64,000 nucleotides of DNA from Acetobacter lambici. Lineage in GTDB: Bacteria; Pseudomonadota; Alphaproteobacteria; Acetobacterales; Acetobacteraceae. The position numbers and the translations under genes are program-made. The notes under the pieces were generated by a model. It ran no database searches. It worked only from the letters and a program-made list of their open reading frames with translations, and was not told where the DNA came from. Position 1 is the stretch's first letter. Every line of letters begins with the position of its first letter. The stretch lies in NCBI RefSeq assembly GCF_011516885.1, contig NZ_WOTD01000001.1, forward strand, positions 248,001-312,000, written 5' to 3'. This document shows positions 1 through 64,000 of this stretch, in pieces.

Positions 1-438
1 CAGCAGGCCACGCAGGAGCAGGCGTTCGCACTCCAGCTCTTTTTCCAAAAAGTACCGCGCGGCCGCCTGCCCAACCATGGAGAGCAGGGTTTCATCATCC
101 CACGGCTTGTATGCAAAAAAGGAAATCTGACCCCGGTTCAGGGCAGCCTCCACGGCCGAAATATCGGCATACCCCGTGAGCAGAATGGCCCCCGCAGCAG
201 AAAGCTCGCGCGCATGGGCCAAAAAGACATCACCCGTCATGCCCGGCATGCGCTGGTCAGAAACAATGACCGCAACGCCGGGATTCTGGCGCAGGCGATC
301 CAGCCCTTCCTCCCCCGAGGACGCGGTCAGAACCGTATAAGCACTCTCCAGCAGATCGGACAGTGCGACCAGAATTTCGGGCTCGTCATCCACAACGAGC
401 ACCAAAGGGCGCTGTGTTGGTTCATATAACGTGCTCAC
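1..438 (-). CDS. Response regulator receiver protein (partial, C-terminus beyond window)
   Basis: Signal receiver that would take a phosphoryl group from the adjacent kinase. About 146 residues are visible, with a receiver domain at roughly residues 11-130: acidic pair D17-D18, phospho-acceptor D61 in SDQRMPG, the T88-G89-Y90 switch region and K111 in KPWDD. This SDQRMPG/KPWDD pattern is typical of RpfG-like and related regulators, but the output domain, if any, lies outside the window. I chose a GTG start because AGGAGAGGAG sits just upstream and translation then reads straight into the receiver fold. The start overlaps the last 17 bases of the kinase gene, so the two are probably translationally coupled in one operon. 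Either a stand-alone receiver or one with an HD-GYP or other output domain fits. Confidence 0.85.
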   Translation of the reverse strand, partial: MSTLYEPTQRPLVLVVDDEPEILVALSDLLESAYTVLTASSGEEGLDRLRQNPGVAVIVSDQRMPGMTGDVFLAHARELSAAGAILLTGYADISAVEAALNRGQISFFAYKPWDDETLLSMVGQAAARYFLEKELECERLLLRGLL

Positions 439-2218
439 CGCGCCTCTCCTCTCCTGTTTTGTAGGGCACACGGATGGTAAAACAGGCACCACCCAAGGTC
501 CCTGAGTTTGTTATAACAATACTCCCGCCGTGTGCCTGCACAACCCCATACGCCGTTGCCAGACCAAGCCCGGTCCCCGAGCCTACAGGTTTTGTTGTAA
601 AAAACGGTTCAAAAACGCGTTCCTGCAATTCCTGTGGTACCCTCGGCCCTGTATCCGATATCTGCAACACGTAATTTTCGGTCCCTCCGGCCTCTGCCGC
701 CTCCAAAAAAGAGGCAATCAGAATCTGGTCCTTGCGTCTGCCAGGCACGATCCCCCCCTGCTTGCGGGCTGTCTCGCGCTTTTCCAGAATGGCGTCGGCT
801 GCGTTGCTCACAATGTTCATGACCACCTGATTGACCAGCGCCGCCTGACAGACCAGTTCGGGCGGTGCTTCCAACCGACATTCCACGGCTATTTCCTGCC
901 CGAGTTTGGGGGCCAGAAGTGTCAGCACCATGGCAATGGCGTCCGGCACATCCAGCCGGCGGAATTCGCCTTCCTCCAGACGGGAAAAACGCCGCAGGCT
1001 GGCAACCAGTTCACGCAGTCTGGACAGGCCGACAAGGGAGGAGGCCAGCCGCTCGGACCCTTTGGTCAGCGCGGCTTCCGCCACCACGGTATCGCCCTGC
1101 CTTACAGCCTGCAAAGCCTGCGCCATACTGCGTTTGACCGTGTTCTCATGCGCCAGCACAAAAGCCAGTGGGTTATTGAACTCATGCGCAATACCAGCAG
1201 CGAGTTCCCCCAGAGAAGCCATTTTGGCGGACTGCACCAGTTTGACCTGCGCATCGATCAACTTACGGTTAGCGGCCGCCAGATCCGCATTAACCCGGCG
1301 TAACGCATCGGCCAGCGCCATACGCGCACGGGCACTTTCTATATGCGCTTCCTCACGCCGGGCTTCGTCTTGCAAGGTTTTGCGGCGCACAAGGCTGCTT
1401 ATGCGTGCGACCAGCAATGCGGGTTCTATGTCCGAATCCGTCAGGTCATCCACGCCGGCATTAAACGCCATCCGTATTTTTTCTGCCGTAAGCTGGCCAT
1501 GTTCCACAACGCCCAGCACACGGGTGCATTGGCGGCTCCTGCGTCGGAAGGCGGAAACGGTCTGCGCCAGCGCCAACCCGTTAAAGGCCGGGCAGCTCAG
1601 ATCCACCACAATACAGTCTGGCTGGATGCGCCCGGCACTGACATTGGACAACTCAAGCCGGTCGGGGTCCTCCACCAGCTTTGCGTCCTCGCCATTCTGG
1701 CGCAGCATTTTGACAATACGGGGGGTTTTGCCAACATTGGCCCCATCGGGCCATGCCCATAAAATACCACCGGGCGCGGTCACGACGGATACGCGCGGCT
1801 GGCGGAACACGGCTCCCTCACGCTCGGCTGTTTCATCCCCGAATTCGCGCAGGAGAGCGCATATCCGAAAAATCAGAAAAACCGGGTCATCCGTTGCGCA
1901 AAAGCAGGCATCCGCCCCGCGCTCGAGAATTTCGCGCTCCTGCTCCGCGTTATGTTCGTCCACCAGCACAACAACGGGTATGCCCCGTGTGGCCGATGTC
2001 AGGCGCAGGCGCTGGCACAACTGGGCTGCGGACATATCCGGCAGGTGGTCCTGCACAACCAGAAGGCTAGGGAGCTCGCTGTCAAACCCGGCAAAAACCG
2101 TACGACCATCCGCGGCTATGCGCACCCCCAGACCGCGTTTGTCCAGTTCAGCCACAAGCTGTTGTTCGCAGGTTGCATTGACCCCCGCGAACAGGATGGT
2201 GCAGGAAAGAAAATCCAT
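422..2218 (-). CDS. Sensor histidine kinase with two N-terminal receiver-like modules
   Basis: A predicted cytoplasmic histidine kinase of 598 residues with no membrane segment. Residues about 5-125 resemble a receiver domain with a possible phospho-acceptor D57 in VVQDHLPD. Residues about 143-280 form a second receiver-like module with D206 in IVVDLSCP but without the usual N-terminal acidic pair. A coiled-coil linker (about 285-330) leads to the HisKA box, with phospho-acceptor H345 in IAHEFNNP. The C-terminal HATPase has the N box (VVMNIVSNAADA), G1 box (ISDTGPRVP) and GTGLGLATAYG. Receiver modules placed before the kinase core suggest it is controlled by other phospho-relay proteins or only binds through these domains. 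The downstream response regulator overlaps its 3' end and is the obvious partner. The signal sensed is unknown. Confidence 0.92.
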   Translation of the reverse strand: MDFLSCTILFAGVNATCEQQLVAELDKRGLGVRIAADGRTVFAGFDSELPSLLVVQDHLPDMSAAQLCQRLRLTSATRGIPVVVLVDEHNAEQEREILERGADACFCATDDPVFLIFRICALLREFGDETAEREGAVFRQPRVSVVTAPGGILWAWPDGANVGKTPRIVKMLRQNGEDAKLVEDPDRLELSNVSAGRIQPDCIVVDLSCPAFNGLALAQTVSAFRRRSRQCTRVLGVVEHGQLTAEKIRMAFNAGVDDLTDSDIEPALLVARISSLVRRKTLQDEARREEAHIESARARMALADALRRVNADLAAANRKLIDAQVKLVQSAKMASLGELAAGIAHEFNNPLAFVLAHENTVKRSMAQALQAVRQGDTVVAEAALTKGSERLASSLVGLSRLRELVASLRRFSRLEEGEFRRLDVPDAIAMVLTLLAPKLGQEIAVECRLEAPPELVCQAALVNQVVMNIVSNAADAILEKRETARKQGGIVPGRRKDQILIASFLEAAEAGGTENYVLQISDTGPRVPQELQERVFEPFFTTKPVGSGTGLGLATAYGVVQAHGGSIVITNSGTLGGACFTIRVPYKTGEERRGEHVI

Positions 2219-2388
2219 AAATTCCGCCTATAGCTGGACGCCTAGGCCCATCCTTCTTGCGCTTAAATCTGATTTTAAACCCATACCAAACAAAAACATC
2301 CGCCGTCTGCTCGCGAATGCGTTACCACGATAGCTGCCCGCATCTGCCCCCCTGCAAGCATGGTGGCAAGACACGCACAAGAACGGTA

Positions 2389-2404
2389 TAAAGACCGATC
2401 TTTA
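2389..2404. promoter_or_regulatory. Short dyad TAAAGA-N4-TCTTTA between divergent genes
   Basis: Six-base arms TAAAGA and TCTTTA flank CCGA in the 257-bp gap between the kinase (minus) and the small membrane protein (plus). The left arm overlaps GGTATAAAG, which could be a -10 element reading right. The arms are short, so chance is possible. I see nothing else certain in 2219-2475. Confidence 0.25.
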
Positions 2405-2475
2405 CTTGGGTAGCCTGCCCCACTGGCAGTCTGGCCGACACTTCCGCCTCGGATTACCTGAAGGAACACAGGTTT

Positions 2476-2889
2476 ATGGACACGCGCACACCCCTACCCG
2501 CTTCCCAGCAACCTATTGCCATGTCCTCCCGCCAGAACACATCTGCTTCCGCCGGACTACGGCTGCTGCGTACGGCCATAGGGGCCGCCTGTTATTTTGT
2601 GTTCTATTTTGTGCAGCAGATGGCAGAACTGTTTGCCCCCCTCCTGCTTATTGCCGGCGCCGCATGGGCAGCGCTGCCTGCGCTGGTCAAAACCCTGACC
2701 CGCACCACCGCATCGGCCGACCCGCAGGCGCATGACGCCATTGCCAGCGTTGCCAACGCCATTCCCGAACAGATTACCCTTGCCGGGCACGAACTGACCG
2801 CCAGCGGACTGATCTGCGACGGTCTGGGGCTTATGGCCGTGGCAGCAGCGGGGGCAACTCTGGCCATGCTGGTCGGCCGCAAACTCTAA
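2476..2889 (+). CDS. Small predicted membrane protein, function unknown
   Basis: A protein of 137 residues that I do not recognise. A polar N-terminus (about 1-28) is followed by two adjacent hydrophobic stretches (about 32-48 and 50-66), a polar middle of about 60 residues with IPEQITLAGHELTASGL, and a last hydrophobic segment (about 115-133) rich in Ala and Gly ending in GRKL. AAGGAAC lies about 10 bases upstream of the ATG; a second ATG at residue 16 is possible. It is convergent with the zinc-ribbon protein and appears monocistronic. The size and two-plus-one membrane layout resemble small envelope proteins, but no motif supports a function. Confidence 0.72.
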   Translation: MDTRTPLPASQQPIAMSSRQNTSASAGLRLLRTAIGAACYFVFYFVQQMAELFAPLLLIAGAAWAALPALVKTLTRTTASADPQAHDAIASVANAIPEQITLAGHELTASGLICDGLGLMAVAAAGATLAMLVGRKL

Positions 2890-2936
2890 GTAACCAGCCC
2901 CCCTGCCCAGCAGGGCCTTGGGGGCGTAAAATGGCG

Positions 2937-3923
<987 letters not shown>

Positions 3924-4191
3924 GAACACTCTCTTAGCAGGGCCTCTCCCCGTTGCCCCGATCTGGCTGGAACGGCAGGCTAGGCATCAGGACGGAAGAC
4001 GAACGTAATCCCCCTTCTATATCACAGGAAAGGGCAAACCGTGCCAGCCCCCGATCCTAAAGGCACGGAACACCTTTTTCAATTCAGCTCTTGATGGCGC
4101 TTCGCAATCGACAGTCCACGGGACTATCCGCTACACTCGCCGCATGTGGGACCTGCCTTATTCTTATGCTCTTTCGCCCGGAAACAGGTAA

Positions 4192-4872
4192 ATGATTCGT
4201 CTGGACAATGTCTCCTGGCGCCGGGGCAAAAAGGACAATGGGCCAGTGCTGGCCAACCTGTCCTTTGCTGTGCCTCAGGGCGGCTTCCGCTGGCTGCTTG
4301 GCCCTTCGGGGGCGGGCAAGAGCAGCCTGCTCAGCCTGCTGCACATTGAAAACCTGCCTACGGATGGGCAGATGTCCATTCTGGGCAAAACGGTCGCGCA
4401 GGAAGAAAAGCGCGCAGCCCTTGTGCGCCTGCGCCAAAGAATCGGCATGGTGCATCAGGACTACCAGCTTATGCCCGACCTTTCGGTGGCCGATAACGTG
4501 GCCCTGCCCCTGCGCCTGCAAAACCGCCCCGAAGACGAAATTCAGGACGAGGTTCACGCTATTCTCAAATGGGTGGGTCTGGGCGAGCGCGTGGATGTAC
4601 CCGCAACGCGGCTTTCTGGCGGGGAGCAGCAGCGCACCGCCATTGCCCGCGCCATTATCCACCGGCCGGGCCTTATTCTGGCGGACGAACCCACAAACGC
4701 TCTGGAAGAAAGTCAGGCCTGCCGCCTGCTCGATATGTTTGCCGAACTCAGCGCCATGGGGACCACTGTTGTTGTTGCAACCCACAACGAATCCCTTGTC
4801 CGCAGGCTTGAGCGGCCTTTTCTGTTTCTCGAACGTGGGCGTCTGGTTGAAGAGGGAGGCGAGCGCGCATGA
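4192..4872 (+). CDS. ftsE: Cell division ATP-binding protein FtsE
   Basis: ATPase half of the FtsEX complex, which in well-studied bacteria controls periplasmic murein-hydrolase activators at the division septum. The 226 residues match the family length. Walker A is GPSGAGKS (37-44), the Q-loop is Q89, the ABC signature LSGGEQQR is at 141-148 and Walker B is LILADE (161-166). It overlaps ftsX by four bases (ATGA), the usual arrangement. An EnvC-like protein, the classic target of FtsEX, is encoded at 45427 in this window. The start is a plain ATG with only a weak upstream AACAGG. Confidence 0.92.
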
Positions 4873-5816
4873 GCCGCCCCTTCTCTGGCCGTAAGGACGG
4901 TCTTTCCCTTTCCGAAGCCCTACCAGACCGCAGCCTGTTCGCTCTTGTGGCTATGATGGGTTTTCTCGCGGCACTCACTCTGGCCGGGGCCAGTGGCGCC
5001 CGTGCCCTGTCCGCCCGCTGGTCCGGTGGTGCGGCCCAGTTGCTGACCATTCAGGTGCCAGATGCGGACACCGCATTAACGACGCAAAATGGCCCCAGCG
5101 CCACCACAACACGCGTGCAGGCCGTACTGGCCGACCTTGCCAGCCTGCCCGAAGGGGCACAGATACACCAGTTAACCCCACCCGAACTGGCTCGCCTGCT
5201 GGAACCATGGCTGGGAGAGACGGATAATTCCGCCCTACCTCTTCCAGCGATTATCCGCGTCAAACTCCCGCCTGATACGACCGTGCCCGCCGCGCTGGAG
5301 CAAACCCTGAACGCCCATGTTCCCGGCACCATAGTCGAGCATAACGCCCGCTGGGGCGAGCGCCTGCGCGCACTGGCCAACAGTCTGCTGGCCTGCGCGG
5401 GGCTGGCGTTGCTCAGTGTAGGCGGTATTGCCACCATGATTACGGGCCTTGCCACCCGCACCGGCCTTGCCACCCGCAAGGACATTATTAAAACCCTGCA
5501 TGGGCTTGGAGCCTCGGATAGCTATATTGCAGGCCGTTTTGCATGGCGCACGGCAACCCTTGGCTTTGGCGGCGGACTGACCGGCACACTGGTGGCGTGC
5601 CCGCCCCTTTTGCTGCTCCTGCAAATGGCAGCACCTTTTGCCAGCGCACCGCAGGCCACGCCTGAGCGGCTTTTGCCAACAGACTGGCAGGCTCTGGCCA
5701 ACACCATACCGCCAGATATGCTGTGCGCCCTTGCGTTCCTCCCCTTTGCGGCAGCTTTTATCTGCTGGTTTACAACTCAGGTCATGGTGCGCCTGTGGCT
5801 GCTGCGCCTGCCGTAA
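4869..5816 (+). CDS. ftsX: Cell division protein FtsX
   Basis: Membrane half of FtsEX, 315 residues. A short cytoplasmic N-terminus leads to a first membrane segment (about 22-42), a periplasmic domain of about 120 residues (about 50-170), and three further membrane segments (about 173-193, 225-250 and 285-310), the canonical four-helix FtsX plan. The family is poorly conserved in sequence, so the call depends on topology plus the ATGA overlap with ftsE. The next gene starts within its stop codon (TAATG). Confidence 0.9.
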   Translation: MSRPFSGRKDGLSLSEALPDRSLFALVAMMGFLAALTLAGASGARALSARWSGGAAQLLTIQVPDADTALTTQNGPSATTTRVQAVLADLASLPEGAQIHQLTPPELARLLEPWLGETDNSALPLPAIIRVKLPPDTTVPAALEQTLNAHVPGTIVEHNARWGERLRALANSLLACAGLALLSVGGIATMITGLATRTGLATRKDIIKTLHGLGASDSYIAGRFAWRTATLGFGGGLTGTLVACPPLLLLLQMAAPFASAPQATPERLLPTDWQALANTIPPDMLCALAFLPFAAAFICWFTTQVMVRLWLLRLP

Positions 5817-6418
5817 TGCGTAACACCATGCCCCTGCCCCGCCTGAGCCAACGCTTTGGGCCTCTGCTGCAAAAAACCTGTCTGCTGGCTGGCACCTGCT
5901 GGCTGGTGGGGTTTGGCTGGTTTATTTATGACGCACGCCAGCCCCCCGCACCCACATTGCATGCCGATGGCATTGTTGCCCTGACAGGTGGCACGGGGCG
6001 GGTGGAAACATCGCTCCGCCTGCTTGCCAGCAACCCGGATGCCCGCCTGCTTATTTCGGGCGTGGACCTGCAAACATCGGTGCGTGCATTGCTACCCACA
6101 ACCACTCCGCCAGATTTGGCGGCCCGCATTACACTGGGGTATCAGGCCCGTTCAACCATTGGTAACGCAACCGAAACCGCGGTCTGGGTTGCGGACCACC
6201 ACATGAACAGCCTGATTATTGTAACCGCAGGCTACCATATGCGCCGCGCCATGCTGGAACTGGGGCGTACATTGCCCGGCGTAACCCTGAGCCCCTACCC
6301 GGTTATGCCCCCCGCCATGGAACACCCATGGCGGCTCTCCACAATCCGGCTGATGGGCATGGAATACATGAAGTGGCTTGGCGCGCTGGCAGGCATGAAG
6401 CGCAACCCCTCACTCTAG
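5816..6418 (+). CDS. DUF218 (YdcF/ElyC-like) envelope protein
   Basis: 200 residues. The N-terminus has one membrane segment (about 17-37), followed by a DUF218 domain: DGIVALTGGTGRVETSLRLL, LLISGVD, then the conserved STIGNATETAVW and the IVTAGYHMRRAMLELGRTLP motif. Family members such as ElyC and SanA of E. coli affect envelope or peptidoglycan integrity; the biochemical activity is not settled. I chose the ATG in TAATG overlapping the ftsX stop, which makes it the third gene of an ftsEX operon. An upstream ATG at 5723 would overlap ftsX by more than 90 bases and is unlikely. Confidence 0.86.
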   Translation: MRNTMPLPRLSQRFGPLLQKTCLLAGTCWLVGFGWFIYDARQPPAPTLHADGIVALTGGTGRVETSLRLLASNPDARLLISGVDLQTSVRALLPTTTPPDLAARITLGYQARSTIGNATETAVWVADHHMNSLIIVTAGYHMRRAMLELGRTLPGVTLSPYPVMPPAMEHPWRLSTIRLMGMEYMKWLGALAGMKRNPSL

Positions 6419-6432
6419 GGTCACCCGCCAGA

Positions 6433-7305
6433 TCAGGCGGGCACAGGCACACCAAGCACTGCGGCGTGGTGGCGCAGGTGCTCGGCCACAAAGCTCTGCA
6501 CAAACCAGTAGGAGTGGTCGTACCCCGCCTGCTCACGGCAGATCAGCGCCTGCCCTGCTTTTTCGGCGGCAGCCACCAGATGCCACGGCTGCAACTCACG
6601 CTGCAAAAACTGGTCCGCAAGACCCGTATCCACCAGAATGGGGGATGGGTGCTTATATCCATCTTCCAGCAGGCACACCGCATCATGCGCGCGCCATGCG
6701 GCGTGATCGGCACCCAGATAGGTGGAGAGCGCCTTTTTGCCCCATGGCACAATGGAGGGGTGCACAACGGGGGCAAAGGCGGAAATGGATTTCCAGAACA
6801 AGGGAGCCTGCAAACCATGCACCAGCGCCCCATGCCCGCCCATGGAATGCCCCATGATCCCGCGCCTTGCACCATCCAGCGGCAGGGCGGCCTCCACCAG
6901 CAAAGGCAGTTCCTGCGCTATGTAGCTCCCCATACGGTAATGCTGCGCCCATGGCTGCTGTGTTGCATCCAGGTAGAACCCCGCCCCTGTTCCCAGGTCC
7001 CAGTCCGTGGCCTCTCCCTCTATACCCGCACCACGTGGGGAGGTATCGGGCGTGACAAGGGCAATGCCCAGCCGGGCGGCTTCGGCCAGCGCTCCTGCCT
7101 TGATCAGAAAAGTCTCCTGCGTGCAGGTCAGTCCGGCCAGTGCGTACACAACCGGCACCCTGCTGCCCTGCATGGCTGAGGGCGGCAAAAATACGCCAAA
7201 CCGCGCGGGCAGGCCCAGTACGCTGGACGGATGTTGGTAAAACATAACGCGCCCGCCGTGAGCGTTATGCTCTTCAAGCAGTGTCAGCCCTGTTGCTTCA
7301 GTCAT
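6433..7305 (-). CDS. fghA: S-formylglutathione hydrolase
   Basis: Serine esterase of the esterase D family that hydrolyses S-formylglutathione to formate and glutathione in glutathione-dependent formaldehyde detoxification. The 290 residues match the family. It shows the N-terminal HGGRVMFYQHPS region, LAGLTCTQETFLIKAG, DTSPRG, the nucleophile elbow GHSMGGHGAL, a DTGLADQFL aspartate region and the catalytic-His region HSYWFVQSFVAEHL. I chose the ATG at 7305 because AAGGG lies 8 bases upstream; ATGs further upstream lack a site. No formaldehyde dehydrogenase is adjacent, so it is not in an frm-type operon. Confidence 0.88.
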   Translation of the reverse strand: MTEATGLTLLEEHNAHGGRVMFYQHPSSVLGLPARFGVFLPPSAMQGSRVPVVYALAGLTCTQETFLIKAGALAEAARLGIALVTPDTSPRGAGIEGEATDWDLGTGAGFYLDATQQPWAQHYRMGSYIAQELPLLVEAALPLDGARRGIMGHSMGGHGALVHGLQAPLFWKSISAFAPVVHPSIVPWGKKALSTYLGADHAAWRAHDAVCLLEDGYKHPSPILVDTGLADQFLQRELQPWHLVAAAEKAGQALICREQAGYDHSYWFVQSFVAEHLRHHAAVLGVPVPA

Positions 7306-7379
7306 TCCCGCATCCCTTTTCATCTGGTCAGCCATGCCAGCTCATGCTTACCATTGCCCAGCATGCACAAACCATAATC

Positions 7380-7397
7380 TCGCAGGCAACCCTGCGA
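7380..7397. promoter_or_regulatory. Dyad TCGCAGG-N4-CCTGCGA between fghA and bestrophin gene
   Basis: Perfect 7-base inverted arms around CAAC lie in the divergent intergenic region, about 65 bases upstream of the bestrophin start and 75 from fghA. TTAAAAT follows at 7409 as a possible -10 for the plus-strand gene. It could be an operator or chance. Confidence 0.3.
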
Positions 7398-7461
7398 TGT
7401 ATTGTGTGTTAAAATGACACCGGGCATTCCGCCCCCTGCATACAGAACCGGAGATTTTTGA

Positions 7462-8337
7462 ATGATCGTTGACCAGAAGGTCGGCCTACGCATTATCACG
7501 CGGGAAATTTTAATGGTTATCCTGCTTATGGCTGCGTGGGATCTGGTTGTTGTCATTCTCTTTCAGATTTTCCATCAGGAATGGATGGAGCAGCCCAGTC
7601 TGCCTGTCTCCCTTATCGGCTCCGCTCTGGCGCTGTTCATGGGGTTCCGCTCCAACAGCGCATATGCCCGCTGGTGGGAAGGGCGCACTTTGTGGGGATC
7701 AATTACCAACAACTGCCGCTCCTTTGGCAGGCAGGCAGGCACACTGCTGGGTGACCGCCATGACCTGATGTACGCCATAGCCGCATACCCCCATGCCCTG
7801 CGCATGGCGCTCGGCCCGGTGGATGCAACCGAGGATGTGGAGCGCCTGCTACCGCCAGAAATGCTCAAGGCCATTGCCCCGTATCGCAACAAGCCCAACG
7901 CCATTCTTTACCAGATCGGCCTTGGTGTAACCGAGGAGGTTACACGCAAGGGCATAGATGGCGCGGTCCACGGGCAGATTGATCGCATTCTGTCCGATAT
8001 CGCCAATGCACAGGGCGGGCTTGAGCGTATTCGCAACACGCCCCTACCCATGCAGTTTTCCGCCCTGCCCCGCGCTTTGGTGAATATTTTCTGCATTGTT
8101 CTGCCCCTGTCCATGGTGCAGACGCTGGAATGGATTACACCCTTGGGTTCCTCGCTCGTGGGGTGCCTGTTCCTTATTCTGGACAAGAGTGCCGACGACC
8201 TGCAAAACCCTTTTTCGGGCACGCCACATGCGCTGCCCATGGCCACCATGGCCCGCAATATTGAAATTGACGTGGTCCAGCCCACAGGCGACCAGACAGC
8301 GCCCCCCCTGCAAACACACAATGGCGTCCAGCAATAA
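7462..8337 (+). CDS. Bestrophin-like (RFP-TM/UPF0187) anion channel family protein
   Basis: 291 residues. An N-terminal membrane segment (about 15-37) is followed by a second (about 46-60) and the family hallmark FMGFRSNSAYARWWEGRTLWGSI, then helical regions with QIGLGVTEEV and two late hydrophobic segments (about 205-240), ending in the conserved PFSGTPHALPMATMARNIEID. Bacterial bestrophin homologues form pentameric ion channels, though selectivity differs between members. The gene stands alone between fghA (divergent) and carD. Its substrate and role cannot be read from the sequence. Confidence 0.85.
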   Translation: MIVDQKVGLRIITREILMVILLMAAWDLVVVILFQIFHQEWMEQPSLPVSLIGSALALFMGFRSNSAYARWWEGRTLWGSITNNCRSFGRQAGTLLGDRHDLMYAIAAYPHALRMALGPVDATEDVERLLPPEMLKAIAPYRNKPNAILYQIGLGVTEEVTRKGIDGAVHGQIDRILSDIANAQGGLERIRNTPLPMQFSALPRALVNIFCIVLPLSMVQTLEWITPLGSSLVGCLFLILDKSADDLQNPFSGTPHALPMATMARNIEIDVVQPTGDQTAPPLQTHNGVQQ

Positions 8338-8403
8338 GGGCATTGCCGCCCCTATTCTTTATATTGCAGACAATCAGCGCATTTTATGCTACAGGTCCCG
8401 ACC

Positions 8404-8994
8404 ATGAACACGTTTAGAACACCTCCAAAAGGCGGCGTGACAGATGCAATGGCACGCACCGCTGCCGCCACGACTGCAGCCCAGGCCAAAACCAAGGTGA
8501 AAGACGAAGATCCTTTTCAGGAAGGGGATGCTATTGTCTATGCCGCTCACGGCGTTGGGCGTGTAGACCGGATCGGGATTGACGAAATTGCCGGGACCAA
8601 GCTGGAAGTCATCCAGATTTCCTTCCCCGGCAACCAGATGACCTTGCGCATCCCGCTGTCCAAGGCCCGCAAGTCCGGCCTGCGCAAAATTGTCTCGCGC
8701 GAGATTGTGGACAAGGCCATGTCCATCATCAAGGGTAAACCCCATGTCAGCAAAGGCATGTGGGCACGCCGCGCCGTGGCTTATCAGGAAAAAATCAACT
8801 CCGGTGATCTGGTGCAGATTGCCGAAGTCCTGCGTGACCTGCGCCGCAACGTGGACAGTCTGGACGGCAGCTTTAGCGAACGTAAACTGTTTGAAGCCGC
8901 ACAGGAGCGTTTTGTGGCTGAAGTTGCCGTGCTGGAAAAGAAAGAACCCAACGCGGTTCTGGAAGAACTGACCGCGGTCATGAAAGCCGCCTGA
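8404..8994 (+). CDS. CarD-family transcriptional regulator
   Basis: RNA-polymerase-binding regulator of the CarD/CdnL family. An Ala- and Lys-rich N-terminal tail is followed by the RNAP-interaction Tudor-like domain beginning FQEGDAIVYAAHGVGRVDRI, with LRIPLSKARKSGLRKIVS, and a helical C-terminal domain with MWARRAVAYQEKINSGDLVQIAEVLRDL. CarD proteins stabilise open promoter complexes, often at rRNA and housekeeping promoters. The start is uncertain: ATGs at 8386, 8404 and 8446 are all in frame. I took 8404 because TTTTATGCT just upstream of it could be a -10 element. A strong terminator follows, so the gene is monocistronic. Confidence 0.9.
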   Translation: MNTFRTPPKGGVTDAMARTAAATTAAQAKTKVKDEDPFQEGDAIVYAAHGVGRVDRIGIDEIAGTKLEVIQISFPGNQMTLRIPLSKARKSGLRKIVSREIVDKAMSIIKGKPHVSKGMWARRAVAYQEKINSGDLVQIAEVLRDLRRNVDSLDGSFSERKLFEAAQERFVAEVAVLEKKEPNAVLEELTAVMKAA

Positions 8995-9038
8995 GGTTTT
9001 TGGTCTCCGGTGCGTTTTCTTCTGGTCCAGTTGACCCC

Positions 9039-9074
9039 AACCCGGCAAGGCTCCCCGCCCTGCCGGGTTTTTTT
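9039..9074 (+). terminator. Intrinsic terminator after carD
   Basis: A stem formed by AACCCGGCA and TGCCGGGTT around an AGGCTCCCCGCCC loop is followed by seven T residues. Confidence 0.9.
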
Positions 9075-9134
9075 ATGCCCTGCCGTGTGGGGAATATTTT
9101 TGTAGCCCACCCGTAAACCTTGCGGATTATAACC

Positions 9135-10733
9135 ATGCAGCCCCCTTCCGCCACAACCCGCACCAGCCTGACAACCCTGCGCCACGCCATGCAGGCCATA
9201 CAGGCAGGCCAGTTCAGCCAGCCACGCGCCCTGCTGGCCCCCCTTGTTGCGCAACAGAACGAACAGGCGCTGATTCTGCACGCCTTCTGCCTGTGTGGTG
9301 AGGGCGATATACAGGATGCGGCCCGTATTCTGGCCACCATAGGTTTACGCAACCCGGACAGCCAGCACCCCCTACAGGACCTGAGCGAGCTCATGGTCGC
9401 ACTGGACCAGCGTGCAGCAGCCATTGCCGTCTGCCGCGCGGCAAGCCAACTGGCTCCAACGGACAACCGGATCAACACCGCTCTGGGCGACCTGCTGGTC
9501 CAGAGCGCGCAGTTTGATGCCGCCATAAGCACCCTGACAGAAGCAACCACCCGGCAACCGCAGGACATGCTTGCCCATAACCTGCTCTCCATGGCCCATA
9601 CCGAACGTGGATCGCTTGATACTGCCTTGCAGTGCCTGACTACCTGCCTGCCCCAGGCCCCGGAGGATGTGGCCACACTGGCCAATATTGGCTCCGTACT
9701 GGCAGCACTGGGGCAGATGGAGCAATCCTTTACGTATTTCAGGCAGGCTCTGGCCCTGCGCCCACAGGATGCGCGGATCAGGGTCAATTACTCCGTAGCC
9801 CTGCTCAAGGCCGGTCATTACACACAGGGCTGGAGCGCGCATGAATGGCGCTTCCGCCTGCCGGGCCATACCAGCCTGCCCATGGAACGCCTGTTACCCA
9901 CCCTTGGCCCCCAAACAAACCTGACCGGCCAGCGGGTGCTGATTACGCATGAGGAAGGTCTGGGCGATACGCTCATGTTCGCGCGTTATGTGCAGCCTCT
10001 TGCCGAGCGTGGAGCCATAATCCACCTGTGGGTCCCACAAGCACTGGCGGATTTATGCCGCGCCATACCCGGCGTACACAGCGTGCAGGTTGGTGGTACC
10101 ACCCCCGTGTATGACTGGCATTGCCCCTTTATCAGCCTGCCACGGGTTTTTGCTTCCACAGCACAGCCATGGGGTGCGGCCGTGCCGTATATCCGGGCCA
10201 ACAGCCACAAGGTTGCCGCTCTGGCCCCGCTTTTGCCGAGGAATGGCAAACTGAATGTGGGGCTGGTCTGGGGGGGCGCGCCACGCCCGACCTCCCATTT
10301 TGCCCATATGATCGACCGCAGGCGCTCCATGACCCTGCACACACTGGCCCCCTTGGGAGCGGTGGAGGGGGTTAACCTGATCAGCCTGCAAAAAGGCCCC
10401 TACGCCGAACAGATGATGGACCCACCAGAGGGCATGGTGCTGCACGACCCAACGGACAGCCTGCACACGCTGGATGACACGGCAGCCCTGATCATGGGGC
10501 TGGATGTGGTTGTTACGGTGGATACATCGGTCGCCCATCTGGCAGGCGCTCTGGGCAAACCCGTGCTGCTGATGGACCGTTACGATAATTGCTGGCGCTG
10601 GCTACATGGGCGGGAGGACACGCCATGGTACCCAACCCTGCGCATTATCCGCCAGACCACGCCACGGCAATGGGACGATGTTGTGGCACGGGTGGCGCAG
10701 GTGCTAACGGACATGGCCGCACTTCACGCCTGA
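9135..10733 (+). CDS. TPR protein with C-terminal glycosyltransferase-like domain
   Basis: 532 residues. The N-terminal half (about 10-235) is a series of tetratricopeptide-like helical pairs, for example LMVALDQRAAAIAVCRAASQL, LGDLLVQSAQFDAAISTL and IGSVLAALGQMEQSFTYFRQALAL. The C-terminal half has VLITHEEGLGDTLMFARY and, near the end, VDTSVAHLAGALGKPVLLM, the pattern of the GT-B-like domain found after TPRs in many proteobacterial proteins (related to GT9 and O-GlcNAc-transferase-like folds). Substrate and catalysis are unproven. The first ATG after a TTG at 9120 was chosen; no clear ribosome binding site is visible. It lies between two terminators and is monocistronic. Confidence 0.8.
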   Translation: MQPPSATTRTSLTTLRHAMQAIQAGQFSQPRALLAPLVAQQNEQALILHAFCLCGEGDIQDAARILATIGLRNPDSQHPLQDLSELMVALDQRAAAIAVCRAASQLAPTDNRINTALGDLLVQSAQFDAAISTLTEATTRQPQDMLAHNLLSMAHTERGSLDTALQCLTTCLPQAPEDVATLANIGSVLAALGQMEQSFTYFRQALALRPQDARIRVNYSVALLKAGHYTQGWSAHEWRFRLPGHTSLPMERLLPTLGPQTNLTGQRVLITHEEGLGDTLMFARYVQPLAERGAIIHLWVPQALADLCRAIPGVHSVQVGGTTPVYDWHCPFISLPRVFASTAQPWGAAVPYIRANSHKVAALAPLLPRNGKLNVGLVWGGAPRPTSHFAHMIDRRRSMTLHTLAPLGAVEGVNLISLQKGPYAEQMMDPPEGMVLHDPTDSLHTLDDTAALIMGLDVVVTVDTSVAHLAGALGKPVLLMDRYDNCWRWLHGREDTPWYPTLRIIRQTTPRQWDDVVARVAQVLTDMAALHA

Positions 10734-10742
10734 GCAAGCAGC

Positions 10743-10787
10743 AACAAAAAAGGCGGCCCCACATAAGCAGGGCCGCCCTTTTTTGTT
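10743..10787. terminator. Bidirectional intrinsic terminator
   Basis: Arms GGCGGCCC and GGGCCGCC are flanked by six A residues on the left and six T residues on the right, so the hairpin can end both the TPR gene (plus) and the LpoA-like gene (minus). Confidence 0.9.
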
Positions 10788-10810
10788 ATGCATTCTGGTC
10801 TGTTTACTTC

Positions 10811-12265
10811 TTAACCGGATACACCCACCCGCGTCTGCACCGGGGTGGAGATCATGCGGGCGTCGGAGCCGTTACCAATCACCTCGAACACGCCAAGGGC
10901 GCGACGTACACGCCCATCGGGCAGCAGGGTAAAGGTGCCATCCACCCCGGCAAAACCACCCACACGGGTCAGGGCCGCAGCCGGGTAGCCGGGCACACCA
11001 CTGCGGGCAACAGTCAGGGTTGCCATTGCCGCATCGTAGGACATATCGGCCAGCGGTTTGGGCATATGGTGGTTACGCGCCATAAAGCGGGTTACAAAAG
11101 CCTGACGGGACGTCGGGTCGGGTGCTGCATACCATGCCCCCTTGATCGCCCCCAGCTTGGAGGCAAAAGACGCCCATAGTCCCGGCCCCATAATGCGGAC
11201 ATCGGGCATGTTGACCTGCGTTACGGCCAGCGCGTCCAATACGTTTTTCAGCCCCAGCCCAATATCGGCCAGCACCAGTGCATCAAACGGCGGGCTGCCC
11301 AGTGTAATCTGGGGACCTGCGGGGGCAACAAGGCCAGCGGGGGTAGCTGTGCCATCTGGCTGCTGTGTTGGTGGTAGCTGGCTAGGGTCCTGCCCAAGGG
11401 CGGCGGCAAGGCTTGCGGGCAACTGTGCCTGCTTGGGCAGTTCGGTCAGCGCAGGCACTTCGCTCGGGTTACCGCTGGTTGTGGTTGAGCCGGGCACGGG
11501 GGTTGCGGGCATGGCCTGCTTTACGGCGGCCACCCGCGCATCGTAAGCGGACAACTGGCGCAATGTCTGGTTAATGCTGTCCGCCGTGTCGTTATGGTAG
11601 GCAATGCTGGGAGCAGCCAGCCCCTGATCACGGCAGGCACTGACCAGACCATTACCCATTGCGTGGCCCAGAGCGTTGTCCGGCAGCAGGGCTGCAAAAT
11701 GCTGCCGTCCCTCCCGCTTGGCCTGCGCCACAAGCTGCTGCACCTGCTCCTCGGGGGTTATACCCATAACCCACACACCAGGCCGCCCCTGCGTAATATC
11801 GCTGGTAAAAGCCAGAACGGGAATACCCGCAGCCTGCGCCGGGGGGGCTGCAACAGCAGTATCACCACTGGTCAGCGGACCAAGCAGAATACCATCTCCC
11901 GCCTGCAATGCGGCGGATGTGGCGGAGGCCGCGCCACCTATTGCCGCCGTATCATGCACGTCCATCTGCATGTCGGCGGGCAGTCCTTCCCCGCTCAGCG
12001 CCAGTTGCGCGCCTGCCAGCAATTCGTGCCCAAGGGCTGCGTTAGCGCCACTCAAGGGCAGCAGCACACCGACCTTATGGCTGGTGGCCTGCGTGGCAGG
12101 CGCCGTAACCGACCCCGCCCCCAACGGCGCGGACTGGTCGGCGCACCCGGCAAGGATCAGCCCCGTTACACCAAGGGCGGCCACTCCGGTCTTGCACAAT
12201 GCCCGGTTTGCCCCCAGACCTTGACGGGAAAGCCCTGACAGGAGCGAGTATGCACGCGTCATCAT
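10811..12265 (-). CDS. LpoA-like penicillin-binding protein activator lipoprotein
   Basis: 484 residues with a lipoprotein signal: hydrophobic VAALGVTGLILAGC, lipobox LAGC. The mature part has the periplasmic-binding-protein type I fold of LppC/LpoA-like and leucine-binding proteins: KVGVLLPLSGANAALGHELLAGAQLAL, a central FTSDITQGRPGVWVMGITPEEQVQQLV, a Pro/Gln-rich insert (about 245-310), and a C-terminal LADMSYDAAMATLTVARSG. It is divergent from rsmI, as lpoA (yraM) is in E. coli, which supports an LpoA-like call over an amino-acid-binding protein; no transporter genes are adjacent. The start could be 12274, 12265 or 12262; AGAGG lies 9 bases before 12265. Its 5' end overlaps that of rsmI. 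Confidence 0.82.
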   Translation of the reverse strand: MMTRAYSLLSGLSRQGLGANRALCKTGVAALGVTGLILAGCADQSAPLGAGSVTAPATQATSHKVGVLLPLSGANAALGHELLAGAQLALSGEGLPADMQMDVHDTAAIGGAASATSAALQAGDGILLGPLTSGDTAVAAPPAQAAGIPVLAFTSDITQGRPGVWVMGITPEEQVQQLVAQAKREGRQHFAALLPDNALGHAMGNGLVSACRDQGLAAPSIAYHNDTADSINQTLRQLSAYDARVAAVKQAMPATPVPGSTTTSGNPSEVPALTELPKQAQLPASLAAALGQDPSQLPPTQQPDGTATPAGLVAPAGPQITLGSPPFDALVLADIGLGLKNVLDALAVTQVNMPDVRIMGPGLWASFASKLGAIKGAWYAAPDPTSRQAFVTRFMARNHHMPKPLADMSYDAAMATLTVARSGVPGYPAAALTRVGGFAGVDGTFTLLPDGRVRRALGVFEVIGNGSDARMISTPVQTRVGVSG

Positions 12266-13215
12266 CCAGATCATCCTCTACCAACACCCCGTCCGAGGCA
12301 CCGTCTTCCAATGGGATCGAACCTTTGCATACCGAAGCAGATGCGCCAAGTCATGCGCGTTTTTCAGGTGGTCTGGTGCTGGTTGCAACACCCATTGGCA
12401 ATCTGGGAGATTTTAGCCCCAGAGGAGCCGAAGCGCTGGCGCGGGCCGATCTGGTTTTGTGCGAAGACACCCGTATGACCGCCCGCCTTCTGTCCGACCG
12501 TGGCATTTCCGTCCGGACAGAAGCTTTGCATGAACACAATGAACGCCAGCGTGTACCCAACCTGATCCGCCGCCTGAGCGAAGGGGCGCATATTGCCCTA
12601 GTCTCCGACGCAGGCATGCCCCTGCTCTCAGACCCCGGATTCAGGCTGACACGCGCAGCCATTGATGCGGATATTCCCGTAACCGTCATCCCCGGCCCCA
12701 ACGCAGCCCTGACGGCCCTTGTCCTGTCTGGTCTGCCGCCACACCCTTACATGTTTGTGGGGTTCCCTCCCCCTCGCTCCGCCGCGCGTTCAGCCGCCTT
12801 CGCCAAGCTGCATGCAGCCGAACGCGCAGGGTTGAGTGCAACCCTGATCTGGCACGAAGCCCCCCACCGTCTGGCGGAAATGCTGGCGGACATGGCAGGT
12901 GTATTTGGCCCAGACCGCCCGGCAGCGGTTGCGCGGGAACTGACCAAACGCTTTGAGGAAGTCAAGCGCGGCACGGTGGAAGAACTGGCCACATTTTACG
13001 CCCAGACCCCACCACGGGGCGAAATTACGGTGCTACTCGGCCCTGCCCCGGAGATTGAAACCTCCGCCGATGATCTGGACACCACACTCCGCACCCTTCT
13101 GGACACGCACTCGGTCAAGGATGCGGCGGCACTGGCAGCCGCAGCAGCCGGGCTACCCAAACGCACGGTCTATGCACGTGCGCTGGAACTGGCAGCAGAA
13201 CTCAAAAACCAGTAA
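12250..13215 (+). CDS. rsmI: 16S rRNA (cytidine(1402)-2'-O)-methyltransferase RsmI
   Basis: SAM-dependent methyltransferase (tetrapyrrole-methylase fold) that 2'-O-methylates C1402 of 16S rRNA in the decoding centre. After a Ser-rich, poorly conserved N-terminus of about 40 residues come the family motifs LVLVATPIGNLGDFSPRG, ADLVLCEDTR, LVSDAGMPLLSDPG, VIPGPNAALTALVLSGLP and VARELTKRFEEVKRG, with a helical C-terminal tail. CAGGAG five bases upstream fixes the ATG at 12250; an earlier in-frame ATG (12199) lies inside the divergent lipoprotein gene. 321 residues, slightly long because of the N-terminal extension. No yraN-like gene follows. Confidence 0.93.
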   Translation: MHASSSRSSSTNTPSEAPSSNGIEPLHTEADAPSHARFSGGLVLVATPIGNLGDFSPRGAEALARADLVLCEDTRMTARLLSDRGISVRTEALHEHNERQRVPNLIRRLSEGAHIALVSDAGMPLLSDPGFRLTRAAIDADIPVTVIPGPNAALTALVLSGLPPHPYMFVGFPPPRSAARSAAFAKLHAAERAGLSATLIWHEAPHRLAEMLADMAGVFGPDRPAAVARELTKRFEEVKRGTVEELATFYAQTPPRGEITVLLGPAPEIETSADDLDTTLRTLLDTHSVKDAAALAAAAAGLPKRTVYARALELAAELKNQ

Positions 13216-13281
13216 GCCGGGCAACCGCCAAAAGCGGGAAATGCGGCGTGGAGTGGATGCGTGGAAGGGGCAGAAATGCCC

Positions 13282-14457
13282 TTACCCGCCCGCGACCTCA
13301 CCCGCAGCATGGCCGCTGGCCCATGCCCAGTGGAAGTTATAGCCACCCAGCCAGCCGGTTACGTCCACCGCCTCGCCCACCACATACAGCCCCGGCACGG
13401 ACTGCGCCTCCATGGTGCGTGAGGACAAAGCCTTGGTGTCCACCCCGCCACGCGTGACTTCTGCCTTGGCAAAGCCCTCCGTCCCCTGTGGCTTTAACTC
13501 CATGCGGTGCACCCGATCGGCCATAAGGCGGATATCGCGGTCCGCCCATTCGGCCAGTGTGCGCTCGGGCGCTCCCAGTTCCACCAGCGCATGCGCCAGA
13601 CGCTGCGGCAGCCAGCGGGCCAGTGCTCCGGCACCTTTTGCCTTGGAGCCTTCCTTTTTCAGCTTCATCAACAGGTCGGCAATATCCTGACCGGGCAGAA
13701 AATCCACAAACAGCGGTTGCCCGGCAGACCAGTAGGACGAAATCTGCAACAGAGCCGGGCCAGACATCCCCCGGTGCGTAAACAGCAGGGCTTCCTCAAA
13801 CGCGGTTTTGCCGCATGTCACCCGCACAGGCAGGGAAAGTCCGGCCAATGCGCGCACCCATTCATCACTCTCCCCGCCAAAGGTCAGCGGGACAAGTGCT
13901 GGTTCGGGCTGGATAACGCCAAGACCGAACTGCCGCGCCATCTCGTACGTAAAGCGGCTGGCCCCCAGCTTGGGAATGGACAACCCGCCCGTTGCCAGCA
14001 CCACGGCGCGGGCGGTCATATCCCCCCGCGATGTCTGGACCCGGAAGGTATCGGCTTTGCTCACGTCATACACACGCACATCGGTCAGGATACGCACATG
14101 GGCGGCCGCGCACTCATTGAGCAGCATCTGAACAATGTCGTGGGCGGAGTTGTCACAAAAAAGCTGGCCCAGTTTTTTTTCGTGCCACGCAATGCGGTGC
14201 TTTGCGAGCAGGTCCAGAAAATGGCTGGGCTGGTAGCGGCTGATGGCGGATTTGACAAAATGCGGGTTGGCGGACAAAAACCGGTCCGCCCGCATGGTCT
14301 GGTTGGTAAAATTGCACCGTCCGCCACCAGAGATCAGGATTTTGCGCCCGACTTCCGGCCCATGCTCCAGCACAGCCACACTGCGGCCATGCTGGCCTGC
14401 CGTCAGGGCTGCCATTAACCCCGCTGCCCCACCACCGATAACAAGAACATCAAACAT
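13282..14457 (-). CDS. BaiN/YhiN-type NAD(P)/FAD-dependent oxidoreductase (HI0933 family)
   Basis: Flavoprotein of about 391 residues. The N-terminus is a dinucleotide-binding fold, FDVLVIGGGAAGLMAALTAG, followed by the family signature GRKILISGGGRCNFTN, a second motif ARAVVLATGGLSIPKLGASRFTYEMA (GxATGG), and the C-terminal ETRGGV-like AEVTRGGVDTKALSSRTME and GLYVVGEAVDVTGWLGGYNFHWAWASG, which closes the FAD site. Physiological substrates of most HI0933 proteins are unknown. The start may be a TTG at 14481, three bases past the GST stop, which would couple the two genes; the ATG at 14457 places the Rossmann motif at the N-terminus as in homologues. It runs in the same direction as the upstream GST gene. 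Confidence 0.88.
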   Translation of the reverse strand: MFDVLVIGGGAAGLMAALTAGQHGRSVAVLEHGPEVGRKILISGGGRCNFTNQTMRADRFLSANPHFVKSAISRYQPSHFLDLLAKHRIAWHEKKLGQLFCDNSAHDIVQMLLNECAAAHVRILTDVRVYDVSKADTFRVQTSRGDMTARAVVLATGGLSIPKLGASRFTYEMARQFGLGVIQPEPALVPLTFGGESDEWVRALAGLSLPVRVTCGKTAFEEALLFTHRGMSGPALLQISSYWSAGQPLFVDFLPGQDIADLLMKLKKEGSKAKGAGALARWLPQRLAHALVELGAPERTLAEWADRDIRLMADRVHRMELKPQGTEGFAKAEVTRGGVDTKALSSRTMEAQSVPGLYVVGEAVDVTGWLGGYNFHWAWASGHAAGEVAGG

Positions 14458-14485
14458 CGGTGCTGCGTTATTTTGTGTCAAAATA

Positions 14486-15154
14486 TCAGAAATCCAGATT
14501 GGTATAGTAATCAGGCGGCGTAATGCCGGAAACGCGGTCGTTCAACAGCGGACGAAAGCACGGACGGGACTTCATTTTAGCGTACCAGTCCCGCACGGCA
14601 GGTACCTTGGCCCAGTCTATATCGCCAATAAAATCGAGGCAGGACAGATGGGCTGCGGCCGTAAAATCGGCAAGGGACAAAAAGTGCCCACCCAGCCAGT
14701 TCCTGTTTTCGGCCAGATCGTTCACGTATTTCATGAGCGGACGCATGGAGGCATATGCCTCGCGCAGCGCACCGCCATCGGGGTTGCCGCGCCCGCTCAG
14801 GCGCTTCATCACCCGTTCATCAATAAACCGGCCGGAGACTTCGCGGGCGAACACGGTTTCAAACCATGCGACAACACGGCGTACTTCCACGCGCTCGGCC
14901 AGCGTCCGACCCAGCAGGGGAATATCGGCATAGGCCTCTTCCAGATATTCGCAGATCACGTACACATCGGGTACGATCAATCCGTTATCTTCCACCAGAA
15001 CGGGCACTTCGCCCGCGGGGTTCAGGGCCAGAAATTCGGGGCGTTTTTCCCATGCACGTTCAACAATAGCTTCAAACGGCAGGCGTTTTTCGCCCAGCAC
15101 AAGGCGCACCGTGCGGCTGGCGGGCGAAAGGGGGGAATGGAACAGGGTACGCAT
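14486..15154 (-). CDS. Glutathione S-transferase family protein
   Basis: 222 residues. The N-terminal thioredoxin-like domain begins MRTLFHSPLSPASRTVRLVLGE, with a Ser/Pro-rich active-site loop and the conserved NPAGEVPVLVEDNGLIVPD cis-Pro and glutathione-binding region. The all-helical C-terminal domain has NRNWLGGHFLSLADFTAAAHLSCLDFIGD (N-capping motif). It probably conjugates or reduces small electrophiles or peroxides; substrate unknown. The next gene, a flavoprotein, starts within about 30 bases of its stop. Confidence 0.88.
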   Translation of the reverse strand: MRTLFHSPLSPASRTVRLVLGEKRLPFEAIVERAWEKRPEFLALNPAGEVPVLVEDNGLIVPDVYVICEYLEEAYADIPLLGRTLAERVEVRRVVAWFETVFAREVSGRFIDERVMKRLSGRGNPDGGALREAYASMRPLMKYVNDLAENRNWLGGHFLSLADFTAAAHLSCLDFIGDIDWAKVPAVRDWYAKMKSRPCFRPLLNDRVSGITPPDYYTNLDF

Positions 15155-15339
15155 ACCCTAGTGCTTTATGCCATTGCATGCAGCCACGCCAGAGGGAAAA
15201 CCCGGCAGGAGCCATCAATTTCCACATATCCCCTTTACGCGGCAAAAACTGACGCGCAACACAAACTTCTCTGTTGCAATACAACCCTGTTATTCTACAC
15301 GCTAACTGGCGTTCCTGTTTTTGAGAGAGCATCTGTTCG

Positions 15340-16035
15340 TTGTCCGGCACACATTCCCACTCCCCCCGCATCCGTATGTCTGGGCGGTCTTTTCTGGCCC
15401 TGACCCTCACGCCGGAAACACCGCTGGTAGACTGGCTGGCCGCACTGGACCACCAGATCCAGCGTGCGGTGGGTTTTTTTGCTGGAAAGCCGGTCATTCT
15501 TGACCTCAGCCTGATGCAGGCCAACACACCCGACCTGCACCACCTGCTCCCCGCGCTACACGAACGGGGCATACGTGTGCTGGGCATAGAAGGGGGCGAC
15601 AGGTCCTGGCCCGCCGTGGCCGACTGGGCATGGCCAGAAACCCCGATGGGTGGCCGCGCCTCCGGCCCTGTGAGCATACCCGAGGGTGACAAAACCCCTA
15701 CTCTGCCCCCCACACTTGTGGTGGAGGAAAGCGTGCGCTCGGGCCAGCACATTATATGGCCCGATGGCGACGTGGTTGTTCTGGGAGCCGTGTCCTCCGG
15801 GGCGGAAGTCACGGCGGGTGGGTCCGTGCATATTTACGGAGCCTTGCGCGGGCGGGCCATTGCCGGAATTGGCGGCAATGCGGAGGCGCGGATTTTTACG
15901 CGTAACCTTGCTGCCGAGCTTGTCGCCATTGACGGATTCTACGCTACGGCGGAAGAAATGGATGCAAAATGCACCTCCAAACCCGCGCAGGTTCTGCTGG
16001 CGGGGGAAACTCTGGTATTCAAACCCCTACCCTGA
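15340..16035 (+). CDS. minC: Septum site-determining protein MinC
   Basis: Inhibitor of FtsZ polymerisation away from midcell, recruited to membrane by MinD. 231 residues. The N-terminal FtsZ-inhibiting domain spans about 15-95 (LALTLTPETPLVDWLAALDHQI, KPVILDLSLMQANTPDLHHLLPAL, RVLGIEGG). A Pro-rich linker leads to the C-terminal beta-helix (about 130-215): RSGQHIIWPDGDVVVLGAVSSGAEVTAGGSVHIYGALRGRAIAG. An in-frame stop at 15322 leaves only TTG 15340 or ATG 15376 as starts; GAGAGAG upstream favours TTG. It is separated from minD by 149 bases, longer than usual for minCD. Confidence 0.92.
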   Translation: MSGTHSHSPRIRMSGRSFLALTLTPETPLVDWLAALDHQIQRAVGFFAGKPVILDLSLMQANTPDLHHLLPALHERGIRVLGIEGGDRSWPAVADWAWPETPMGGRASGPVSIPEGDKTPTLPPTLVVEESVRSGQHIIWPDGDVVVLGAVSSGAEVTAGGSVHIYGALRGRAIAGIGGNAEARIFTRNLAAELVAIDGFYATAEEMDAKCTSKPAQVLLAGETLVFKPLP

Positions 16036-16048
16036 TGCGGGTTTGAAT
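16017..16048. repeat. Inverted repeat over the minC stop codon
   Basis: Perfect 10-base arms ATTCAAACCC and GGGTTTGAAT flank a 12-base spacer containing the minC stop codon. No T-tract follows, so it is not a standard terminator. It could act as a processing or attenuation hairpin. An extended -10-like TGCTATAAA begins a few bases downstream (16055). Confidence 0.6.
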
Positions 16049-16072
16049 AAAACATGCTATAAAAAACCGTGT

Positions 16073-16121
16073 TAATGTCACATTATAAGTTTCATTTTCG
16101 CGCACAGATTGTAATGTCACA
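16073..16121. repeat. Direct repeat TAATGTCACA x2 upstream of minD
   Basis: Identical 10-base copies lie at 16073-16082 and 16112-16121, 39 bases apart, in the gap before minD. They could be regulator sites; no known consensus is matched with confidence. Confidence 0.5.
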
Positions 16122-16184
16122 CCCAGAATGCGCCGTGGCATAAAGCATGCGGCTTTACCGGCTTACAAAGGAAGAGGAAGACTG

Positions 16185-17000
16185 ATGGCAAAGGTTCTGG
16201 TCGTCACGTCAGGCAAGGGGGGTGTCGGCAAGACCACCACCACCGCAGCTCTTGGGGCAGCACTCGCCAAGGCGGGCCAGAGCGTGGTTCTGGTTGATTT
16301 TGACGTTGGTCTGCGTAACCTCGATCTGGTCATGGGGGCCGAACGCCGCGTTGTGTTCGACCTGATCAACGTCATTCAGGGCGACGCCAACCTTGCGCAG
16401 GCCCTGATCAAGGACAAGCGGGTAGACACGCTCTCCCTCCTCCCCGCCTCCCAGACGCGGGACAAGGACGCGCTGACCCCCGAAGGCGTTGCCAAGGTCA
16501 TTGCCGATCTGAGCAAAAAGTTTGACTGGGTAATCTGCGACAGCCCCGCAGGCATTGAGCGTGGCGCGCAAATGGCCATGCACCATGCCGATATGGCCGT
16601 GATCGTGACCAACCCCGAAGTCTCCTCCGTGCGCGACAGCGACCGTATTATCGGCATGCTGGACAGCACGACGGAAAAAGCCAAAGCTGGCGAGAAAATG
16701 GAGAAGTTCCTCCTGATCACCCGCTACGACCCGCAGCGCGCCGCACGCGGCGACATGCTGGGTACGGATGATGTGCTGGAAATTCTGTCCATCCCGCTGC
16801 TGGGCATTATCCCCGAAAGCCCGGACGTGCTCAAGGCGTCCAACGTGGGTGCGCCCGTAACCATTGCAGAACCGGAAAGCGCGCCAGCCCGCGCTTATAC
16901 CGAAGCCGCACGCCGCCTGATGGGAGAGAAGGTGGAAGTCACCATTCCCACAGAACGCAAAGGCCTGTTTGACTGGCTGTTTAGACGGAGAGTCGCATGA
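16185..17000 (+). CDS. minD: Septum site-determining ATPase MinD
   Basis: Membrane-associated ParA/MinD ATPase that carries MinC and oscillates with MinE. 271 residues. The deviant Walker [11 protein letters not shown] starts at residue 11, followed by [20 protein letters not shown], the switch region [19 protein letters not shown], and [18 protein letters not shown]. The C-terminal amphipathic membrane-targeting helix ends [24 protein letters not shown] just upstream sets the ATG. It overlaps minE by four bases (ATGA). Confidence 0.96.
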
Positions 17001-17281
17001 CATTTCTCTCCAGCATCTTCAAGCGCCGCTCATCGGCACCGGTTGCCCGCGATCGGTTACAGATCCTGCTGGCGCACGAACGTATTGCTGTTGGTGACGG
17101 CAAGGACGACCTGCTGGCCAAGTTGCACCGCGAGATTATGGAAGTCATCAAGCGGCATGTGGCGGTTGATCAGGACAAGGTCCAGATCAAAATGGACCGG
17201 GGTGCGCAATGCTCGGTGCTGGAAATTGATGTTGAGGTTCCCGGCCTGACCGACAGGCCCGAAAACGCAAAAAAAAGCTGA
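16997..17281 (+). CDS. minE: Cell division topological specificity factor MinE
   Basis: Short protein (94 residues) that stimulates MinD ATPase and positions the division site. The N-terminus [27 protein letters not shown] is the membrane- and MinD-binding helix; the C-terminal half ([21 protein letters not shown], then [12 protein letters not shown]) is the dimerising topological specificity domain. Length and motifs match the family. It is the last gene of the min cluster and a strong terminator lies about 55 bases downstream. Confidence 0.95.
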
Positions 17282-17335
17282 CTGCACGCCAGATCAGTTT
17301 GCTGCAAGGCGGCTTGGCCACGCCCATGTCCGCAC

Positions 17336-17389
17336 AAAAAAAGCGCCCTGCCTGCCCATGACACATGGACCAGATCAGGGCGCTTTTTT
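17336..17389. terminator. Bidirectional intrinsic terminator after minE
   Basis: Arms AAAAAAGCGCCCTG and CAGGGCGCTTTTTT are perfectly complementary around a 25-base loop, and can serve minE (plus) and the GntR gene (minus). Confidence 0.9.
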
Positions 17390-17408
17390 ATGGGTGTGCC
17401 CACAAAAT

Positions 17409-18101
17409 CTAGCCGGGCAGCAATGGCTCCAGCCATTCCTTGGCCTGCATGAAGTCGCGCTTCAAAGCCCTGACAGCCGCATCTGCATCCCCAGCCCGAA
17501 AAGCTTCCAGCAATTGCAGGTGTGGGTGATCGGGGTTGGCCGGGCTAATGGTGGGCAGGCCATTGGCTGCGGCATAAATCGGCCCCATGCGGGTCCATAA
17601 CCCACGGATCAGCCCCACGGTCACTGACAGTCTGGAAAAACTGGCCCCGGTGCTGTGGAAATACACGTTGGTAATGGCCGTTGCATGCGGCTCACCAGCC
17701 TCATAGGCGGCAACAAAGGCTTTGTGTTTATCTTCAAGAATAACAATCTGTTCGGGTGTAATATGGGCTGCCAGATCGCGGGTTACGCGTTCTTCCAGCA
17801 CCTCGCGCACGCCATGAATATCCAGAAAAACAGGGCGTGAGGTCAGAGGGACGCAAGCCGTATTGCGCTCATCCAGCACCAGAGCCTGCTCGGACACAAG
17901 GCGCAGGAGCGCTTCACGCACAGGGGTCGGGCTTAACCCAAGAGATACAGCCAATGGCCGCAGCACCAGACGCTCGCCCCCCTGATAGCGGCAATAGATC
18001 AACTGGTCACGGATCTGCTGGTAGGCATACGCTGCCAGAGCGCCCCGCCCTTCGGGCCTGCTCTCACCCTGCGCTGGTATGGTGGTGGTGTTAAATGTCA
18101 T
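17409..18101 (-). CDS. GntR-family regulator, FCD (FadR/VanR-type) domain
   Basis: 230 residues. The N-terminal winged helix (about 22-90) has AAYAYQQIRDQLIYCRYQGGERLVLRPLAVSLGLSPTPVREALLRLVSEQAL, the GntR pattern with SPTPVREAL. The C-terminal helical domain (about 95-225) matches FCD: REVLEERVTRDLAAHIT, then the effector pocket and HLQLLEAFRAGDADAAVRALKRDF. The position where many FCD proteins have the first acidic metal ligand appears to be Asn (ITNVYFHSTG), so metal binding may be altered. Its ATG overlaps the stop of the upstream ABC exporter gene, so the two are cotranscribed; it may control that exporter. Ligand unknown. Confidence 0.88.
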   Translation of the reverse strand: MTFNTTTIPAQGESRPEGRGALAAYAYQQIRDQLIYCRYQGGERLVLRPLAVSLGLSPTPVREALLRLVSEQALVLDERNTACVPLTSRPVFLDIHGVREVLEERVTRDLAAHITPEQIVILEDKHKAFVAAYEAGEPHATAITNVYFHSTGASFSRLSVTVGLIRGLWTRMGPIYAAANGLPTISPANPDHPHLQLLEAFRAGDADAAVRALKRDFMQAKEWLEPLLPG

Positions 18102-19930
18102 TGCGCATGTGCCATTTGCCTGTTCAGAAACTGGCTGTAGAGACCATTCTGCCGCTCAAGTAGCGCAGGAGAGCCATCCTCAGCAATTCTGCCATCCTGC
18201 ATAACAACGATTCTGTCAAAATTTCGTAACGTGGACAGGCGGTGTGCCACGGCAATAACCGTGCGCCCGACCATAAGCCGGTCAAGCGCGCGCTGCACAT
18301 GCTCCTCGCTTTCCGTATCCAGCGCACTGGTTGCTTCATCGAGCACCAGAATGGGGGCATTACGCAAAAAAGCGCGCGCAATGGCAATACGCTGGCGCTG
18401 ACCACCCGAGAGCTTGACCCCCCGGTCACCCACAACTGTTTCGAACCCTTCGGACAACGCATCAATAAATGTGGCGCATCCGGCAGCAGCAGCAGCAGCC
18501 CGCACGGCCTCGTCACTCGCATCGGGCCGACCGTAACGGATGTTCTCCATAACACTACGGTGCAGGAGCGAGACATCCTGCGGCACAACAGACAGGCACG
18601 CCCGCAAGGCGTCATCCGTCAGTTCGCGGATATCCTGCCCGTCTATGAGAATAGACCCGGACTGCACAAAGCGCATGCGCTGCAACAGGGCCAGCACGGT
18701 ACTTTTGCCCGAGCCGGAGCGCCCCACCAGCCCCACACGGCTACCCGCTGCGATATGCAGATTAAAATGCGCCAGAACAGGCTCCCCTCCGGGGTAGGCA
18801 AAGGTCACATCGCCAAAGCGTACATCCCCCCGCACCGGGCTGGGCAGGTCGGCGGCCACCTGCGGGTCGGGCATGTCATGCGGAACCAGCAGGGAGGACA
18901 GCACCTCGGACAGGCGCGCATTGTGCTGAATGGTTTCCACCAGCGCCAGAGCAAGGTCGCGCGTACCGTGCAGAATGGCAAAGCCGAGCGTGATGACCAT
19001 AACCACCTGCCCCACACTGGCCTGCTGCCACTGCCACAGCAGCACCGCCCAGATCAGTAGCCCCGTCGTCAGCACGGCAGTTATGCCCGCGTGGATCATG
19101 CGGAGTTGTTCCATGTAACGCAGGGATTTAAGCCGCTCGCCCATTTCCCGCTCTGTCAGGGCGTTAAAGCGCTGGCGCTCACGGTTGCGCATGCCAAAGG
19201 CGCGCACAAGGGCAATGTTGCCCATAACGTCCAGCGTCTCGCCCTCCAGCCCGGCGGCGGCCACGGCGTAATGCCCGTGCAGGCGACGGCCCTTGAGCGC
19301 CAGACGGAACATGATCAGGCATAACCCGCCCGCCAGCAGAACGGTCGCGCCCCCCATGGTCCAACTGACCGAGAGCATGAGCACAACAGAGAGCAGCACA
19401 TTAAGGCTGGGAGGGATAACGTTCCATGCCAGCATGTTCTCGATGGTAAAGCTGACATTCCCCGCCGTTGCTATGCGCGCGGCAAGGGATGCGGGCATAC
19501 GATCGGCAAAATAGGCCGGGGAATGCCCGGTTAAAAACCGGAACAGGTCCTGCCGTATATCCCCCGTGACCGCCACAAATGTGCGCGCGGCAAACCAGCC
19601 TGCAATACGCCAGCATATGTTGTCCGCCACGATCAGCCCGATCAGCACCCCCACGGCGGCCCATACAGCCGACACCACGGAACCACCGGAATGGCTGGTC
19701 ATCAAATCCACCAGATGGCGTATGCCGTAAGACGACAGCACAATACAGCTTATGGCCCCACCCACGGCCCCAAACACCAGCGCGTGCCCCAACGGGCGGG
19801 CCCGCATGTAGCGCAGCAAAAAGCTGACCGGCCTGCCCGCATAGGCTGGCAGCGCCTCATCGGGCACGGTCACAGGGTCGGATACGGGCTTTGCCCCGGC
19901 GGTATTATTCTTTTTATGATCCACCAACAC
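18098..19930 (-). CDS. ABC exporter, fused membrane and ATPase domains
   Basis: 610 residues, a half-transporter expected to dimerise. The N-terminal type I exporter membrane domain has about six helices (from about 45 to 330), with a soluble tail before it. The ATPase part has Walker A GLVGRSGSGKSTVLALL, Q-loop VPQDVSLLHRSVMENIRYG, signature LSGGQRQRIAIARAFLRNAP, Walker B LVLDEATSALDTESE and the His switch VIAVAHRLSTL. It resembles MsbA and other multidrug or lipid exporters; substrate unknown. The start is GTG 19930 (next codons TTG and GTG are possible), with GGGGAAG 9 bases upstream. A GntR regulator gene overlaps its 3' end. Confidence 0.9.
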   Translation of the reverse strand: MLVDHKKNNTAGAKPVSDPVTVPDEALPAYAGRPVSFLLRYMRARPLGHALVFGAVGGAISCIVLSSYGIRHLVDLMTSHSGGSVVSAVWAAVGVLIGLIVADNICWRIAGWFAARTFVAVTGDIRQDLFRFLTGHSPAYFADRMPASLAARIATAGNVSFTIENMLAWNVIPPSLNVLLSVVLMLSVSWTMGGATVLLAGGLCLIMFRLALKGRRLHGHYAVAAAGLEGETLDVMGNIALVRAFGMRNRERQRFNALTEREMGERLKSLRYMEQLRMIHAGITAVLTTGLLIWAVLLWQWQQASVGQVVMVITLGFAILHGTRDLALALVETIQHNARLSEVLSSLLVPHDMPDPQVAADLPSPVRGDVRFGDVTFAYPGGEPVLAHFNLHIAAGSRVGLVGRSGSGKSTVLALLQRMRFVQSGSILIDGQDIRELTDDALRACLSVVPQDVSLLHRSVMENIRYGRPDASDEAVRAAAAAAGCATFIDALSEGFETVVGDRGVKLSGGQRQRIAIARAFLRNAPILVLDEATSALDTESEEHVQRALDRLMVGRTVIAVAHRLSTLRNFDRIVVMQDGRIAEDGSPALLERQNGLYSQFLNRQMAHAQ

Positions 19931-20145
19931 GTTTTGTTTCTTCCCCGGCAGAATACGCCTGACCCTGCTACCAGATCAGAACGGCGGCCCCCTGTTCCGT
20001 AACCGGGGCTGCCCCACAATACGGGTCTTTTGCGCTTCCCCCAAACAGGTTTTCCTGCATGCCAACGCATGCCATCCGCCACGCGCATTACGGGGGCGGG
20101 CCGAGCAGCACGACCCGAAGTCCTTGTTATAACGATAAAGATTGC

Positions 20146-20162
20146 GTGATGAGCCACATCAC
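20146..20162. promoter_or_regulatory. Dyad GTGATG-N5-CATCAC
   Basis: A 6-base perfect inverted repeat around AGCCA in the porin upstream region. The spacing between GTGA and TCAC is 9 bases, not the 6 of a CRP/FNR site, so the binding protein is unknown. Confidence 0.35.
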
Positions 20163-20249
20163 AAAACACCCTTCACTCACCTGTTTTTCAACTTTTTCCC
20201 GCTCTCTTTCTATCTGGGCCTTGCGGGGCTGGCTCATCTCCAAACAGAA

Positions 20250-20296
20250 TTTTTCAGGGCCAACATATGCTAAAAATTATATAAATCCCTGAAAAT
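20250..20296. promoter_or_regulatory. Dyad ATTTTTCAGGG / CCCTGAAAAT, 27-bp spacer
   Basis: A perfect 10-base inverted repeat, arms 20250-20259 and 20287-20296, encloses a very AT-rich spacer containing TATGCTAAAAATTATATAAAT. It could be a paired operator bracketing a promoter or a leader hairpin. It lies about 210-255 bases upstream of the porin start. Confidence 0.45.
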
Positions 20297-20505
20297 ATTA
20301 CACTATTTTAACTGATGTATCGCAGCACATACCAACCACACCGCGCACAAAAACCACCACAGCGCCACAATATGCAGAGCAGATGACCAAAAAACGAATG
20401 GATTATCCAACGCGCACGCAGCTTTACCGCCCGTCATCAACATATTGACGACAGCAAGGCTTGGCTCCCACAGAGAACATGAGAATTCAAGGGAGTACAC
20501 AGTTC

Positions 20506-22209
20506 ATGGCATCGGGAAAAAAGGCACTGCTGGCTACAGTCATGGCTGCATCAGTTGCCGGGATGCCGCATATGCTCCCCACACCCGCTTACGCGGATGA
20601 CTACGCGGACCTGCTGGATGTGCTGCGCGCCAAAGGCAGCCTGACCAGACATGAATATGACACACTTCTGGCCAAGCATGTTCACCATGCCGCCCTTGCG
20701 GCCGAACCACATGCCACGCACGCGGCCCATGTTGCCTCGGGCAGTGCCCACACGGCCATGGCCCATGCGGCCCGTGGCGCGCAGGCGGGCTACGAACCGG
20801 GCATCCGCTTTGACCCAGGTACGGGCGAAAACGATGTCTCCTTGCGGGCGGAAGACGCCGCCACCCGTGCGGAGGCCAGCGCACGCTCCGCGCAGGAAGC
20901 GGCCAAGGCGCTGGATGGCGGCAATTTTGTACGGGTTGCCAAATACGTGCCCGGCAAGGGCCTGACGTTTAAAGCTGGCCCCATAGACATTAACCTGTCT
21001 GGCTTTGTGAACGGTTTTTATTCCTATAACAGCCCGGCTGGTGGCCGCCCCATTGCGGGTGGCGTATCCTCCGGCTCCTCGGGCTTTGACTCATCGGCTG
21101 TCCGGAACGGGCTGCTCCCCGCAGGGTTCATTCTCAAGATGAACACCGTGCAGCAGGGGATGGATATTTCCGCCGTGCTGGGCATGTATCCGGGGCTGGA
21201 CAACGCCAAGCCCGCCGCCTTTAACGCCAACTCCGGCGGTAGCCCCGTGGGGCTGGGCACGGCTGGCATCGATCTTCGTCAGGTTTACATGACCTTTGGC
21301 AACAAGGACATCGGCACGTTCAAGATCGGCCGTGACCTGGCCCTGTTCGCCAGCGACGCCATTATGAACGACGCAACCCTGCTGAGTGTTGGCTCCACGG
21401 GGAGCAATGCATCGCCGGGCAATACGTCTCTGGGCCGTATTGGTGTGGGTTATGTGTACGCGGACTGGATCCCCCAGATCTCCTACACCTCCCCCAAGCT
21501 AGGTGGTTTTCAGGGGTCTGTGGGTATTTTCCAGCCGCTGGATGAATTCGGTTATGCCGATGCCACCAACCCAACCGGGGTAGGCAACAGCCAGTATTCC
21601 GCAGGGTCCACGCAGCATTCCTCCCCCATGGTGCAGGGCCGCGCGGTGTATGACTTTTCCGTCTCCGATGTGCAGTTCCATATCTGGGCCAGCTTCCTGA
21701 TCCAGCACATGCAGGGGCTTAGCAGCCAGCAGCTCAACGGCAACGCCTTGCTCAGTTCCGATCAGCACCGCAGCACCATGGTGGAAGCCGGAGACATTGG
21801 CTCCAAGGTCACCTACGGTCCGTTTGAAGGCGTTGCTTACTACTACCGTGGCAGCGGGCTGGGCACGACGGGCCTGTTCTTTGATGGTGTGGACGCCAAT
21901 GGCCGCAAGCGTAGCTCCGAAGGGTACTACGTGCAGGGCGCTTACCATATTACCAAAAAATTCCGCCTTGTTGGCAGTTATGGCGTGAGCAACCTGTATC
22001 TGGCAGGTGGCGAAAACACCGCTCTGGAAAGTGCCTCCGGGTCCGCAGGGTTGGTCCGCCGCAACCAGTCCGAGGTCGGGGCCGCGTACTACCAGATGAC
22101 CGACTGGCTGACCGTGATCGGGGAATACTCCCACACGTCCTCCTCCGCGCATGGTGGCAGCAAGGAAAGCGACAACACCGCATCGGGCGGCGTCATGCTG
22201 ATGTTCTAG
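20506..22209 (+). CDS. Outer-membrane porin (acetic acid bacteria type)
   Basis: 567 residues. A signal peptide (KKALLATVMAASVAGMPHMLPTPAYA, cleavage before DDYAD) is followed by a short helical segment LLDVLRAKGSLTRHEYDTLL, common at the N-terminus of acetobacterial porins, an Ala/His-rich stretch, and a predicted coiled-coil (RAEDAATRAEASARSAQEAAKAL). From about residue 155 the sequence becomes amphipathic beta-strands (FKAGPIDINLSGFVNGFYSY; DLRQVYMTFGNKDIGTFKIGRDLALF), and it ends in Phe (GGVMLMF), as expected for BAM-inserted barrels. It probably forms a trimeric diffusion pore for small solutes. AAGGGAG lies 10 bases before the chosen ATG. It precedes the lpt genes but by about 90 bases. 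Confidence 0.87.
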   Translation: MASGKKALLATVMAASVAGMPHMLPTPAYADDYADLLDVLRAKGSLTRHEYDTLLAKHVHHAALAAEPHATHAAHVASGSAHTAMAHAARGAQAGYEPGIRFDPGTGENDVSLRAEDAATRAEASARSAQEAAKALDGGNFVRVAKYVPGKGLTFKAGPIDINLSGFVNGFYSYNSPAGGRPIAGGVSSGSSGFDSSAVRNGLLPAGFILKMNTVQQGMDISAVLGMYPGLDNAKPAAFNANSGGSPVGLGTAGIDLRQVYMTFGNKDIGTFKIGRDLALFASDAIMNDATLLSVGSTGSNASPGNTSLGRIGVGYVYADWIPQISYTSPKLGGFQGSVGIFQPLDEFGYADATNPTGVGNSQYSAGSTQHSSPMVQGRAVYDFSVSDVQFHIWASFLIQHMQGLSSQQLNGNALLSSDQHRSTMVEAGDIGSKVTYGPFEGVAYYYRGSGLGTTGLFFDGVDANGRKRSSEGYYVQGAYHITKKFRLVGSYGVSNLYLAGGENTALESASGSAGLVRRNQSEVGAAYYQMTDWLTVIGEYSHTSSSAHGGSKESDNTASGGVMLMF

Positions 22210-22300
22210 TCGGGTCAGGGCGTTCTGTGATCTCTATTTTATAGACCGATTACAGCCCGGACTGTTGCCTCTGGCACCACGGAGGTAGATAACCGACACC

Positions 22301-23443
22301 ATGACTGTCCGCTCCCTTATCCTGTGGCTCCAACACCACCTTCTGACGCTGGACCGTTACGTGCTGCGTCAGTTGCTGGTTGCGCTGGCGGCCACAACGG
22401 GGGGGCTGGCCGCACTGATCTGGCTTATGCAGTCGCTGCACTTTGTCTCGCTGGTTGTGGACCGGGGTTTGTCCCTGCGGGTGTTTATTGGCCTGACCAG
22501 TCTTCTGCTACCGTCCTTTGTGGCGGTGGTCATGCCCATTACAACTTTTGTTGTCAGCCTGTTCATCTACCAGCGGCTGGCCAATGACCGTGAGCTTACG
22601 GTCATGCAGGCGGCCGGGCTTTCCCCTTTTGCTCTGGCGCGGCCGGGGCTGATCTGCGCCTCGATTTCGGCACTGATCGTGTTCGTGCTCAACGTGTGGA
22701 TTGTCCCGACCACCTACCACGCGTTCCGCCAGTACGAAATTCAGATCAGAAACAAGATGGCGGCTTTCATGCTGCAAGATGGTGTTTTTACAAAAGTATC
22801 AAACACCATGACCGTCTATATCCGCTCACGCGACAAGAATGGGGTTTTGTGGGGTATTCTGGTGGAAGATGACCGCCAGCCCGACAACCACGCCACAATT
22901 CTGGCCAGCCACGGCAATATGGTCATTGTCAATGACGTGCCGCGTGTTGTGCTCTATGATGGTTCGCGTCAGGTTATCGACCGCAAGACCGGCCGGTTGA
23001 ACATGCTTGTTTTCAAACAGGACACCATGGATTTTTCAACCGTACGTCCGTCAAACCAGCACACGCGTGATTCGGCTGAGATGTCCCTCTCCGAACTGCT
23101 CTCCCCCGACCCGAACACCGTATCCGCGCGGGATAGGGGCAAGTTCAGGGTGGAGGGCTGGCGGCGCGTTACATCCCCGCTCACATGCTTCTCCTTTGCC
23201 ATGATCGGCATGTTCGCCATGCTCAGGGGCGCATTCTCGCGCCATGGTGGTGTAACGCGCCCTCTGGTGGCCGTGCTGTGCGTTGTTGGGTTGCTGGCCA
23301 TGACCATGCTTTTGCAAAATCTGGCCGGGCGCAACATCCGCCTTCTTCCACTTATTCCGCTCTTTGCCACCCTGCCGGGGCTGGTCTGCGCCTACGCGCT
23401 GTTCATGCCAGAAATAAAAGCCTCCCGGCACCAGCAGGCATGA
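22301..23443 (+). CDS. lptF: LPS export ABC transporter permease LptF
   Basis: Inner-membrane permease of the LptB2FGC complex, which extracts LPS and passes it to the periplasmic bridge. 380 residues. Family features: DRYVLRQLLVALAATTGGLAALIWLMQSLHFVSLVVDRG at the N-terminus, three early membrane segments to about residue 125, RLANDRELTVMQAAGLSP (coupling helix region), a periplasmic beta-jellyroll (about 140-265), and three C-terminal membrane segments. GGAGG lies about 14 bases upstream of the ATG. It is followed directly by lptG. Confidence 0.92.
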   Translation: MTVRSLILWLQHHLLTLDRYVLRQLLVALAATTGGLAALIWLMQSLHFVSLVVDRGLSLRVFIGLTSLLLPSFVAVVMPITTFVVSLFIYQRLANDRELTVMQAAGLSPFALARPGLICASISALIVFVLNVWIVPTTYHAFRQYEIQIRNKMAAFMLQDGVFTKVSNTMTVYIRSRDKNGVLWGILVEDDRQPDNHATILASHGNMVIVNDVPRVVLYDGSRQVIDRKTGRLNMLVFKQDTMDFSTVRPSNQHTRDSAEMSLSELLSPDPNTVSARDRGKFRVEGWRRVTSPLTCFSFAMIGMFAMLRGAFSRHGGVTRPLVAVLCVVGLLAMTMLLQNLAGRNIRLLPLIPLFATLPGLVCAYALFMPEIKASRHQQA

Positions 23444-23459
23444 GAGGACGTTCGAACGC

Positions 23460-24572
23460 ATGATCGTCGCCGTCACTCTCTCGCGCTATATTGCGCGGCA
23501 GTTCATGCTGTGCGTTCTGGCCATGGTCGCGGCACTTACGGGTGTGATCTGCCTGTTCGACCTTATTGACCTGTTCCGTCGGGTTGCCTCCCGCCCCGAG
23601 GTTTCCTCTAATATCGTGACGGAAATCGCGGGGCTGCACATACCCTATTTTACCATTGAAATTCTGCCCTTTGGTATTCTGCTTGGCGGCATTGTGTGCT
23701 TCTGGCGGCTGACCCGCTCGTCCGAGCTGATTGTTGCGCGGGCGGCGGGGATCTCCGCATGGCAGTTCCTTGCGGCCCCCCTTACCTGCGCCATTATACT
23801 TGGCTTACTGGCCACATGCGTACTCTCCCCTCTTTCTTCGGTCATGTATCGTCGGGCGGCGGATCTGGACCAGCAGTATCTCCGCTCCGATGGGGGGCCA
23901 CTCAGCCTTTCCGGCGGCTCCCTGTGGCTCCGGCAGGCGGACACACAGTACGACCCCCAGGGCGTTGCCATGCTGCATGCAGGGGACGTGCAGGTCACTC
24001 AGGGGCAGTTGCATATTCGCGATATCAGCGTCTTTCGTCTCGACCACGAAGACCGTCTGGTCATGCGAATCGAATCCCCCAAAGGGTCCCTAAAAAGTGC
24101 CGGATGGGAGCTTACAGAGGCTTCGGTTGTAAAACCGAACAACATTCTTCAGTCCGTAGGCTCGATCATACTCCCCACAAGCCTGACCCTTGAACGCGTG
24201 CAGGAAAGTTTTGCCGCGCCCGACACGCTTTCCGTCTGGACATTGCCGGGCTTTATAACCCTACTCGAACATTCAGGTTTTTCATCCATACGGCACCGTA
24301 TTCATTTTCAGTCCCTGCTGGCATTGCCTATACTGGCAGGCACCATGACGCTGGTTTCCGCTGGTTTTTCCATGCGTCCCTCACGGCGAGGCGGCGTTGC
24401 CAAAATGGTTGGGTCTGGTGTTGCGGCGGGTTTTCTGCTTTTCACCATATCCAAAGTCGCTGAGCAGCTTGGAAAGTCAGGAGCGCTTCCCCCCGTTCTG
24501 GCTGCATGGGCACCTACCCTTGCCGGGCTCTGCCTGGCTGTTGCACTACTTCTTCATCTGGAGGATGGCTGA
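23460..24572 (+). CDS. lptG: LPS export ABC transporter permease LptG
   Basis: Second permease of the LPS transporter, 370 residues, with the same plan as LptF: LSRYIARQFMLCVLAMVAALTGVICLFDLIDLFRRV, RLTRSSELIVARAAGISAWQ (coupling region), a periplasmic beta domain (about 130-260) and C-terminal membrane segments from about 275. Start is ATG with GAGAGGA upstream. Its stop is immediately followed by the TTG start of lptD, so the three lpt genes are one operon. Confidence 0.92.
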   Translation: MIVAVTLSRYIARQFMLCVLAMVAALTGVICLFDLIDLFRRVASRPEVSSNIVTEIAGLHIPYFTIEILPFGILLGGIVCFWRLTRSSELIVARAAGISAWQFLAAPLTCAIILGLLATCVLSPLSSVMYRRAADLDQQYLRSDGGPLSLSGGSLWLRQADTQYDPQGVAMLHAGDVQVTQGQLHIRDISVFRLDHEDRLVMRIESPKGSLKSAGWELTEASVVKPNNILQSVGSIILPTSLTLERVQESFAAPDTLSVWTLPGFITLLEHSGFSSIRHRIHFQSLLALPILAGTMTLVSAGFSMRPSRRGGVAKMVGSGVAAGFLLFTISKVAEQLGKSGALPPVLAAWAPTLAGLCLAVALLLHLEDG

Positions 24573-26906
24573 TTGATCGTGGCGCTCCGGCCTTTTTGCT
24601 GCGCCCTGCTGCGCCGCCGCTCCACCCTTAGTGCAGCAACAGCACTGGGAAGTGTTGCAGCTTGTCTGGTCATCAGCCAGCCAAGGGCCGCGTTTGCACA
24701 GTTCAAACCCAAGCCTATGCACGTCAACTCCAGTCAACGGACATCCCCCACCGACCCCGCGACATTTCAGGCCGACAAAGTTGATTACAACGATGTCGAA
24801 CATACCGTGACATGGACGGGCAACGTACAGGTCTGGCAAGGCGAGCGTGTCCTGCGCGCGGACAAAATTGTGTATGACAGGGATACAGGTCTTATTGCCG
24901 CCCGTGGCAATGTGGCCACCATCCAGCCGGATGGGTCGGTCATGTATGCCCATTATGCCGAACTGACAGGCGGCATGAAGGACGGGATCTTGCTGCATGT
25001 GAATGCAACCATGCCTGACAACGCCAAAATGGCCGCCAACGGCATGCGGCGCACCGGCGGCAAGATCAACGATATGAGCCGCGCCGTATACACGGCCTGC
25101 GAAATCTGTGAAAAAGACAAAACCCGCCCACCATTCTGGCAGTTCCGCGCCTTTAACGCGACACAGGACCTTGAGCACCAGAAAATAGACTTCCGCGATG
25201 CCTATCTGGATATTATGGGCGTTCCGGTCGTTTATTTACCCTATTTTTCCATGACGGACCCCTCCGCCAAGCGGCGCAGCGGTTTTCTCATGCCGGGCGT
25301 GACACCGCATGACCGCTACCTTGGCACCTATTTTACAATTCCTTATTACTGGGTCATCAATCAGCAGTCTGACATGAATGTGCAGGGGCTGTTCGCCACC
25401 AAAACAGGGCCGCAACTTAGTGCCCTTTACCGTAACCACCTGAATTTTGGCCGACTGAGCATCCGTGGCGGGATCGCCTATGACACCCACAGAAGCGAGA
25501 CTTACACCAACAGCTTTGGCCATGAGGAAACGAGCGGGGGCAACCATGGCGTGCAGGGCCATTTCTTCGCCCGCGGTGATTTCTCTATTAACAACTACTG
25601 GCGGGCTGGCGCCAACATCAAACTGACCAGTTCGGCAAACTACATGCGCGATTACCGTGTGCAGGGTTATGGGGAAGATACCCTCAACACCACCGCCAAT
25701 CTGGAAGGATTTGGCACCGGTTCTTACAGCCGCCTGGATGGCGAGTACTATCAGGGGCTGAACCAGGGTATCATCCACAACAAGGACCTGCCTCTTGTAC
25801 TGCCCCGCTATACCTACAGCTTTACGGGGCAACCTGATGCGCTGGGTGGGCGTCTGAGTGTTGATACAACGGACTTCAACGTCCGGCGTGAAAACGGCGT
25901 ATCCGACCAGCGTGGCGAACTCCAGTTGAACTGGAACCGGCCATTCCATACCAAAATGGGCCAGCAGTTCCTGCTAACCCTGCGTCTGGACTCAATGGTC
26001 TACCGCGCCCGCAAGCTGTACCAGCAGCCCACTTACTACAATACGGCCCGTACAACCGTAAGCGGGCAGGTGCTGCCCACCATCGCCCTGAAAACCAACT
26101 GGCCATTCGTCCGCACGTTTGAACATGGCCGGGGCACACAGCTGATCGAACCGATTGTGCAAGGCATCTACGCCCCCAATACCGGCGCAGGTGCGAGTGA
26201 CATGATCCCCAATGAAGACAGCATGAGCTACGAATTTACCGATAGCACACTATTTGCCCTCAACCGTTATCAGGGAACGGACAGGCTGGATGGCGGATTG
26301 CGCGGTAATGTGGGCATTCATGCCAACTGGACATGGGACGGGCACGTAGTCGACCTGCTGGCGGGCGAAAGCTTCCAGCAGCACATTACGCATGACATGC
26401 TCCCATACTCCGGGCTGGACCACCATGCCTCGGACGTGGTGGCGCGCGCACGCGTCATACCCAGCCAGTATTTTGACTTTACAGCCCGCATGCGGCTGGA
26501 CCCGCACAATACCAAAATCAATTTTGGCGATGCGCTCTTCAGCGCTGGTGTGCCGCATTTTCGCATTCGTGGCGGTTATATTTACGAGCCTGTCACGCCC
26601 TATTACTATTTTGCCACCAACTACCGCGCCTACTCCCCCAACCAGCTTTACACAACACAGACGAGCGAACTCAGTGGCGGCGTATCTGTGGACTGGCAGA
26701 ACTGGCACGCTTCAGGCTTTTCGCGGCGTAGCCTTTCACGCAAGGACTTCGTCTCTCTTGGCGGTGATTTGGGGTATGATAATGACTGCTTCGCTATCGA
26801 CTTCATGTATCTGAAGCAATACACAACCATCGGTGGGCAGCAGCGTAATTCGACCTATCTGGTCACGGTAAGCCTTAAAACTCTGGGGGCCTTTGGGCTC
26901 AAGTAA
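24573..26906 (+). CDS. lptD: LPS assembly outer-membrane protein LptD
   Basis: Outer-membrane translocon that inserts LPS into the outer leaflet together with LptE. 777 residues. A signal peptide (about 1-43, ending SQPRAAFAQ) precedes an OstA-like beta-jellyroll (about 55-160: FQADKVDYNDVEHTVTWTGNVQVWQGERVLRADKI), then the large barrel domain with VVYLPYFSMTDPSAKRRSGFLMP, a hallmark of the family. Cysteines C180 and C183 (TACEIC) lie at the junction. The start is a TTG directly after the lptG stop, with GGAGG eight bases upstream, the best ribosome binding site near it. surA follows after 81 bases. Confidence 0.94.
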   Translation: MIVALRPFCCALLRRRSTLSAATALGSVAACLVISQPRAAFAQFKPKPMHVNSSQRTSPTDPATFQADKVDYNDVEHTVTWTGNVQVWQGERVLRADKIVYDRDTGLIAARGNVATIQPDGSVMYAHYAELTGGMKDGILLHVNATMPDNAKMAANGMRRTGGKINDMSRAVYTACEICEKDKTRPPFWQFRAFNATQDLEHQKIDFRDAYLDIMGVPVVYLPYFSMTDPSAKRRSGFLMPGVTPHDRYLGTYFTIPYYWVINQQSDMNVQGLFATKTGPQLSALYRNHLNFGRLSIRGGIAYDTHRSETYTNSFGHEETSGGNHGVQGHFFARGDFSINNYWRAGANIKLTSSANYMRDYRVQGYGEDTLNTTANLEGFGTGSYSRLDGEYYQGLNQGIIHNKDLPLVLPRYTYSFTGQPDALGGRLSVDTTDFNVRRENGVSDQRGELQLNWNRPFHTKMGQQFLLTLRLDSMVYRARKLYQQPTYYNTARTTVSGQVLPTIALKTNWPFVRTFEHGRGTQLIEPIVQGIYAPNTGAGASDMIPNEDSMSYEFTDSTLFALNRYQGTDRLDGGLRGNVGIHANWTWDGHVVDLLAGESFQQHITHDMLPYSGLDHHASDVVARARVIPSQYFDFTARMRLDPHNTKINFGDALFSAGVPHFRIRGGYIYEPVTPYYYFATNYRAYSPNQLYTTQTSELSGGVSVDWQNWHASGFSRRSLSRKDFVSLGGDLGYDNDCFAIDFMYLKQYTTIGGQQRNSTYLVTVSLKTLGAFGLK

Positions 26907-26987
26907 GAACTGCTTCAAAAATAGTGCCATCTCCGGTATCACAAACAGATCGTTCTGATATGGCAGAAAGCTGAAAGACCGTTCCGT

Positions 26988-28358
26988 ATGCGTCTGCGCT
27001 CCTTAACACTGGCTTGTTGTTCTCTTACCGCGCTGGCCCTTCCGGTCTGTTTGGCGGCTCCCCATGCCGTGGCGGCCACACACCACCGCACGTCCGCTGC
27101 CAAAACCGCGCAAACCCCGGCCCCCGAGGCACAGCCCGAACCCGATGACATGATCGTCGCGGTGGTGAACAGCATTCCGCTGACCAAAAGAGACGTGGAC
27201 AACCGCGGCAAACTGTTTGCCCTTTCCACTGGCCTGCCCGTATCCGATGACCTGATGGCCCGCCTGCGCCCGCAGATTATTCGGCAGATGATTGATGAAA
27301 AACTGCGTACGCAGGAAATCCTGAGCCGCCACATCAACATTGCCCCCGAACAGATTGCCGCAGCCATAGTCAATATTGAAAAACGTAACGGCATGCCCGA
27401 AGGCACCCTGCGCAGCCACCTTGCGCAGGATGGTGTCTCCCTGACCACGCTCATCGACCAGTTGCGCGTACAGATTGGCTGGATTCAGGTTCTGCGGCAG
27501 GAGCTTGGCCCGCGTTCACGCGTATCCGCTGGTGATATTGCCCAGCGTCAGGCCGCGCTCAAGCGCGAGGAAGGCCGGACGGAATACGAAATCAGCGAAA
27601 TTTTTGTCAAGGTGGATGACCCCCGCCACGCGGAAGAAGAACTCGCTTTTACCAACACGGTTATTGACGAACTGCATAAGGGTGCCCCCTTCCCCATTGT
27701 TGCGGCCCAGTTCTCCCAGAGCCAGACAGCGCTCGACGGCGGCTCCATGGGCTGGGTGCAGGAAGATGAGCTCGACCCGAGCGTTGTGGATATTGTGCGG
27801 CAGATGCCTGTGGGCGTGGGTGCGGTCTCCAACCCCATTACCGTACCCGGCGGGTTCCTGATTGTGTCCTTGAACGGCAAACGGATCGTGGGGAAGGAAA
27901 TGGGCCATATGGTCGATATCCGTCAGGTCTTTGTGGCGTTTGACACACCACTGGACCCCCAGCACGTAACCCCGCAGCAGGAAGCCGCGCTGCAAAAAGC
28001 CATGCACATTATCCAGACAACCCATAGCTGTACGGAAATGGAAGCCGCCAACAAGGCTGAGGGCGAAAAACGCCCGAGCAACCCCGGTGAACTGCCTCTT
28101 GAACGCCTTAACCCGCAAATGCAGTCGGTGCTGGCCGAGCTTCCCATTGCTCAGGCCTCCCGCCCCATGGTCTCGCGCGAGGGGATTGACCTGCTGATGG
28201 TCTGCTCCAAAACGGAAAAGAACTTTTCCAACCGCTCACCGAGCGAAATTGCCGACCAGTTGATGAACGAACGCGTGGAGCAGGCAGCCCGCCAGCTCGA
28301 CAGCGACCTGCATCGCCGCGCCATGATTGACCTGCACGTTAAGCTGAAAGGGGCATAA
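26988..28358 (+). CDS. surA: Periplasmic chaperone and peptidyl-prolyl isomerase SurA
   Basis: Periplasmic chaperone for outer-membrane proteins, including LptD encoded just upstream. 456 residues. A signal peptide (about 1-29) is followed by a Pro/Ala linker, the SurA N-terminal chaperone domain (about 45-190: IVAVVNSIPLTKRDVDNR, RPQIIRQMIDEKLRTQE), a parvulin domain (about 195-300: YEISEIFVKVDDPRHAEEEL, FPIVAAQFSQSQTALDGGSMGWV) and a less conserved second parvulin-like region (about 310-420). The C-terminal helix completes the core. The order lptD-surA-rsmA matches other proteobacteria but pdxA, often between surA and rsmA, is absent. Confidence 0.92.
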   Translation: MRLRSLTLACCSLTALALPVCLAAPHAVAATHHRTSAAKTAQTPAPEAQPEPDDMIVAVVNSIPLTKRDVDNRGKLFALSTGLPVSDDLMARLRPQIIRQMIDEKLRTQEILSRHINIAPEQIAAAIVNIEKRNGMPEGTLRSHLAQDGVSLTTLIDQLRVQIGWIQVLRQELGPRSRVSAGDIAQRQAALKREEGRTEYEISEIFVKVDDPRHAEEELAFTNTVIDELHKGAPFPIVAAQFSQSQTALDGGSMGWVQEDELDPSVVDIVRQMPVGVGAVSNPITVPGGFLIVSLNGKRIVGKEMGHMVDIRQVFVAFDTPLDPQHVTPQQEAALQKAMHIIQTTHSCTEMEAANKAEGEKRPSNPGELPLERLNPQMQSVLAELPIAQASRPMVSREGIDLLMVCSKTEKNFSNRSPSEIADQLMNERVEQAARQLDSDLHRRAMIDLHVKLKGA

Positions 28359-28360
28359 TC

Positions 28361-29185
28361 CTGCCTCCCGAACTGGAAAGCCTGCGCGATGTTATTCGCC
28401 GGCATGAACTGGACGCCCGTAAGGCTCTGGGCCAGCACTTTTTGCTCGACCCGGGTATTACCGACCATATTGCAGCCCTTGCTGGCGCTCTGGCCGGGCA
28501 ACATGTTGTGGAAGTTGGCCCCGGCCCCGGTGGCCTGACCCGCTCATTGCTGGCCGCAGGGGCTAGCACGGTGACCGCCGTGGAACTGGACACACGTGCG
28601 GTAGCGGTTATTGCGGAACTGGCCCAGTTTTACCCTGATCGCCTGAGCGTAATCGAGGCCGATGCCCTCAAGCATGACCTGACAACACTCTGCCCGGCCC
28701 CCCGGCAGGTTGTAGCCAACCTGCCTTACAATGTTGCAACGCCCCTGCTCATCGGGTGGTTGCGACAGGGTACGGCATGGGACCGTCTGACCCTGATGTT
28801 CCAGTGGGAGGTCGCCGAACGGATATGTGCGGCCCCCGACAGCGAACATTATGGTCGTCTGGCAGTTTTAAGCCAATGGTGTGCGGATTGTTCTGTGGTC
28901 ATGAAGCTACCCCCGGGTGCCTTTACCCCACCTCCGGCGGTCTGGTCGGCTGTAGCCAGCATTACCCCACATCGTGACCAGCCTTCTCCCGCCCTGTTCA
29001 AAGCCATGGAGCGCGTAACTGCCGCAGCCTTTGGCCAGCGGCGTAAAATGCTCCGTGGGTCACTTAAAAGCCTGAACGGCGCAAAGCTGCTGGATGCCAC
29101 CAATATAGACGGCACCCGCCGGGCCGAGACCCTGAGCATTGCAGAGTTCGACCAACTGGCGCGTGCCCATCTGGCACTGGGCTAG
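28361..29185 (+). CDS. rsmA: 16S rRNA adenine dimethyltransferase RsmA (KsgA), non-canonical start
   Basis: Dimethylates A1518 and A1519 of 16S rRNA. From a CTG at 28361 the protein has 274 residues and includes the conserved N-terminus KALGQHFLLDPG, the SAM motif VVEVGPGPGGLTRSLLA, AVELDTRAV, EADALK, and the catalytic VANLPYNVATPLL (NLPY), then FQWEVAERI. There is no ATG, GTG or TTG between the in-frame stop at 28340 and a TTG at 28442, and that TTG would remove GQHF. AAAGGGG lies 7 bases before CTG 28361. ATC 28358, which overlaps the surA stop as TAATC, is the other candidate and looks like a changed TAATG. Function is confident; the start is not. Confidence 0.9.
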   Translation: MPPELESLRDVIRRHELDARKALGQHFLLDPGITDHIAALAGALAGQHVVEVGPGPGGLTRSLLAAGASTVTAVELDTRAVAVIAELAQFYPDRLSVIEADALKHDLTTLCPAPRQVVANLPYNVATPLLIGWLRQGTAWDRLTLMFQWEVAERICAAPDSEHYGRLAVLSQWCADCSVVMKLPPGAFTPPPAVWSAVASITPHRDQPSPALFKAMERVTAAAFGQRRKMLRGSLKSLNGAKLLDATNIDGTRRAETLSIAEFDQLARAHLALG

Positions 29186-29188
29186 GTA

Positions 29189-30412
29189 TTAGCTGGCGGT
29201 TTGGCGTCTTTCCGCATCCACCATGTAATCGCGGGTGTAGGGTACCGCGTTGATGGATGGTGAGAGCTGCAACTGGAAGTTCATGTGCCCCTGCACGCGG
29301 AAGGCGAGCTCCGCCGCGACCAGATAGAATTCAAACATTCTGGCAAAGCGCTCATCATACATGGCCACGGCCTCCGCACGATGCTCGGCAAAGCGCTCAC
29401 GCCAGATGGCAATGGTCCTGGCATAATGCAGCCGCAGGATCTCGCAGTCCGTAACCCATAGTCCGGTCTGCTGCACGGCGGAAAAGACCTCACTCAATGC
29501 GGGAGAATACCCACCGGGGAAGATGTATTTGTTCATCCACGGATTGGTGGTTCCCGGTTCGTCACTACGGCCAATGGAGTGGATCAGCGCAATACCATCG
29601 GGCTTCAGAGCGTTACGGACCGTCTCAAAAAATGCCTTGTAGTGTCCAACGCCGACATGCTCAAACATACCAACCGAGACAATACGGTCAAACTTGCGCT
29701 GTAAATGGCGGTAATCCAGCAGTTCAAAATGAACACGCTCCGCAAGCCCGGCATCCTGCGCACGCTTGCGTGCAAAGGCCAGCTGCTCTTCCGAAAGGGT
29801 GATGCCGGTTACAACCGCACCGTAATCGCGCACCAGTGTCAGGGCCATGCCACCCCAGCCACAGCCTATGTCCAGCACCTCCAGCCCCGGCCGGTCAAGC
29901 TTGAGCTTGGAGGCAATGTGGTGCTTTTTGGCCTCCTGCGCCTCGTCCAGCGTTTCCTCCCCCGTACGGAAGTACGCGCAGGAATACTGCCAGTCCTTAT
30001 CCAGAAACAGCGCATAAAGGCTATTACCCAGATCGTAATGGTGGGCCACATTCTGCTTGGAACGGGAGGTGGAGTTAAACTGGATCCAGCCACGCCGTAC
30101 GTAGCGCAAAGCTGCGGAGAACTGCTCCGTTATATGCCCCGACGGGTTCATGGCGTTCAGCATAAGCAGATGCAGCAGATCGTAGAGTGTGCAGTCCAAT
30201 GGCTCCAGGCAGCCATCCATATACGCTTCGCCAAAAGCCAGACCGGGGTTGAGCACCAGAGATTTGACCGCTGCTGTATTTTTTAAATGCACACCGGCCT
30301 GTGGCCCGGGCTTTTTGCCCTTGTAGGTGCTGCTTGCACCATCTGGCCACAGCACGCGCAGGGAGCCGGATTCTACAAAATGCCGCAAGATCGGCCCCAG
30401 AACGCGCTTCAT
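29189..30412 (-). CDS. cfa: Cyclopropane-fatty-acyl-phospholipid synthase
   Basis: Adds a methylene bridge from SAM to unsaturated acyl chains of membrane phospholipids, a common acid and solvent tolerance trait. 407 residues. An N-terminal lipid-binding domain (about 1-100) has LAFGEAYMDGCLEPLDCTLYDLL; the methyltransferase part has NVAHHYDLGNSLYALFLDKDWQYSCAYF (family signature), SAM motif VLDIGCGWGGMALTLV, GITLSEEQLAFA, FDRIVSVGMFEHVG, and the C-terminal YARTIAIWRERF. It is convergent with rsmA with a three-base gap. The lactobacillic and dihydrosterculic acid products seen in acetic acid bacteria would fit. Confidence 0.94.
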   Translation of the reverse strand: MKRVLGPILRHFVESGSLRVLWPDGASSTYKGKKPGPQAGVHLKNTAAVKSLVLNPGLAFGEAYMDGCLEPLDCTLYDLLHLLMLNAMNPSGHITEQFSAALRYVRRGWIQFNSTSRSKQNVAHHYDLGNSLYALFLDKDWQYSCAYFRTGEETLDEAQEAKKHHIASKLKLDRPGLEVLDIGCGWGGMALTLVRDYGAVVTGITLSEEQLAFARKRAQDAGLAERVHFELLDYRHLQRKFDRIVSVGMFEHVGVGHYKAFFETVRNALKPDGIALIHSIGRSDEPGTTNPWMNKYIFPGGYSPALSEVFSAVQQTGLWVTDCEILRLHYARTIAIWRERFAEHRAEAVAMYDERFARMFEFYLVAAELAFRVQGHMNFQLQLSPSINAVPYTRDYMVDAERRQTAS

Positions 30413-30475
30413 GCTGAAAAATCCCTATATGTAAAAATATCTAGCAACTACATAGAACGAAACCGACAAACCGAC

Positions 30476-30504
30476 AAAAAAAAAGGACCGGCCGAAGCCG
30501 ATCC
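30476..30504 (-). terminator. Intrinsic terminator of the rpsF-rpsR-rplI operon
   Basis: On the minus strand GGATCGGC-TTCG-GCCGGTCC, a UUCG-capped stem with one mismatch pair, is followed by nine T residues, about 30 bases past the rplI stop. Confidence 0.9.
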
Positions 30505-30533
30505 TCTTTTCGTACTCTCGCAGAAGCGAAAAA

Positions 30534-31124
30534 TCAGGCAGTTGCTTCCTGAGTTTCGGTGTCTTCTGCGTCAGCAACGATTTCGCCTTCAATAAAGGCT
30601 TCGTCACCGGCCAGAGTGGCTTCTTCTTCCACGGAGGTCGCTTCGCCACGTGCCTGACGTTCAGCTTCTTCCTGCGAACGGGCAACGTTAACGATAACAG
30701 ACACGACAACTTCCGGGTGCAGGGAAACCTTAACCTCATAAAGCCCAAGGGACTTGATGGGGTGTGCAAGGGAGACCTGCTGGCGGGAGATGGTGAAACC
30801 AGCTTCCGTCACGGACTCTGCCACATCGCGGGGGCTTACGGAGCCATACAGGCTACCGCTGTCACCAGCCTGACGGATCAGGACAACCGCCAGACCTTCC
30901 ATCCGTTCGGACAGACGTTCTGCTTCTTCGCGGTTCTTGATGTTCTGCGCTTCGAGCTGAGCACGTTCACGATCAAAACGGGCGCGGTTGGCTTCGTTCG
31001 CACGAATAGCCATGCCCTGCGGCAGCAGGTAGTTACGGGCATAACCCGGACGAACCTTTACCGCATCACCCATCTGACCCAGATGCGCTACGCGCTGGAG
31101 CAGGATTACTTCTGTAGCAGCCAT
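30534..31124 (-). CDS. rplI: 50S ribosomal protein L9
   Basis: Large-subunit protein that binds 23S rRNA near the L1 stalk. 196 residues, longer than the common about 150. The N-terminal domain [35 protein letters not shown] is highly conserved; a long connecting helix (about 48-75) leads to the C-terminal domain ending near [10 protein letters not shown]. The last about 40 residues are an acidic, Glu/Ala-rich extension ([26 protein letters not shown]) not present in typical L9. Third gene of the operon, 11 bases after rpsR. Confidence 0.96.
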
Positions 31125-31135
31125 GGTTGTTCCCC

Positions 31136-31411
31136 TCAGCTTACAACGTAAGGAAGCAGAGCCAGGAAGCGGGCACGCTTGATAGCCTGCGCCAGCTCAC
31201 GCTGCTTTTTTGCGGAAACCGCCGTGATACGGCTCGGCACGATCTTGCCACGTTCGGACAGGAAGCGGCTGAGCAGACGCACGTCCTTGTAGTCGATCTT
31301 CGGCGCATTGGGGCCGGAGAACGGGCAGGACTTGCGACGACGGTAGAACGGACGACGAGCGCCAACAGCCGGACGACGGGCGGCGGGATTGATTTCTGCT
31401 GTTTCAGACAT
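31136..31411 (-). CDS. rpsR: 30S ribosomal protein S18
   Basis: Small-subunit protein that pairs with S6 on the platform. 91 residues, family length. Core motifs: [69 protein letters not shown]. It sits between rpsF (5 bases upstream) and rplI (11 bases downstream). Confidence 0.97.
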
Positions 31412-31416
31412 CTGAA

Positions 31417-31872
31417 TTACTCCGCTGCGTTTTCTGGCTGGTCAGCAACCCGGTCGTCGCCACCGCGACGGCCACCACGGCCGCTTTCAAAACGACCACC
31501 GGCTGGCTTGGCGCCACCACGGAAGCTGCCGCGTTCGCCACGATCTTCGCCCTTGCGGGACAGAACGGGGGACGGAGCTTCGTCAATTTCGTCCACCCGC
31601 AGCGTCAGCAGACGCAGGATGTCTTCATTGAGGGACAGCTGGCGTTCAATTTCCTTGAGCAGCTCGGAGCGCACTTCCAGACCCAGAAGAGCGTAGTGGC
31701 CCTTACGGTTCTTTTTAATGCGGTATGCAAGGCTGCGCAGACCCCAGTATTCACGCTTGCGAACGGCACCGCCGTCTGCTTCGATCTGAGCGGCAATGCC
31801 GTCCAGAATAGCGTCGACCTGCTGCTGAGAAATGTCATTACGTGCAATAAGCACGCTTTCGTAAAGTGGCAT
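31417..31872 (-). CDS. rpsF: 30S ribosomal protein S6
   Basis: Small-subunit protein, partner of S18. 151 residues: the ferredoxin-like S6 fold (about 1-95) starts [22 protein letters not shown] and includes [27 protein letters not shown]. After residue 100 comes an Arg/Gly- and acidic-rich tail ([20 protein letters not shown]), common in alphaproteobacterial S6. AAGGGAG five bases upstream sets the ATG at 31872. First gene of rpsF-rpsR-rplI; a strong hairpin precedes it. Confidence 0.97.
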
Positions 31873-31899
31873 GTTTGCTCCCTTCGGATACAATCAACC

Positions 31900-31930
31900 C
31901 ACCCGCGCCGAACCCTTTCGGCAGCGGTGC
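31900..31930 (-). promoter_or_regulatory. Leader hairpin before rpsF, possible S6:S18 control element
   Basis: On the minus strand GCACCGC, one unpaired T and GCCG pair with CGGC and GCGGGTG around the loop AAAGGGTT, 28 bases upstream of the rpsF ATG. In several bacteria an RNA hairpin in the rpsF leader binds the S6:S18 complex and represses the operon. Position and ACCG content fit, but I cannot confirm the defining bulge. Confidence 0.4.
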
Positions 31931-32029
31931 CTCTGAACAAGCCAGAAACCAAGGGTATAGCCGGACCAATGCCTGAGCCCGGCAGGGAAAGGGAGTGTCA
32001 ACCACACCCCGACCCGAAATGCAAGATAT

Positions 32030-32569
32030 TTAGCAGCGCAGATGAGCCGGAATATCCAGACCAAGCCGGTCTGGCACATCCCATTCCTCCTCCACGCGCC
32101 GGATCACCTCAAACCCCATCTGCCTGTAGAGCGGCAGAGCGCGGGGATGATCCGCCGTACAGGTGTTGACCCGCACACTTTTTGGCCCGCAGGCCCATGC
32201 CCGGCGCAGAACCCCATCCAGAAAAGCCCGGCCTACCCCCTGCCCTATTGCCTCGGGCAGCAGGCCAAAATAGGCCAGATTAATATCCTGCGGGTCTGTC
32301 AGGTTCAGCTCATAAAACCCACGAATATGCCGGTGCTCACGCAACAGACCAACTTTTATGGGAGCGGTGGCCAGCAGGTGGGCCAATGCCTTGTCGGACA
32401 GGACCTGCCGCATCCACCAGCAGCAGTTACGCCCGACACCAAAATGCAGGCTCCGATACTGGGAGACGGACAGACGCACATCATCTTCAAACACCCATCC
32501 CCGCGGTAGTGCCAACGGAGGCATAACGGGTGGGCGGGCCATACGCATGAAGGTGACAAGCACCCTCAT
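32030..32569 (-). CDS. GNAT-family N-acetyltransferase
   Basis: About 179 residues. The acetyl-CoA-binding region is visible: LAYFGLLPEAIGQGVGRAFLDGVLRRAWACGPKSVRVNTCTADHPRALPLYRQMGFEVIRRVEEEWDVPDRL, with Q/R-x-x-G-x-G/A as GQGVGRA. The N-terminal substrate region has WVFEDDVRLSVSQYRSLHFGVG. The acyl acceptor is unknown. The start is uncertain: ATGs at 32608 (overlapping the rpoD stop), 32569 and 32548 are in frame and none has a clear ribosome binding site. It follows rpoD on the same strand and may be cotranscribed. Confidence 0.83.
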   Translation of the reverse strand: MRVLVTFMRMARPPVMPPLALPRGWVFEDDVRLSVSQYRSLHFGVGRNCCWWMRQVLSDKALAHLLATAPIKVGLLREHRHIRGFYELNLTDPQDINLAYFGLLPEAIGQGVGRAFLDGVLRRAWACGPKSVRVNTCTADHPRALPLYRQMGFEVIRRVEEEWDVPDRLGLDIPAHLRC

Positions 32570-32597
32570 GCGCGTAACCGGCTGAAGAAAACCTAGA

Positions 32598-34577
<1,980 letters not shown>

Positions 34578-34732
34578 GCCAGACCTGCTCCTCCCCCCAT
34601 CTGCATCCCGGACAGGATACAGAACGACCAGTTTACCACACTACACTGTTCACGTTATTCGGGGCGGGCAGGACGTGGGATATACTGAGCACGAAGTCAA
34701 GAGGAACACCCTCAGGAACATTCAGCATTTGC

Positions 34733-36565
34733 TCAGATATCCGCGTCATCCAGTCCGCCACGGCGCAGGCGCTCCATGGCCTCCAGCCGCGCCTGTAATC
34801 TCTGCCACTGGCTGGTATCTCCCGTTTTTTCGGAAAAAAAACGGGCCACATCGTCCGTAACCTCACGTATGAACTGGTCACGGTACAACAAGCCGTAAAA
34901 ATGCCACCATCGTGTTCTGGCAGCAACAATCTCCACGTCCCCATGGCTCAGGCCTGTGCCATCAACACGCATGAGCGGCGCCAGAGTTGCCTCCTGCCCG
35001 TGCTCCTTCAGCCATACCTGCAGGTCATCCCCTGTTTGGGGCAGACGACCATCGGCCGACAAGTCCAGCAGCACACCACGCAATGGCGCAAAATCCACTG
35101 GTAAGTCAAGGCGGCACAGGGCTTCTTCCATTTCCGCCACCAGTTGCGGGTGCTCCACCAGCAGCAGCAGCATAAGCCGCTGCTGCTCACGCACCTGATC
35201 CATATCCACCGTGTGCGAATCCTGCACAGCACCCGGCGGAACAAAATTGGGCCTGCCCCCCTTATGCTGCTTCCCCCGCCCCTGCTGGCGGAAAGTCGCA
35301 AAAAAACGGTCAAACAGCGTTGCGCGGTATTCCGAGGCCAGAGCCTTGTCTGGAATAAGAGCGGCAACTTCGGCCAGCCTGCGCCGCAGGGCGGCCCGCT
35401 CCTCCGGCCCCGGACTGGTCACACCGCCCACCAGCAGGTCGAACAGTACGCTGGACAGGGGGGATGCCCCGGCAAAAAACTCGGCTACAAACGCAGCCCC
35501 CCGCTGGCGGACCAGACTGTCGGGGTCCTCCCCATCGGGCAGAAGGCAGATGCGGAGCGTGTGGTCGGGTGCGAGCAGAGGCAACCCGGTTTCTGCTGCC
35601 TTGACCGCAGCCCGCCTGCCTGCACCATCACCGTCAAAACACAATATGGGGGCGCGATCGACCTGCCACAACACTTCCAGTTGCTCAGGTGTGAGGGCCG
35701 TACCCAATGGGGCTACCGCCCCCGTAAAGCCCGCCTGATGCAGGGCTATGACATCCATATAGCCTTCCACCACAATCAGGTCCGGGGCTACCACACCCTT
35801 TGGTCTTGGCGCTCGCACGGCAGCGCGGGCGCGGTCCAGCCCGAACAGCAGCCTGCGCTTGGAAAAAAGCTGGGTTTCCGGCCCGTTCAGGTATTTGGGC
35901 TGCCCATCCCCCAGAATACGCCCCCCGAAGGAGACAAGCCGCCCCTTGCGGTCACGGATAGGGAACGTCACACGCCCCCAGAACAGCTCCCCTTTGGGCT
36001 GCCCATCCTCATCCACCCGCATCAGCCCGGCCTGCGCCATCTGCTCCGGTGTAATGCCCTGTGGGGCCAGCGCTTCCACCAACTGACCACGCCCCGCACT
36101 GGCCCAACCCAGACCAAATGCTGCTATGGTCTCACGCGTAAGACCACGCCCGAGCAGATAGTCCAGCCCGGCGCGGCCTTCGGGTTTGTACAGTGCTGCC
36201 GACCACACCGCCTGCGCGGCCTCCAGCACATCCTCCAAAGAGCGGACATGGGCCACCTGCTCACGCATGACGCGGGTGTCCTTTGGCACTTCCATGCCTG
36301 CGGCGGAGGACAGCTCTTCCACCGCCTCGGGGAAGTTTTTGCCCTCCATCTGCATGACAAAGGAGATCACATCTCCATGCACACCACAGCCAAAACAATG
36401 GAAGTGGTCGTCATACACATAGAACGAGGGCGTTTTTTCCCCGTGGAACGGGCAACAGCCTTTCCAGTTCCGGCCAGAACGCGCGAGTTTGACCCTGCGT
36501 CCAATTACGGACGTTATGGGGGTGCGCGCACGCAACTCATCCAGAAAGTTGGAATCAATGGCCAT
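34733..36565 (-). CDS. dnaG: DNA primase DnaG
   Basis: Makes RNA primers for replication. 610 residues. The CHC2 zinc-binding domain has C38-P-F-H41 and C57-x-x-C60 (GCCPFHGEKTPSF, FHCFGCG). The catalytic core includes GRVTFPIRDRKGRLVSFGGRIL, then the Toprim motif LIVVEGYMDVIALHQAG, with CFDGDGAGRRAA and LLPDGEDPDSLVR. The C-terminal helicase-binding region is about 430-600. Part of the common alphaproteobacterial yqeY-dnaG-rpoD order; yqeY ends 24 bases upstream. Confidence 0.96.
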   Translation of the reverse strand: MAIDSNFLDELRARTPITSVIGRRVKLARSGRNWKGCCPFHGEKTPSFYVYDDHFHCFGCGVHGDVISFVMQMEGKNFPEAVEELSSAAGMEVPKDTRVMREQVAHVRSLEDVLEAAQAVWSAALYKPEGRAGLDYLLGRGLTRETIAAFGLGWASAGRGQLVEALAPQGITPEQMAQAGLMRVDEDGQPKGELFWGRVTFPIRDRKGRLVSFGGRILGDGQPKYLNGPETQLFSKRRLLFGLDRARAAVRAPRPKGVVAPDLIVVEGYMDVIALHQAGFTGAVAPLGTALTPEQLEVLWQVDRAPILCFDGDGAGRRAAVKAAETGLPLLAPDHTLRICLLPDGEDPDSLVRQRGAAFVAEFFAGASPLSSVLFDLLVGGVTSPGPEERAALRRRLAEVAALIPDKALASEYRATLFDRFFATFRQQGRGKQHKGGRPNFVPPGAVQDSHTVDMDQVREQQRLMLLLLVEHPQLVAEMEEALCRLDLPVDFAPLRGVLLDLSADGRLPQTGDDLQVWLKEHGQEATLAPLMRVDGTGLSHGDVEIVAARTRWWHFYGLLYRDQFIREVTDDVARFFSEKTGDTSQWQRLQARLEAMERLRRGGLDDADI

Positions 36566-36589
36566 TTGGAGCTGCTGCCACCCTCAGCC

Positions 36590-37045
36590 TTAACCCAGCA
36601 GCGCCTTTACGGCGGCACTTGCGCGGCTCATATCCAGCACTGCACCAAACTTGCCTTTGAGCACACCCATGACCTTACCCATATCCTTCATGGATGCCGC
36701 ACCCGTGGAAGCAATAGCTTCGGCCACGGCGGCATTCAGGGTTGCCTCATCCAGTTCTGGCGGCAGATAGCCACGGATTACGGCAATTTCCGCCTCTTCT
36801 TTGTCGGCCAGTTCCGGGCGACCGGCATCACGGTACAGGGTGGCGGATTCCGTGCGGGATTTGATCATGCCGCGCAGGGCGGACACGCCTTCATCCTCAC
36901 TCAGCCCTTCATTGCCCTTTGCACGGCCTGCGATTTCCACATCCTTGAGCTTGGCCGTGACCATGCGAATGGTGGCAACACGTGCGCTTTCGCCTGCCTT
37001 CATTGCGGTTTTCAGATCTGCCATCAGGCTTTCACGAAGGGTCAT
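36590..37045 (-). CDS. GatB/YqeY domain protein
   Basis: 151 residues resembling the tail domain of GatB: TLRESLMADLKTAMKAGESARVATIRMVTAKLKDVEI, then GYLPPELDEATLNAAVAEAIASTGAASMKDMGKVMGVLKGKF and a final helix. YqeY proteins bind tRNA in some systems, but their cellular role is not settled. I chose the ATG at 37045, preceded by AGAAGAAG, over one six codons upstream. First gene before dnaG on the minus strand and divergent from carA. Confidence 0.88.
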   Translation of the reverse strand: MTLRESLMADLKTAMKAGESARVATIRMVTAKLKDVEIAGRAKGNEGLSEDEGVSALRGMIKSRTESATLYRDAGRPELADKEEAEIAVIRGYLPPELDEATLNAAVAEAIASTGAASMKDMGKVMGVLKGKFGAVLDMSRASAAVKALLG

Positions 37046-37116
37046 GCTTCTTCTACGCTCCATATGTGTTTATAATCGCTGCGCACCATATCACCCGCCA
37101 CGAAAAAAAGCTTTAC

Positions 37117-37178
37117 GGGAAAAAACTTCCCAGCCTCCCGCAGGGTCAGCGCCTGCTGGTGGGAAATTTCTTCCCACC
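37117..37178. promoter_or_regulatory. Twin dyads GGGAA-N5-TTCCC upstream of carA
   Basis: Site 1 spans 37117-37131 and site 2 spans 37161-37175, with the second extended by three more bases per side (GGTGGGAA-N5-TTCCCACC, 37158-37178). Centres are 44 bp apart, near four helical turns, so both would face the same side. They lie 43-104 bases before the carA start and in the yqeY/carA divergent gap. They look like a paired operator; the binding protein is unknown. Confidence 0.55.
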
Positions 37179-37220
37179 GGTTTGACATGCTGCTAAAAGA
37201 GCGCCCCGGGAGGAACCATT

Positions 37221-38633
37221 TTGCACATGCCCATGTCAATCGACTCCATTATAGCCCGCATTGGCGGAGCAGACGCCACGGCGCGGCTGACCGGCGTTGG
37301 CACCGAGGCCATTCGCAAATGGCGGCAGGCGCAGGCCATTCCCTCCCGCCATTGGACAGCCATTGCCCAGGCCACGGGTCTTTCCCTTCAGGACCTCCAG
37401 CCCGCACCCGCAGTTACAGACAGACCCTCCCCGCTTGCGGGAGGCAGCCAGACAGGATCATCCATGCCTCAAGCCCGCCCGGATGGCGCGACCGCCGCTC
37501 TTGTTCTCGCTGATGGCAGCGTATTGTGGGGGAAAGGCTTTGGTGCCTTCACACCCAAACCCGCCATTGGGGAAATCTGCTTTTCCACCGGCATGACCGG
37601 GTATCAGGAAACCCTGACCGACCCTTCCTTTGCCGGGCAGATCATCACCTTCACCTTCCCGCATATCGGCAACGTTGGCACGAATGCGGAGGATGACGAG
37701 GCCACGCGCCCCGCAGCTCTTGGGCTGGTGGTCAAGGAAGACCCGACCGAGCAGGCCAACTGGCGCGCGACCAGCAGTCTGGATGCGTGGCTCAAGCAGC
37801 ACGGCACCCCCAGCATTGCCGGCGTGGACACCCGCAGCCTGACCCTGAAAATCCGCGATGGTGGCGCACAGACCGCAGCCCTCGTATTCCCCGCCGACGG
37901 CAAGTTTGATCTGGACGCCATTGCCGCCGCAGTTACCGCGTGGCCGGGGCTGGAGGGCATGGACCTTGCCAAGGAAGTCACCTGCACAGCACCCTATGAA
38001 TGGTCCGAAGGTGTATGGTCGTGGCCTGCCAACACCGCAGCCCCCACAGGCAAACGCCGCAAGGTTGTCGCCGTGGATTACGGGGCCAAACGCAACATCC
38101 TGCGCTGCCTTGTCAGTGCCGGGTGCGACGTGACCGTGGTCCCCGCCACCACCACGGGCGAGCAGATACTGGCACTCAAACCCGAAGGTGTGTTCCTCTC
38201 CAACGGTCCGGGGGACCCTGCGGCCACCGCCACCTACGCCGTGCCCGCCATCCGCACCGTGCTGGAAGCTGGCATACCGCTGTTTGGCATCTGCCTCGGG
38301 CACCAGTTGCTTGCGCAAGCACTGGGGGCCAAGACCTACAAAATGGAACGCGGCCACCGGGGGGCTAACCAGCCCGTGCAGGACCTGGCAACCGGCAAGG
38401 TGGAAATTACCAGCCAGAACCACGGTTTTGCCGTAGATGCCAAAACCCTGCCCGAAAACGCGCATGTCACCCACGTCAGCCTGTTTGATGGCTCGAACGA
38501 AGGTCTGGCATCGGATAAATACGCAGCGTTTTCCGTGCAGTACCACCCCGAAGCAAGCCCCGGCCCGTCCGACAGTTTTTATCTGTTCGAACGCTTTGTC
38601 ACCCTGATCGACACCAACGGCGTCAAGCACTAA
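37221..38633 (+). CDS. carA: Carbamoyl-phosphate synthase small subunit with N-terminal HTH-like domain
   Basis: Glutaminase subunit that feeds ammonia to CarB for carbamoyl phosphate (arginine and pyrimidine synthesis). 470 residues instead of about 380-390. Residues about 6-55 ([26 protein letters not shown] and [20 protein letters not shown]) form a helix-turn-helix-like unit similar to the short domain I recall NCBI naming carph-isopro, joined by a Pro/Ser-rich linker. The CPSase small-chain domain starts near 90 ([16 protein letters not shown]); the GATase has the nucleophile Cys in [15 protein letters not shown] and [15 protein letters not shown] six bases before TTG 37221 (or 12 before ATG 37227) supports translation of the extension. 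An internal ATG at 37464 with AGGA could give a short form. Confidence 0.92.
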
Positions 38634-38649
38634 CAGGACCGAACGCATC

Positions 38650-41600
38650 ATGCCCAAACGGACAGACATCCGCTCCATCCTCATCATCGGCGCCGGTCCC
38701 ATTGTTATCGGTCAGGCGTGCGAGTTCGACTATTCCGGCGCGCAGGCCTGCAAGGCCCTGCGGGAGGAGGGTTACCGGGTTATTCTGGTCAACTCCAACC
38801 CCGCCACCATCATGACCGACCCCGGCCTTGCGGACGCCACCTATGTGGAGCCCATTACGCCAGAAGTGGTCGAGCGCATTATTCTCAAGGAAAAGCCCGA
38901 CGCGGTCCTGCCAACCATGGGTGGGCAGACAGCGCTGAACACAGCCATGGCGCTGCATGCCTCGGGCTTTTTGGAAAAGCATAATGTTGAACTGATCGGC
39001 GCGAAAGCCGACGTGATCGACCGCGCAGAAGACCGGCAGAAGTTCCGCGAGGCCATGGACGCCATTGGCATTGAAAGCCCACGCAGCTTTATTGCCCACA
39101 CACTAGCCGAAGCGCACGAAGCGCTCAAGCAGATCGGCTTCCCCACCATTATCCGCCCCTCCTTTACCATGGGTGGTTCGGGCGGCGGTATTGCCTATAA
39201 CCGCGAGGAGTTCGAGCGGATCATCCTCTCGGGTCTGGACGCCTCGCCCACCACGGAAGTGCTGGTCGAAGAGTCCGTGCTGGGCTGGAAAGAGTATGAA
39301 ATGGAAGTTGTGCGCGACACGGCGGACAACTGCATTATCATCTGCTCGATCGAAAACATCGACCCCATGGGCATCCATACGGGGGACTCCATTACAGTCG
39401 CGCCCGCCCTTACGCTGACCGACAAGGAATACCAGCGTATGCGCGATGCCTCGCTGGCATGCCTGCGCGCCATTGGGGTGGAAACGGGTGGTTCCAACGT
39501 GCAGTTCGGCATTAACCCCGCCGATGGCCGCATGGTTGTGATCGAGATGAACCCCCGTGTCTCGCGCTCATCCGCCCTTGCGTCCAAGGCTACGGGCTTC
39601 CCCATTGCCAAGGTCGCAGCCAAACTTGCGGTTGGCTACACGCTGGATGAGCTGAAAAACGACATCACGCGCACAACTCCGGCCTCCTTCGAGCCGACCA
39701 TTGACTACGTTGTGGTCAAAATTCCGCGCTTTACGTTTGAAAAATTCCCCGGCGCTCCGGCTCTGCTCTCCACCTCCATGAAGTCGGTTGGTGAGGCCAT
39801 GGCCATTGGCCGCTCCTTCCCCGAGGCACTCCAGAAGGGCCTGCGCTCGATGGAAACCGGCCTGCACGGGCTGGACCCGGTGGAAGCCCCCGGCGATGGT
39901 GGGGAAGACGCATTCCGCGCCGCCCTCTCCCAGCCCCGGCCCGAGCGTATTCTTATGGCCGCTCAGGCGCTGCGTGCAGGCCTGTCGGTTGAGGCCATTC
40001 ATGAAGCCTGCAAGTTTGAGCCGTGGTTCCTGCGCGAGATGGAAAAAATCATCCGTGCCGAGCGCGAGGTCGAACACCACGGTCTGCCCAAGGACGCACA
40101 GAGCCTGCGCCGCCTGAAGGCCCTTGGCTTTTCAGACGTGCAACTCTCCCGCCTGTCGGGCACACAGCCCGAGGAAGTGGACGAGCTGCGCACAAAAGCG
40201 GGCGTAACACCGGTCTACCGCCGGATTGATACGTGCGCTGGCGAGTTTACCTCCGCAACACCGTACATGTATTCCAGCTACGAAGGGCATTTTGCCCCCC
40301 CGATCTGTGAATCCAACCCGACAGACCGCGAAAAGATCATTATCCTTGGGGGTGGTCCCAACCGCATTGGTCAGGGGATCGAGTTCGACTATTGCTGTGT
40401 TCATGCCGCCTACGCCCTGCGTGAGGCCGGGTATGAAACCATTATGGTCAACTGCAACCCCGAGACGGTCTCCACCGACTACGACACATCCGACCGTCTG
40501 TATTTTGAACCCCTTACGGCCGAGGACGTCATTGCCCTGATCCGTTGCGAACAGCGCAACGGCACGGTCAAGGGCTGCATTGTGCAGTATGGCGGACAGA
40601 CCCCGCTCAAACTCTCCCGCGCACTGGAAGCGGCTGGCATTCCGCTGCTGGGCACACCAGCCGATGCCATTGACCGGGCAGAGGACCGCGAGCGCTTTCA
40701 GGCCATGTTGCACACACTTGGTCTGCGCCAGCCCGAAAACGGCATTGCCCGCAGCCCCGAGGAAGCCGAAGCTGTGGCCGAGCGCGTGGGCTACCCCGTA
40801 GTCGTGCGTCCGTCCTACGTGCTGGGTGGCCGGGCGATGGAAATTGTGTATGACCGCGCCTCCCTCCAGCGTTACATGCGTGACGTGCTGCGCGTTGCCG
40901 GGCACGAAATTTCCTCCGGCCCCATTCTGCTCGACCGCTACCTGAACGAAGCGATCGAAGCCGATGTGGACTGCATTGCCGATGGCACGGACGTGTACGT
41001 GGCAGGCGTTATGGAACACATTGAGGAAGCGGGCATTCACTCGGGCGACAGCGCCTGCGCACTGCCGCCCTATACCCTCTCCCCCGCCATTGTGACCGAG
41101 CTTAAGGCCCAGACCGAGGCCATGGCGCGTGAGCTTGGCATTGTGGGGCTGATGAACGTCCAATACGCGATCAAGGATCAGGAGATCTTTGTGCTGGAGG
41201 TCAATCCGCGTGCCTCGCGCACCGTGCCGTTCGTGGCCAAGGCAACGGGGGTTCCGGTTGCCAAGATTGGCGCACGGGTTATGGCGGGCAGCAAGCTGAG
41301 CGGCTTTAATCTGGACGACCGGGCCGTGGTGCCGCACGTGGCTGTCAAGGAGGCGGTGTTCCCCTTCAACCGCTTTGCCGAAGTGGACACCATTCTGGGG
41401 CCGGAAATGCGCTCCACGGGTGAGGTCATGGGGCTGGATACGTCCTTTGAGCGGGCCTTTGCCAAATCACAGCTTGGGGCTGGCGTGCGCCTGCCCATGA
41501 GTGGCACGGTGTTCCTGTCCGTGCGGGAGAGCGACAAACCGCAACTGCCCCCGCTGGGCCGCCTGCTGGCCTCCATGGGCTTTAAAATCGTGGCAACACG

Positions 41601-41904
41601 GGGCACGGCGCGCAAGCTGCGTGACTCCGGGATCGAGGTCAGTGTGGTCAACAAGGTGCTCGAAGGCCGCCCGCATTGCGTGGACGCCATTCGCTCGGGC
41701 GAAGTGCAGATGGTCATTAACACCGCACAGGGCGCACAGTCCGTGGCGGACAGTTTTGACATCCGCCGTTCCGCCCTTGTACTGGGCATTCCGCACTACA
41801 CCACCATGGCGGGCGCACGCGCTGCAATCCACGCTATTGCGGCAATGCGCGAAGGACCGCTTGATGTTGCGCCACTTCAGTCATACTTTAGTGGTTCGTT
41901 CTGA
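38650..41904 (+). CDS. carB: Carbamoyl-phosphate synthase large subunit
   Basis: 1084 residues. Two homologous ATP-grasp halves: the first (about 1-400) with [41 protein letters not shown] and [22 protein letters not shown]; the second (about 560-940) with [42 protein letters not shown] and [22 protein letters not shown]. The C-terminal MGS-like allosteric domain (about 945-1084) has [35 protein letters not shown] 16-base gap follows carA, so the pair is one operon. Length is normal. Confidence 0.97.
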
Positions 41905-42010
41905 GCGCACGGGGTAGCCGGACCGGCTGCCCCATCCGTTCCATGCCGGGCCAAACCCCACGAGTGTGAGGCGTCACCCGACGCGAATATTGATGTAACT
42001 ACTGCGCCGG

Positions 42011-42032
42011 GCCGGCAGGTCCGGCAGCTTTT
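42011..42032 (+). terminator. Possible terminator between carB and greA
   Basis: GCCGG-N5-CCGGC is followed by AGCTTTTATT, a weak U-tract. Another hairpin without a T-run (GGGGTAGCCG / CGGCTGCCCC) lies at 41911-41933 right after carB. Confidence 0.4.
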
Positions 42033-42048
42033 ATTCTGGGGACACGTC

Positions 42049-42522
42049 TTGCAGAAAACTCCAATGACGGGCAAGGGCCTGCTACAGCTTGAAGATGAGC
42101 TGCGCAGGCTCCGGTCAGAAGAACGCCCGGCTGTTATCCGCGCCATTGCGGAAGCCCGCAGCCATGGCGACCTTTCGGAAAATGCTGAATACCATGCCGC
42201 GCGTGAGCGCCAGTCCTTTATTGAAGGACGCATTCAGGAACTGGAAGAACTGATCTCCACCGCCGAGGTGATCGAGCCTTCCTCCCTGTCTGGCAGCCAT
42301 GTCAAATTTGGCGCGACCGTGTGCCTTGTTGACGAGGATACGGACAAGGAAATCACCTACCAGATCGTTGGCCTGCACGAGGCGGACATCAAACAGAGCA
42401 AAATTTCCATCTCATCCCCGCTCGCCAAGTCCCTTATAGGCAAGCAGGAAGGCGACACCGTGTCCGTGCCTGCTCCTGGTGGAGACCGGACTTACGAAAT
42501 CCTGTCCGTCAAATTCATCTGA
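42049..42522 (+). CDS. greA: Transcription elongation factor GreA
   Basis: Stimulates transcript cleavage by backtracked RNA polymerase. 157 residues. The N-terminal coiled-coil starts with the conserved [51 protein letters not shown], carrying the acidic tip residues D and E; the C-terminal FKBP-like domain has [34 protein letters not shown]. The TTG at 42049 fits the family start (M-x-K-x-P-M-T) and GGGGA lies six bases upstream. ilvA starts one base after its stop. Confidence 0.95.
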
Positions 42523-42523
42523 C

Positions 42524-43720
42524 ATGATCTCGTTCGAAGATGTCACCGCCGCGGCCGAGCGCATTCGTGGCAAGGTTATCCGCACGCCAACGCTGGCCTC
42601 GCACGCACTCTCCCGCGCGACGGGGGCGGACATTACGCTCAAGCTGGAAAACCTTCAGGCGGTCGGCTCCTTCAAGGAACGTGGGGCGGCCAACAAGCTG
42701 GCCCTGCTGACCCCGGAGGAACGCGCGCGCGGCGTAATAGCTGTATCCGCTGGCAATCACGCTCAGGGTGTTGCCCGCCACGCCAGCCTGCTGGGTATTG
42801 ACGCGGTTATTGTCATGCCCAAATTCACCCCCGCGGGCAAAGTGGTGCGGACCCGCAACTGGGGTGCGCGCGTGGTGCTAGAAGGCGAGACCTTTGCCGA
42901 AGCCCTGATGTTCGCGCAGGACATGCAGGCCCGCGAGGGCCGGACCTTTGTCCATCCGTATGATGATGCCGCCGTTATGGCTGGCCAAGGCACCTGCGCG
43001 CTGGAACTGCTGGAAGACGCGGGCGATCTGGACATGCTGGTAGCCCCCATTGGCGGCGGTGGCCTGCTGGCGGGCTGTTCCATTGCCGCGCGCGCCATGC
43101 GCCCCAATATGGAACTGATTGGCGTGCAGGTTGAATCCTACGATTCCCTTTCCGCCTTCCCCGGCCCCGCCACACACCCCAATGGCGGTTCCACCATTGC
43201 CGAGGGCATTGCCGTACTCCAGATTGGCACACAGACGGATGAGGTCATACGCAAACAGGTCGACAAGGTTCTGGTTGTCTCCGAATGTGCGATTGAAAAT
43301 GCCATTACCCTGCTGGCCGAAGGGGCAAAGCAGGTAAGCGAGGGCGCTGGGGCCGCAGCCCTTGCCGCCTTGCTGACCTACCCCGAACTGTTCCGAAGCA
43401 AAAAGGTCGCACTCCCCATTTCTGGCGGGAATATCGACAGCCGCATTCTGGCCAACACCCTCCTGCGCGCCATGCTGCGTGATGGCCGCATCCTGCGTCT
43501 GGTCATGGAAATTCCCGACCGGCCGGGTGTTCTGGCCGATATTTCCAAAACCATTGGGGAAGCAGGCGGCAACATTATAGAAGTGTCGCACCAGCGGCTT
43601 TTTGCAGCCCCATCCGTGCAGGCCGCCCAGTTGGAAGTCATGATCGAAGCGCGTGACCCTGAACACGCAGCCCTTATTACCAAAGCGCTTGGTCTGTCCT
43701 ACATCGTGCGCAGGGCGTAA
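42524..43720 (+). CDS. ilvA: Threonine ammonia-lyase (threonine dehydratase)
   Basis: PLP enzyme converting threonine to 2-oxobutanoate, the first step of isoleucine synthesis or threonine catabolism. 398 residues. PLP lysine K51 lies in VGSFKERGAANKL; the phosphate-binding glycine loop is APIGGGGLLAG; SAGNHAQGVA and ISGGNID are also typical. The C-terminus (about 325-398) is a single ACT domain (LVMEIPDRPGVLADISKTIGEAGGNIIEVSHQR). The single ACT and length resemble TdcB-like and alphaproteobacterial IlvA forms. ATG 42524 starts one base after greA and is probably translationally coupled. A strong terminator follows. Confidence 0.93.
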   Translation: MISFEDVTAAAERIRGKVIRTPTLASHALSRATGADITLKLENLQAVGSFKERGAANKLALLTPEERARGVIAVSAGNHAQGVARHASLLGIDAVIVMPKFTPAGKVVRTRNWGARVVLEGETFAEALMFAQDMQAREGRTFVHPYDDAAVMAGQGTCALELLEDAGDLDMLVAPIGGGGLLAGCSIAARAMRPNMELIGVQVESYDSLSAFPGPATHPNGGSTIAEGIAVLQIGTQTDEVIRKQVDKVLVVSECAIENAITLLAEGAKQVSEGAGAAALAALLTYPELFRSKKVALPISGGNIDSRILANTLLRAMLRDGRILRLVMEIPDRPGVLADISKTIGEAGGNIIEVSHQRLFAAPSVQAAQLEVMIEARDPEHAALITKALGLSYIVRRA

Positions 43721-43748
43721 GGGCTCCTCCGCACTTTTGACCGCACGC

Positions 43749-43787
43749 AAAACGGGGTGGTGGAGCGCATTCCACCACCCCGTTTTT
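43749..43787 (+). terminator. Strong intrinsic terminator after ilvA
   Basis: Perfect 16-base arms AAAACGGGGTGGTGGA and TCCACCACCCCGTTTT around GCGCAT, ending in a T-run. The A-run on the left could also make it bidirectional. Confidence 0.95.
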
Positions 43788-43887
43788 ATGCCTCCTGCCC
43801 CCCTGCTCCGTGACCTCTTTATCTTCCCCGCGTTTTGGTGGCATTATTCACGCCATAACCAAAAAACATAAGAAGAGGTCCAACTCC

Positions 43888-45426
43888 ATGCCATCCACCC
43901 ATACCCCCCAAAAGCGCACCGCCATGCTGGTCATTCTTGACGGATTTGGCTGGCGGGAAGACTCGTCGGACAACGCCGTGCAATTGGCCAGAACGCCCAA
44001 TTTTGACCGGCTGTGGCAGGCAAACCCGCACAGCTTTTTGCGCACAAGTGGCGAGGATGTGGGCCTGCCGGAAGGGCAGATGGGCAATTCGGAGGTCGGG
44101 CACCTCAATATCGGGGCGGGCCGGGTGGTCATGCAGGAACTGCCGCGTATTTTTGCCGCCATTGCAGATGGCTCTCTGGCGCGCAATCCGGCTTTGACCG
44201 ATTTTATTGCAACGCTCAAAAAAACCGGGGGCACATGCCACCTTATGGGGCTTGTCTCCGCTGGGGGGGTCCATTCTCATCAGGACCACGCGGCAGCCCT
44301 TGCCCGTATTGTAAGTGACGCCGGAGTGCCTGTAGCACTCCACCTGTTTACTGACGGGCGCGACACGGCCCCCCGCTCGGCCGCAACCTACCTGCAACAG
44401 CTCCGCGCTGCACTGCCTGCCACAGTGCAGCTTGCCACCATTTCCGGCCGGTATTACGCCATGGACCGTGACAAACGCTGGGACCGGGTGGAAAAAGCCT
44501 ACAACGCCCTGCTCAGTGCAACCGGCCCGCAGGCCGGAACACCAGAAGAGGTTGTCAGCGCTGCCTACGCGCAGGATGTATCGGACGAGTTCATCCTCCC
44601 CACTGTGCTGGATGGCTATACGGGCATGAAGGATGGAGACGGCATTCTCTCCTTCAACTTCCGTGCAGACCGCATCCGCCAGTTGATGGACGCATTGCTG
44701 GAGCCGGACTTTACTGGTTTTGCCCGCGGCAAGGTCGTGCATTTTGCCGCAGCCCTTGCCATGACCCATTACAGCGACGCTCTGGCAAACCGCATGACCG
44801 TTCTGTTCCCACCAGAGGAACTGACCAATCTGCTGGGTGAGGTGGTGGCGCAGGCCGGGCTACGCCAGCTCCGCATGGCGGAGACCGAAAAATACCCCCA
44901 CGTCACCTACTTCATGAACGGTGGGCGCGAAAAACTGTTTGAAGGCGAAGACCGCATTCTGGTGCCTTCCCCCAAAGTGGCCACCTACGACCTGCAACCC
45001 GAAATGTCCGCCCCCGAACTGACCGACAAGGCGGTGGCCGCCATCAAGAGCGGGGAATACGACCTGATTGTCCTCAACTTTGCCAACCCGGACATGGTTG
45101 GCCATACCGGAGTGCTGGCCGCGGCCATTACAGCAGTGGAAACAGTGGATACCGGGCTGGGCCGCATTGCACACGCACTGGAGGAAGAAGGCGGCGTTCT
45201 GCTGGTTACTGCCGACCATGGCAACTGCGAAACCATGAAAGACCCGCAAACCGGTGGCCCACACACAGCGCACACGCTCAACCTTGTGCCCTTTATTGTA
45301 GCGGGCGCCAAAGCAGGCCAACTGCATGATGGCGGCAAACTGGCCGACCTTGCCCCGACCTTGCTGGATATTCTGCACCTGCCCAAACCAGCCGAAATGA
45401 CAGGCCAGTCCCTGCTTGCGCACTGA
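43888..45426 (+). CDS. gpmI: 2,3-bisphosphoglycerate-independent phosphoglycerate mutase
   Basis: Interconverts 3- and 2-phosphoglycerate using two Mn ions. 512 residues, family length. Alkaline-phosphatase-like core: AMLVILDGFGWRED (metal Asp), MGNSEVGHLNIGAGRVVMQ (phosphorylated Ser), the inserted phosphotransferase domain (about 85-300: GLVSAGGVHSHQDH, FTDGRDTAPRSA), and the C-terminal metal ligands NFANPDMVGHTG and VTADHGNCE. AAGAAGAGG upstream sets the ATG. envC begins directly after its stop, and the gpmI-envC-ctpA order is common in Alphaproteobacteria. Confidence 0.96.
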   Translation: MPSTHTPQKRTAMLVILDGFGWREDSSDNAVQLARTPNFDRLWQANPHSFLRTSGEDVGLPEGQMGNSEVGHLNIGAGRVVMQELPRIFAAIADGSLARNPALTDFIATLKKTGGTCHLMGLVSAGGVHSHQDHAAALARIVSDAGVPVALHLFTDGRDTAPRSAATYLQQLRAALPATVQLATISGRYYAMDRDKRWDRVEKAYNALLSATGPQAGTPEEVVSAAYAQDVSDEFILPTVLDGYTGMKDGDGILSFNFRADRIRQLMDALLEPDFTGFARGKVVHFAAALAMTHYSDALANRMTVLFPPEELTNLLGEVVAQAGLRQLRMAETEKYPHVTYFMNGGREKLFEGEDRILVPSPKVATYDLQPEMSAPELTDKAVAAIKSGEYDLIVLNFANPDMVGHTGVLAAAITAVETVDTGLGRIAHALEEEGGVLLVTADHGNCETMKDPQTGGPHTAHTLNLVPFIVAGAKAGQLHDGGKLADLAPTLLDILHLPKPAEMTGQSLLAH

Positions 45427-46887
45427 ATGACCAGCCCCCGGCCACCTTTTTGCACCCAAAGCCCATCTGCCAGAACGGGCAGAAAGCTGGCCGGGGCAGC
45501 AGCACTACTGCTGGGAGCAGGGATGCTCTGCCCTGCGCTGGCATGGAGTGCTGAGCACACAGGCACAACACACGCGGCCCGGACCCGGCAGGCAGGCTCC
45601 ACCACCACACACAAAAAACGCCACACGCTCCAAACCGGCACACAAACCCCGGACGGATTGGCTGATACACACGCCACCACACATGGTAGGCAGGGCCATT
45701 CCGTCCTACAGGCACAGGAAGCCGTGGCTGCCGCCCGTGCGCAGCACAAAGCCATGGAAATGGAAAAAGCCCGGCAGGCCACAGCCATTGAAGCCTCGCG
45801 CGCAAAAAATGATGCCGCACAGGCCGCCGCCGCTCAGGCAAAAAATCAGGCTCTGGCCCTGTCCGCCGCAACCGTTGCCGCAACAAGCCAGTTGCATGAT
45901 ACGGAACAGCAGATATCCGATCTGAGCGAGCGCATTACCGCAATCCGGGATGAACAGAGGAGCCTGCAGGCGGCCTTAAGCACCAATGCCCGAGCCCTTG
46001 GCCCTATTCTGCCACTGGCCGAGCGCCTGTCGCTCTATCCGTCAGACACCCTGCTGGCGGCCCCCGTGCCACAGGGGGATGCGGTCACCGGTTTTTTGAT
46101 CCTGCGTGGGCTGTCCCGGCAGATGGAAGTGCAGGCACAGGCCATGCGCACCCAGCAGGCACGTCTGAGCAGCGTGGATGAGGACCTCTCGGCCCAGTAT
46201 GCCACACTCGCGGGGCTCAAGCAGAACCAGAGCCAGCAGCGCGATACGGTGCGCCAGCAGGCAGCCCTTGCCCGCATTGCCCAGCAACAGGCTAGCAAAA
46301 TGGCGCAAAGTGCCGCACAGCAGTTGCTGGCGGCAACCCAGCGCGCCTCCAGCTTGCAGGACGCCATTGCTCGGCTGGACGCGCTGGAAGATACCGCCCG
46401 CGCCGCCTTGCAGCATGAGATTGCCGCTGCCGAACAGGCCCACCCGGCCGGACGGGTCCGCGCTGCCCGCCAGCAGGAAGCCACACTCAGCCGGAACGAA
46501 GGACCGGGGCTGGCCGAACGTGGCACGGGTGCTGGTGTGCAGCCCGTTGCGGGCAGGCTGGTTTCGGGCTGGGGGGTCGCCAGCGATTCTGGCCCCACAA
46601 CGGGCCTGACCTACCGCACCCCTCCGGGGGCCAGCGTGCGCGCCCCCTGTTCTGGCAGCGTGGACTTTGCCGGGGCGTTCCGCAGCTACGGCCAGATGGT
46701 GATTTTGAACTGTGGCCGACACTACCGCTTTGTTCTTGCTGGACTTTCCGAGTTGAGCGTGGACACCGCACAGAGTTTGACAAAAGGCGCGCCACTGGGA
46801 CACATGAGTGCAACAGGCAGTTCCGCCACACTTTTCATTCAGTTGCGTAACGGACAAAAAACCGTCAATCCCGCCCCCTTTCTGTAA
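45427..46887 (+). CDS. envC: EnvC-like murein hydrolase activator (degenerate LytM/M23)
   Basis: Predicted periplasmic coiled-coil protein of 486 residues. A signal-like segment (about 18-38, KLAGAAALLLGAGMLCPALAWSAE) precedes a low-complexity Thr/His region and long coiled coils (about 95-200 and 235-340). The C-terminal LytM-like domain (about 365-480) has RLVSGWGVASDSGPTTGLTYRTPPGASVRAPCSGSVDFAGAFRSYGQMVILNC. Zinc ligands of active M23 enzymes (H-x3-D and H-x-H) are missing: TTGLTYRT replaces the HTGID-type motif. That fits an EnvC-type activator of amidases rather than a peptidase, probably controlled by FtsEX (4192-5816). Directly abuts gpmI. Confidence 0.9.
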   Translation: MTSPRPPFCTQSPSARTGRKLAGAAALLLGAGMLCPALAWSAEHTGTTHAARTRQAGSTTTHKKRHTLQTGTQTPDGLADTHATTHGRQGHSVLQAQEAVAAARAQHKAMEMEKARQATAIEASRAKNDAAQAAAAQAKNQALALSAATVAATSQLHDTEQQISDLSERITAIRDEQRSLQAALSTNARALGPILPLAERLSLYPSDTLLAAPVPQGDAVTGFLILRGLSRQMEVQAQAMRTQQARLSSVDEDLSAQYATLAGLKQNQSQQRDTVRQQAALARIAQQQASKMAQSAAQQLLAATQRASSLQDAIARLDALEDTARAALQHEIAAAEQAHPAGRVRAARQQEATLSRNEGPGLAERGTGAGVQPVAGRLVSGWGVASDSGPTTGLTYRTPPGASVRAPCSGSVDFAGAFRSYGQMVILNCGRHYRFVLAGLSELSVDTAQSLTKGAPLGHMSATGSSATLFIQLRNGQKTVNPAPFL

Positions 46888-47070
46888 AGAGTGAGGCGGG
46901 TTGCGCTCTCTGGCTGTTCCCCTTCGTTGCGGAACACGCTAGTCTTGGGCAATATGCCGCCATGCTCCGGCACGGCGCGCAACGCACCCGACCGTGGTTG
47001 GCGCGCGCATTTGAAAAGACAGGAAGAACAAGCGCACGGGCCAAAGCCCTGCGACAGGAGACAAGATCGC

Positions 47071-48519
47071 ATGAAGTTCCGCACAGGTCTGATGCTCGGC
47101 GCCGCAGCCATGACCGGCCTTGCCCTGACTTTTCACCCCGGACACAACAATGGTGCGGGATTGCTGGCCACCCCGGCTCAGGCCCAGAGTGCTACGCCGG
47201 ATGCCTCCCCCACCACCAACCACGCGGAAACCTACCGCCTGCTGACCCTGTTTGGCACGGTGCTGGATCTGGTCCGGGCCGACTATGTTGAGCCTGTTTC
47301 CGACCGGGACCTGATCACCAACGCCCTGAACGGCATGCTCAGCGGTCTGGACCCCCACAGCTCATACATGACCCAAAAGCAGTATGATGACATGATGGTC
47401 CAGATGAAGGGCGAATTTGGCGGCCTTGGGCTGGAGCTACAGCAGCAGGATGGGCATATCCGCGTTGTCTCCCCCATTGATGGCACACCGGGCTTTCGCG
47501 CAGGCATCAAACCCGGGGATTACATCATTGCCGTGGATGGCCACACCATAGACGGTACACCGCTGGACGAAGCGGTTAAAAAAATGCGTGGCAAGGCCAA
47601 CACCAAAATTACCCTGACCCTTGTGCGCGAAAAAACGCCCAAGCCCATTACGGTCACCCTTACGCGCGAGATCATTCATATTGATGTGGTCAAATCCGCC
47701 CTGTACGACCGGATTGGCTACCTGCGCATTGCCCAGTTTAACGAAACCACGGAAAAAGAACTGCTCAAGGGGTATAACGCCCTCAAACAGCAGGCTGGTG
47801 GCAAGCTGGGCGGTCTGGTGCTTGACCTGCGCAACGACCCCGGCGGCCTGCTGGATCAGGCGGTGGAAGTTTCCTCCAGCTTTATCCGCTCGGGCGAAAT
47901 TGTCTCCACCCGTGCCCGCCACGCCAAGGACAGCCAGCGCTGGGATGCCCACGGAACCGACATTACGGATGGTCTGCCCATGGTGGTGCTGATCAATGGT
48001 GGCTCCGCCTCCGCGTCGGAAATTGTGTCCGGCGCATTGCAAGACCACCACCGCGCCGTGCTTGTTGGTACGCGCACCTTTGGCAAAGGCTCCGTGCAGT
48101 CCATTATTCCCATTCCCGGCAATGGGGCGGTACGCCTGACAACCGCGCGTTACTACACACCTTCTGGCCGTTCCATTCAGGCGCTGGGTATTACACCTGA
48201 TGTTGTGGTCAAGGAAACGCGCGAAGACCCCGCATTCAGCCTGCGTGAAGCCGATCTGGAACATATTCTCAAAAATCAGGGCGGCAACCAGACCAAGGCG
48301 CAGCCACGCACGGACCTGCCTGCCATTGCCAAGATTATTCCCGACCAGCCCCCCGCCAACTGGCCGGAATTTGAATACAACAAGCCCAATACGGACTTCC
48401 AGCTCCAAGAAGGCCTGCGTGTTGTGCGGTCCATGGCTGGCCTACCAGCCCCCGACCCCACGGCATCCCTGCCGCCGGTCAAGCCAGCGGCCAAGACCGA
48501 CTGTTCGGCTCATAACTAA
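47071..48519 (+). CDS. ctpA: Carboxyl-terminal processing protease (S41) CtpA
   Basis: Periplasmic serine protease of 482 residues. An N-terminal signal or anchor (about 1-25), then the CTP N-terminal region (LVRADYVEPVSDRDLITNALNGMLSGLDPHSSYM), a PDZ domain (about 90-165: GFRAGIKPGDYIIAVDGHTIDG), and the S41 catalytic domain with Ser in GGSASASEIVSGALQDH and Lys in GTRTFGKGSVQ. A disordered tail follows. AGGAG before the ATG at 47071 sets the start. Part of gpmI-envC-ctpA-yibQ-rppH; CtpA homologues cut envelope proteins including murein hydrolases. Confidence 0.94.
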   Translation: MKFRTGLMLGAAAMTGLALTFHPGHNNGAGLLATPAQAQSATPDASPTTNHAETYRLLTLFGTVLDLVRADYVEPVSDRDLITNALNGMLSGLDPHSSYMTQKQYDDMMVQMKGEFGGLGLELQQQDGHIRVVSPIDGTPGFRAGIKPGDYIIAVDGHTIDGTPLDEAVKKMRGKANTKITLTLVREKTPKPITVTLTREIIHIDVVKSALYDRIGYLRIAQFNETTEKELLKGYNALKQQAGGKLGGLVLDLRNDPGGLLDQAVEVSSSFIRSGEIVSTRARHAKDSQRWDAHGTDITDGLPMVVLINGGSASASEIVSGALQDHHRAVLVGTRTFGKGSVQSIIPIPGNGAVRLTTARYYTPSGRSIQALGITPDVVVKETREDPAFSLREADLEHILKNQGGNQTKAQPRTDLPAIAKIIPDQPPANWPEFEYNKPNTDFQLQEGLRVVRSMAGLPAPDPTASLPPVKPAAKTDCSAHN

Positions 48520-48545
48520 CGCATAGCAGGCAAAAGGCAGTGGTC

Positions 48546-49670
48546 ATGCAGACACCCCCCCTATGGCAGCAGCTTCCGGCCAATGGTCGGTTGTTCATCC
48601 GCTTCTGGGGGGGCTGCCTTACGGCAACGGCTGTTCTGGCTCTGGCACTCCAGGTTATGGGGCCACCCCACCTGATTGCCGGGGGGGATGATATTGATAC
48701 GGTCGCAGAACCAGCAAACAAAGCCGGCTCTGCGACCCATCTGGTCAATATTCCTCCCCCACAGGCCAGTCTTCTGGAAAAAAATGTTGGCCCCGGTGGT
48801 TTTCCCCTCCCAAAGCGCGGGCTACACGGCGCACTGCCACGGCAGATTTATGCAGCGCCTCAAGTGGACGTGCCCCCCGGCTCCCCCATGGTTGCGTTGC
48901 TGGTTGATGGTGTTGGCCAGTCCGATGACCTGACCAAGGACGCCATTGCAGCCCTGCCCGGGCAGGTGTCACTTGCGGTCTCCCCCTATGTGGCGGACCC
49001 GGACGCTATTATGGAAGCGGCCCGCCTGCACCAGCATGAACTCCTGCTTTCCCTGCCCATGCAGGGGGATACGGCGGATGCAGGCAAAGCGGATAATACT
49101 GGCAAGGATGCCGCCACCGACAGCGAAGGCCCAAAGGCACTGGGCGTTCTGCTCTCCGCCCAACAGAACATGGATAACCTGAACTGGTCCCTCTCGCATC
49201 TGGCGGGTTATGTTGGGGTTACCAATGCTTTTGACGGGCAGAATGGTGGCGGGTTCTCCAATTCCAACGGGTTCAAATCCATTCTGTCCGCTCTGGACCA
49301 GCGTGGCCTGCTTTACCTGAATGCAAGCCCCGATATCCATATTGACAGTAGCAACGCGGTTGGCACGGCTAACGTGAGCATCAATACCGATGAGGATATT
49401 GTTAATATTGATATCCAGTTGCTCAAACTCCAGCAGCTTGCCCGCCAGAACGGGCGCGCCATTGGTGTGCTTGGCCCCCTGCGTCCCGTAGCGCTGGCCT
49501 GCCTGCGGGCGTGGCTGCCCCACCTCAAGGACGTGGGCATAACGCTGGTTCCTGTTAGCCAGCTTATCCAGCCACCGGACCCGGCAAGCCTGCCCCAACC
49601 GGCCAGCAACGGGCAGATGCACGTCAACCTTTCCAACCCGACACCAAACATGATGGGGGGACGCCACTAA
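48546..49670 (+). CDS. Divergent polysaccharide deacetylase (YibQ/DUF610 family)
   Basis: 374 residues. One N-terminal membrane segment (about 17-40), a linker, then the deacetylase-like domain: PMVALLVDGVGQSDDLTKDAIAALPGQVSLAVSPYVADPDAIMEAARLHQHELLLSLPMQG and YVGVTNAFDGQNGGGFSNSNGFKSILSALDQRGLLYLNA. Active-site residues of true NodB deacetylases are only partly kept; activity is unproven. Proteins of this family are typically found downstream of ctpA, as here. The last base of its stop codon is the first base of rppH (TAATG). GTG 48540 is an alternative start. Confidence 0.88.
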   Translation: MQTPPLWQQLPANGRLFIRFWGGCLTATAVLALALQVMGPPHLIAGGDDIDTVAEPANKAGSATHLVNIPPPQASLLEKNVGPGGFPLPKRGLHGALPRQIYAAPQVDVPPGSPMVALLVDGVGQSDDLTKDAIAALPGQVSLAVSPYVADPDAIMEAARLHQHELLLSLPMQGDTADAGKADNTGKDAATDSEGPKALGVLLSAQQNMDNLNWSLSHLAGYVGVTNAFDGQNGGGFSNSNGFKSILSALDQRGLLYLNASPDIHIDSSNAVGTANVSINTDEDIVNIDIQLLKLQQLARQNGRAIGVLGPLRPVALACLRAWLPHLKDVGITLVPVSQLIQPPDPASLPQPASNGQMHVNLSNPTPNMMGGRH

Positions 49671-50176
49671 TGCCGGTTGACCCGACCACCCTGCCTTACC
49701 GCCCCAATGTAGGCGCGCTGATTTTTAATGCAGAAGGCCGCGTGCTTATTGCCCGCCGGACGGACATGCCCGGTGCGGGGGGGCCACTCTCGCAAGGAAC
49801 ATGGCAATGCCCACAAGGCGGGATAGACGAAGGGGAAGACCCACGCACAGCCGTTCTGCGTGAAGTGGGGGAGGAACTTGGCACTACGCAGGTCAGCATT
49901 CTGGCTGAACACCCGGCGTGGATCCAGTACGACCTGCCCGCAGCACTGATTGGCCATGCCCTTGGCGGGCGCTACCGTGGACAGACCCAAAAATGGTTTG
50001 CCCTGCGCTTTACGGGCACGGAAGCTGACATCCAACTCGACAGTCACCTGCCCGCCGAATTTGATGCCTGGATGTGGATTGACCTGCAAACTCTACCCGA
50101 TTGCGCCGTTGGTTTTAAAAAACCGGTCTATGAACAACTGGTTCCGGTTTTTGCCCACCTTGCTGTCGCGACCTAA
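49670..50176 (+). CDS. rppH: RNA pyrophosphohydrolase RppH (Nudix)
   Basis: Removes pyrophosphate from mRNA 5' ends to start decay. 168 residues. YRPNVGALIFNAEGRVLIARR precedes the Nudix box G50-x5-E56-x7-R64-E-x2-E-E-x-G71 within WQCPQGGIDEGEDP and the following REVGEELG. Later motifs WIQYDLP and QKWFALRF match RppH/IalA proteins. It overlaps the deacetylase gene by one base and ends the gpmI cluster. Confidence 0.94.
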   Translation: MPVDPTTLPYRPNVGALIFNAEGRVLIARRTDMPGAGGPLSQGTWQCPQGGIDEGEDPRTAVLREVGEELGTTQVSILAEHPAWIQYDLPAALIGHALGGRYRGQTQKWFALRFTGTEADIQLDSHLPAEFDAWMWIDLQTLPDCAVGFKKPVYEQLVPVFAHLAVAT

Positions 50177-50209
50177 ACTGCGGAGGGACGGAATCTTCCC
50201 CTCCCCTGC

Positions 50210-50237
50210 AAACAGCAAACAGCAAACAGCAAACAGC
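50210..50237. repeat. Four tandem copies of AAACAGC
   Basis: A perfect 7-bp unit is repeated four times between rppH and the terminator. Copy number may vary between strains; no function is evident. Confidence 0.85.
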
Positions 50238-50245
50238 CCATAAAC

Positions 50246-50295
50246 AAAAAAGCCATTGATTGGGGAGCAAATGCCCCGACCAATGGCTTTTTTTT
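50246..50295. terminator. Bidirectional intrinsic terminator
   Basis: AAAAAAGCCATTG pairs with CAATGGCTTTTTT, with an inner GGGG/CCCC stem, serving rppH (plus) and the emrB-like gene (minus). Confidence 0.9.
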
Positions 50296-50319
50296 AAACC
50301 TGAGCTTTACACGTTGTTT

Positions 50320-51897
50320 TTAATGAGCACCTTTGGCTTTTCCATCACCCCTGAGGGGGGAAAGTAAAAAGCACAGTGGCACGCACAGGAACGCGCCAAT
50401 ACCCAAAATCATGAAGACCTCATTGTAAGACAACATGGCCACCTGACGCGAAAATTCCTTGAACAGGGTATGTTGCGCCACGGCGTCGGCCAGTCCTTCC
50501 GGCGCGCCACGAGCCGTTGCCGCCTGCCGCACCTGATCCTGATACGCATTGAATGGCTGGTTAAACGGCGTCATCCAATGCACCATATAGGCTTGGTGCG
50601 CCTGCTTGCGCTCGGTTAGCAACGCGGTTGCGCCAGAAATTGCCAAGGACCCCAGCACATTTCGCGCCATGCTGAACAGGGCCGATGCATCGGGGTTCAA
50701 CCGTTCGGGGATCGTTGAATAGGCAATGGTTGAGAGCGGCACAAACAAAAAGGCAAGACAGGCCGTCTGGCTCATGCGGTACAGCATAAGATGCCTGAAA
50801 TCCAGCAAAGGCAGCAACTGGGCCGAATAGAACAACGCCAGCCCCATAAGCGCAAAGCCGATAGCAATCACATTACGCACGCTGGTCAGGGTCATCAGCT
50901 TACCCACGATGGGAATAAGCACGATAACGGCCATCCCACCGGGGGAGAGCAGCAAACCGGACAGGGTTGCGGTGTAACCCATAACCTGCTGGGCAAACTG
51001 CGGCACCACAATGGCCGATGCATACAGCAACGCCCCCATGGCCCCCATAATGGCCGTGCCCACGGCAAAATTACGGTCTTTGAAAACACGCAGGTCCACA
51101 GCCGGCTTATCGGTATGGAGCAGCCAGAACACAGCGCCCGTAATCCCCAGAAAAGCCAGCACACCCATAATGCGGATAAAGTTGGAGCCAAACCAGTCGG
51201 CATCCTCCCCACGGTCCACCATGACCTCAAGGCAGCTAAAGCCAAGGGTGATCAGGCTGATGCCAATAACATCCACCGGGGCCTTCTGCTTTTGCGCCCA
51301 TGGCGGGTCCTCCACCACGGCCATGACCCCCACCGTGGTGAGAAAGCCGAATGGCACGTTAATGAAAAATATCCACCGCCATGAGAAGTTATCCGTAATC
51401 CACCCCCCCAGCGTTGGGCCAATAACTGGCCCCACAACTGCGGCAATAGCGGTCAGCCCGAACGCCGCCGCACGTTTGGCAGGAGGGAAGCTGTCCAGAA
51501 TAATGGATTGCTGGTTGGGCTGGAGCCCACCCCCAAAAAAGCCCTGCATAAGGCGGAAAACAACCAGTTCACCCAGACTGGTCGCCATACCGCACAAAAA
51601 GGACGATACGGTGAACATGGTAATGCAGATAAGAAAATAGCGCTTGCGACCAAACACTTTTCCCAACCAGCCAGATATGGTGAGCACAATGCCGTTGGCA
51701 ACAAGATAGGCGGTGAGCGTCCAGGTGGAATCGTCATACGTGCTGGAAAGGCTGCCCGCGATGTGCGGCAGGGACACGTTGACAATGGTGGTGTCCAGAA
51801 TTTCCATGAACGCGGCCATGGTCACCACAAAAGCCACGGTCCATGGATTATGTTTTGGTTTCCACCCCGCCGTTGCAGCGCCTGCCTGTGCGCTCAT
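50320..51897 (-). CDS. EmrB-like DHA2-family MFS drug exporter
   Basis: 525 residues with about 14 membrane segments, as in the DHA2 (EmrB/QacA) family. Motifs: ATMAAFMEILDTTIVNVSLPHIAG (motif D1), WLGKVFGRKRYFL (motif A), RLMQGFFGGGLQPNQQSIILDSFPPAKRAAAFG, and AVVGPVIGPTLGGWITDNFSWRWIFFINVPFG (motif C). It would form a tripartite pump with the adjacent membrane-fusion protein and an outer-membrane channel not encoded here. Its ATG overlaps the emrA stop by four bases. Substrates (drugs, acids, detergents) are unknown. Confidence 0.93.
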   Translation of the reverse strand: MSAQAGAATAGWKPKHNPWTVAFVVTMAAFMEILDTTIVNVSLPHIAGSLSSTYDDSTWTLTAYLVANGIVLTISGWLGKVFGRKRYFLICITMFTVSSFLCGMATSLGELVVFRLMQGFFGGGLQPNQQSIILDSFPPAKRAAAFGLTAIAAVVGPVIGPTLGGWITDNFSWRWIFFINVPFGFLTTVGVMAVVEDPPWAQKQKAPVDVIGISLITLGFSCLEVMVDRGEDADWFGSNFIRIMGVLAFLGITGAVFWLLHTDKPAVDLRVFKDRNFAVGTAIMGAMGALLYASAIVVPQFAQQVMGYTATLSGLLLSPGGMAVIVLIPIVGKLMTLTSVRNVIAIGFALMGLALFYSAQLLPLLDFRHLMLYRMSQTACLAFLFVPLSTIAYSTIPERLNPDASALFSMARNVLGSLAISGATALLTERKQAHQAYMVHWMTPFNQPFNAYQDQVRQAATARGAPEGLADAVAQHTLFKEFSRQVAMLSYNEVFMILGIGAFLCVPLCFLLSPLRGDGKAKGAH

Positions 51898-53087
51898 GGA
51901 GCGACCTGCCCGCCGTTATCCACAACACCATGCGGGGGCGCATCGGAGTGGCCCTGCGTCTCCACATGGACGGTTGGCTCAACCGACAGACCAAGGGCCA
52001 GAGGCTGCTCTGGGTCCAGACCTTCATCAATCAGGATTTTAACTGGCAAACGCTGCACGATTTTTACGTAGTTGCCGGTCGCGTTTTCGGGCGGGAAGGC
52101 GCTAAAGGTCGCGCCCGTGCCTTTTTGCAGCGAATCAATATGTCCGTGCAGCTTAAGGCTGGGGTAGGCATCCACCCGGATATCCACCTTCTGGCCGGGG
52201 TGCATTCTGGTGACCTGTGTTTCCTTGTAGTTGGCCACAACCCAGACTTCGGGCTCTACAATGGCAAACAGGCTCTGGCCCTGACGGACAAAGTTACCCT
52301 GTTCGATATTACGCTGCGAAATCCAGCCATCATGAGGCGCGCGGATAACAGTCCATTCCACATTCAGCGCAGCGGACACAAGACCGGCCTGCGCGGCCTT
52401 GACCTGTGCCTCCTGCTGCGAAATCTGCACGGCTGCATTTTCAATATTCGGCTGGACGGGCTGGGCCATCTGCACCGACCCTTCGGAGGCCATGACCCGT
52501 GCCTGTGCGGCCTCCAGCGCTGCCTTAGCGTAATCTATATCCTGCTGGGAGGTTGCCGCGCGTTCCACGCCATGCTGGCGTTTATAGTCTGTTTCCGCCT
52601 TGAACAACTGGGCCTTGGCGTCTGCCAGTTGGCCCTGTGCCTGCAACAGCTTACCGGGGAATTCCAGCAATGCCACGCGGTGCATCATGTCACTCGCCTG
52701 GGCCGCGGCCTGTGCGTTGGCCAGTTGTGCGGCGGCTTTGTCCCTTTCCGCTTCCCAGTCACGCGGGTCAATGCGGGCCAGAATCTGCCCTTTGCGCACA
52801 AACTGGTTATCATTCACCAGCAGTTCGGTCACATAGCCACCAACATGGGGGGCAATGGTTACGGAACGCCCTGCGGTAAAGGCATCGTCCGTTTCCACCT
52901 CATTACGGGTCATGAACCAGTAAAGCCCGCCCGCTACAACCAGACAGCCAATAACGCCAGAAAGGATGACCTTGCCCCGGCTGCTCTTTTTGGCCTGTGG
53001 CTGATCAGCCGTAGGCTGGTCCGTGGGGCCACTCTGCTCCGGCGCGGGGGGGGATGATAAAGACTGCTCGTTGTGGTCGTCGGCCAT
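51894..53087 (-). CDS. EmrA-like HlyD-family membrane-fusion protein
   Basis: 397 residues. A polar N-terminus, one membrane segment (about 42-62, GKVILSGVIGCLVVAGGLYWFM), then ETDDAFTAGRSVTIAPHVGGYVTELLVNDNQFVRKGQILARIDPRD (first lipoyl half), a coiled-coil hairpin (about 120-235), and the second half VIRAPHDGWISQRNIEQGNFVRQGQSLFAIVE. AAGGAAC close to ATG 53087 sets the start. First gene of the emrAB-like operon; a TetR-type dyad lies about 60 bases upstream. Confidence 0.92.
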   Translation of the reverse strand: MADDHNEQSLSSPPAPEQSGPTDQPTADQPQAKKSSRGKVILSGVIGCLVVAGGLYWFMTRNEVETDDAFTAGRSVTIAPHVGGYVTELLVNDNQFVRKGQILARIDPRDWEAERDKAAAQLANAQAAAQASDMMHRVALLEFPGKLLQAQGQLADAKAQLFKAETDYKRQHGVERAATSQQDIDYAKAALEAAQARVMASEGSVQMAQPVQPNIENAAVQISQQEAQVKAAQAGLVSAALNVEWTVIRAPHDGWISQRNIEQGNFVRQGQSLFAIVEPEVWVVANYKETQVTRMHPGQKVDIRVDAYPSLKLHGHIDSLQKGTGATFSAFPPENATGNYVKIVQRLPVKILIDEGLDPEQPLALGLSVEPTVHVETQGHSDAPPHGVVDNGGQVAP

Positions 53088-53144
53088 TCTGTTCCTTGCC
53101 CTCTCAAACACATCCTGCGCGGCATTTTTTTTCGGCCAGCAGCG

Positions 53145-53165
53145 CTGACCGACCAGTTCGGTCAG
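53145..53165. promoter_or_regulatory. TetR-type operator dyad CTGACCGA-N5-TCGGTCAG
   Basis: Perfect 8-base arms around CCAGT upstream of emrA. The core GACCGACCAGTTCGGTC resembles operators bound by TetR regulators of efflux pumps. On the minus strand a -10-like CATACT lies directly upstream of it, so a bound repressor would block transcription. No tetR gene is in the window. Confidence 0.6.
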
Positions 53166-53256
53166 TATGTGGCACGTTCATACCCCTGCATCAAGCGCCA
53201 CATGGACCGCCATGCCCATAATTTACGGTTATGCGTGCGAAACCGCCGTCAGTTTT

Positions 53257-55041
53257 CTAGCGATCCAGCCCCTGTGTCCTGACCAGACGGGCATAAAGTC
53301 CATCATGGCGCATCAGATCATCATGCGTGCCGCATTCCACGGCCCGCCCCTCCTTCATGACCACAACCATATCGGCCGAGCGCACGGTGGACAGGCGGTG
53401 CGCAACGATAAGAGTCGTGCGCCCCTTGCGCAGTGTGGCCAGTGCATCCTGCACCAGAGCCTCGTTCTCGCTATCGAGCGCACTGGTTGCTTCATCCAGC
53501 AAAAGCAGACGGGGGTTGCGCAGCAGGGCGCGGGCAAGGGCCACGCGTTGGCGCTGCCCGCCGGACAGGCGCTGCCCCCCCGGACCGACCACCGTGTCAT
53601 AACCATTGGGCAGAGCCTGAATAAACTTTGCCGCGGCCGCTGCATGGGCGGCAGCGGCGACCTCCGTATCGGACGCCCCGGGTCGGCCGATCAGAATATT
53701 TTCCCGGACCGAGAGGTCAAACAGCAACGGGTCCTGACTGACATAGGCCATGCCGCCGCGCAGGCTTTCCAGTTGCACATCCCGCAGGTCCATACCATCC
53801 AGCAGGATACGACCAGACGAGACATCATGCAGGCGGGGCACCAGGGAAAGTGCTGTGGACTTACCGGCCCCAGACGGCCCGACCAGTGCAACCGTACACC
53901 CCGGCTGCGCATCAAAACTCAGATGATCAAGCCCCACGCGCCCATCGGCATAAACAAAACGGACATTCTCAAAAACAAGGTGCCCACCCCCCGCAGGCAG
54001 CGAACGGGCCTGTGGGCTGTCTGTTACCGCCGGGGGGTCATCCACCACGGCAAACACACGCACAAGCCCGGCAAGTCCTTCCTGCAAGGCTGCGTTCAGC
54101 GAACCCAGCGCCCGCAACGGGCGCGAGGCCAGCAACAGGGCCGCCACAAAACCGGAAAAATCGCCCAGCGTCGCCCCACCCATGGCCGCACGCCAGCCAG
54201 CAAAGCCAAGCACGGCGGCAACTGCGGCTCCCCCCAGTGCCTCCAGCAGAGGCTCCACCCGTGCACGGCCACGGGTGATCCGCAGCATGGCCTGATACAG
54301 ATGACCAAACGAGAGCGCTGCCCGCGCGCTCTCGCTCTCTTCCAGCCTGTAAACGCGCACCGTGCGGGCCTGCGCAAAACTTTCGGTCAGGAAGGCTGCT
54401 GTTTCCCCCACCCGTTCCTGCATTCCGTTCGAGGCGCGGCGCACACGCTTGCCAAGACGTTGGATGGGCACTGCGGCTATGGGGTACAGCACGGCTGCGA
54501 TCAGGCTGAGTTCCCAATCCATGTACAGCATGGAGATGATCAGCCCCACAACCGTAACCACATCTCCCATGGAGCTTACGGCACGGATCAGGGCATCCCG
54601 AATGGTGACCGCATCCGTGGTAAAGCGCGCGGCCAGCTTGGCCGGAGCCTCCCGCTCCACATGGGCGATATCAGTCCGGAGCAGGTGTTCAAACATCTGC
54701 TCCTGCAAACCCCGGATCACCAATAGCACCAGCCCGTGTGTTGCAAGGGTCTGCGCGTACTGGGCCAGAGCCTTGGCCAGTGTGATCACCACCACCAGCA
54801 GCGGAACCTGATACAGAATACGCGGATCACGCGTGGCAAACATGTCCAGTGCTCGCTGGATAACCAGCGGGTACAGTGCTGTCAGCGCCGCTGTCAGCAC
54901 CGTAACGGCTACAACTGTGGCAATGCGGGCGGGGTACTGGCTTATCTGCGTACGCCACAGCCTTCTGAGCAGGGCGCGCGTATCATCGGGCCGCAGGGGG
55001 CGGGAAGAAGCGGATGGGGCGGCAGGGGGCTCGGACGTCAT
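53257..55041 (-). CDS. MsbA-like ABC exporter (possible lipid A flippase)
   Basis: 594 residues, half-transporter. Six membrane helices (about 40-330), then ATPase motifs: Walker [18 protein letters not shown]-loop VSQDPLLFDLSVRENILIG, signature LSGGQRQRVALARALLRNP, Walker B LLLLDEATSALDSENE, His switch IVAHRLSTV. Downstream of cca on the same strand with a 46-base gap. The overall pattern fits MsbA or the related exporters common in Alphaproteobacteria; substrate is inferred, not shown. Confidence 0.88.
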   Translation of the reverse strand: MTSEPPAAPSASSRPLRPDDTRALLRRLWRTQISQYPARIATVVAVTVLTAALTALYPLVIQRALDMFATRDPRILYQVPLLVVVITLAKALAQYAQTLATHGLVLLVIRGLQEQMFEHLLRTDIAHVEREAPAKLAARFTTDAVTIRDALIRAVSSMGDVVTVVGLIISMLYMDWELSLIAAVLYPIAAVPIQRLGKRVRRASNGMQERVGETAAFLTESFAQARTVRVYRLEESESARAALSFGHLYQAMLRITRGRARVEPLLEALGGAAVAAVLGFAGWRAAMGGATLGDFSGFVAALLLASRPLRALGSLNAALQEGLAGLVRVFAVVDDPPAVTDSPQARSLPAGGGHLVFENVRFVYADGRVGLDHLSFDAQPGCTVALVGPSGAGKSTALSLVPRLHDVSSGRILLDGMDLRDVQLESLRGGMAYVSQDPLLFDLSVRENILIGRPGASDTEVAAAAHAAAAAKFIQALPNGYDTVVGPGGQRLSGGQRQRVALARALLRNPRLLLLDEATSALDSENEALVQDALATLRKGRTTLIVAHRLSTVRSADMVVVMKEGRAVECGTHDDLMRHDGLYARLVRTQGLDR

Positions 55042-55087
55042 ACCCTGTCTTTACCAGCCTCTCCCCCTCCCATGTAAGGGGCGGGGC

Positions 55088-56308
55088 TCAGCTTTGTGCC
55101 GCTTTTGCATCCAGCAGGTGCTTTATCTGCATGCGGCACGCATGCGCTCCCGCACGGCACCCTCCGTCCAGCCACCATTGGCGGACAAGCCCTATAATCC
55201 GCCCGACTTCCGGCCCTGCCTGCCCACCCATGGCCAGCACATCCCGCCCGGCTATGGGAAAAACCGGAGCCTCAATCCCGCGCAACCGGCTCCTGAGTTG
55301 TGCAAACGCCGCGTTCTGCACCGCCGTGCGTGGCGTTGCGGCCTGATGCAGCCATATGCGCCCTTCCAGCACATCATGCGGCTCGTCTGCCACAAGGCGG
55401 CGCAGAGCATCATCGCTCATGCTTACATCGGGCATGGGGGTGGATCGATTTAACGCCGCCAGCAGTCCGGTCTGGGCGCGGGACATCTTCAGGCGGCGGG
55501 CAACAGCAAGCGGAGCCGCGCTCAACCCCGCCAGCCGCAATAACGCATGCCCCGGTGCGCCGTAGTCCAGCAGCCGCACACACCGCTCCAGTGTATGGCC
55601 TTCTGGCAATATACGGGCCAGAACGCCTGTATTCTCCATAAGACGCAGAATGGCGGCCACATTCGGCCCGACCAGAATCCGCTGCAACTCCATCCACACC
55701 CGCTCGACCGACAGACCATCAAGCAAAGCAACACCGCAGCTTATGGCATACAGGGCCTGCTGATCCGGCTGCCCCCGCCCGTAACGCCCATAAAAGCGGA
55801 AAAACCGTAGAATACGCAGTGCGTCCTCTTCTATCCGCAGCGCGGGCTGGCCCACAAAGCGCACATGCCCGGCCGCCAGATCGGCCTGCCCGGCAAAATA
55901 ATCGTACAGCACTCCGGCCCGATCGACCGACATGGCGTTGATTGTAAAATCCCGCCGCAGCGCGTCCGCCCGCCAGTCCTGCGTCCAGCGCACAACGGCG
56001 TGCCGCCCGTCTGTCTCAACATCACACCTGAGTGTGGTAATTTCGTATGGCGCTCCATCCATGACGGCGGTCACGGTGCCATGTTGCAGGCCGGTCGCCA
56101 CAACATGCACATCCTGCGCGCGCAGGCGTTCCATAACCTGTTCGGGTGGTTCGGGGGTGGCCAGATCAATATCCGCAATGGCGCGGTCTGCCAGCAGGTC
56201 ACGCACAACGCCCCCAACAAGGCGCATGGCGGGCAGGATCGACCACAGGCGCGCCAGTGCAGCCTGCCGGGGCGGCTCCAGCCTGCTTATGAGCGAATCA
56301 TGCGTCAC
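55088..56308 (-). CDS. cca: CCA-adding/poly(A) polymerase family tRNA nucleotidyltransferase
   Basis: Class II nucleotidyltransferase, about 406 residues. Active site: LVGGVVRDLLADRAIADIDLATP (GG-x-VRD and D-x-D), then TVTAVMDGAPYEITTLR, RDFTINAMSVD, LRIEEDALRILRFFRFYGRYG. It adds or repairs the 3' CCA of tRNA. I chose GTG 56308 (or 56311), with GGTGGA upstream, which overlaps the end of the DUF1285 gene by about 11 bases; an earlier start would overlap it by 80. The gene lies between DUF1285 and an ABC exporter. Confidence 0.9.
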   Translation of the reverse strand: MTHDSLISRLEPPRQAALARLWSILPAMRLVGGVVRDLLADRAIADIDLATPEPPEQVMERLRAQDVHVVATGLQHGTVTAVMDGAPYEITTLRCDVETDGRHAVVRWTQDWRADALRRDFTINAMSVDRAGVLYDYFAGQADLAAGHVRFVGQPALRIEEDALRILRFFRFYGRYGRGQPDQQALYAISCGVALLDGLSVERVWMELQRILVGPNVAAILRLMENTGVLARILPEGHTLERCVRLLDYGAPGHALLRLAGLSAAPLAVARRLKMSRAQTGLLAALNRSTPMPDVSMSDDALRRLVADEPHDVLEGRIWLHQAATPRTAVQNAAFAQLRSRLRGIEAPVFPIAGRDVLAMGGQAGPEVGRIIGLVRQWWLDGGCRAGAHACRMQIKHLLDAKAAQS

Positions 56309-56897
56309 CACTATCCACCGGCATACGCGCAATGGGGAAAAAGCAGCCACAACTCCACACACCCATGCAGGGCACACCTTGGCAGGCCCCCGGCTCGGCC
56401 AGAGCCGCCAGTTCGTACCACACCGCGCGGGACAGGCGTGCCTCCAGCGGGTAGGTCCCCTCCCCCTGCCTTATGGTCAGGTAAGGGGGGCAGCCCTCGG
56501 GGCAGGCTTCGGGCGGGATGTCCCACAGGGTCCGAATCGGGTGTTCGGCATCGGCCACCACCACCTCGTCCATGTTGGTGCGAAAACTCAGGCGCTGCAT
56601 ACGCCCCATGCCGCTCCAGTCCAGCTCCACCGCTAAAAAGGGAACATCCTCAACCTCGATCACGCCGCTCTCAAACGGTGTGCGGAGCAGGTAAGCGCCC
56701 TGCGCATCCCGCGTGAGCAGGGAGCCAAACAGGCAGGACATGGCCTTGCGCTTGATCTCGGACCCACGGTACAGCCACACGCCATCCCGCCTGACCAAAA
56801 AAGGCAGACGCCGGTTTTCCGCTCCGTCAGGGGTATCGGTCCCGTGCTTATCGTGGCACGAAAGGGCCTGCGCGCCGCCTACCTGTTCACCTTTCAC
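56298..56897 (-). CDS. DUF1285 domain protein
   Basis: 199 residues. Core sequence LPFLVRRDGVWLYRGSEIKRKAMSCLFGSLLTRDAQGAYLLRTPFESGVIEVEDVPFLAVEL matches the DUF1285 family of unknown function, which is often beside moxR-like and cca genes in Alphaproteobacteria. The start is GTG. Four cysteines near residues 135-190 could be structural. Divergent from moxR. Confidence 0.86.
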   Translation of the reverse strand: MKGEQVGGAQALSCHDKHGTDTPDGAENRRLPFLVRRDGVWLYRGSEIKRKAMSCLFGSLLTRDAQGAYLLRTPFESGVIEVEDVPFLAVELDWSGMGRMQRLSFRTNMDEVVVADAEHPIRTLWDIPPEACPEGCPPYLTIRQGEGTYPLEARLSRAVWYELAALAEPGACQGVPCMGVWSCGCFFPIARMPVDSGDA

Positions 56898-56930
56898 TGA
56901 CTCACCATCCTGTTAATACGTGTCCTTGTG

Positions 56931-56973
56931 TTGTGCACAATGATATAGGGAGCTTACCCCGCTTGATGTAAGC
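56931..56973. promoter_or_regulatory. Palindrome TTGTGCACAA and dyad GCTTAC-N10-GTAAGC between DUF1285 and moxR
   Basis: A 10-base perfect palindrome (56931-56940) and a 6-base inverted repeat (56952-56973) lie in the 101-bp divergent gap, with GATATAGGG between them as a possible -10. Function not known. Confidence 0.3.
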
Positions 56974-56998
56974 CCTGCATGTAATTCAGACTGGATCC

Positions 56999-58018
56999 AT
57001 GACCACATCAGACGCACCGTTTCCGGCACAACAGCCTTCCTCCCCCCCAGAAGTGCGGGAGGCAGATCGTATCTGTGAACGGCTTGCCGCCGTCCAGCAG
57101 GAAATTTCAACCGTCATTTTCGGGCAGGACCAGATTATCCGCCAGACGCTGACCACGGTTCTGGCTGGTGGGCATGCCCTGCTGGTTGGCGCTCCGGGTC
57201 TGGGCAAGACCTTGCTGGTGACCACACTTGGCACTGTGCTGGGCCTGAACGCCCGCCGCGTGCAGTTTACTCCCGACCTGATGCCCTCCGACATTACCGG
57301 CAGTGAAATTCTGGACGAGGATGCAACCGGCCACCGCAGCTTCCGCTTTGTGCATGGTCCCGTGTTCACCCAACTGCTGATGGCGGACGAAATCAACCGT
57401 GCCAGCCCGCGCACCCAGTCCGCGCTGTTGCAGGCCATGCAGGAGCACCATGTGACTGTGGCCGGGGTGGAATACCCCCTGCCCCAGCCCTTCCATGTGC
57501 TGGCAACGCAGAACCCCATGGAGCAGGAAGGTACCTACCCTCTGCCCGAAGCACAGCTTGACCGCTTTATGCTCCAGATCGGCCTGACCTTCCCCGATGC
57601 TGCGTCAGAGCGCGCCATGCTGCTGGCAACAACTGGCGCCCAGAACAAACAGGCCCAGCAGGTCATGGACGCGCCAAGCCTTATGCAGGCACAGGACCTG
57701 GTCCGCCGCATGCCTGTGGGCGAAAAAGTGCTGGACGCCATTGTAAACCTTGTCCGCGCCGCCCGCCCCCAGAGCACGCCCGACGCCACCTTGCGCGAGC
57801 AGATTGCATGGGGCCCCGGCCCGCGTGCAGCACAAACGCTCATGCTGGCCACCCGCGCGCGCGCGCTGCTGGATGGCAGGCTCTCCCCCGGTCTGGACGA
57901 CGTGGCCGCTCTGGCCCGCCCCGTGCTGGCCCACCGCATGGCGCTCACCTTTGCCGCCCGCGCTGAGGGCGTGACCACGGACGATATTGTGGCCCGACTG
58001 GTCAAGACTCTGGGTTGA
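56999..58018 (+). CDS. MoxR-family AAA+ ATPase
   Basis: 339 residues. The AAA+ core has Walker A GAPGLGKTLL, LGLNARRVQFTPDLMPSDITGSEIL, Walker B LLMADEINRASPRTQSALLQAMQE, FHVLATQNPMEQEGTYPLPEAQLDRF and a C-terminal lid with WGPGPRAAQTLMLATRARALLDGR. MoxR ATPases act as chaperones with VWA or DUF58 partners. It heads the operon moxR-DUF58-DUF4159-VWA; the next gene starts four bases after its stop. Confidence 0.94.
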   Translation: MTTSDAPFPAQQPSSPPEVREADRICERLAAVQQEISTVIFGQDQIIRQTLTTVLAGGHALLVGAPGLGKTLLVTTLGTVLGLNARRVQFTPDLMPSDITGSEILDEDATGHRSFRFVHGPVFTQLLMADEINRASPRTQSALLQAMQEHHVTVAGVEYPLPQPFHVLATQNPMEQEGTYPLPEAQLDRFMLQIGLTFPDAASERAMLLATTGAQNKQAQQVMDAPSLMQAQDLVRRMPVGEKVLDAIVNLVRAARPQSTPDATLREQIAWGPGPRAAQTLMLATRARALLDGRLSPGLDDVAALARPVLAHRMALTFAARAEGVTTDDIVARLVKTLG

Positions 58019-58022
58019 CCCC

Positions 58023-59021
58023 ATGAGCCGGTCCGGACTGACGCCAACCACTCTGCTACGCCGGTTTTTGGGCCAGAACCGCACCGTGGCGGGCGGGCAA
58101 CACGGTGCGTCGGGCACCGCAAGCCCCCCACTTTCCGCTACGGCGGATATGGCCTGCTCTGCACAAACGCTGGCCACACGCATGCCGGACCTTCTGCTCC
58201 ATGCCAGCCAGATTGCCACAACGCTGGCATCGGGCAGGCACCCACAGCGCCGCGCGGGGTGGGGGGATACGTTCTGGCAATACCGCCCCGCACAACCGGG
58301 CGAGCCGGTCAACCGCATAGACTGGCGGCAATCCGCCCGCACAGCCCGCGCCCATGTGCGCGAAACCGAAGCCGAAGCCGCGCAGACAGTGCTGCTCTGG
58401 TGCGATTTTTCCGGCTCCATGCAATGGCGCTCCACCAACGCCCTGCCCGGCAAGCTAGACCGCGCCGTCCTGCTTTTGCTCAGCATGGCCGCCCTACTGC
58501 TGCGCAATGGTGAGCGGGTCCAGCTTCTTTCCCCCTCCGGTCTTGTTCCCCTGCCCCCCGCTTCTTCCGCGCTGGAGCGGCTGGCACTGGGGCTTTGCGG
58601 GCTGGCGACCAGCACCGACCCTGCGGCTGCCCCACTCCCGCCCCCTGCCCTTGTGCCCCGGCGCACACGCCTGCTGCTTGCCAGCGATCTGCTCTGCCCC
58701 GATGCCCAGCTACAGGATTGCCTGCACCAGTTGGCAGCCCACCCCGCACGGGCCTACGTGCTGCATGTGAGCGACCCGGCCGAAAACACACTCCCCTACT
58801 CCGGTCGCACCGAGTTCTGCGGCCTTGAGGGAGAAGCCACGCTGGAGCTACCGCACGTGCAGAGCCTGCGCCCGGATTACGCAGCCCTTGTTACGGCCCG
58901 CAACCAGTGGCTTGAGCAGACCATAAGCCGGTCTGGCCATCTGTTCACGCGCCACCAGACCGATATGGCACCACTGCCCACGCTGCTGGCGCTCCATGCC
59001 CAGATGAGCCAACGCGTATGA
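58023..59021 (+). CDS. DUF58 domain protein
   Basis: 332 residues. The signature YRPAQPGEPVNRIDWRQSARTARAHVRETEAEA and the VWA-like start LLWCDFSGSMQW identify DUF58. These proteins usually partner the MoxR ATPase just upstream. A basic N-terminus precedes the domain. Its stop overlaps the next start by four bases (ATGA). Confidence 0.9.
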   Translation: MSRSGLTPTTLLRRFLGQNRTVAGGQHGASGTASPPLSATADMACSAQTLATRMPDLLLHASQIATTLASGRHPQRRAGWGDTFWQYRPAQPGEPVNRIDWRQSARTARAHVRETEAEAAQTVLLWCDFSGSMQWRSTNALPGKLDRAVLLLLSMAALLLRNGERVQLLSPSGLVPLPPASSALERLALGLCGLATSTDPAAAPLPPPALVPRRTRLLLASDLLCPDAQLQDCLHQLAAHPARAYVLHVSDPAENTLPYSGRTEFCGLEGEATLELPHVQSLRPDYAALVTARNQWLEQTISRSGHLFTRHQTDMAPLPTLLALHAQMSQRV

Positions 59022-61774
59022 TCTTCCAATCCCCCACCCTGCTGTTTGCCCTGCTTAGCCTGCCGCTGGTGTGGTGGCTGCTCCGCGCAACCCCGCCACG
59101 CGCGCGCCAGCAGGTTTTCCCCCCCATTGCCTTTCTGTCCAAATTACGTCCGAAGGAAACGGAAGCCGCGCGCTCCCCCCTCTGGCTGCTGCTGCTCCGC
59201 CTTGTCGCTATCGGGTTGCTGGTGGTCGGGTTTGCCCGCCCGTTTATTCCCGGCACCCGTGATGTGGTGCAAACCCACGGGCCTGTTCTGCTGGTCCTTG
59301 ACGACGGAATGCTGAGTGCGGCGGACTGGACTGACCGCCTGACCACAGCACAAACCATTGTAGATGACGCAGAGCGCACGCAATCCAGCATGCTGGTGCT
59401 GGGCACCGCCCCACAGGCGGAGGATGCCTCGCCAGTCCTTACGCCTCAGCCTGCGACCACTGTGCGGCAGATGCTCAACAGCCACCACCCCAGCCCGTGG
59501 CCCGTGGACCGCGAGCGGGCCGCCGAGCAGATCCTGCACCTGCCTGCCACTCCTTTTGCCCGTGTTGTGTATCTGGCCGACGGCGTTGCCCAAAGCGGAG
59601 ATACAGCCTTTGCCCAAGCCCTGCGCGCACGGGGTGCTGTGCGGGAAATCCGCTTTTCCACTCAGGCAGGCATAGCACTTGCCCCCGCCACCCCTGCGGC
59701 GGACGGCGCCATGGCGCACCTGATTACACTCCCCACCGGGCAACCCCGTCTTGTCCATGTGGTAGCCCGCGCAACAGATGGCGGTACGCTGGCAGTGGTG
59801 CCCGTACCCGTAGCCGCCAATGCCACGCAGGCAGACGTGCACATCAACCTGCCCATAACCGTCCGCAACCGGATTGACACACTGGCCATACAGGGCGTGG
59901 CGAGTGCTGCCACCACTGTTCTACTGGACGAAAATACACGCCTGCACCCCGTTGGCCTGCTCTCCAGCGGTGGGGCTGATACACCGCTGATCGGCTCGGT
60001 TTTTTACCTCCGCCGGGCACTTGCCCCCCTGTCCGACCTGCATGAGGGTAATCTGGAAACACTGTTGGCCCGCCCCCTGTCCGTGCTGATCGCGCCAGAT
60101 GGCACACTGGCGGGTGCCCAAAGCCAGAAAACCGTGCTGGACTGGATAAAAAACGGCGGCACGCTCATCCGCTTTGCAGGCCCCGCACTGGCTGGCAGCC
60201 AGCACGATACGGCCCCCCCCCCCAATACGCCGGACATAGCGCAAGACCTGCTACCGGTGCCTCTGCTGGACGGCGCACGCCAGCTAGGTGGCTCCATGAC
60301 ATGGGGCACACCGCAAAAACTGGCCCCATTTGAGCAGGCATCTCCCTTCCGGGGGCTGGATATTCCAGCCGATGTTACGGTCTCGCGGCAGGTGCTGGCC
60401 AGCCCTTCGGCTGATCTGGGGGCACATGTGTGGGCGCGTCTGGCCGATGGCACGCCGTTGGTCACACATGCGGAACTGGGCAAGGGCGAAGTGATCCTGT
60501 TCCATGTCAGCAGCACGGCGGACTGGTCCAACCTGCCCCTTTCCGGCCTGTTTGTGAGCATGCTGCAACGCCTGACGGAACATGCCAACGGGCTGAACAT
60601 TCCAGCAGACAACGCACTGCTTGCCCCCGCCATAACACTGGATGGAGAGGGCATGGCAGGCCCGCCCCCACCAACGGCGCGCGGCATTCAGGGCAATGTT
60701 TTTGCCACAACCTCTGTCTCCCCCATTCATCCCCCCGGCCTGTATGGCCCAGCGGATGGACACAGGGCACTCAATGCCGCCACTGGGCTGCAAAGCCTGC
60801 AACCCGCACAGCCTGTGGGCACCATAACGGACTCCTCGGGTCAAAGGCCGGATCTGCCATTGGGGCGTTACTGCCTGCTAGGCGCCCTTGTGCTTTTACT
60901 GCTCGACTGTGTGGCCGTTGGCCTTATGCGCGCAGGCAAACTTTTGGCACCCAAAGCCGCAGCCCCCTTACTCGCGCTGTTTGCAGCCCTTGGCGCGCAT
61001 TCCCCCCCCCTCCACGCGCAGGACCTGAACAGCGTGGCCAAGGTACCAGCCGCAGCGCTGGAAACCCGGCTGGGCTACATTGACACCGGGCATGATGATG
61101 TGGATGATGCCTCCCGCGCCGGGTTGCAGGGACTATCCGACTTTGTAAACGCCCGCACCTCCGCCGTGATGGGCCACCCCGATGCCGTGCACCCCGGCAC
61201 GGATGATCTGAGCTATTACCCGCTGCTGTACTGGCCAATTACGGCGGATGCCACCACCACCCCGGCCATGACGGCAGCCCTGAACACCTTTATGGCGCAT
61301 GGCGGTATTCTGCTGATTGACACACAGGGGCAGGACGGCAGCACCAGTTCGGCCGACACCACCTTTACCGCCGATGCACCGGGCACGGGTGCAGCCCTGC
61401 GCCGGGTTACAACCGGGCTTGTAGTACCTCCGCTGGTGGTCATGACCGACCGCCACCTGCTCGCCCATACCTTTTATCTGCTCCACGACTTTCCCGGCCG
61501 GTATGCGGGCCAGCCCATCTGGGTTGCCAAGGAAGGGGATGCCGAGAATGATGATGTCAGCCCGGTTATTATTGGTTCGGCCGACTGGGCGCATGCCTGG
61601 GCGGTGGACAGTGCAGGCAATACGCCATTTGCCGTTATTCCCGGTGGCGGTGACCAGCGCCTGCAGGCTTACCGATTTGGGCTGAACACCGTTATTTACG
61701 CCCTGACAGGCAGCTACAAGGCTGATCAGGTGCATGTTCCCATGCTGCTCAAACGGCTGGAGGACAAGCCATGA
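59018..61774 (+). CDS. Membrane protein with BatA-like N-terminus and DUF4159 C-terminus
   Basis: 918 residues. The N-terminus (MIFQSPTLLFALLSLPLVWWLLR, then LLLLRLVAIGLLVVGFARPF) is the two-helix BatA aerotolerance domain. A large periplasmic middle has glutamine-amidotransferase-like stretches (WIKNGGTLIRFAGPAL). A third membrane segment lies near 620-640 and a fourth near 645-665, and the C-terminal DUF4159 region (about 690-915) has LSYYPLLYWPI, LNTFMAHGGILLIDTQ and PGRYAGQPIWV. Role unknown; neighbours point to envelope or metalloprotein homeostasis. Overlaps both neighbours by four bases. Confidence 0.88.
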   Translation: MIFQSPTLLFALLSLPLVWWLLRATPPRARQQVFPPIAFLSKLRPKETEAARSPLWLLLLRLVAIGLLVVGFARPFIPGTRDVVQTHGPVLLVLDDGMLSAADWTDRLTTAQTIVDDAERTQSSMLVLGTAPQAEDASPVLTPQPATTVRQMLNSHHPSPWPVDRERAAEQILHLPATPFARVVYLADGVAQSGDTAFAQALRARGAVREIRFSTQAGIALAPATPAADGAMAHLITLPTGQPRLVHVVARATDGGTLAVVPVPVAANATQADVHINLPITVRNRIDTLAIQGVASAATTVLLDENTRLHPVGLLSSGGADTPLIGSVFYLRRALAPLSDLHEGNLETLLARPLSVLIAPDGTLAGAQSQKTVLDWIKNGGTLIRFAGPALAGSQHDTAPPPNTPDIAQDLLPVPLLDGARQLGGSMTWGTPQKLAPFEQASPFRGLDIPADVTVSRQVLASPSADLGAHVWARLADGTPLVTHAELGKGEVILFHVSSTADWSNLPLSGLFVSMLQRLTEHANGLNIPADNALLAPAITLDGEGMAGPPPPTARGIQGNVFATTSVSPIHPPGLYGPADGHRALNAATGLQSLQPAQPVGTITDSSGQRPDLPLGRYCLLGALVLLLLDCVAVGLMRAGKLLAPKAAAPLLALFAALGAHSPPLHAQDLNSVAKVPAAALETRLGYIDTGHDDVDDASRAGLQGLSDFVNARTSAVMGHPDAVHPGTDDLSYYPLLYWPITADATTTPAMTAALNTFMAHGGILLIDTQGQDGSTSSADTTFTADAPGTGAALRRVTTGLVVPPLVVMTDRHLLAHTFYLLHDFPGRYAGQPIWVAKEGDAENDDVSPVIIGSADWAHAWAVDSAGNTPFAVIPGGGDQRLQAYRFGLNTVIYALTGSYKADQVHVPMLLKRLEDKP

Positions 61775-63921
61775 CCCCCCTCTTTGCCTCCGTGGGTTTT
61801 GCCCCGTTACTGCCGTTGTGGCTGCTCACCCTAGTAGGTGCTCTGGCTCTGGTTCTGTGCGGGTGGGGAGTGTTCAGCCGCACTCGGGGGGCCATCCTGC
61901 GCCTATGCAGCGTCTGTGTGGTGCTTCTGTGGCTGGCCGGGCCGCAACGCTACCATGAACAGCGGCGCACACTCCCCCAGACCGCCCTGCTGGTAGTTGA
62001 CCAGTCCCCCTCCATGGGGCTTGACCAGCGTGCCGCCATAGCCCGGCAGGCGGCGGATACACTGGCCCAGACCAAGGTGGATGGGCTGAACATCCGCACC
62101 GTGACCGTGCGTGGCAACGCGCATGACGGCACAAAGCTGTTTGACGCTCTGGATCAGGCGGCGGCCGACATTCCCCCCGCCCAGTTTGCTGGTGCCATGA
62201 TGGTAACGGATGGTGAGATTGCCGATGTGCCCACCACCATACCCGAGCGCCTGCGCCCCCTATTGGACACCAACAGCCGCGCGACCTTGCCCCTGCACAT
62301 TCTGCTGAGCGCCAGCAAGGAGCAGAAAGACCGCAAGCTGAGTGTTCTACAGGCTCCGCCCTACGCCATTGCAGGCCAGAGCGCCAAGCTGCGCGTGCAG
62401 GTGGACGACATGGGACCGGGCACACAGGCTGGCACTCCAGCGGAACTGAGTGTGCGGATCAATGGGGAGGAAGCACGGAGTATTCCGGTCCTGAGCGGTG
62501 CGCCACAAGAGATTACGGTCCCCGTAACCCAGCCGGGGCCTCTTCTGGTCAGCCTGTCTGCCTCCCCCCTGCCGGGTGAAGCATCGCAGTTGAACAACCA
62601 GACCGTGGCCCGTATTACCGGCATCCGCGACCGGCTGAAGGTGTTGCTGATTTCGGGCACTCCCAATCAGGGGGAACGGGTCTGGCGCAGGCTGCTCAAG
62701 GCGGACCCTTCGGTTGATCTGATCCACTTTACCATCCTGCGCCCGCCTGAAAAGGACGATGGCACCCCGCTATCCGACCTCGCACTTATTGCGTTCCCCG
62801 TGCGCGAGCTGTTTCAGGAAAAAATCAACCAGTTTGACCTGATCATTCTCGACGGTTTTGAAAACAGGCATATTCTGCCACATAGTTATCTGGAGAACAT
62901 TGCCAGCTTCGTGCGCCGTGGCGGTGGCCTGCTCCTGACTGCCGGTCCCGAATTTATTGGCCCCGGCTCCTTGCAGGATACCCCGGTGGGCGATGTGCTG
63001 CCCGCCCACGTGGCCCCGGACCAGAGCAGTATGCTCATCAGCCGCTTCCGCCCCACCTTGACAGACACGGGCCGCAGGCACCCTGTTACGGCGTCCCTTC
63101 CCGGTGCGCCAAAGGCCGATGCGCAGCTTGGCAGCCCCACAGCCGTTCCCGGCCTGTGGGGACCGTGGTACCGCGCACTGCACCCCGACAGCACCCATGG
63201 CGAAGTGCTGATGAACGGACCGGACAACAGCCCCCTGCTGGTGCTGGACCGGGTTGATCAGGGGCGGATTGCGCTCCTCCTGTCCGACCAGATATGGCTC
63301 TGGTCGCGCGGAGAGGATGGCGGTGGCCCACAGGCCGAACTGCTCCGCCGTATCTCGCACTGGCTGATGAAGGAGCCAGAACTGGAGGAAGAGCAACTTA
63401 CGGCCAGCATGACCCCGGACGCGCTCGACATAACCCGTCACAGTATTGGCGCACCGGCAGCCGCTGCCATAACGCTTACGTCCCCCTCCGGGCAGACCAG
63501 CACTGTAACCCTGCATACAAGTGGGGATGAGGGAACGCAGACGACCCATGTGCCCATAACGGAATCCGGTATCTGGCGTATTTCCGATGGTACGCACACG
63601 ACCTACGCTGCCTCCGAGCAGGACAACACACCTGAACAGACCGACCTGCGCGTAACCGCAACCCGTGTGGCCGATATGGCTAAAATGACCGGAGGTGGTG
63701 TGTTCTGGCTGGGCGACACCACGGCCAGCATGCAGACACCTACGCCAAAACTGGCTACATCCGGCGCGCTGCATGGTAGCAACTGGCTGGCTTTTGCACA
63801 GCGCGACGCGCATCTGGTAACGGGTAGAACGCCCATACCACTTCTGCCCGCCCCCCTTGCCATGGCACTCGCACTCATGCTGCTCTTTGCCGCATGGTGG
63901 CGCGAAGGCCGCACCCGATAG
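61771..63921 (+). CDS. Large membrane protein with VWA-like segment
   Basis: 716 residues. Two N-terminal membrane segments (about 13-33 and 43-60) are followed by ALLVVDQSPSMGLDQRAAIARQ, a VWA-like D-x-S-x-S metal site, then a long periplasmic part with LKVLLISGTPNQGERVWRRLL and LENIASFVRRGGGLLLTAGPEFIGPGS (glutamine-amidotransferase-like fold). A last membrane segment (about 690-708) ends with a short basic tail. Homologues close the moxR-DUF58-DUF4159 operon in Alphaproteobacteria. Exact function unknown. Confidence 0.85.
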   Translation: MTPLFASVGFAPLLPLWLLTLVGALALVLCGWGVFSRTRGAILRLCSVCVVLLWLAGPQRYHEQRRTLPQTALLVVDQSPSMGLDQRAAIARQAADTLAQTKVDGLNIRTVTVRGNAHDGTKLFDALDQAAADIPPAQFAGAMMVTDGEIADVPTTIPERLRPLLDTNSRATLPLHILLSASKEQKDRKLSVLQAPPYAIAGQSAKLRVQVDDMGPGTQAGTPAELSVRINGEEARSIPVLSGAPQEITVPVTQPGPLLVSLSASPLPGEASQLNNQTVARITGIRDRLKVLLISGTPNQGERVWRRLLKADPSVDLIHFTILRPPEKDDGTPLSDLALIAFPVRELFQEKINQFDLIILDGFENRHILPHSYLENIASFVRRGGGLLLTAGPEFIGPGSLQDTPVGDVLPAHVAPDQSSMLISRFRPTLTDTGRRHPVTASLPGAPKADAQLGSPTAVPGLWGPWYRALHPDSTHGEVLMNGPDNSPLLVLDRVDQGRIALLLSDQIWLWSRGEDGGGPQAELLRRISHWLMKEPELEEEQLTASMTPDALDITRHSIGAPAAAAITLTSPSGQTSTVTLHTSGDEGTQTTHVPITESGIWRISDGTHTTYAASEQDNTPEQTDLRVTATRVADMAKMTGGGVFWLGDTTASMQTPTPKLATSGALHGSNWLAFAQRDAHLVTGRTPIPLLPAPLAMALALMLLFAAWWREGRTR

Positions 63922-63990
63922 GAATGGGCCGTCTTTTCCGCTCCCATGGGGTGTGATACGCTAAAGGTTACCTGTATTGATGGACAGACA

Positions 63991-64000
63991 ATGACCCGTT
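63991..64000 (+). CDS. Possible start of next gene (partial)
   Basis: ATG ACC CGT at the right edge, with GGA about nine bases upstream and 69 bases after the preceding stop. Only three codons are visible, so no product can be named. In related genomes a further membrane protein (DUF4175-type) follows this operon; that is context only. Confidence 0.3.

Follow-up and report, generated by a model that had tools for sequence, protein, structure and literature searches.

The carAB operon of Acetobacter lambici is preceded by two GGGAA-N5-TTCCC dyads, and its first gene encodes a carbamoyl-phosphate synthase subunit with an N-terminal helix-turn-helix (HTH) domain. We propose, with a probability of about 0.8, that the dyads are a private carAB operator read by CarA itself, which would make CarA a trigger enzyme repressing its own gene. 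Autoregulation of carAB through the dyads had been suggested in a preliminary description of this DNA. It gains support from conservation of the dyads, from perfect pairs that occur singly in a genome and next to the HTH, from absence of the pair in the three readable genomes whose CarA is HTH-less, from overlap with a putative promoter, and from co-variation of the operator arms with the HTH. The features below are given in positions of the window, i.e. the whole 64-kb stretch of DNA that was analysed.

34733-36565, minus strand: open reading frame of dnaG, beyond yqeY on the same strand, with DnaG domains
36590..37063, minus strand: yqeY, divergent neighbour (PF09424, E 1.8e-43)
37117..37131, no strand: distal (upstream) operator-like dyad GGGAA-AAAAC-TTCCC, GGGAAAAAACTTCCC, exact match
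37161..37175, no strand: proximal operator-like dyad GGGAA-ATTTC-TTCCC, GGGAAATTTCTTCCC, exact match
37171..37176, plus strand: putative -35 element TTCCCA, with a conserved TGnTA 17 bp downstream; it takes in the right arm of the proximal dyad
37191..37199, plus strand: putative extended -10 element TGC-TAAAAG, at offsets 30-38 from the proximal dyad
37209..37214, plus strand: likely carA ribosome-binding site GGGAGG, read directly in the sequence
37227..38633, plus strand: carA with N-terminal HTH; likely start ATG 37227, TTG 37221 also possible
37239..37400 (contig C1:285239-285400), plus strand: carph-isopro (NF046037) Cro-like HTH, E 6.9e-17
37407..37466, plus strand: probable flexible linker from the HTH to the CarA body (residues 61-80 from ATG 37227), pLDDT 34 and 31 in two blocks
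38650..41904, plus strand: carB, next gene of the operon, a 1084-aa open reading frame named by reading

The N-terminal head of CarA

The body of the protein is a regular CarA, scoring 454.6 bits with TIGR01368 (cut-off 307.35) and containing both PF00988 and PF00117. Its head matches NF046037 over model positions 1-54 of 54 with 61.4 bits, above the curated cut-off of 38; matches to the Pfam YdaS and P22 Cro families fall below their cut-offs. The GGGAGG sequence also precedes the ATG in relatives, such as those of loci L026, L032 and L034.

A Cro-like HTH fold is predicted for the head. Its structural model has five helices with a mean pLDDT of 93.1, and the nearest fold is that of Xfaso 1 Cro (TM 0.74-0.76); comparison with N15 Cro bound to operator DNA gives a TM of 0.66. 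The Foldseek search of the head returned no match at E up to 0.001, the best one being 3bd1_A (E 2.1e-02, TM 0.74, rmsd 1.2), and alignment to 3bd1_C with VIA-align yielded a Z of 7.3, a value that alone may reflect a common arrangement. A sequence profile of the head ranks phage Cro proteins first (E 0.0013-0.008). The model of full-length CarA has a mean pLDDT of 75 with weak stretches in the body too (121-160), and the linker between the HTH and the body is probably flexible. A search of this genome for a second carph-isopro protein able to share the dyad gave only weak matches (E 0.045 or worse).

Paired dyads upstream of carA

Both dyads lie inside the 163-bp gap between the divergent yqeY (minus strand) and carA (plus strand, ATG 37227). 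As originally described, they are exact matches 44 bp apart (start to start) with perfect 5-bp arms GGGAA/TTCCC in common and a 5-base spacer each; the arms of the proximal dyad extend to 8 bp, GGTGGGAA/TTCCCACC. The window contains no other exact GGGAA-N5-TTCCC site, and dyads with at most two mismatches are not enriched in it (27 compared to 32.1 expected from shuffles). The genome-wide search proposed in the preliminary description places single exact dyads at chance level, with 6 sites as compared to 5 for the reversed control, the other four all being located within long open reading frames. The telling feature is therefore the pairing. For the extended form TGGGAA-N5-TTCCCA, the proximal dyad is the one mismatch-free site in this genome; the distal dyad and six other genomic places have one mismatch.

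A 15-mer on contig C28 that is identical to one found here was taken as chance; it is located within a 645-aa open reading frame that by eye encodes a penicillin-binding protein. A wider regulon of the dyad was set aside because dyads with up to two mismatches are near chance level in both the window and the genome.

The arrangement had been described as nearly four helical turns. More exactly, the 44 bp found here correspond to 4.2 turns, and the 38-40 bp of most of the family to about 3.7 turns. Spacing ranges from 32 to 55 bp across loci, so helical phasing is no strict rule.

Conservation in the genus and the family

The genus sample comprised 49 genomes, from which 47 upstream regions were read, the window's own included (G038 was left out for a contig edge and G035 for lack of a full CarA match). 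Both dyads are perfect in 34 regions; in 12 more the proximal one is perfect and the distal one imperfect; and one region (G039) has neither, so that the proximal dyad is perfect in 46 of the 47. At the family level, the carph-isopro domain was found in 189 of 200 Acetobacteraceae genomes and in 98 of 102 genera.

The set of HTH-carA loci was built from 221 domain matches, minus five of Mitofilin type and two that were frame-broken; the resulting 214 were reduced to 166 by duplicate removal. These 166 lean to high-scoring HTHs, as the best-scoring matches were taken, including the best 80 of 242 relatives. The pair was searched as two SGGAA-N5-TTCCS sites (S = C or G) located 28-58 bp apart, with mismatches counted over 20 arm positions, and was found in 164 of the 166 non-redundant loci. 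Total mismatches of 0, 1, 2 and 3 occur in 87, 54, 18 and 5 loci, respectively, so that 159 of 166 have two or fewer; among 830 dinucleotide shuffles, none has two or fewer and five have three. Among these 159 best pairs, 110 are spaced at 38-40 bp and 18 at 44 bp. The two exceptions (L254 and L259) retain a perfect proximal dyad alone. The arms are almost invariant across loci save for the outermost pair. An earlier set, which included some non-CarA rows and is superseded by these 166 loci, had both sites within two mismatches of GGGAA-N5-TTCCC in 167 of 186 regions, compared to 18 of 1860 shuffles. Thus, the scan upstream of carA in relatives, set as a check in the preliminary description, finds the dyads kept in close and distant relatives alike (46/47 regions in the genus, 164/166 loci in the family). 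At a separate locus (L058, genome G030), the HTH part of carA contains a frame break and the CarA match is split, owing to either an assembly error or a pseudogene.

The pair and the HTH occur together

Perfect dyads with 18-25 bp between them (start spacing 33-40) were searched in 200 whole genomes, a range too narrow for the 44-bp spacing in the genome of the window itself. The perfect pair is present in 52 genomes, once in each, and the reversed control in none of the 200. For 50 of the 52 pairs, the best carph-isopro match of the genome lies 20-81 bp beyond the end of the pair, and the other two precede the HTH motif on direct reading. The lack of a perfect pair in the other 148 genomes probably reflects mismatches or a different spacing. 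In 48 of the 50 coordinate-checked genomes, the HTH is located in an open frame of at least 454 aa; in G080 and G135 the frame has 189 and 220 aa, respectively.

CarA was also searched in 14 genomes, namely the 11 without the domain and G038, G039 and G163, yielding a match in eight and none in six. Four of the matches are contig-end fragments (G074, G116, G192, G223) and four are HTH-less bodies (G038, G039, G077, G163). The fourth HTH-less gene, that of G038, begins at a contig edge; in all three readable genomes (G039, G077, G163) the dyad pair is absent upstream of the HTH-less carA. These three controls represent two genera and have reduced genomes (1.7-2.1 Mb), in which a general loss of regulators may have occurred. 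Three single sites with two mismatches are present in G039, at a spacing that is not that of a pair, and in G163 the domain is found elsewhere, in an 82-aa open frame.

Co-variation of operator arms and HTH

The co-variation of sites and heads was analysed for 148 loci on a tree of CarA bodies, 16 of the 164 being left out for too short a body. A CGGAA-type operator was defined by at least three C among the four outer arm positions, and the HTH variant S...G/N, present in 15 loci, by Ser before and Gly or Asn after the recognition helix; the labels and the threshold were both picked after inspecting the data. CGGAA-type operators are found at 11 of the 15 loci with this variant and at none of the 133 others (Fisher p 1e-13, kinship disregarded), the remaining four of the 15 falling short of the threshold. 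Under a looser threshold of two of four outer positions, the counts are 13 of 15 and 10 of 133. Each trait changes six times on the tree, and the independent pairs number two on well-supported branches (six on all), too few for significance; with only these two, kinship could explain part of the co-variation.

These observations bear on the possibility that the dyads are the target of a separate transcription factor and that the HTH of CarA serves some different role or is a relic. Short open reading frames with the domain do occur in many genomes of the family and could encode such a factor. We nevertheless consider it improbable, given that 52 of 200 genomes have a single perfect pair, always before a CarA-type HTH, that pair and HTH are missing together in three genomes, that the arm variant follows the HTH variant, and that the HTH is kept in 98 of 102 genera.

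Putative promoter and mode of regulation

A scan with the sigma-70 consensus found no promoter; the promoter-like elements came from the alignment of relatives and are deduced from sequence. The profiles cover 97 and 49 loci in two layouts, with 18 loci at other distances left out. The layout of the window is shared by 49 loci, where TTCCCA is located 17 bp ahead of TGnTA (complete motif in 37), with T at offset 33 and A at offset 34 in 43 loci each. In the other layout, 97 loci aligned on the proximal dyad have TTG at -7 to -5 in 93 cases, A at +17 in 94, and both in 91; the putative hexamers framing the proximal dyad are 17 bp apart. The ATG is at +28 in 61 of the 97, which suggests a leaderless mRNA. 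The proximal dyad therefore seems to overlap the putative core promoter in both layouts: it fills the -35 element here, and most of the family has it between -35 and -10. Such an overlap argues for repression and against a role at the RNA level.

The same geometry makes it quite unlikely that HTH-bearing CarA binds the dyads and activates carAB beside a weak -35 element. The dyad does overlap a putative -35 with four of six consensus bases (TTCCCA vs TTGACA), as an activator site might, but in 97 loci it is located between the conserved TTG and the -10 element, where binding should exclude the polymerase.

Formation of RNA hairpins by the dyads in the carA leader, as an attenuator or a protein-binding RNA, is highly improbable. 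The proximal dyad could fold into an 11-pair stem, and the leader is more stable than its shuffles (z -2.74; 2 of 200 shuffles as stable). However, in either layout both dyads precede the putative -10 element and should therefore stay untranscribed; the arm sequence is nearly fixed, the outermost pair excepted; no Rfam match was obtained up to E 1; and a search for a terminator-like site at the dyads found none.

Finally, the preliminary description allowed for an action of the dyads on the divergent yqeY-dnaG. The divergent position of yqeY was confirmed in 142 of 161 loci, all of which were selected for having the pair, so that this count is no test of pair loss. The pair can be explained without this neighbour: it is also present in the 19 loci where tblastn (E 1e-4) detected no yqeY within at most 1500 bp, and the proximal dyad keeps a fixed geometry to the promoter-like elements of carA. 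That the dyads mainly serve yqeY-dnaG thus has very little probability.

Proposed mechanism of carAB autoregulation

Two marks of a trigger enzyme are found in CarA: a DNA-binding-type domain within the enzyme chain and conserved operator-like sites at its own putative promoter. In the autoregulatory model, two CarA heads would bind one 15-bp dyad, whose half-sites are one helical turn apart. CarA bound to the proximal dyad would block RNA polymerase, as expected from the overlap of this dyad with the putative core promoter, and the distal dyad would add stability to the complex, through either cooperative binding or bridging. We speculate that the oligomeric state of carbamoyl-phosphate synthase (CPSase) could set the number of available heads, and so couple transcription to arginine and pyrimidine status; this control of head availability is a guess made by analogy. 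The E. coli CPSase is described in PMC6245113 as a tetramer with ornithine and essentially a heterodimer with UMP, its oligomerization itself having no effect on the regulation of activity.

Related heads in other alphaproteobacteria

The class-wide search for the domain was positive in 84 of 385 genomes, five of the 84 belonging to the family. Out-of-family loci comprise 48 distinct ones, of which 43 were examined (L132, L289, L290, L293 and L300 were left out). Among these 43, the fused parts that could be named did not include CarA. Related heads are found on HisZ, PyrB, ArgB, NAD(P)H-hydrate repair (Nnr) enzymes and SerA in other alphaproteobacteria; many of the fusion loci (L305-L319 in the family of G292, L328-L330, L301-L304, L128 and L320-L327) have N5 dyads upstream.

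HisZ genes in the family of G292 are preceded by two TTCAT-N5-ATGAA sites 39 bp apart at 14 of 15 loci, which are close relatives and AT-rich. Their 14 distinct regions contain 32 palindromes with spacer 5 (shuffle mean 8.6), 31 with spacer 7 and 28 with spacers 2 and 3, so that palindromes with other spacers abound there as well. One perfect dyad was identified upstream of pyrB (aspartate carbamoyltransferase; TTGCG-N5-CGCAA, three of three loci), argB (TTACT-N5-AGTAA, two of four loci) and the Nnr hydrate repair gene (TACGT-N5-ACGTA, three of eight loci; shuffle mean 1.05 palindromes). The Nnr test covered eight of nine loci, L325 near a contig end being left out. No perfect N5 dyad was found for SerA (L284; G305 contig C26) or for HisZ of two other families; together with two of the four ArgB and five of the eight Nnr loci, these cases show that the domain can be present without a perfect dyad.

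The domain was also observed in Mitofilin-like proteins of other alphaproteobacteria, assigned by family scan (L105, L107, L117) or by eye (the rest); in L107, it shares one open frame with HemD. The 21 testable loci of the 24 Mitofilin-like ones have no dyad excess (2 palindromes in 2 loci, shuffle mean 3.1). The family scan gave no named enzyme domain for L121, L281, L285 and L294. The L299 protein (G445) combines a YdaS-type HTH and a nitrate-reductase-delta (TorD-like) domain in a single chain, and a similar HTH protein at L264 (G085 contig C18) has two TTTAC-AT-GTAAA-like palindromes ahead of its gene, as seen by eye.

Within this wider set, the putative operators come as a pair in CarA and in one HisZ family, and the generalization to other head-bearing enzymes is suggestive, not established. 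We tentatively consider, at slightly under even odds, a principle common to Alphaproteobacteria, in which CarA, HisZ, PyrB, ArgB and the hydrate repair enzyme would have gained a phage-Cro-type head together with private operators, two 5-bp arms located 5 bp apart, by their own start codon. The amount of the enzyme and its ligand-dependent oligomeric state would then set expression, with no separate regulator.

Discussion

Phage Cro proteins are stand-alone repressors of phage promoters. The CarA head resembles those of Xfaso 1, N15 and P22 in its predicted HTH fold and weakly in sequence, and unlike them it is joined by a linker to an enzyme. In terms of NCBIfam, it is a member of NF046037 above the cut-off, a model that names a domain only. 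A full-text search for the carph-isopro name gave no paper, and our literature searches, which mostly did not cover subscription papers, gave none on an HTH-bearing CarA among the papers listed.

Trigger enzymes of E. coli that combine metabolic and transcriptional control include BirA, NadR, PepA, PutA and PyrH, with PutA and PepA counted as single-target regulators (PMC8249747). CarA is like them in being a metabolic enzyme with a proposed part in transcription control. It differs in that its head is Cro/YdaS-like and is carried by carbamoyl-phosphate synthase, an enzyme outside this group of five. PepA and PyrH take part in the control of the P1 promoter of E. coli carAB; PepA wraps about 230 bp, and direct binding of PyrH was not found (PMC6245113). 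They are thus enzymes tied to carAB control, as CarA is by our proposal. Those two are separate enzymes, whereas here the carA product itself has the head, with short palindromes. The regulatory mode is therefore known from trigger enzymes such as PutA, and a Cro-headed CarA with private paired operators is probably new.

Arginine and pyrimidine synthesis both draw on carAB, an operon whose control is a classic problem. Several regulators are required for it in E. coli (PMC6245113). Across a bacterial family, one fused domain and two dyads may handle it, and an autoregulatory loop of one protein and one operator is easy to test. The signature of head and dyad may also offer a route to finding further self-regulating enzymes from sequence.
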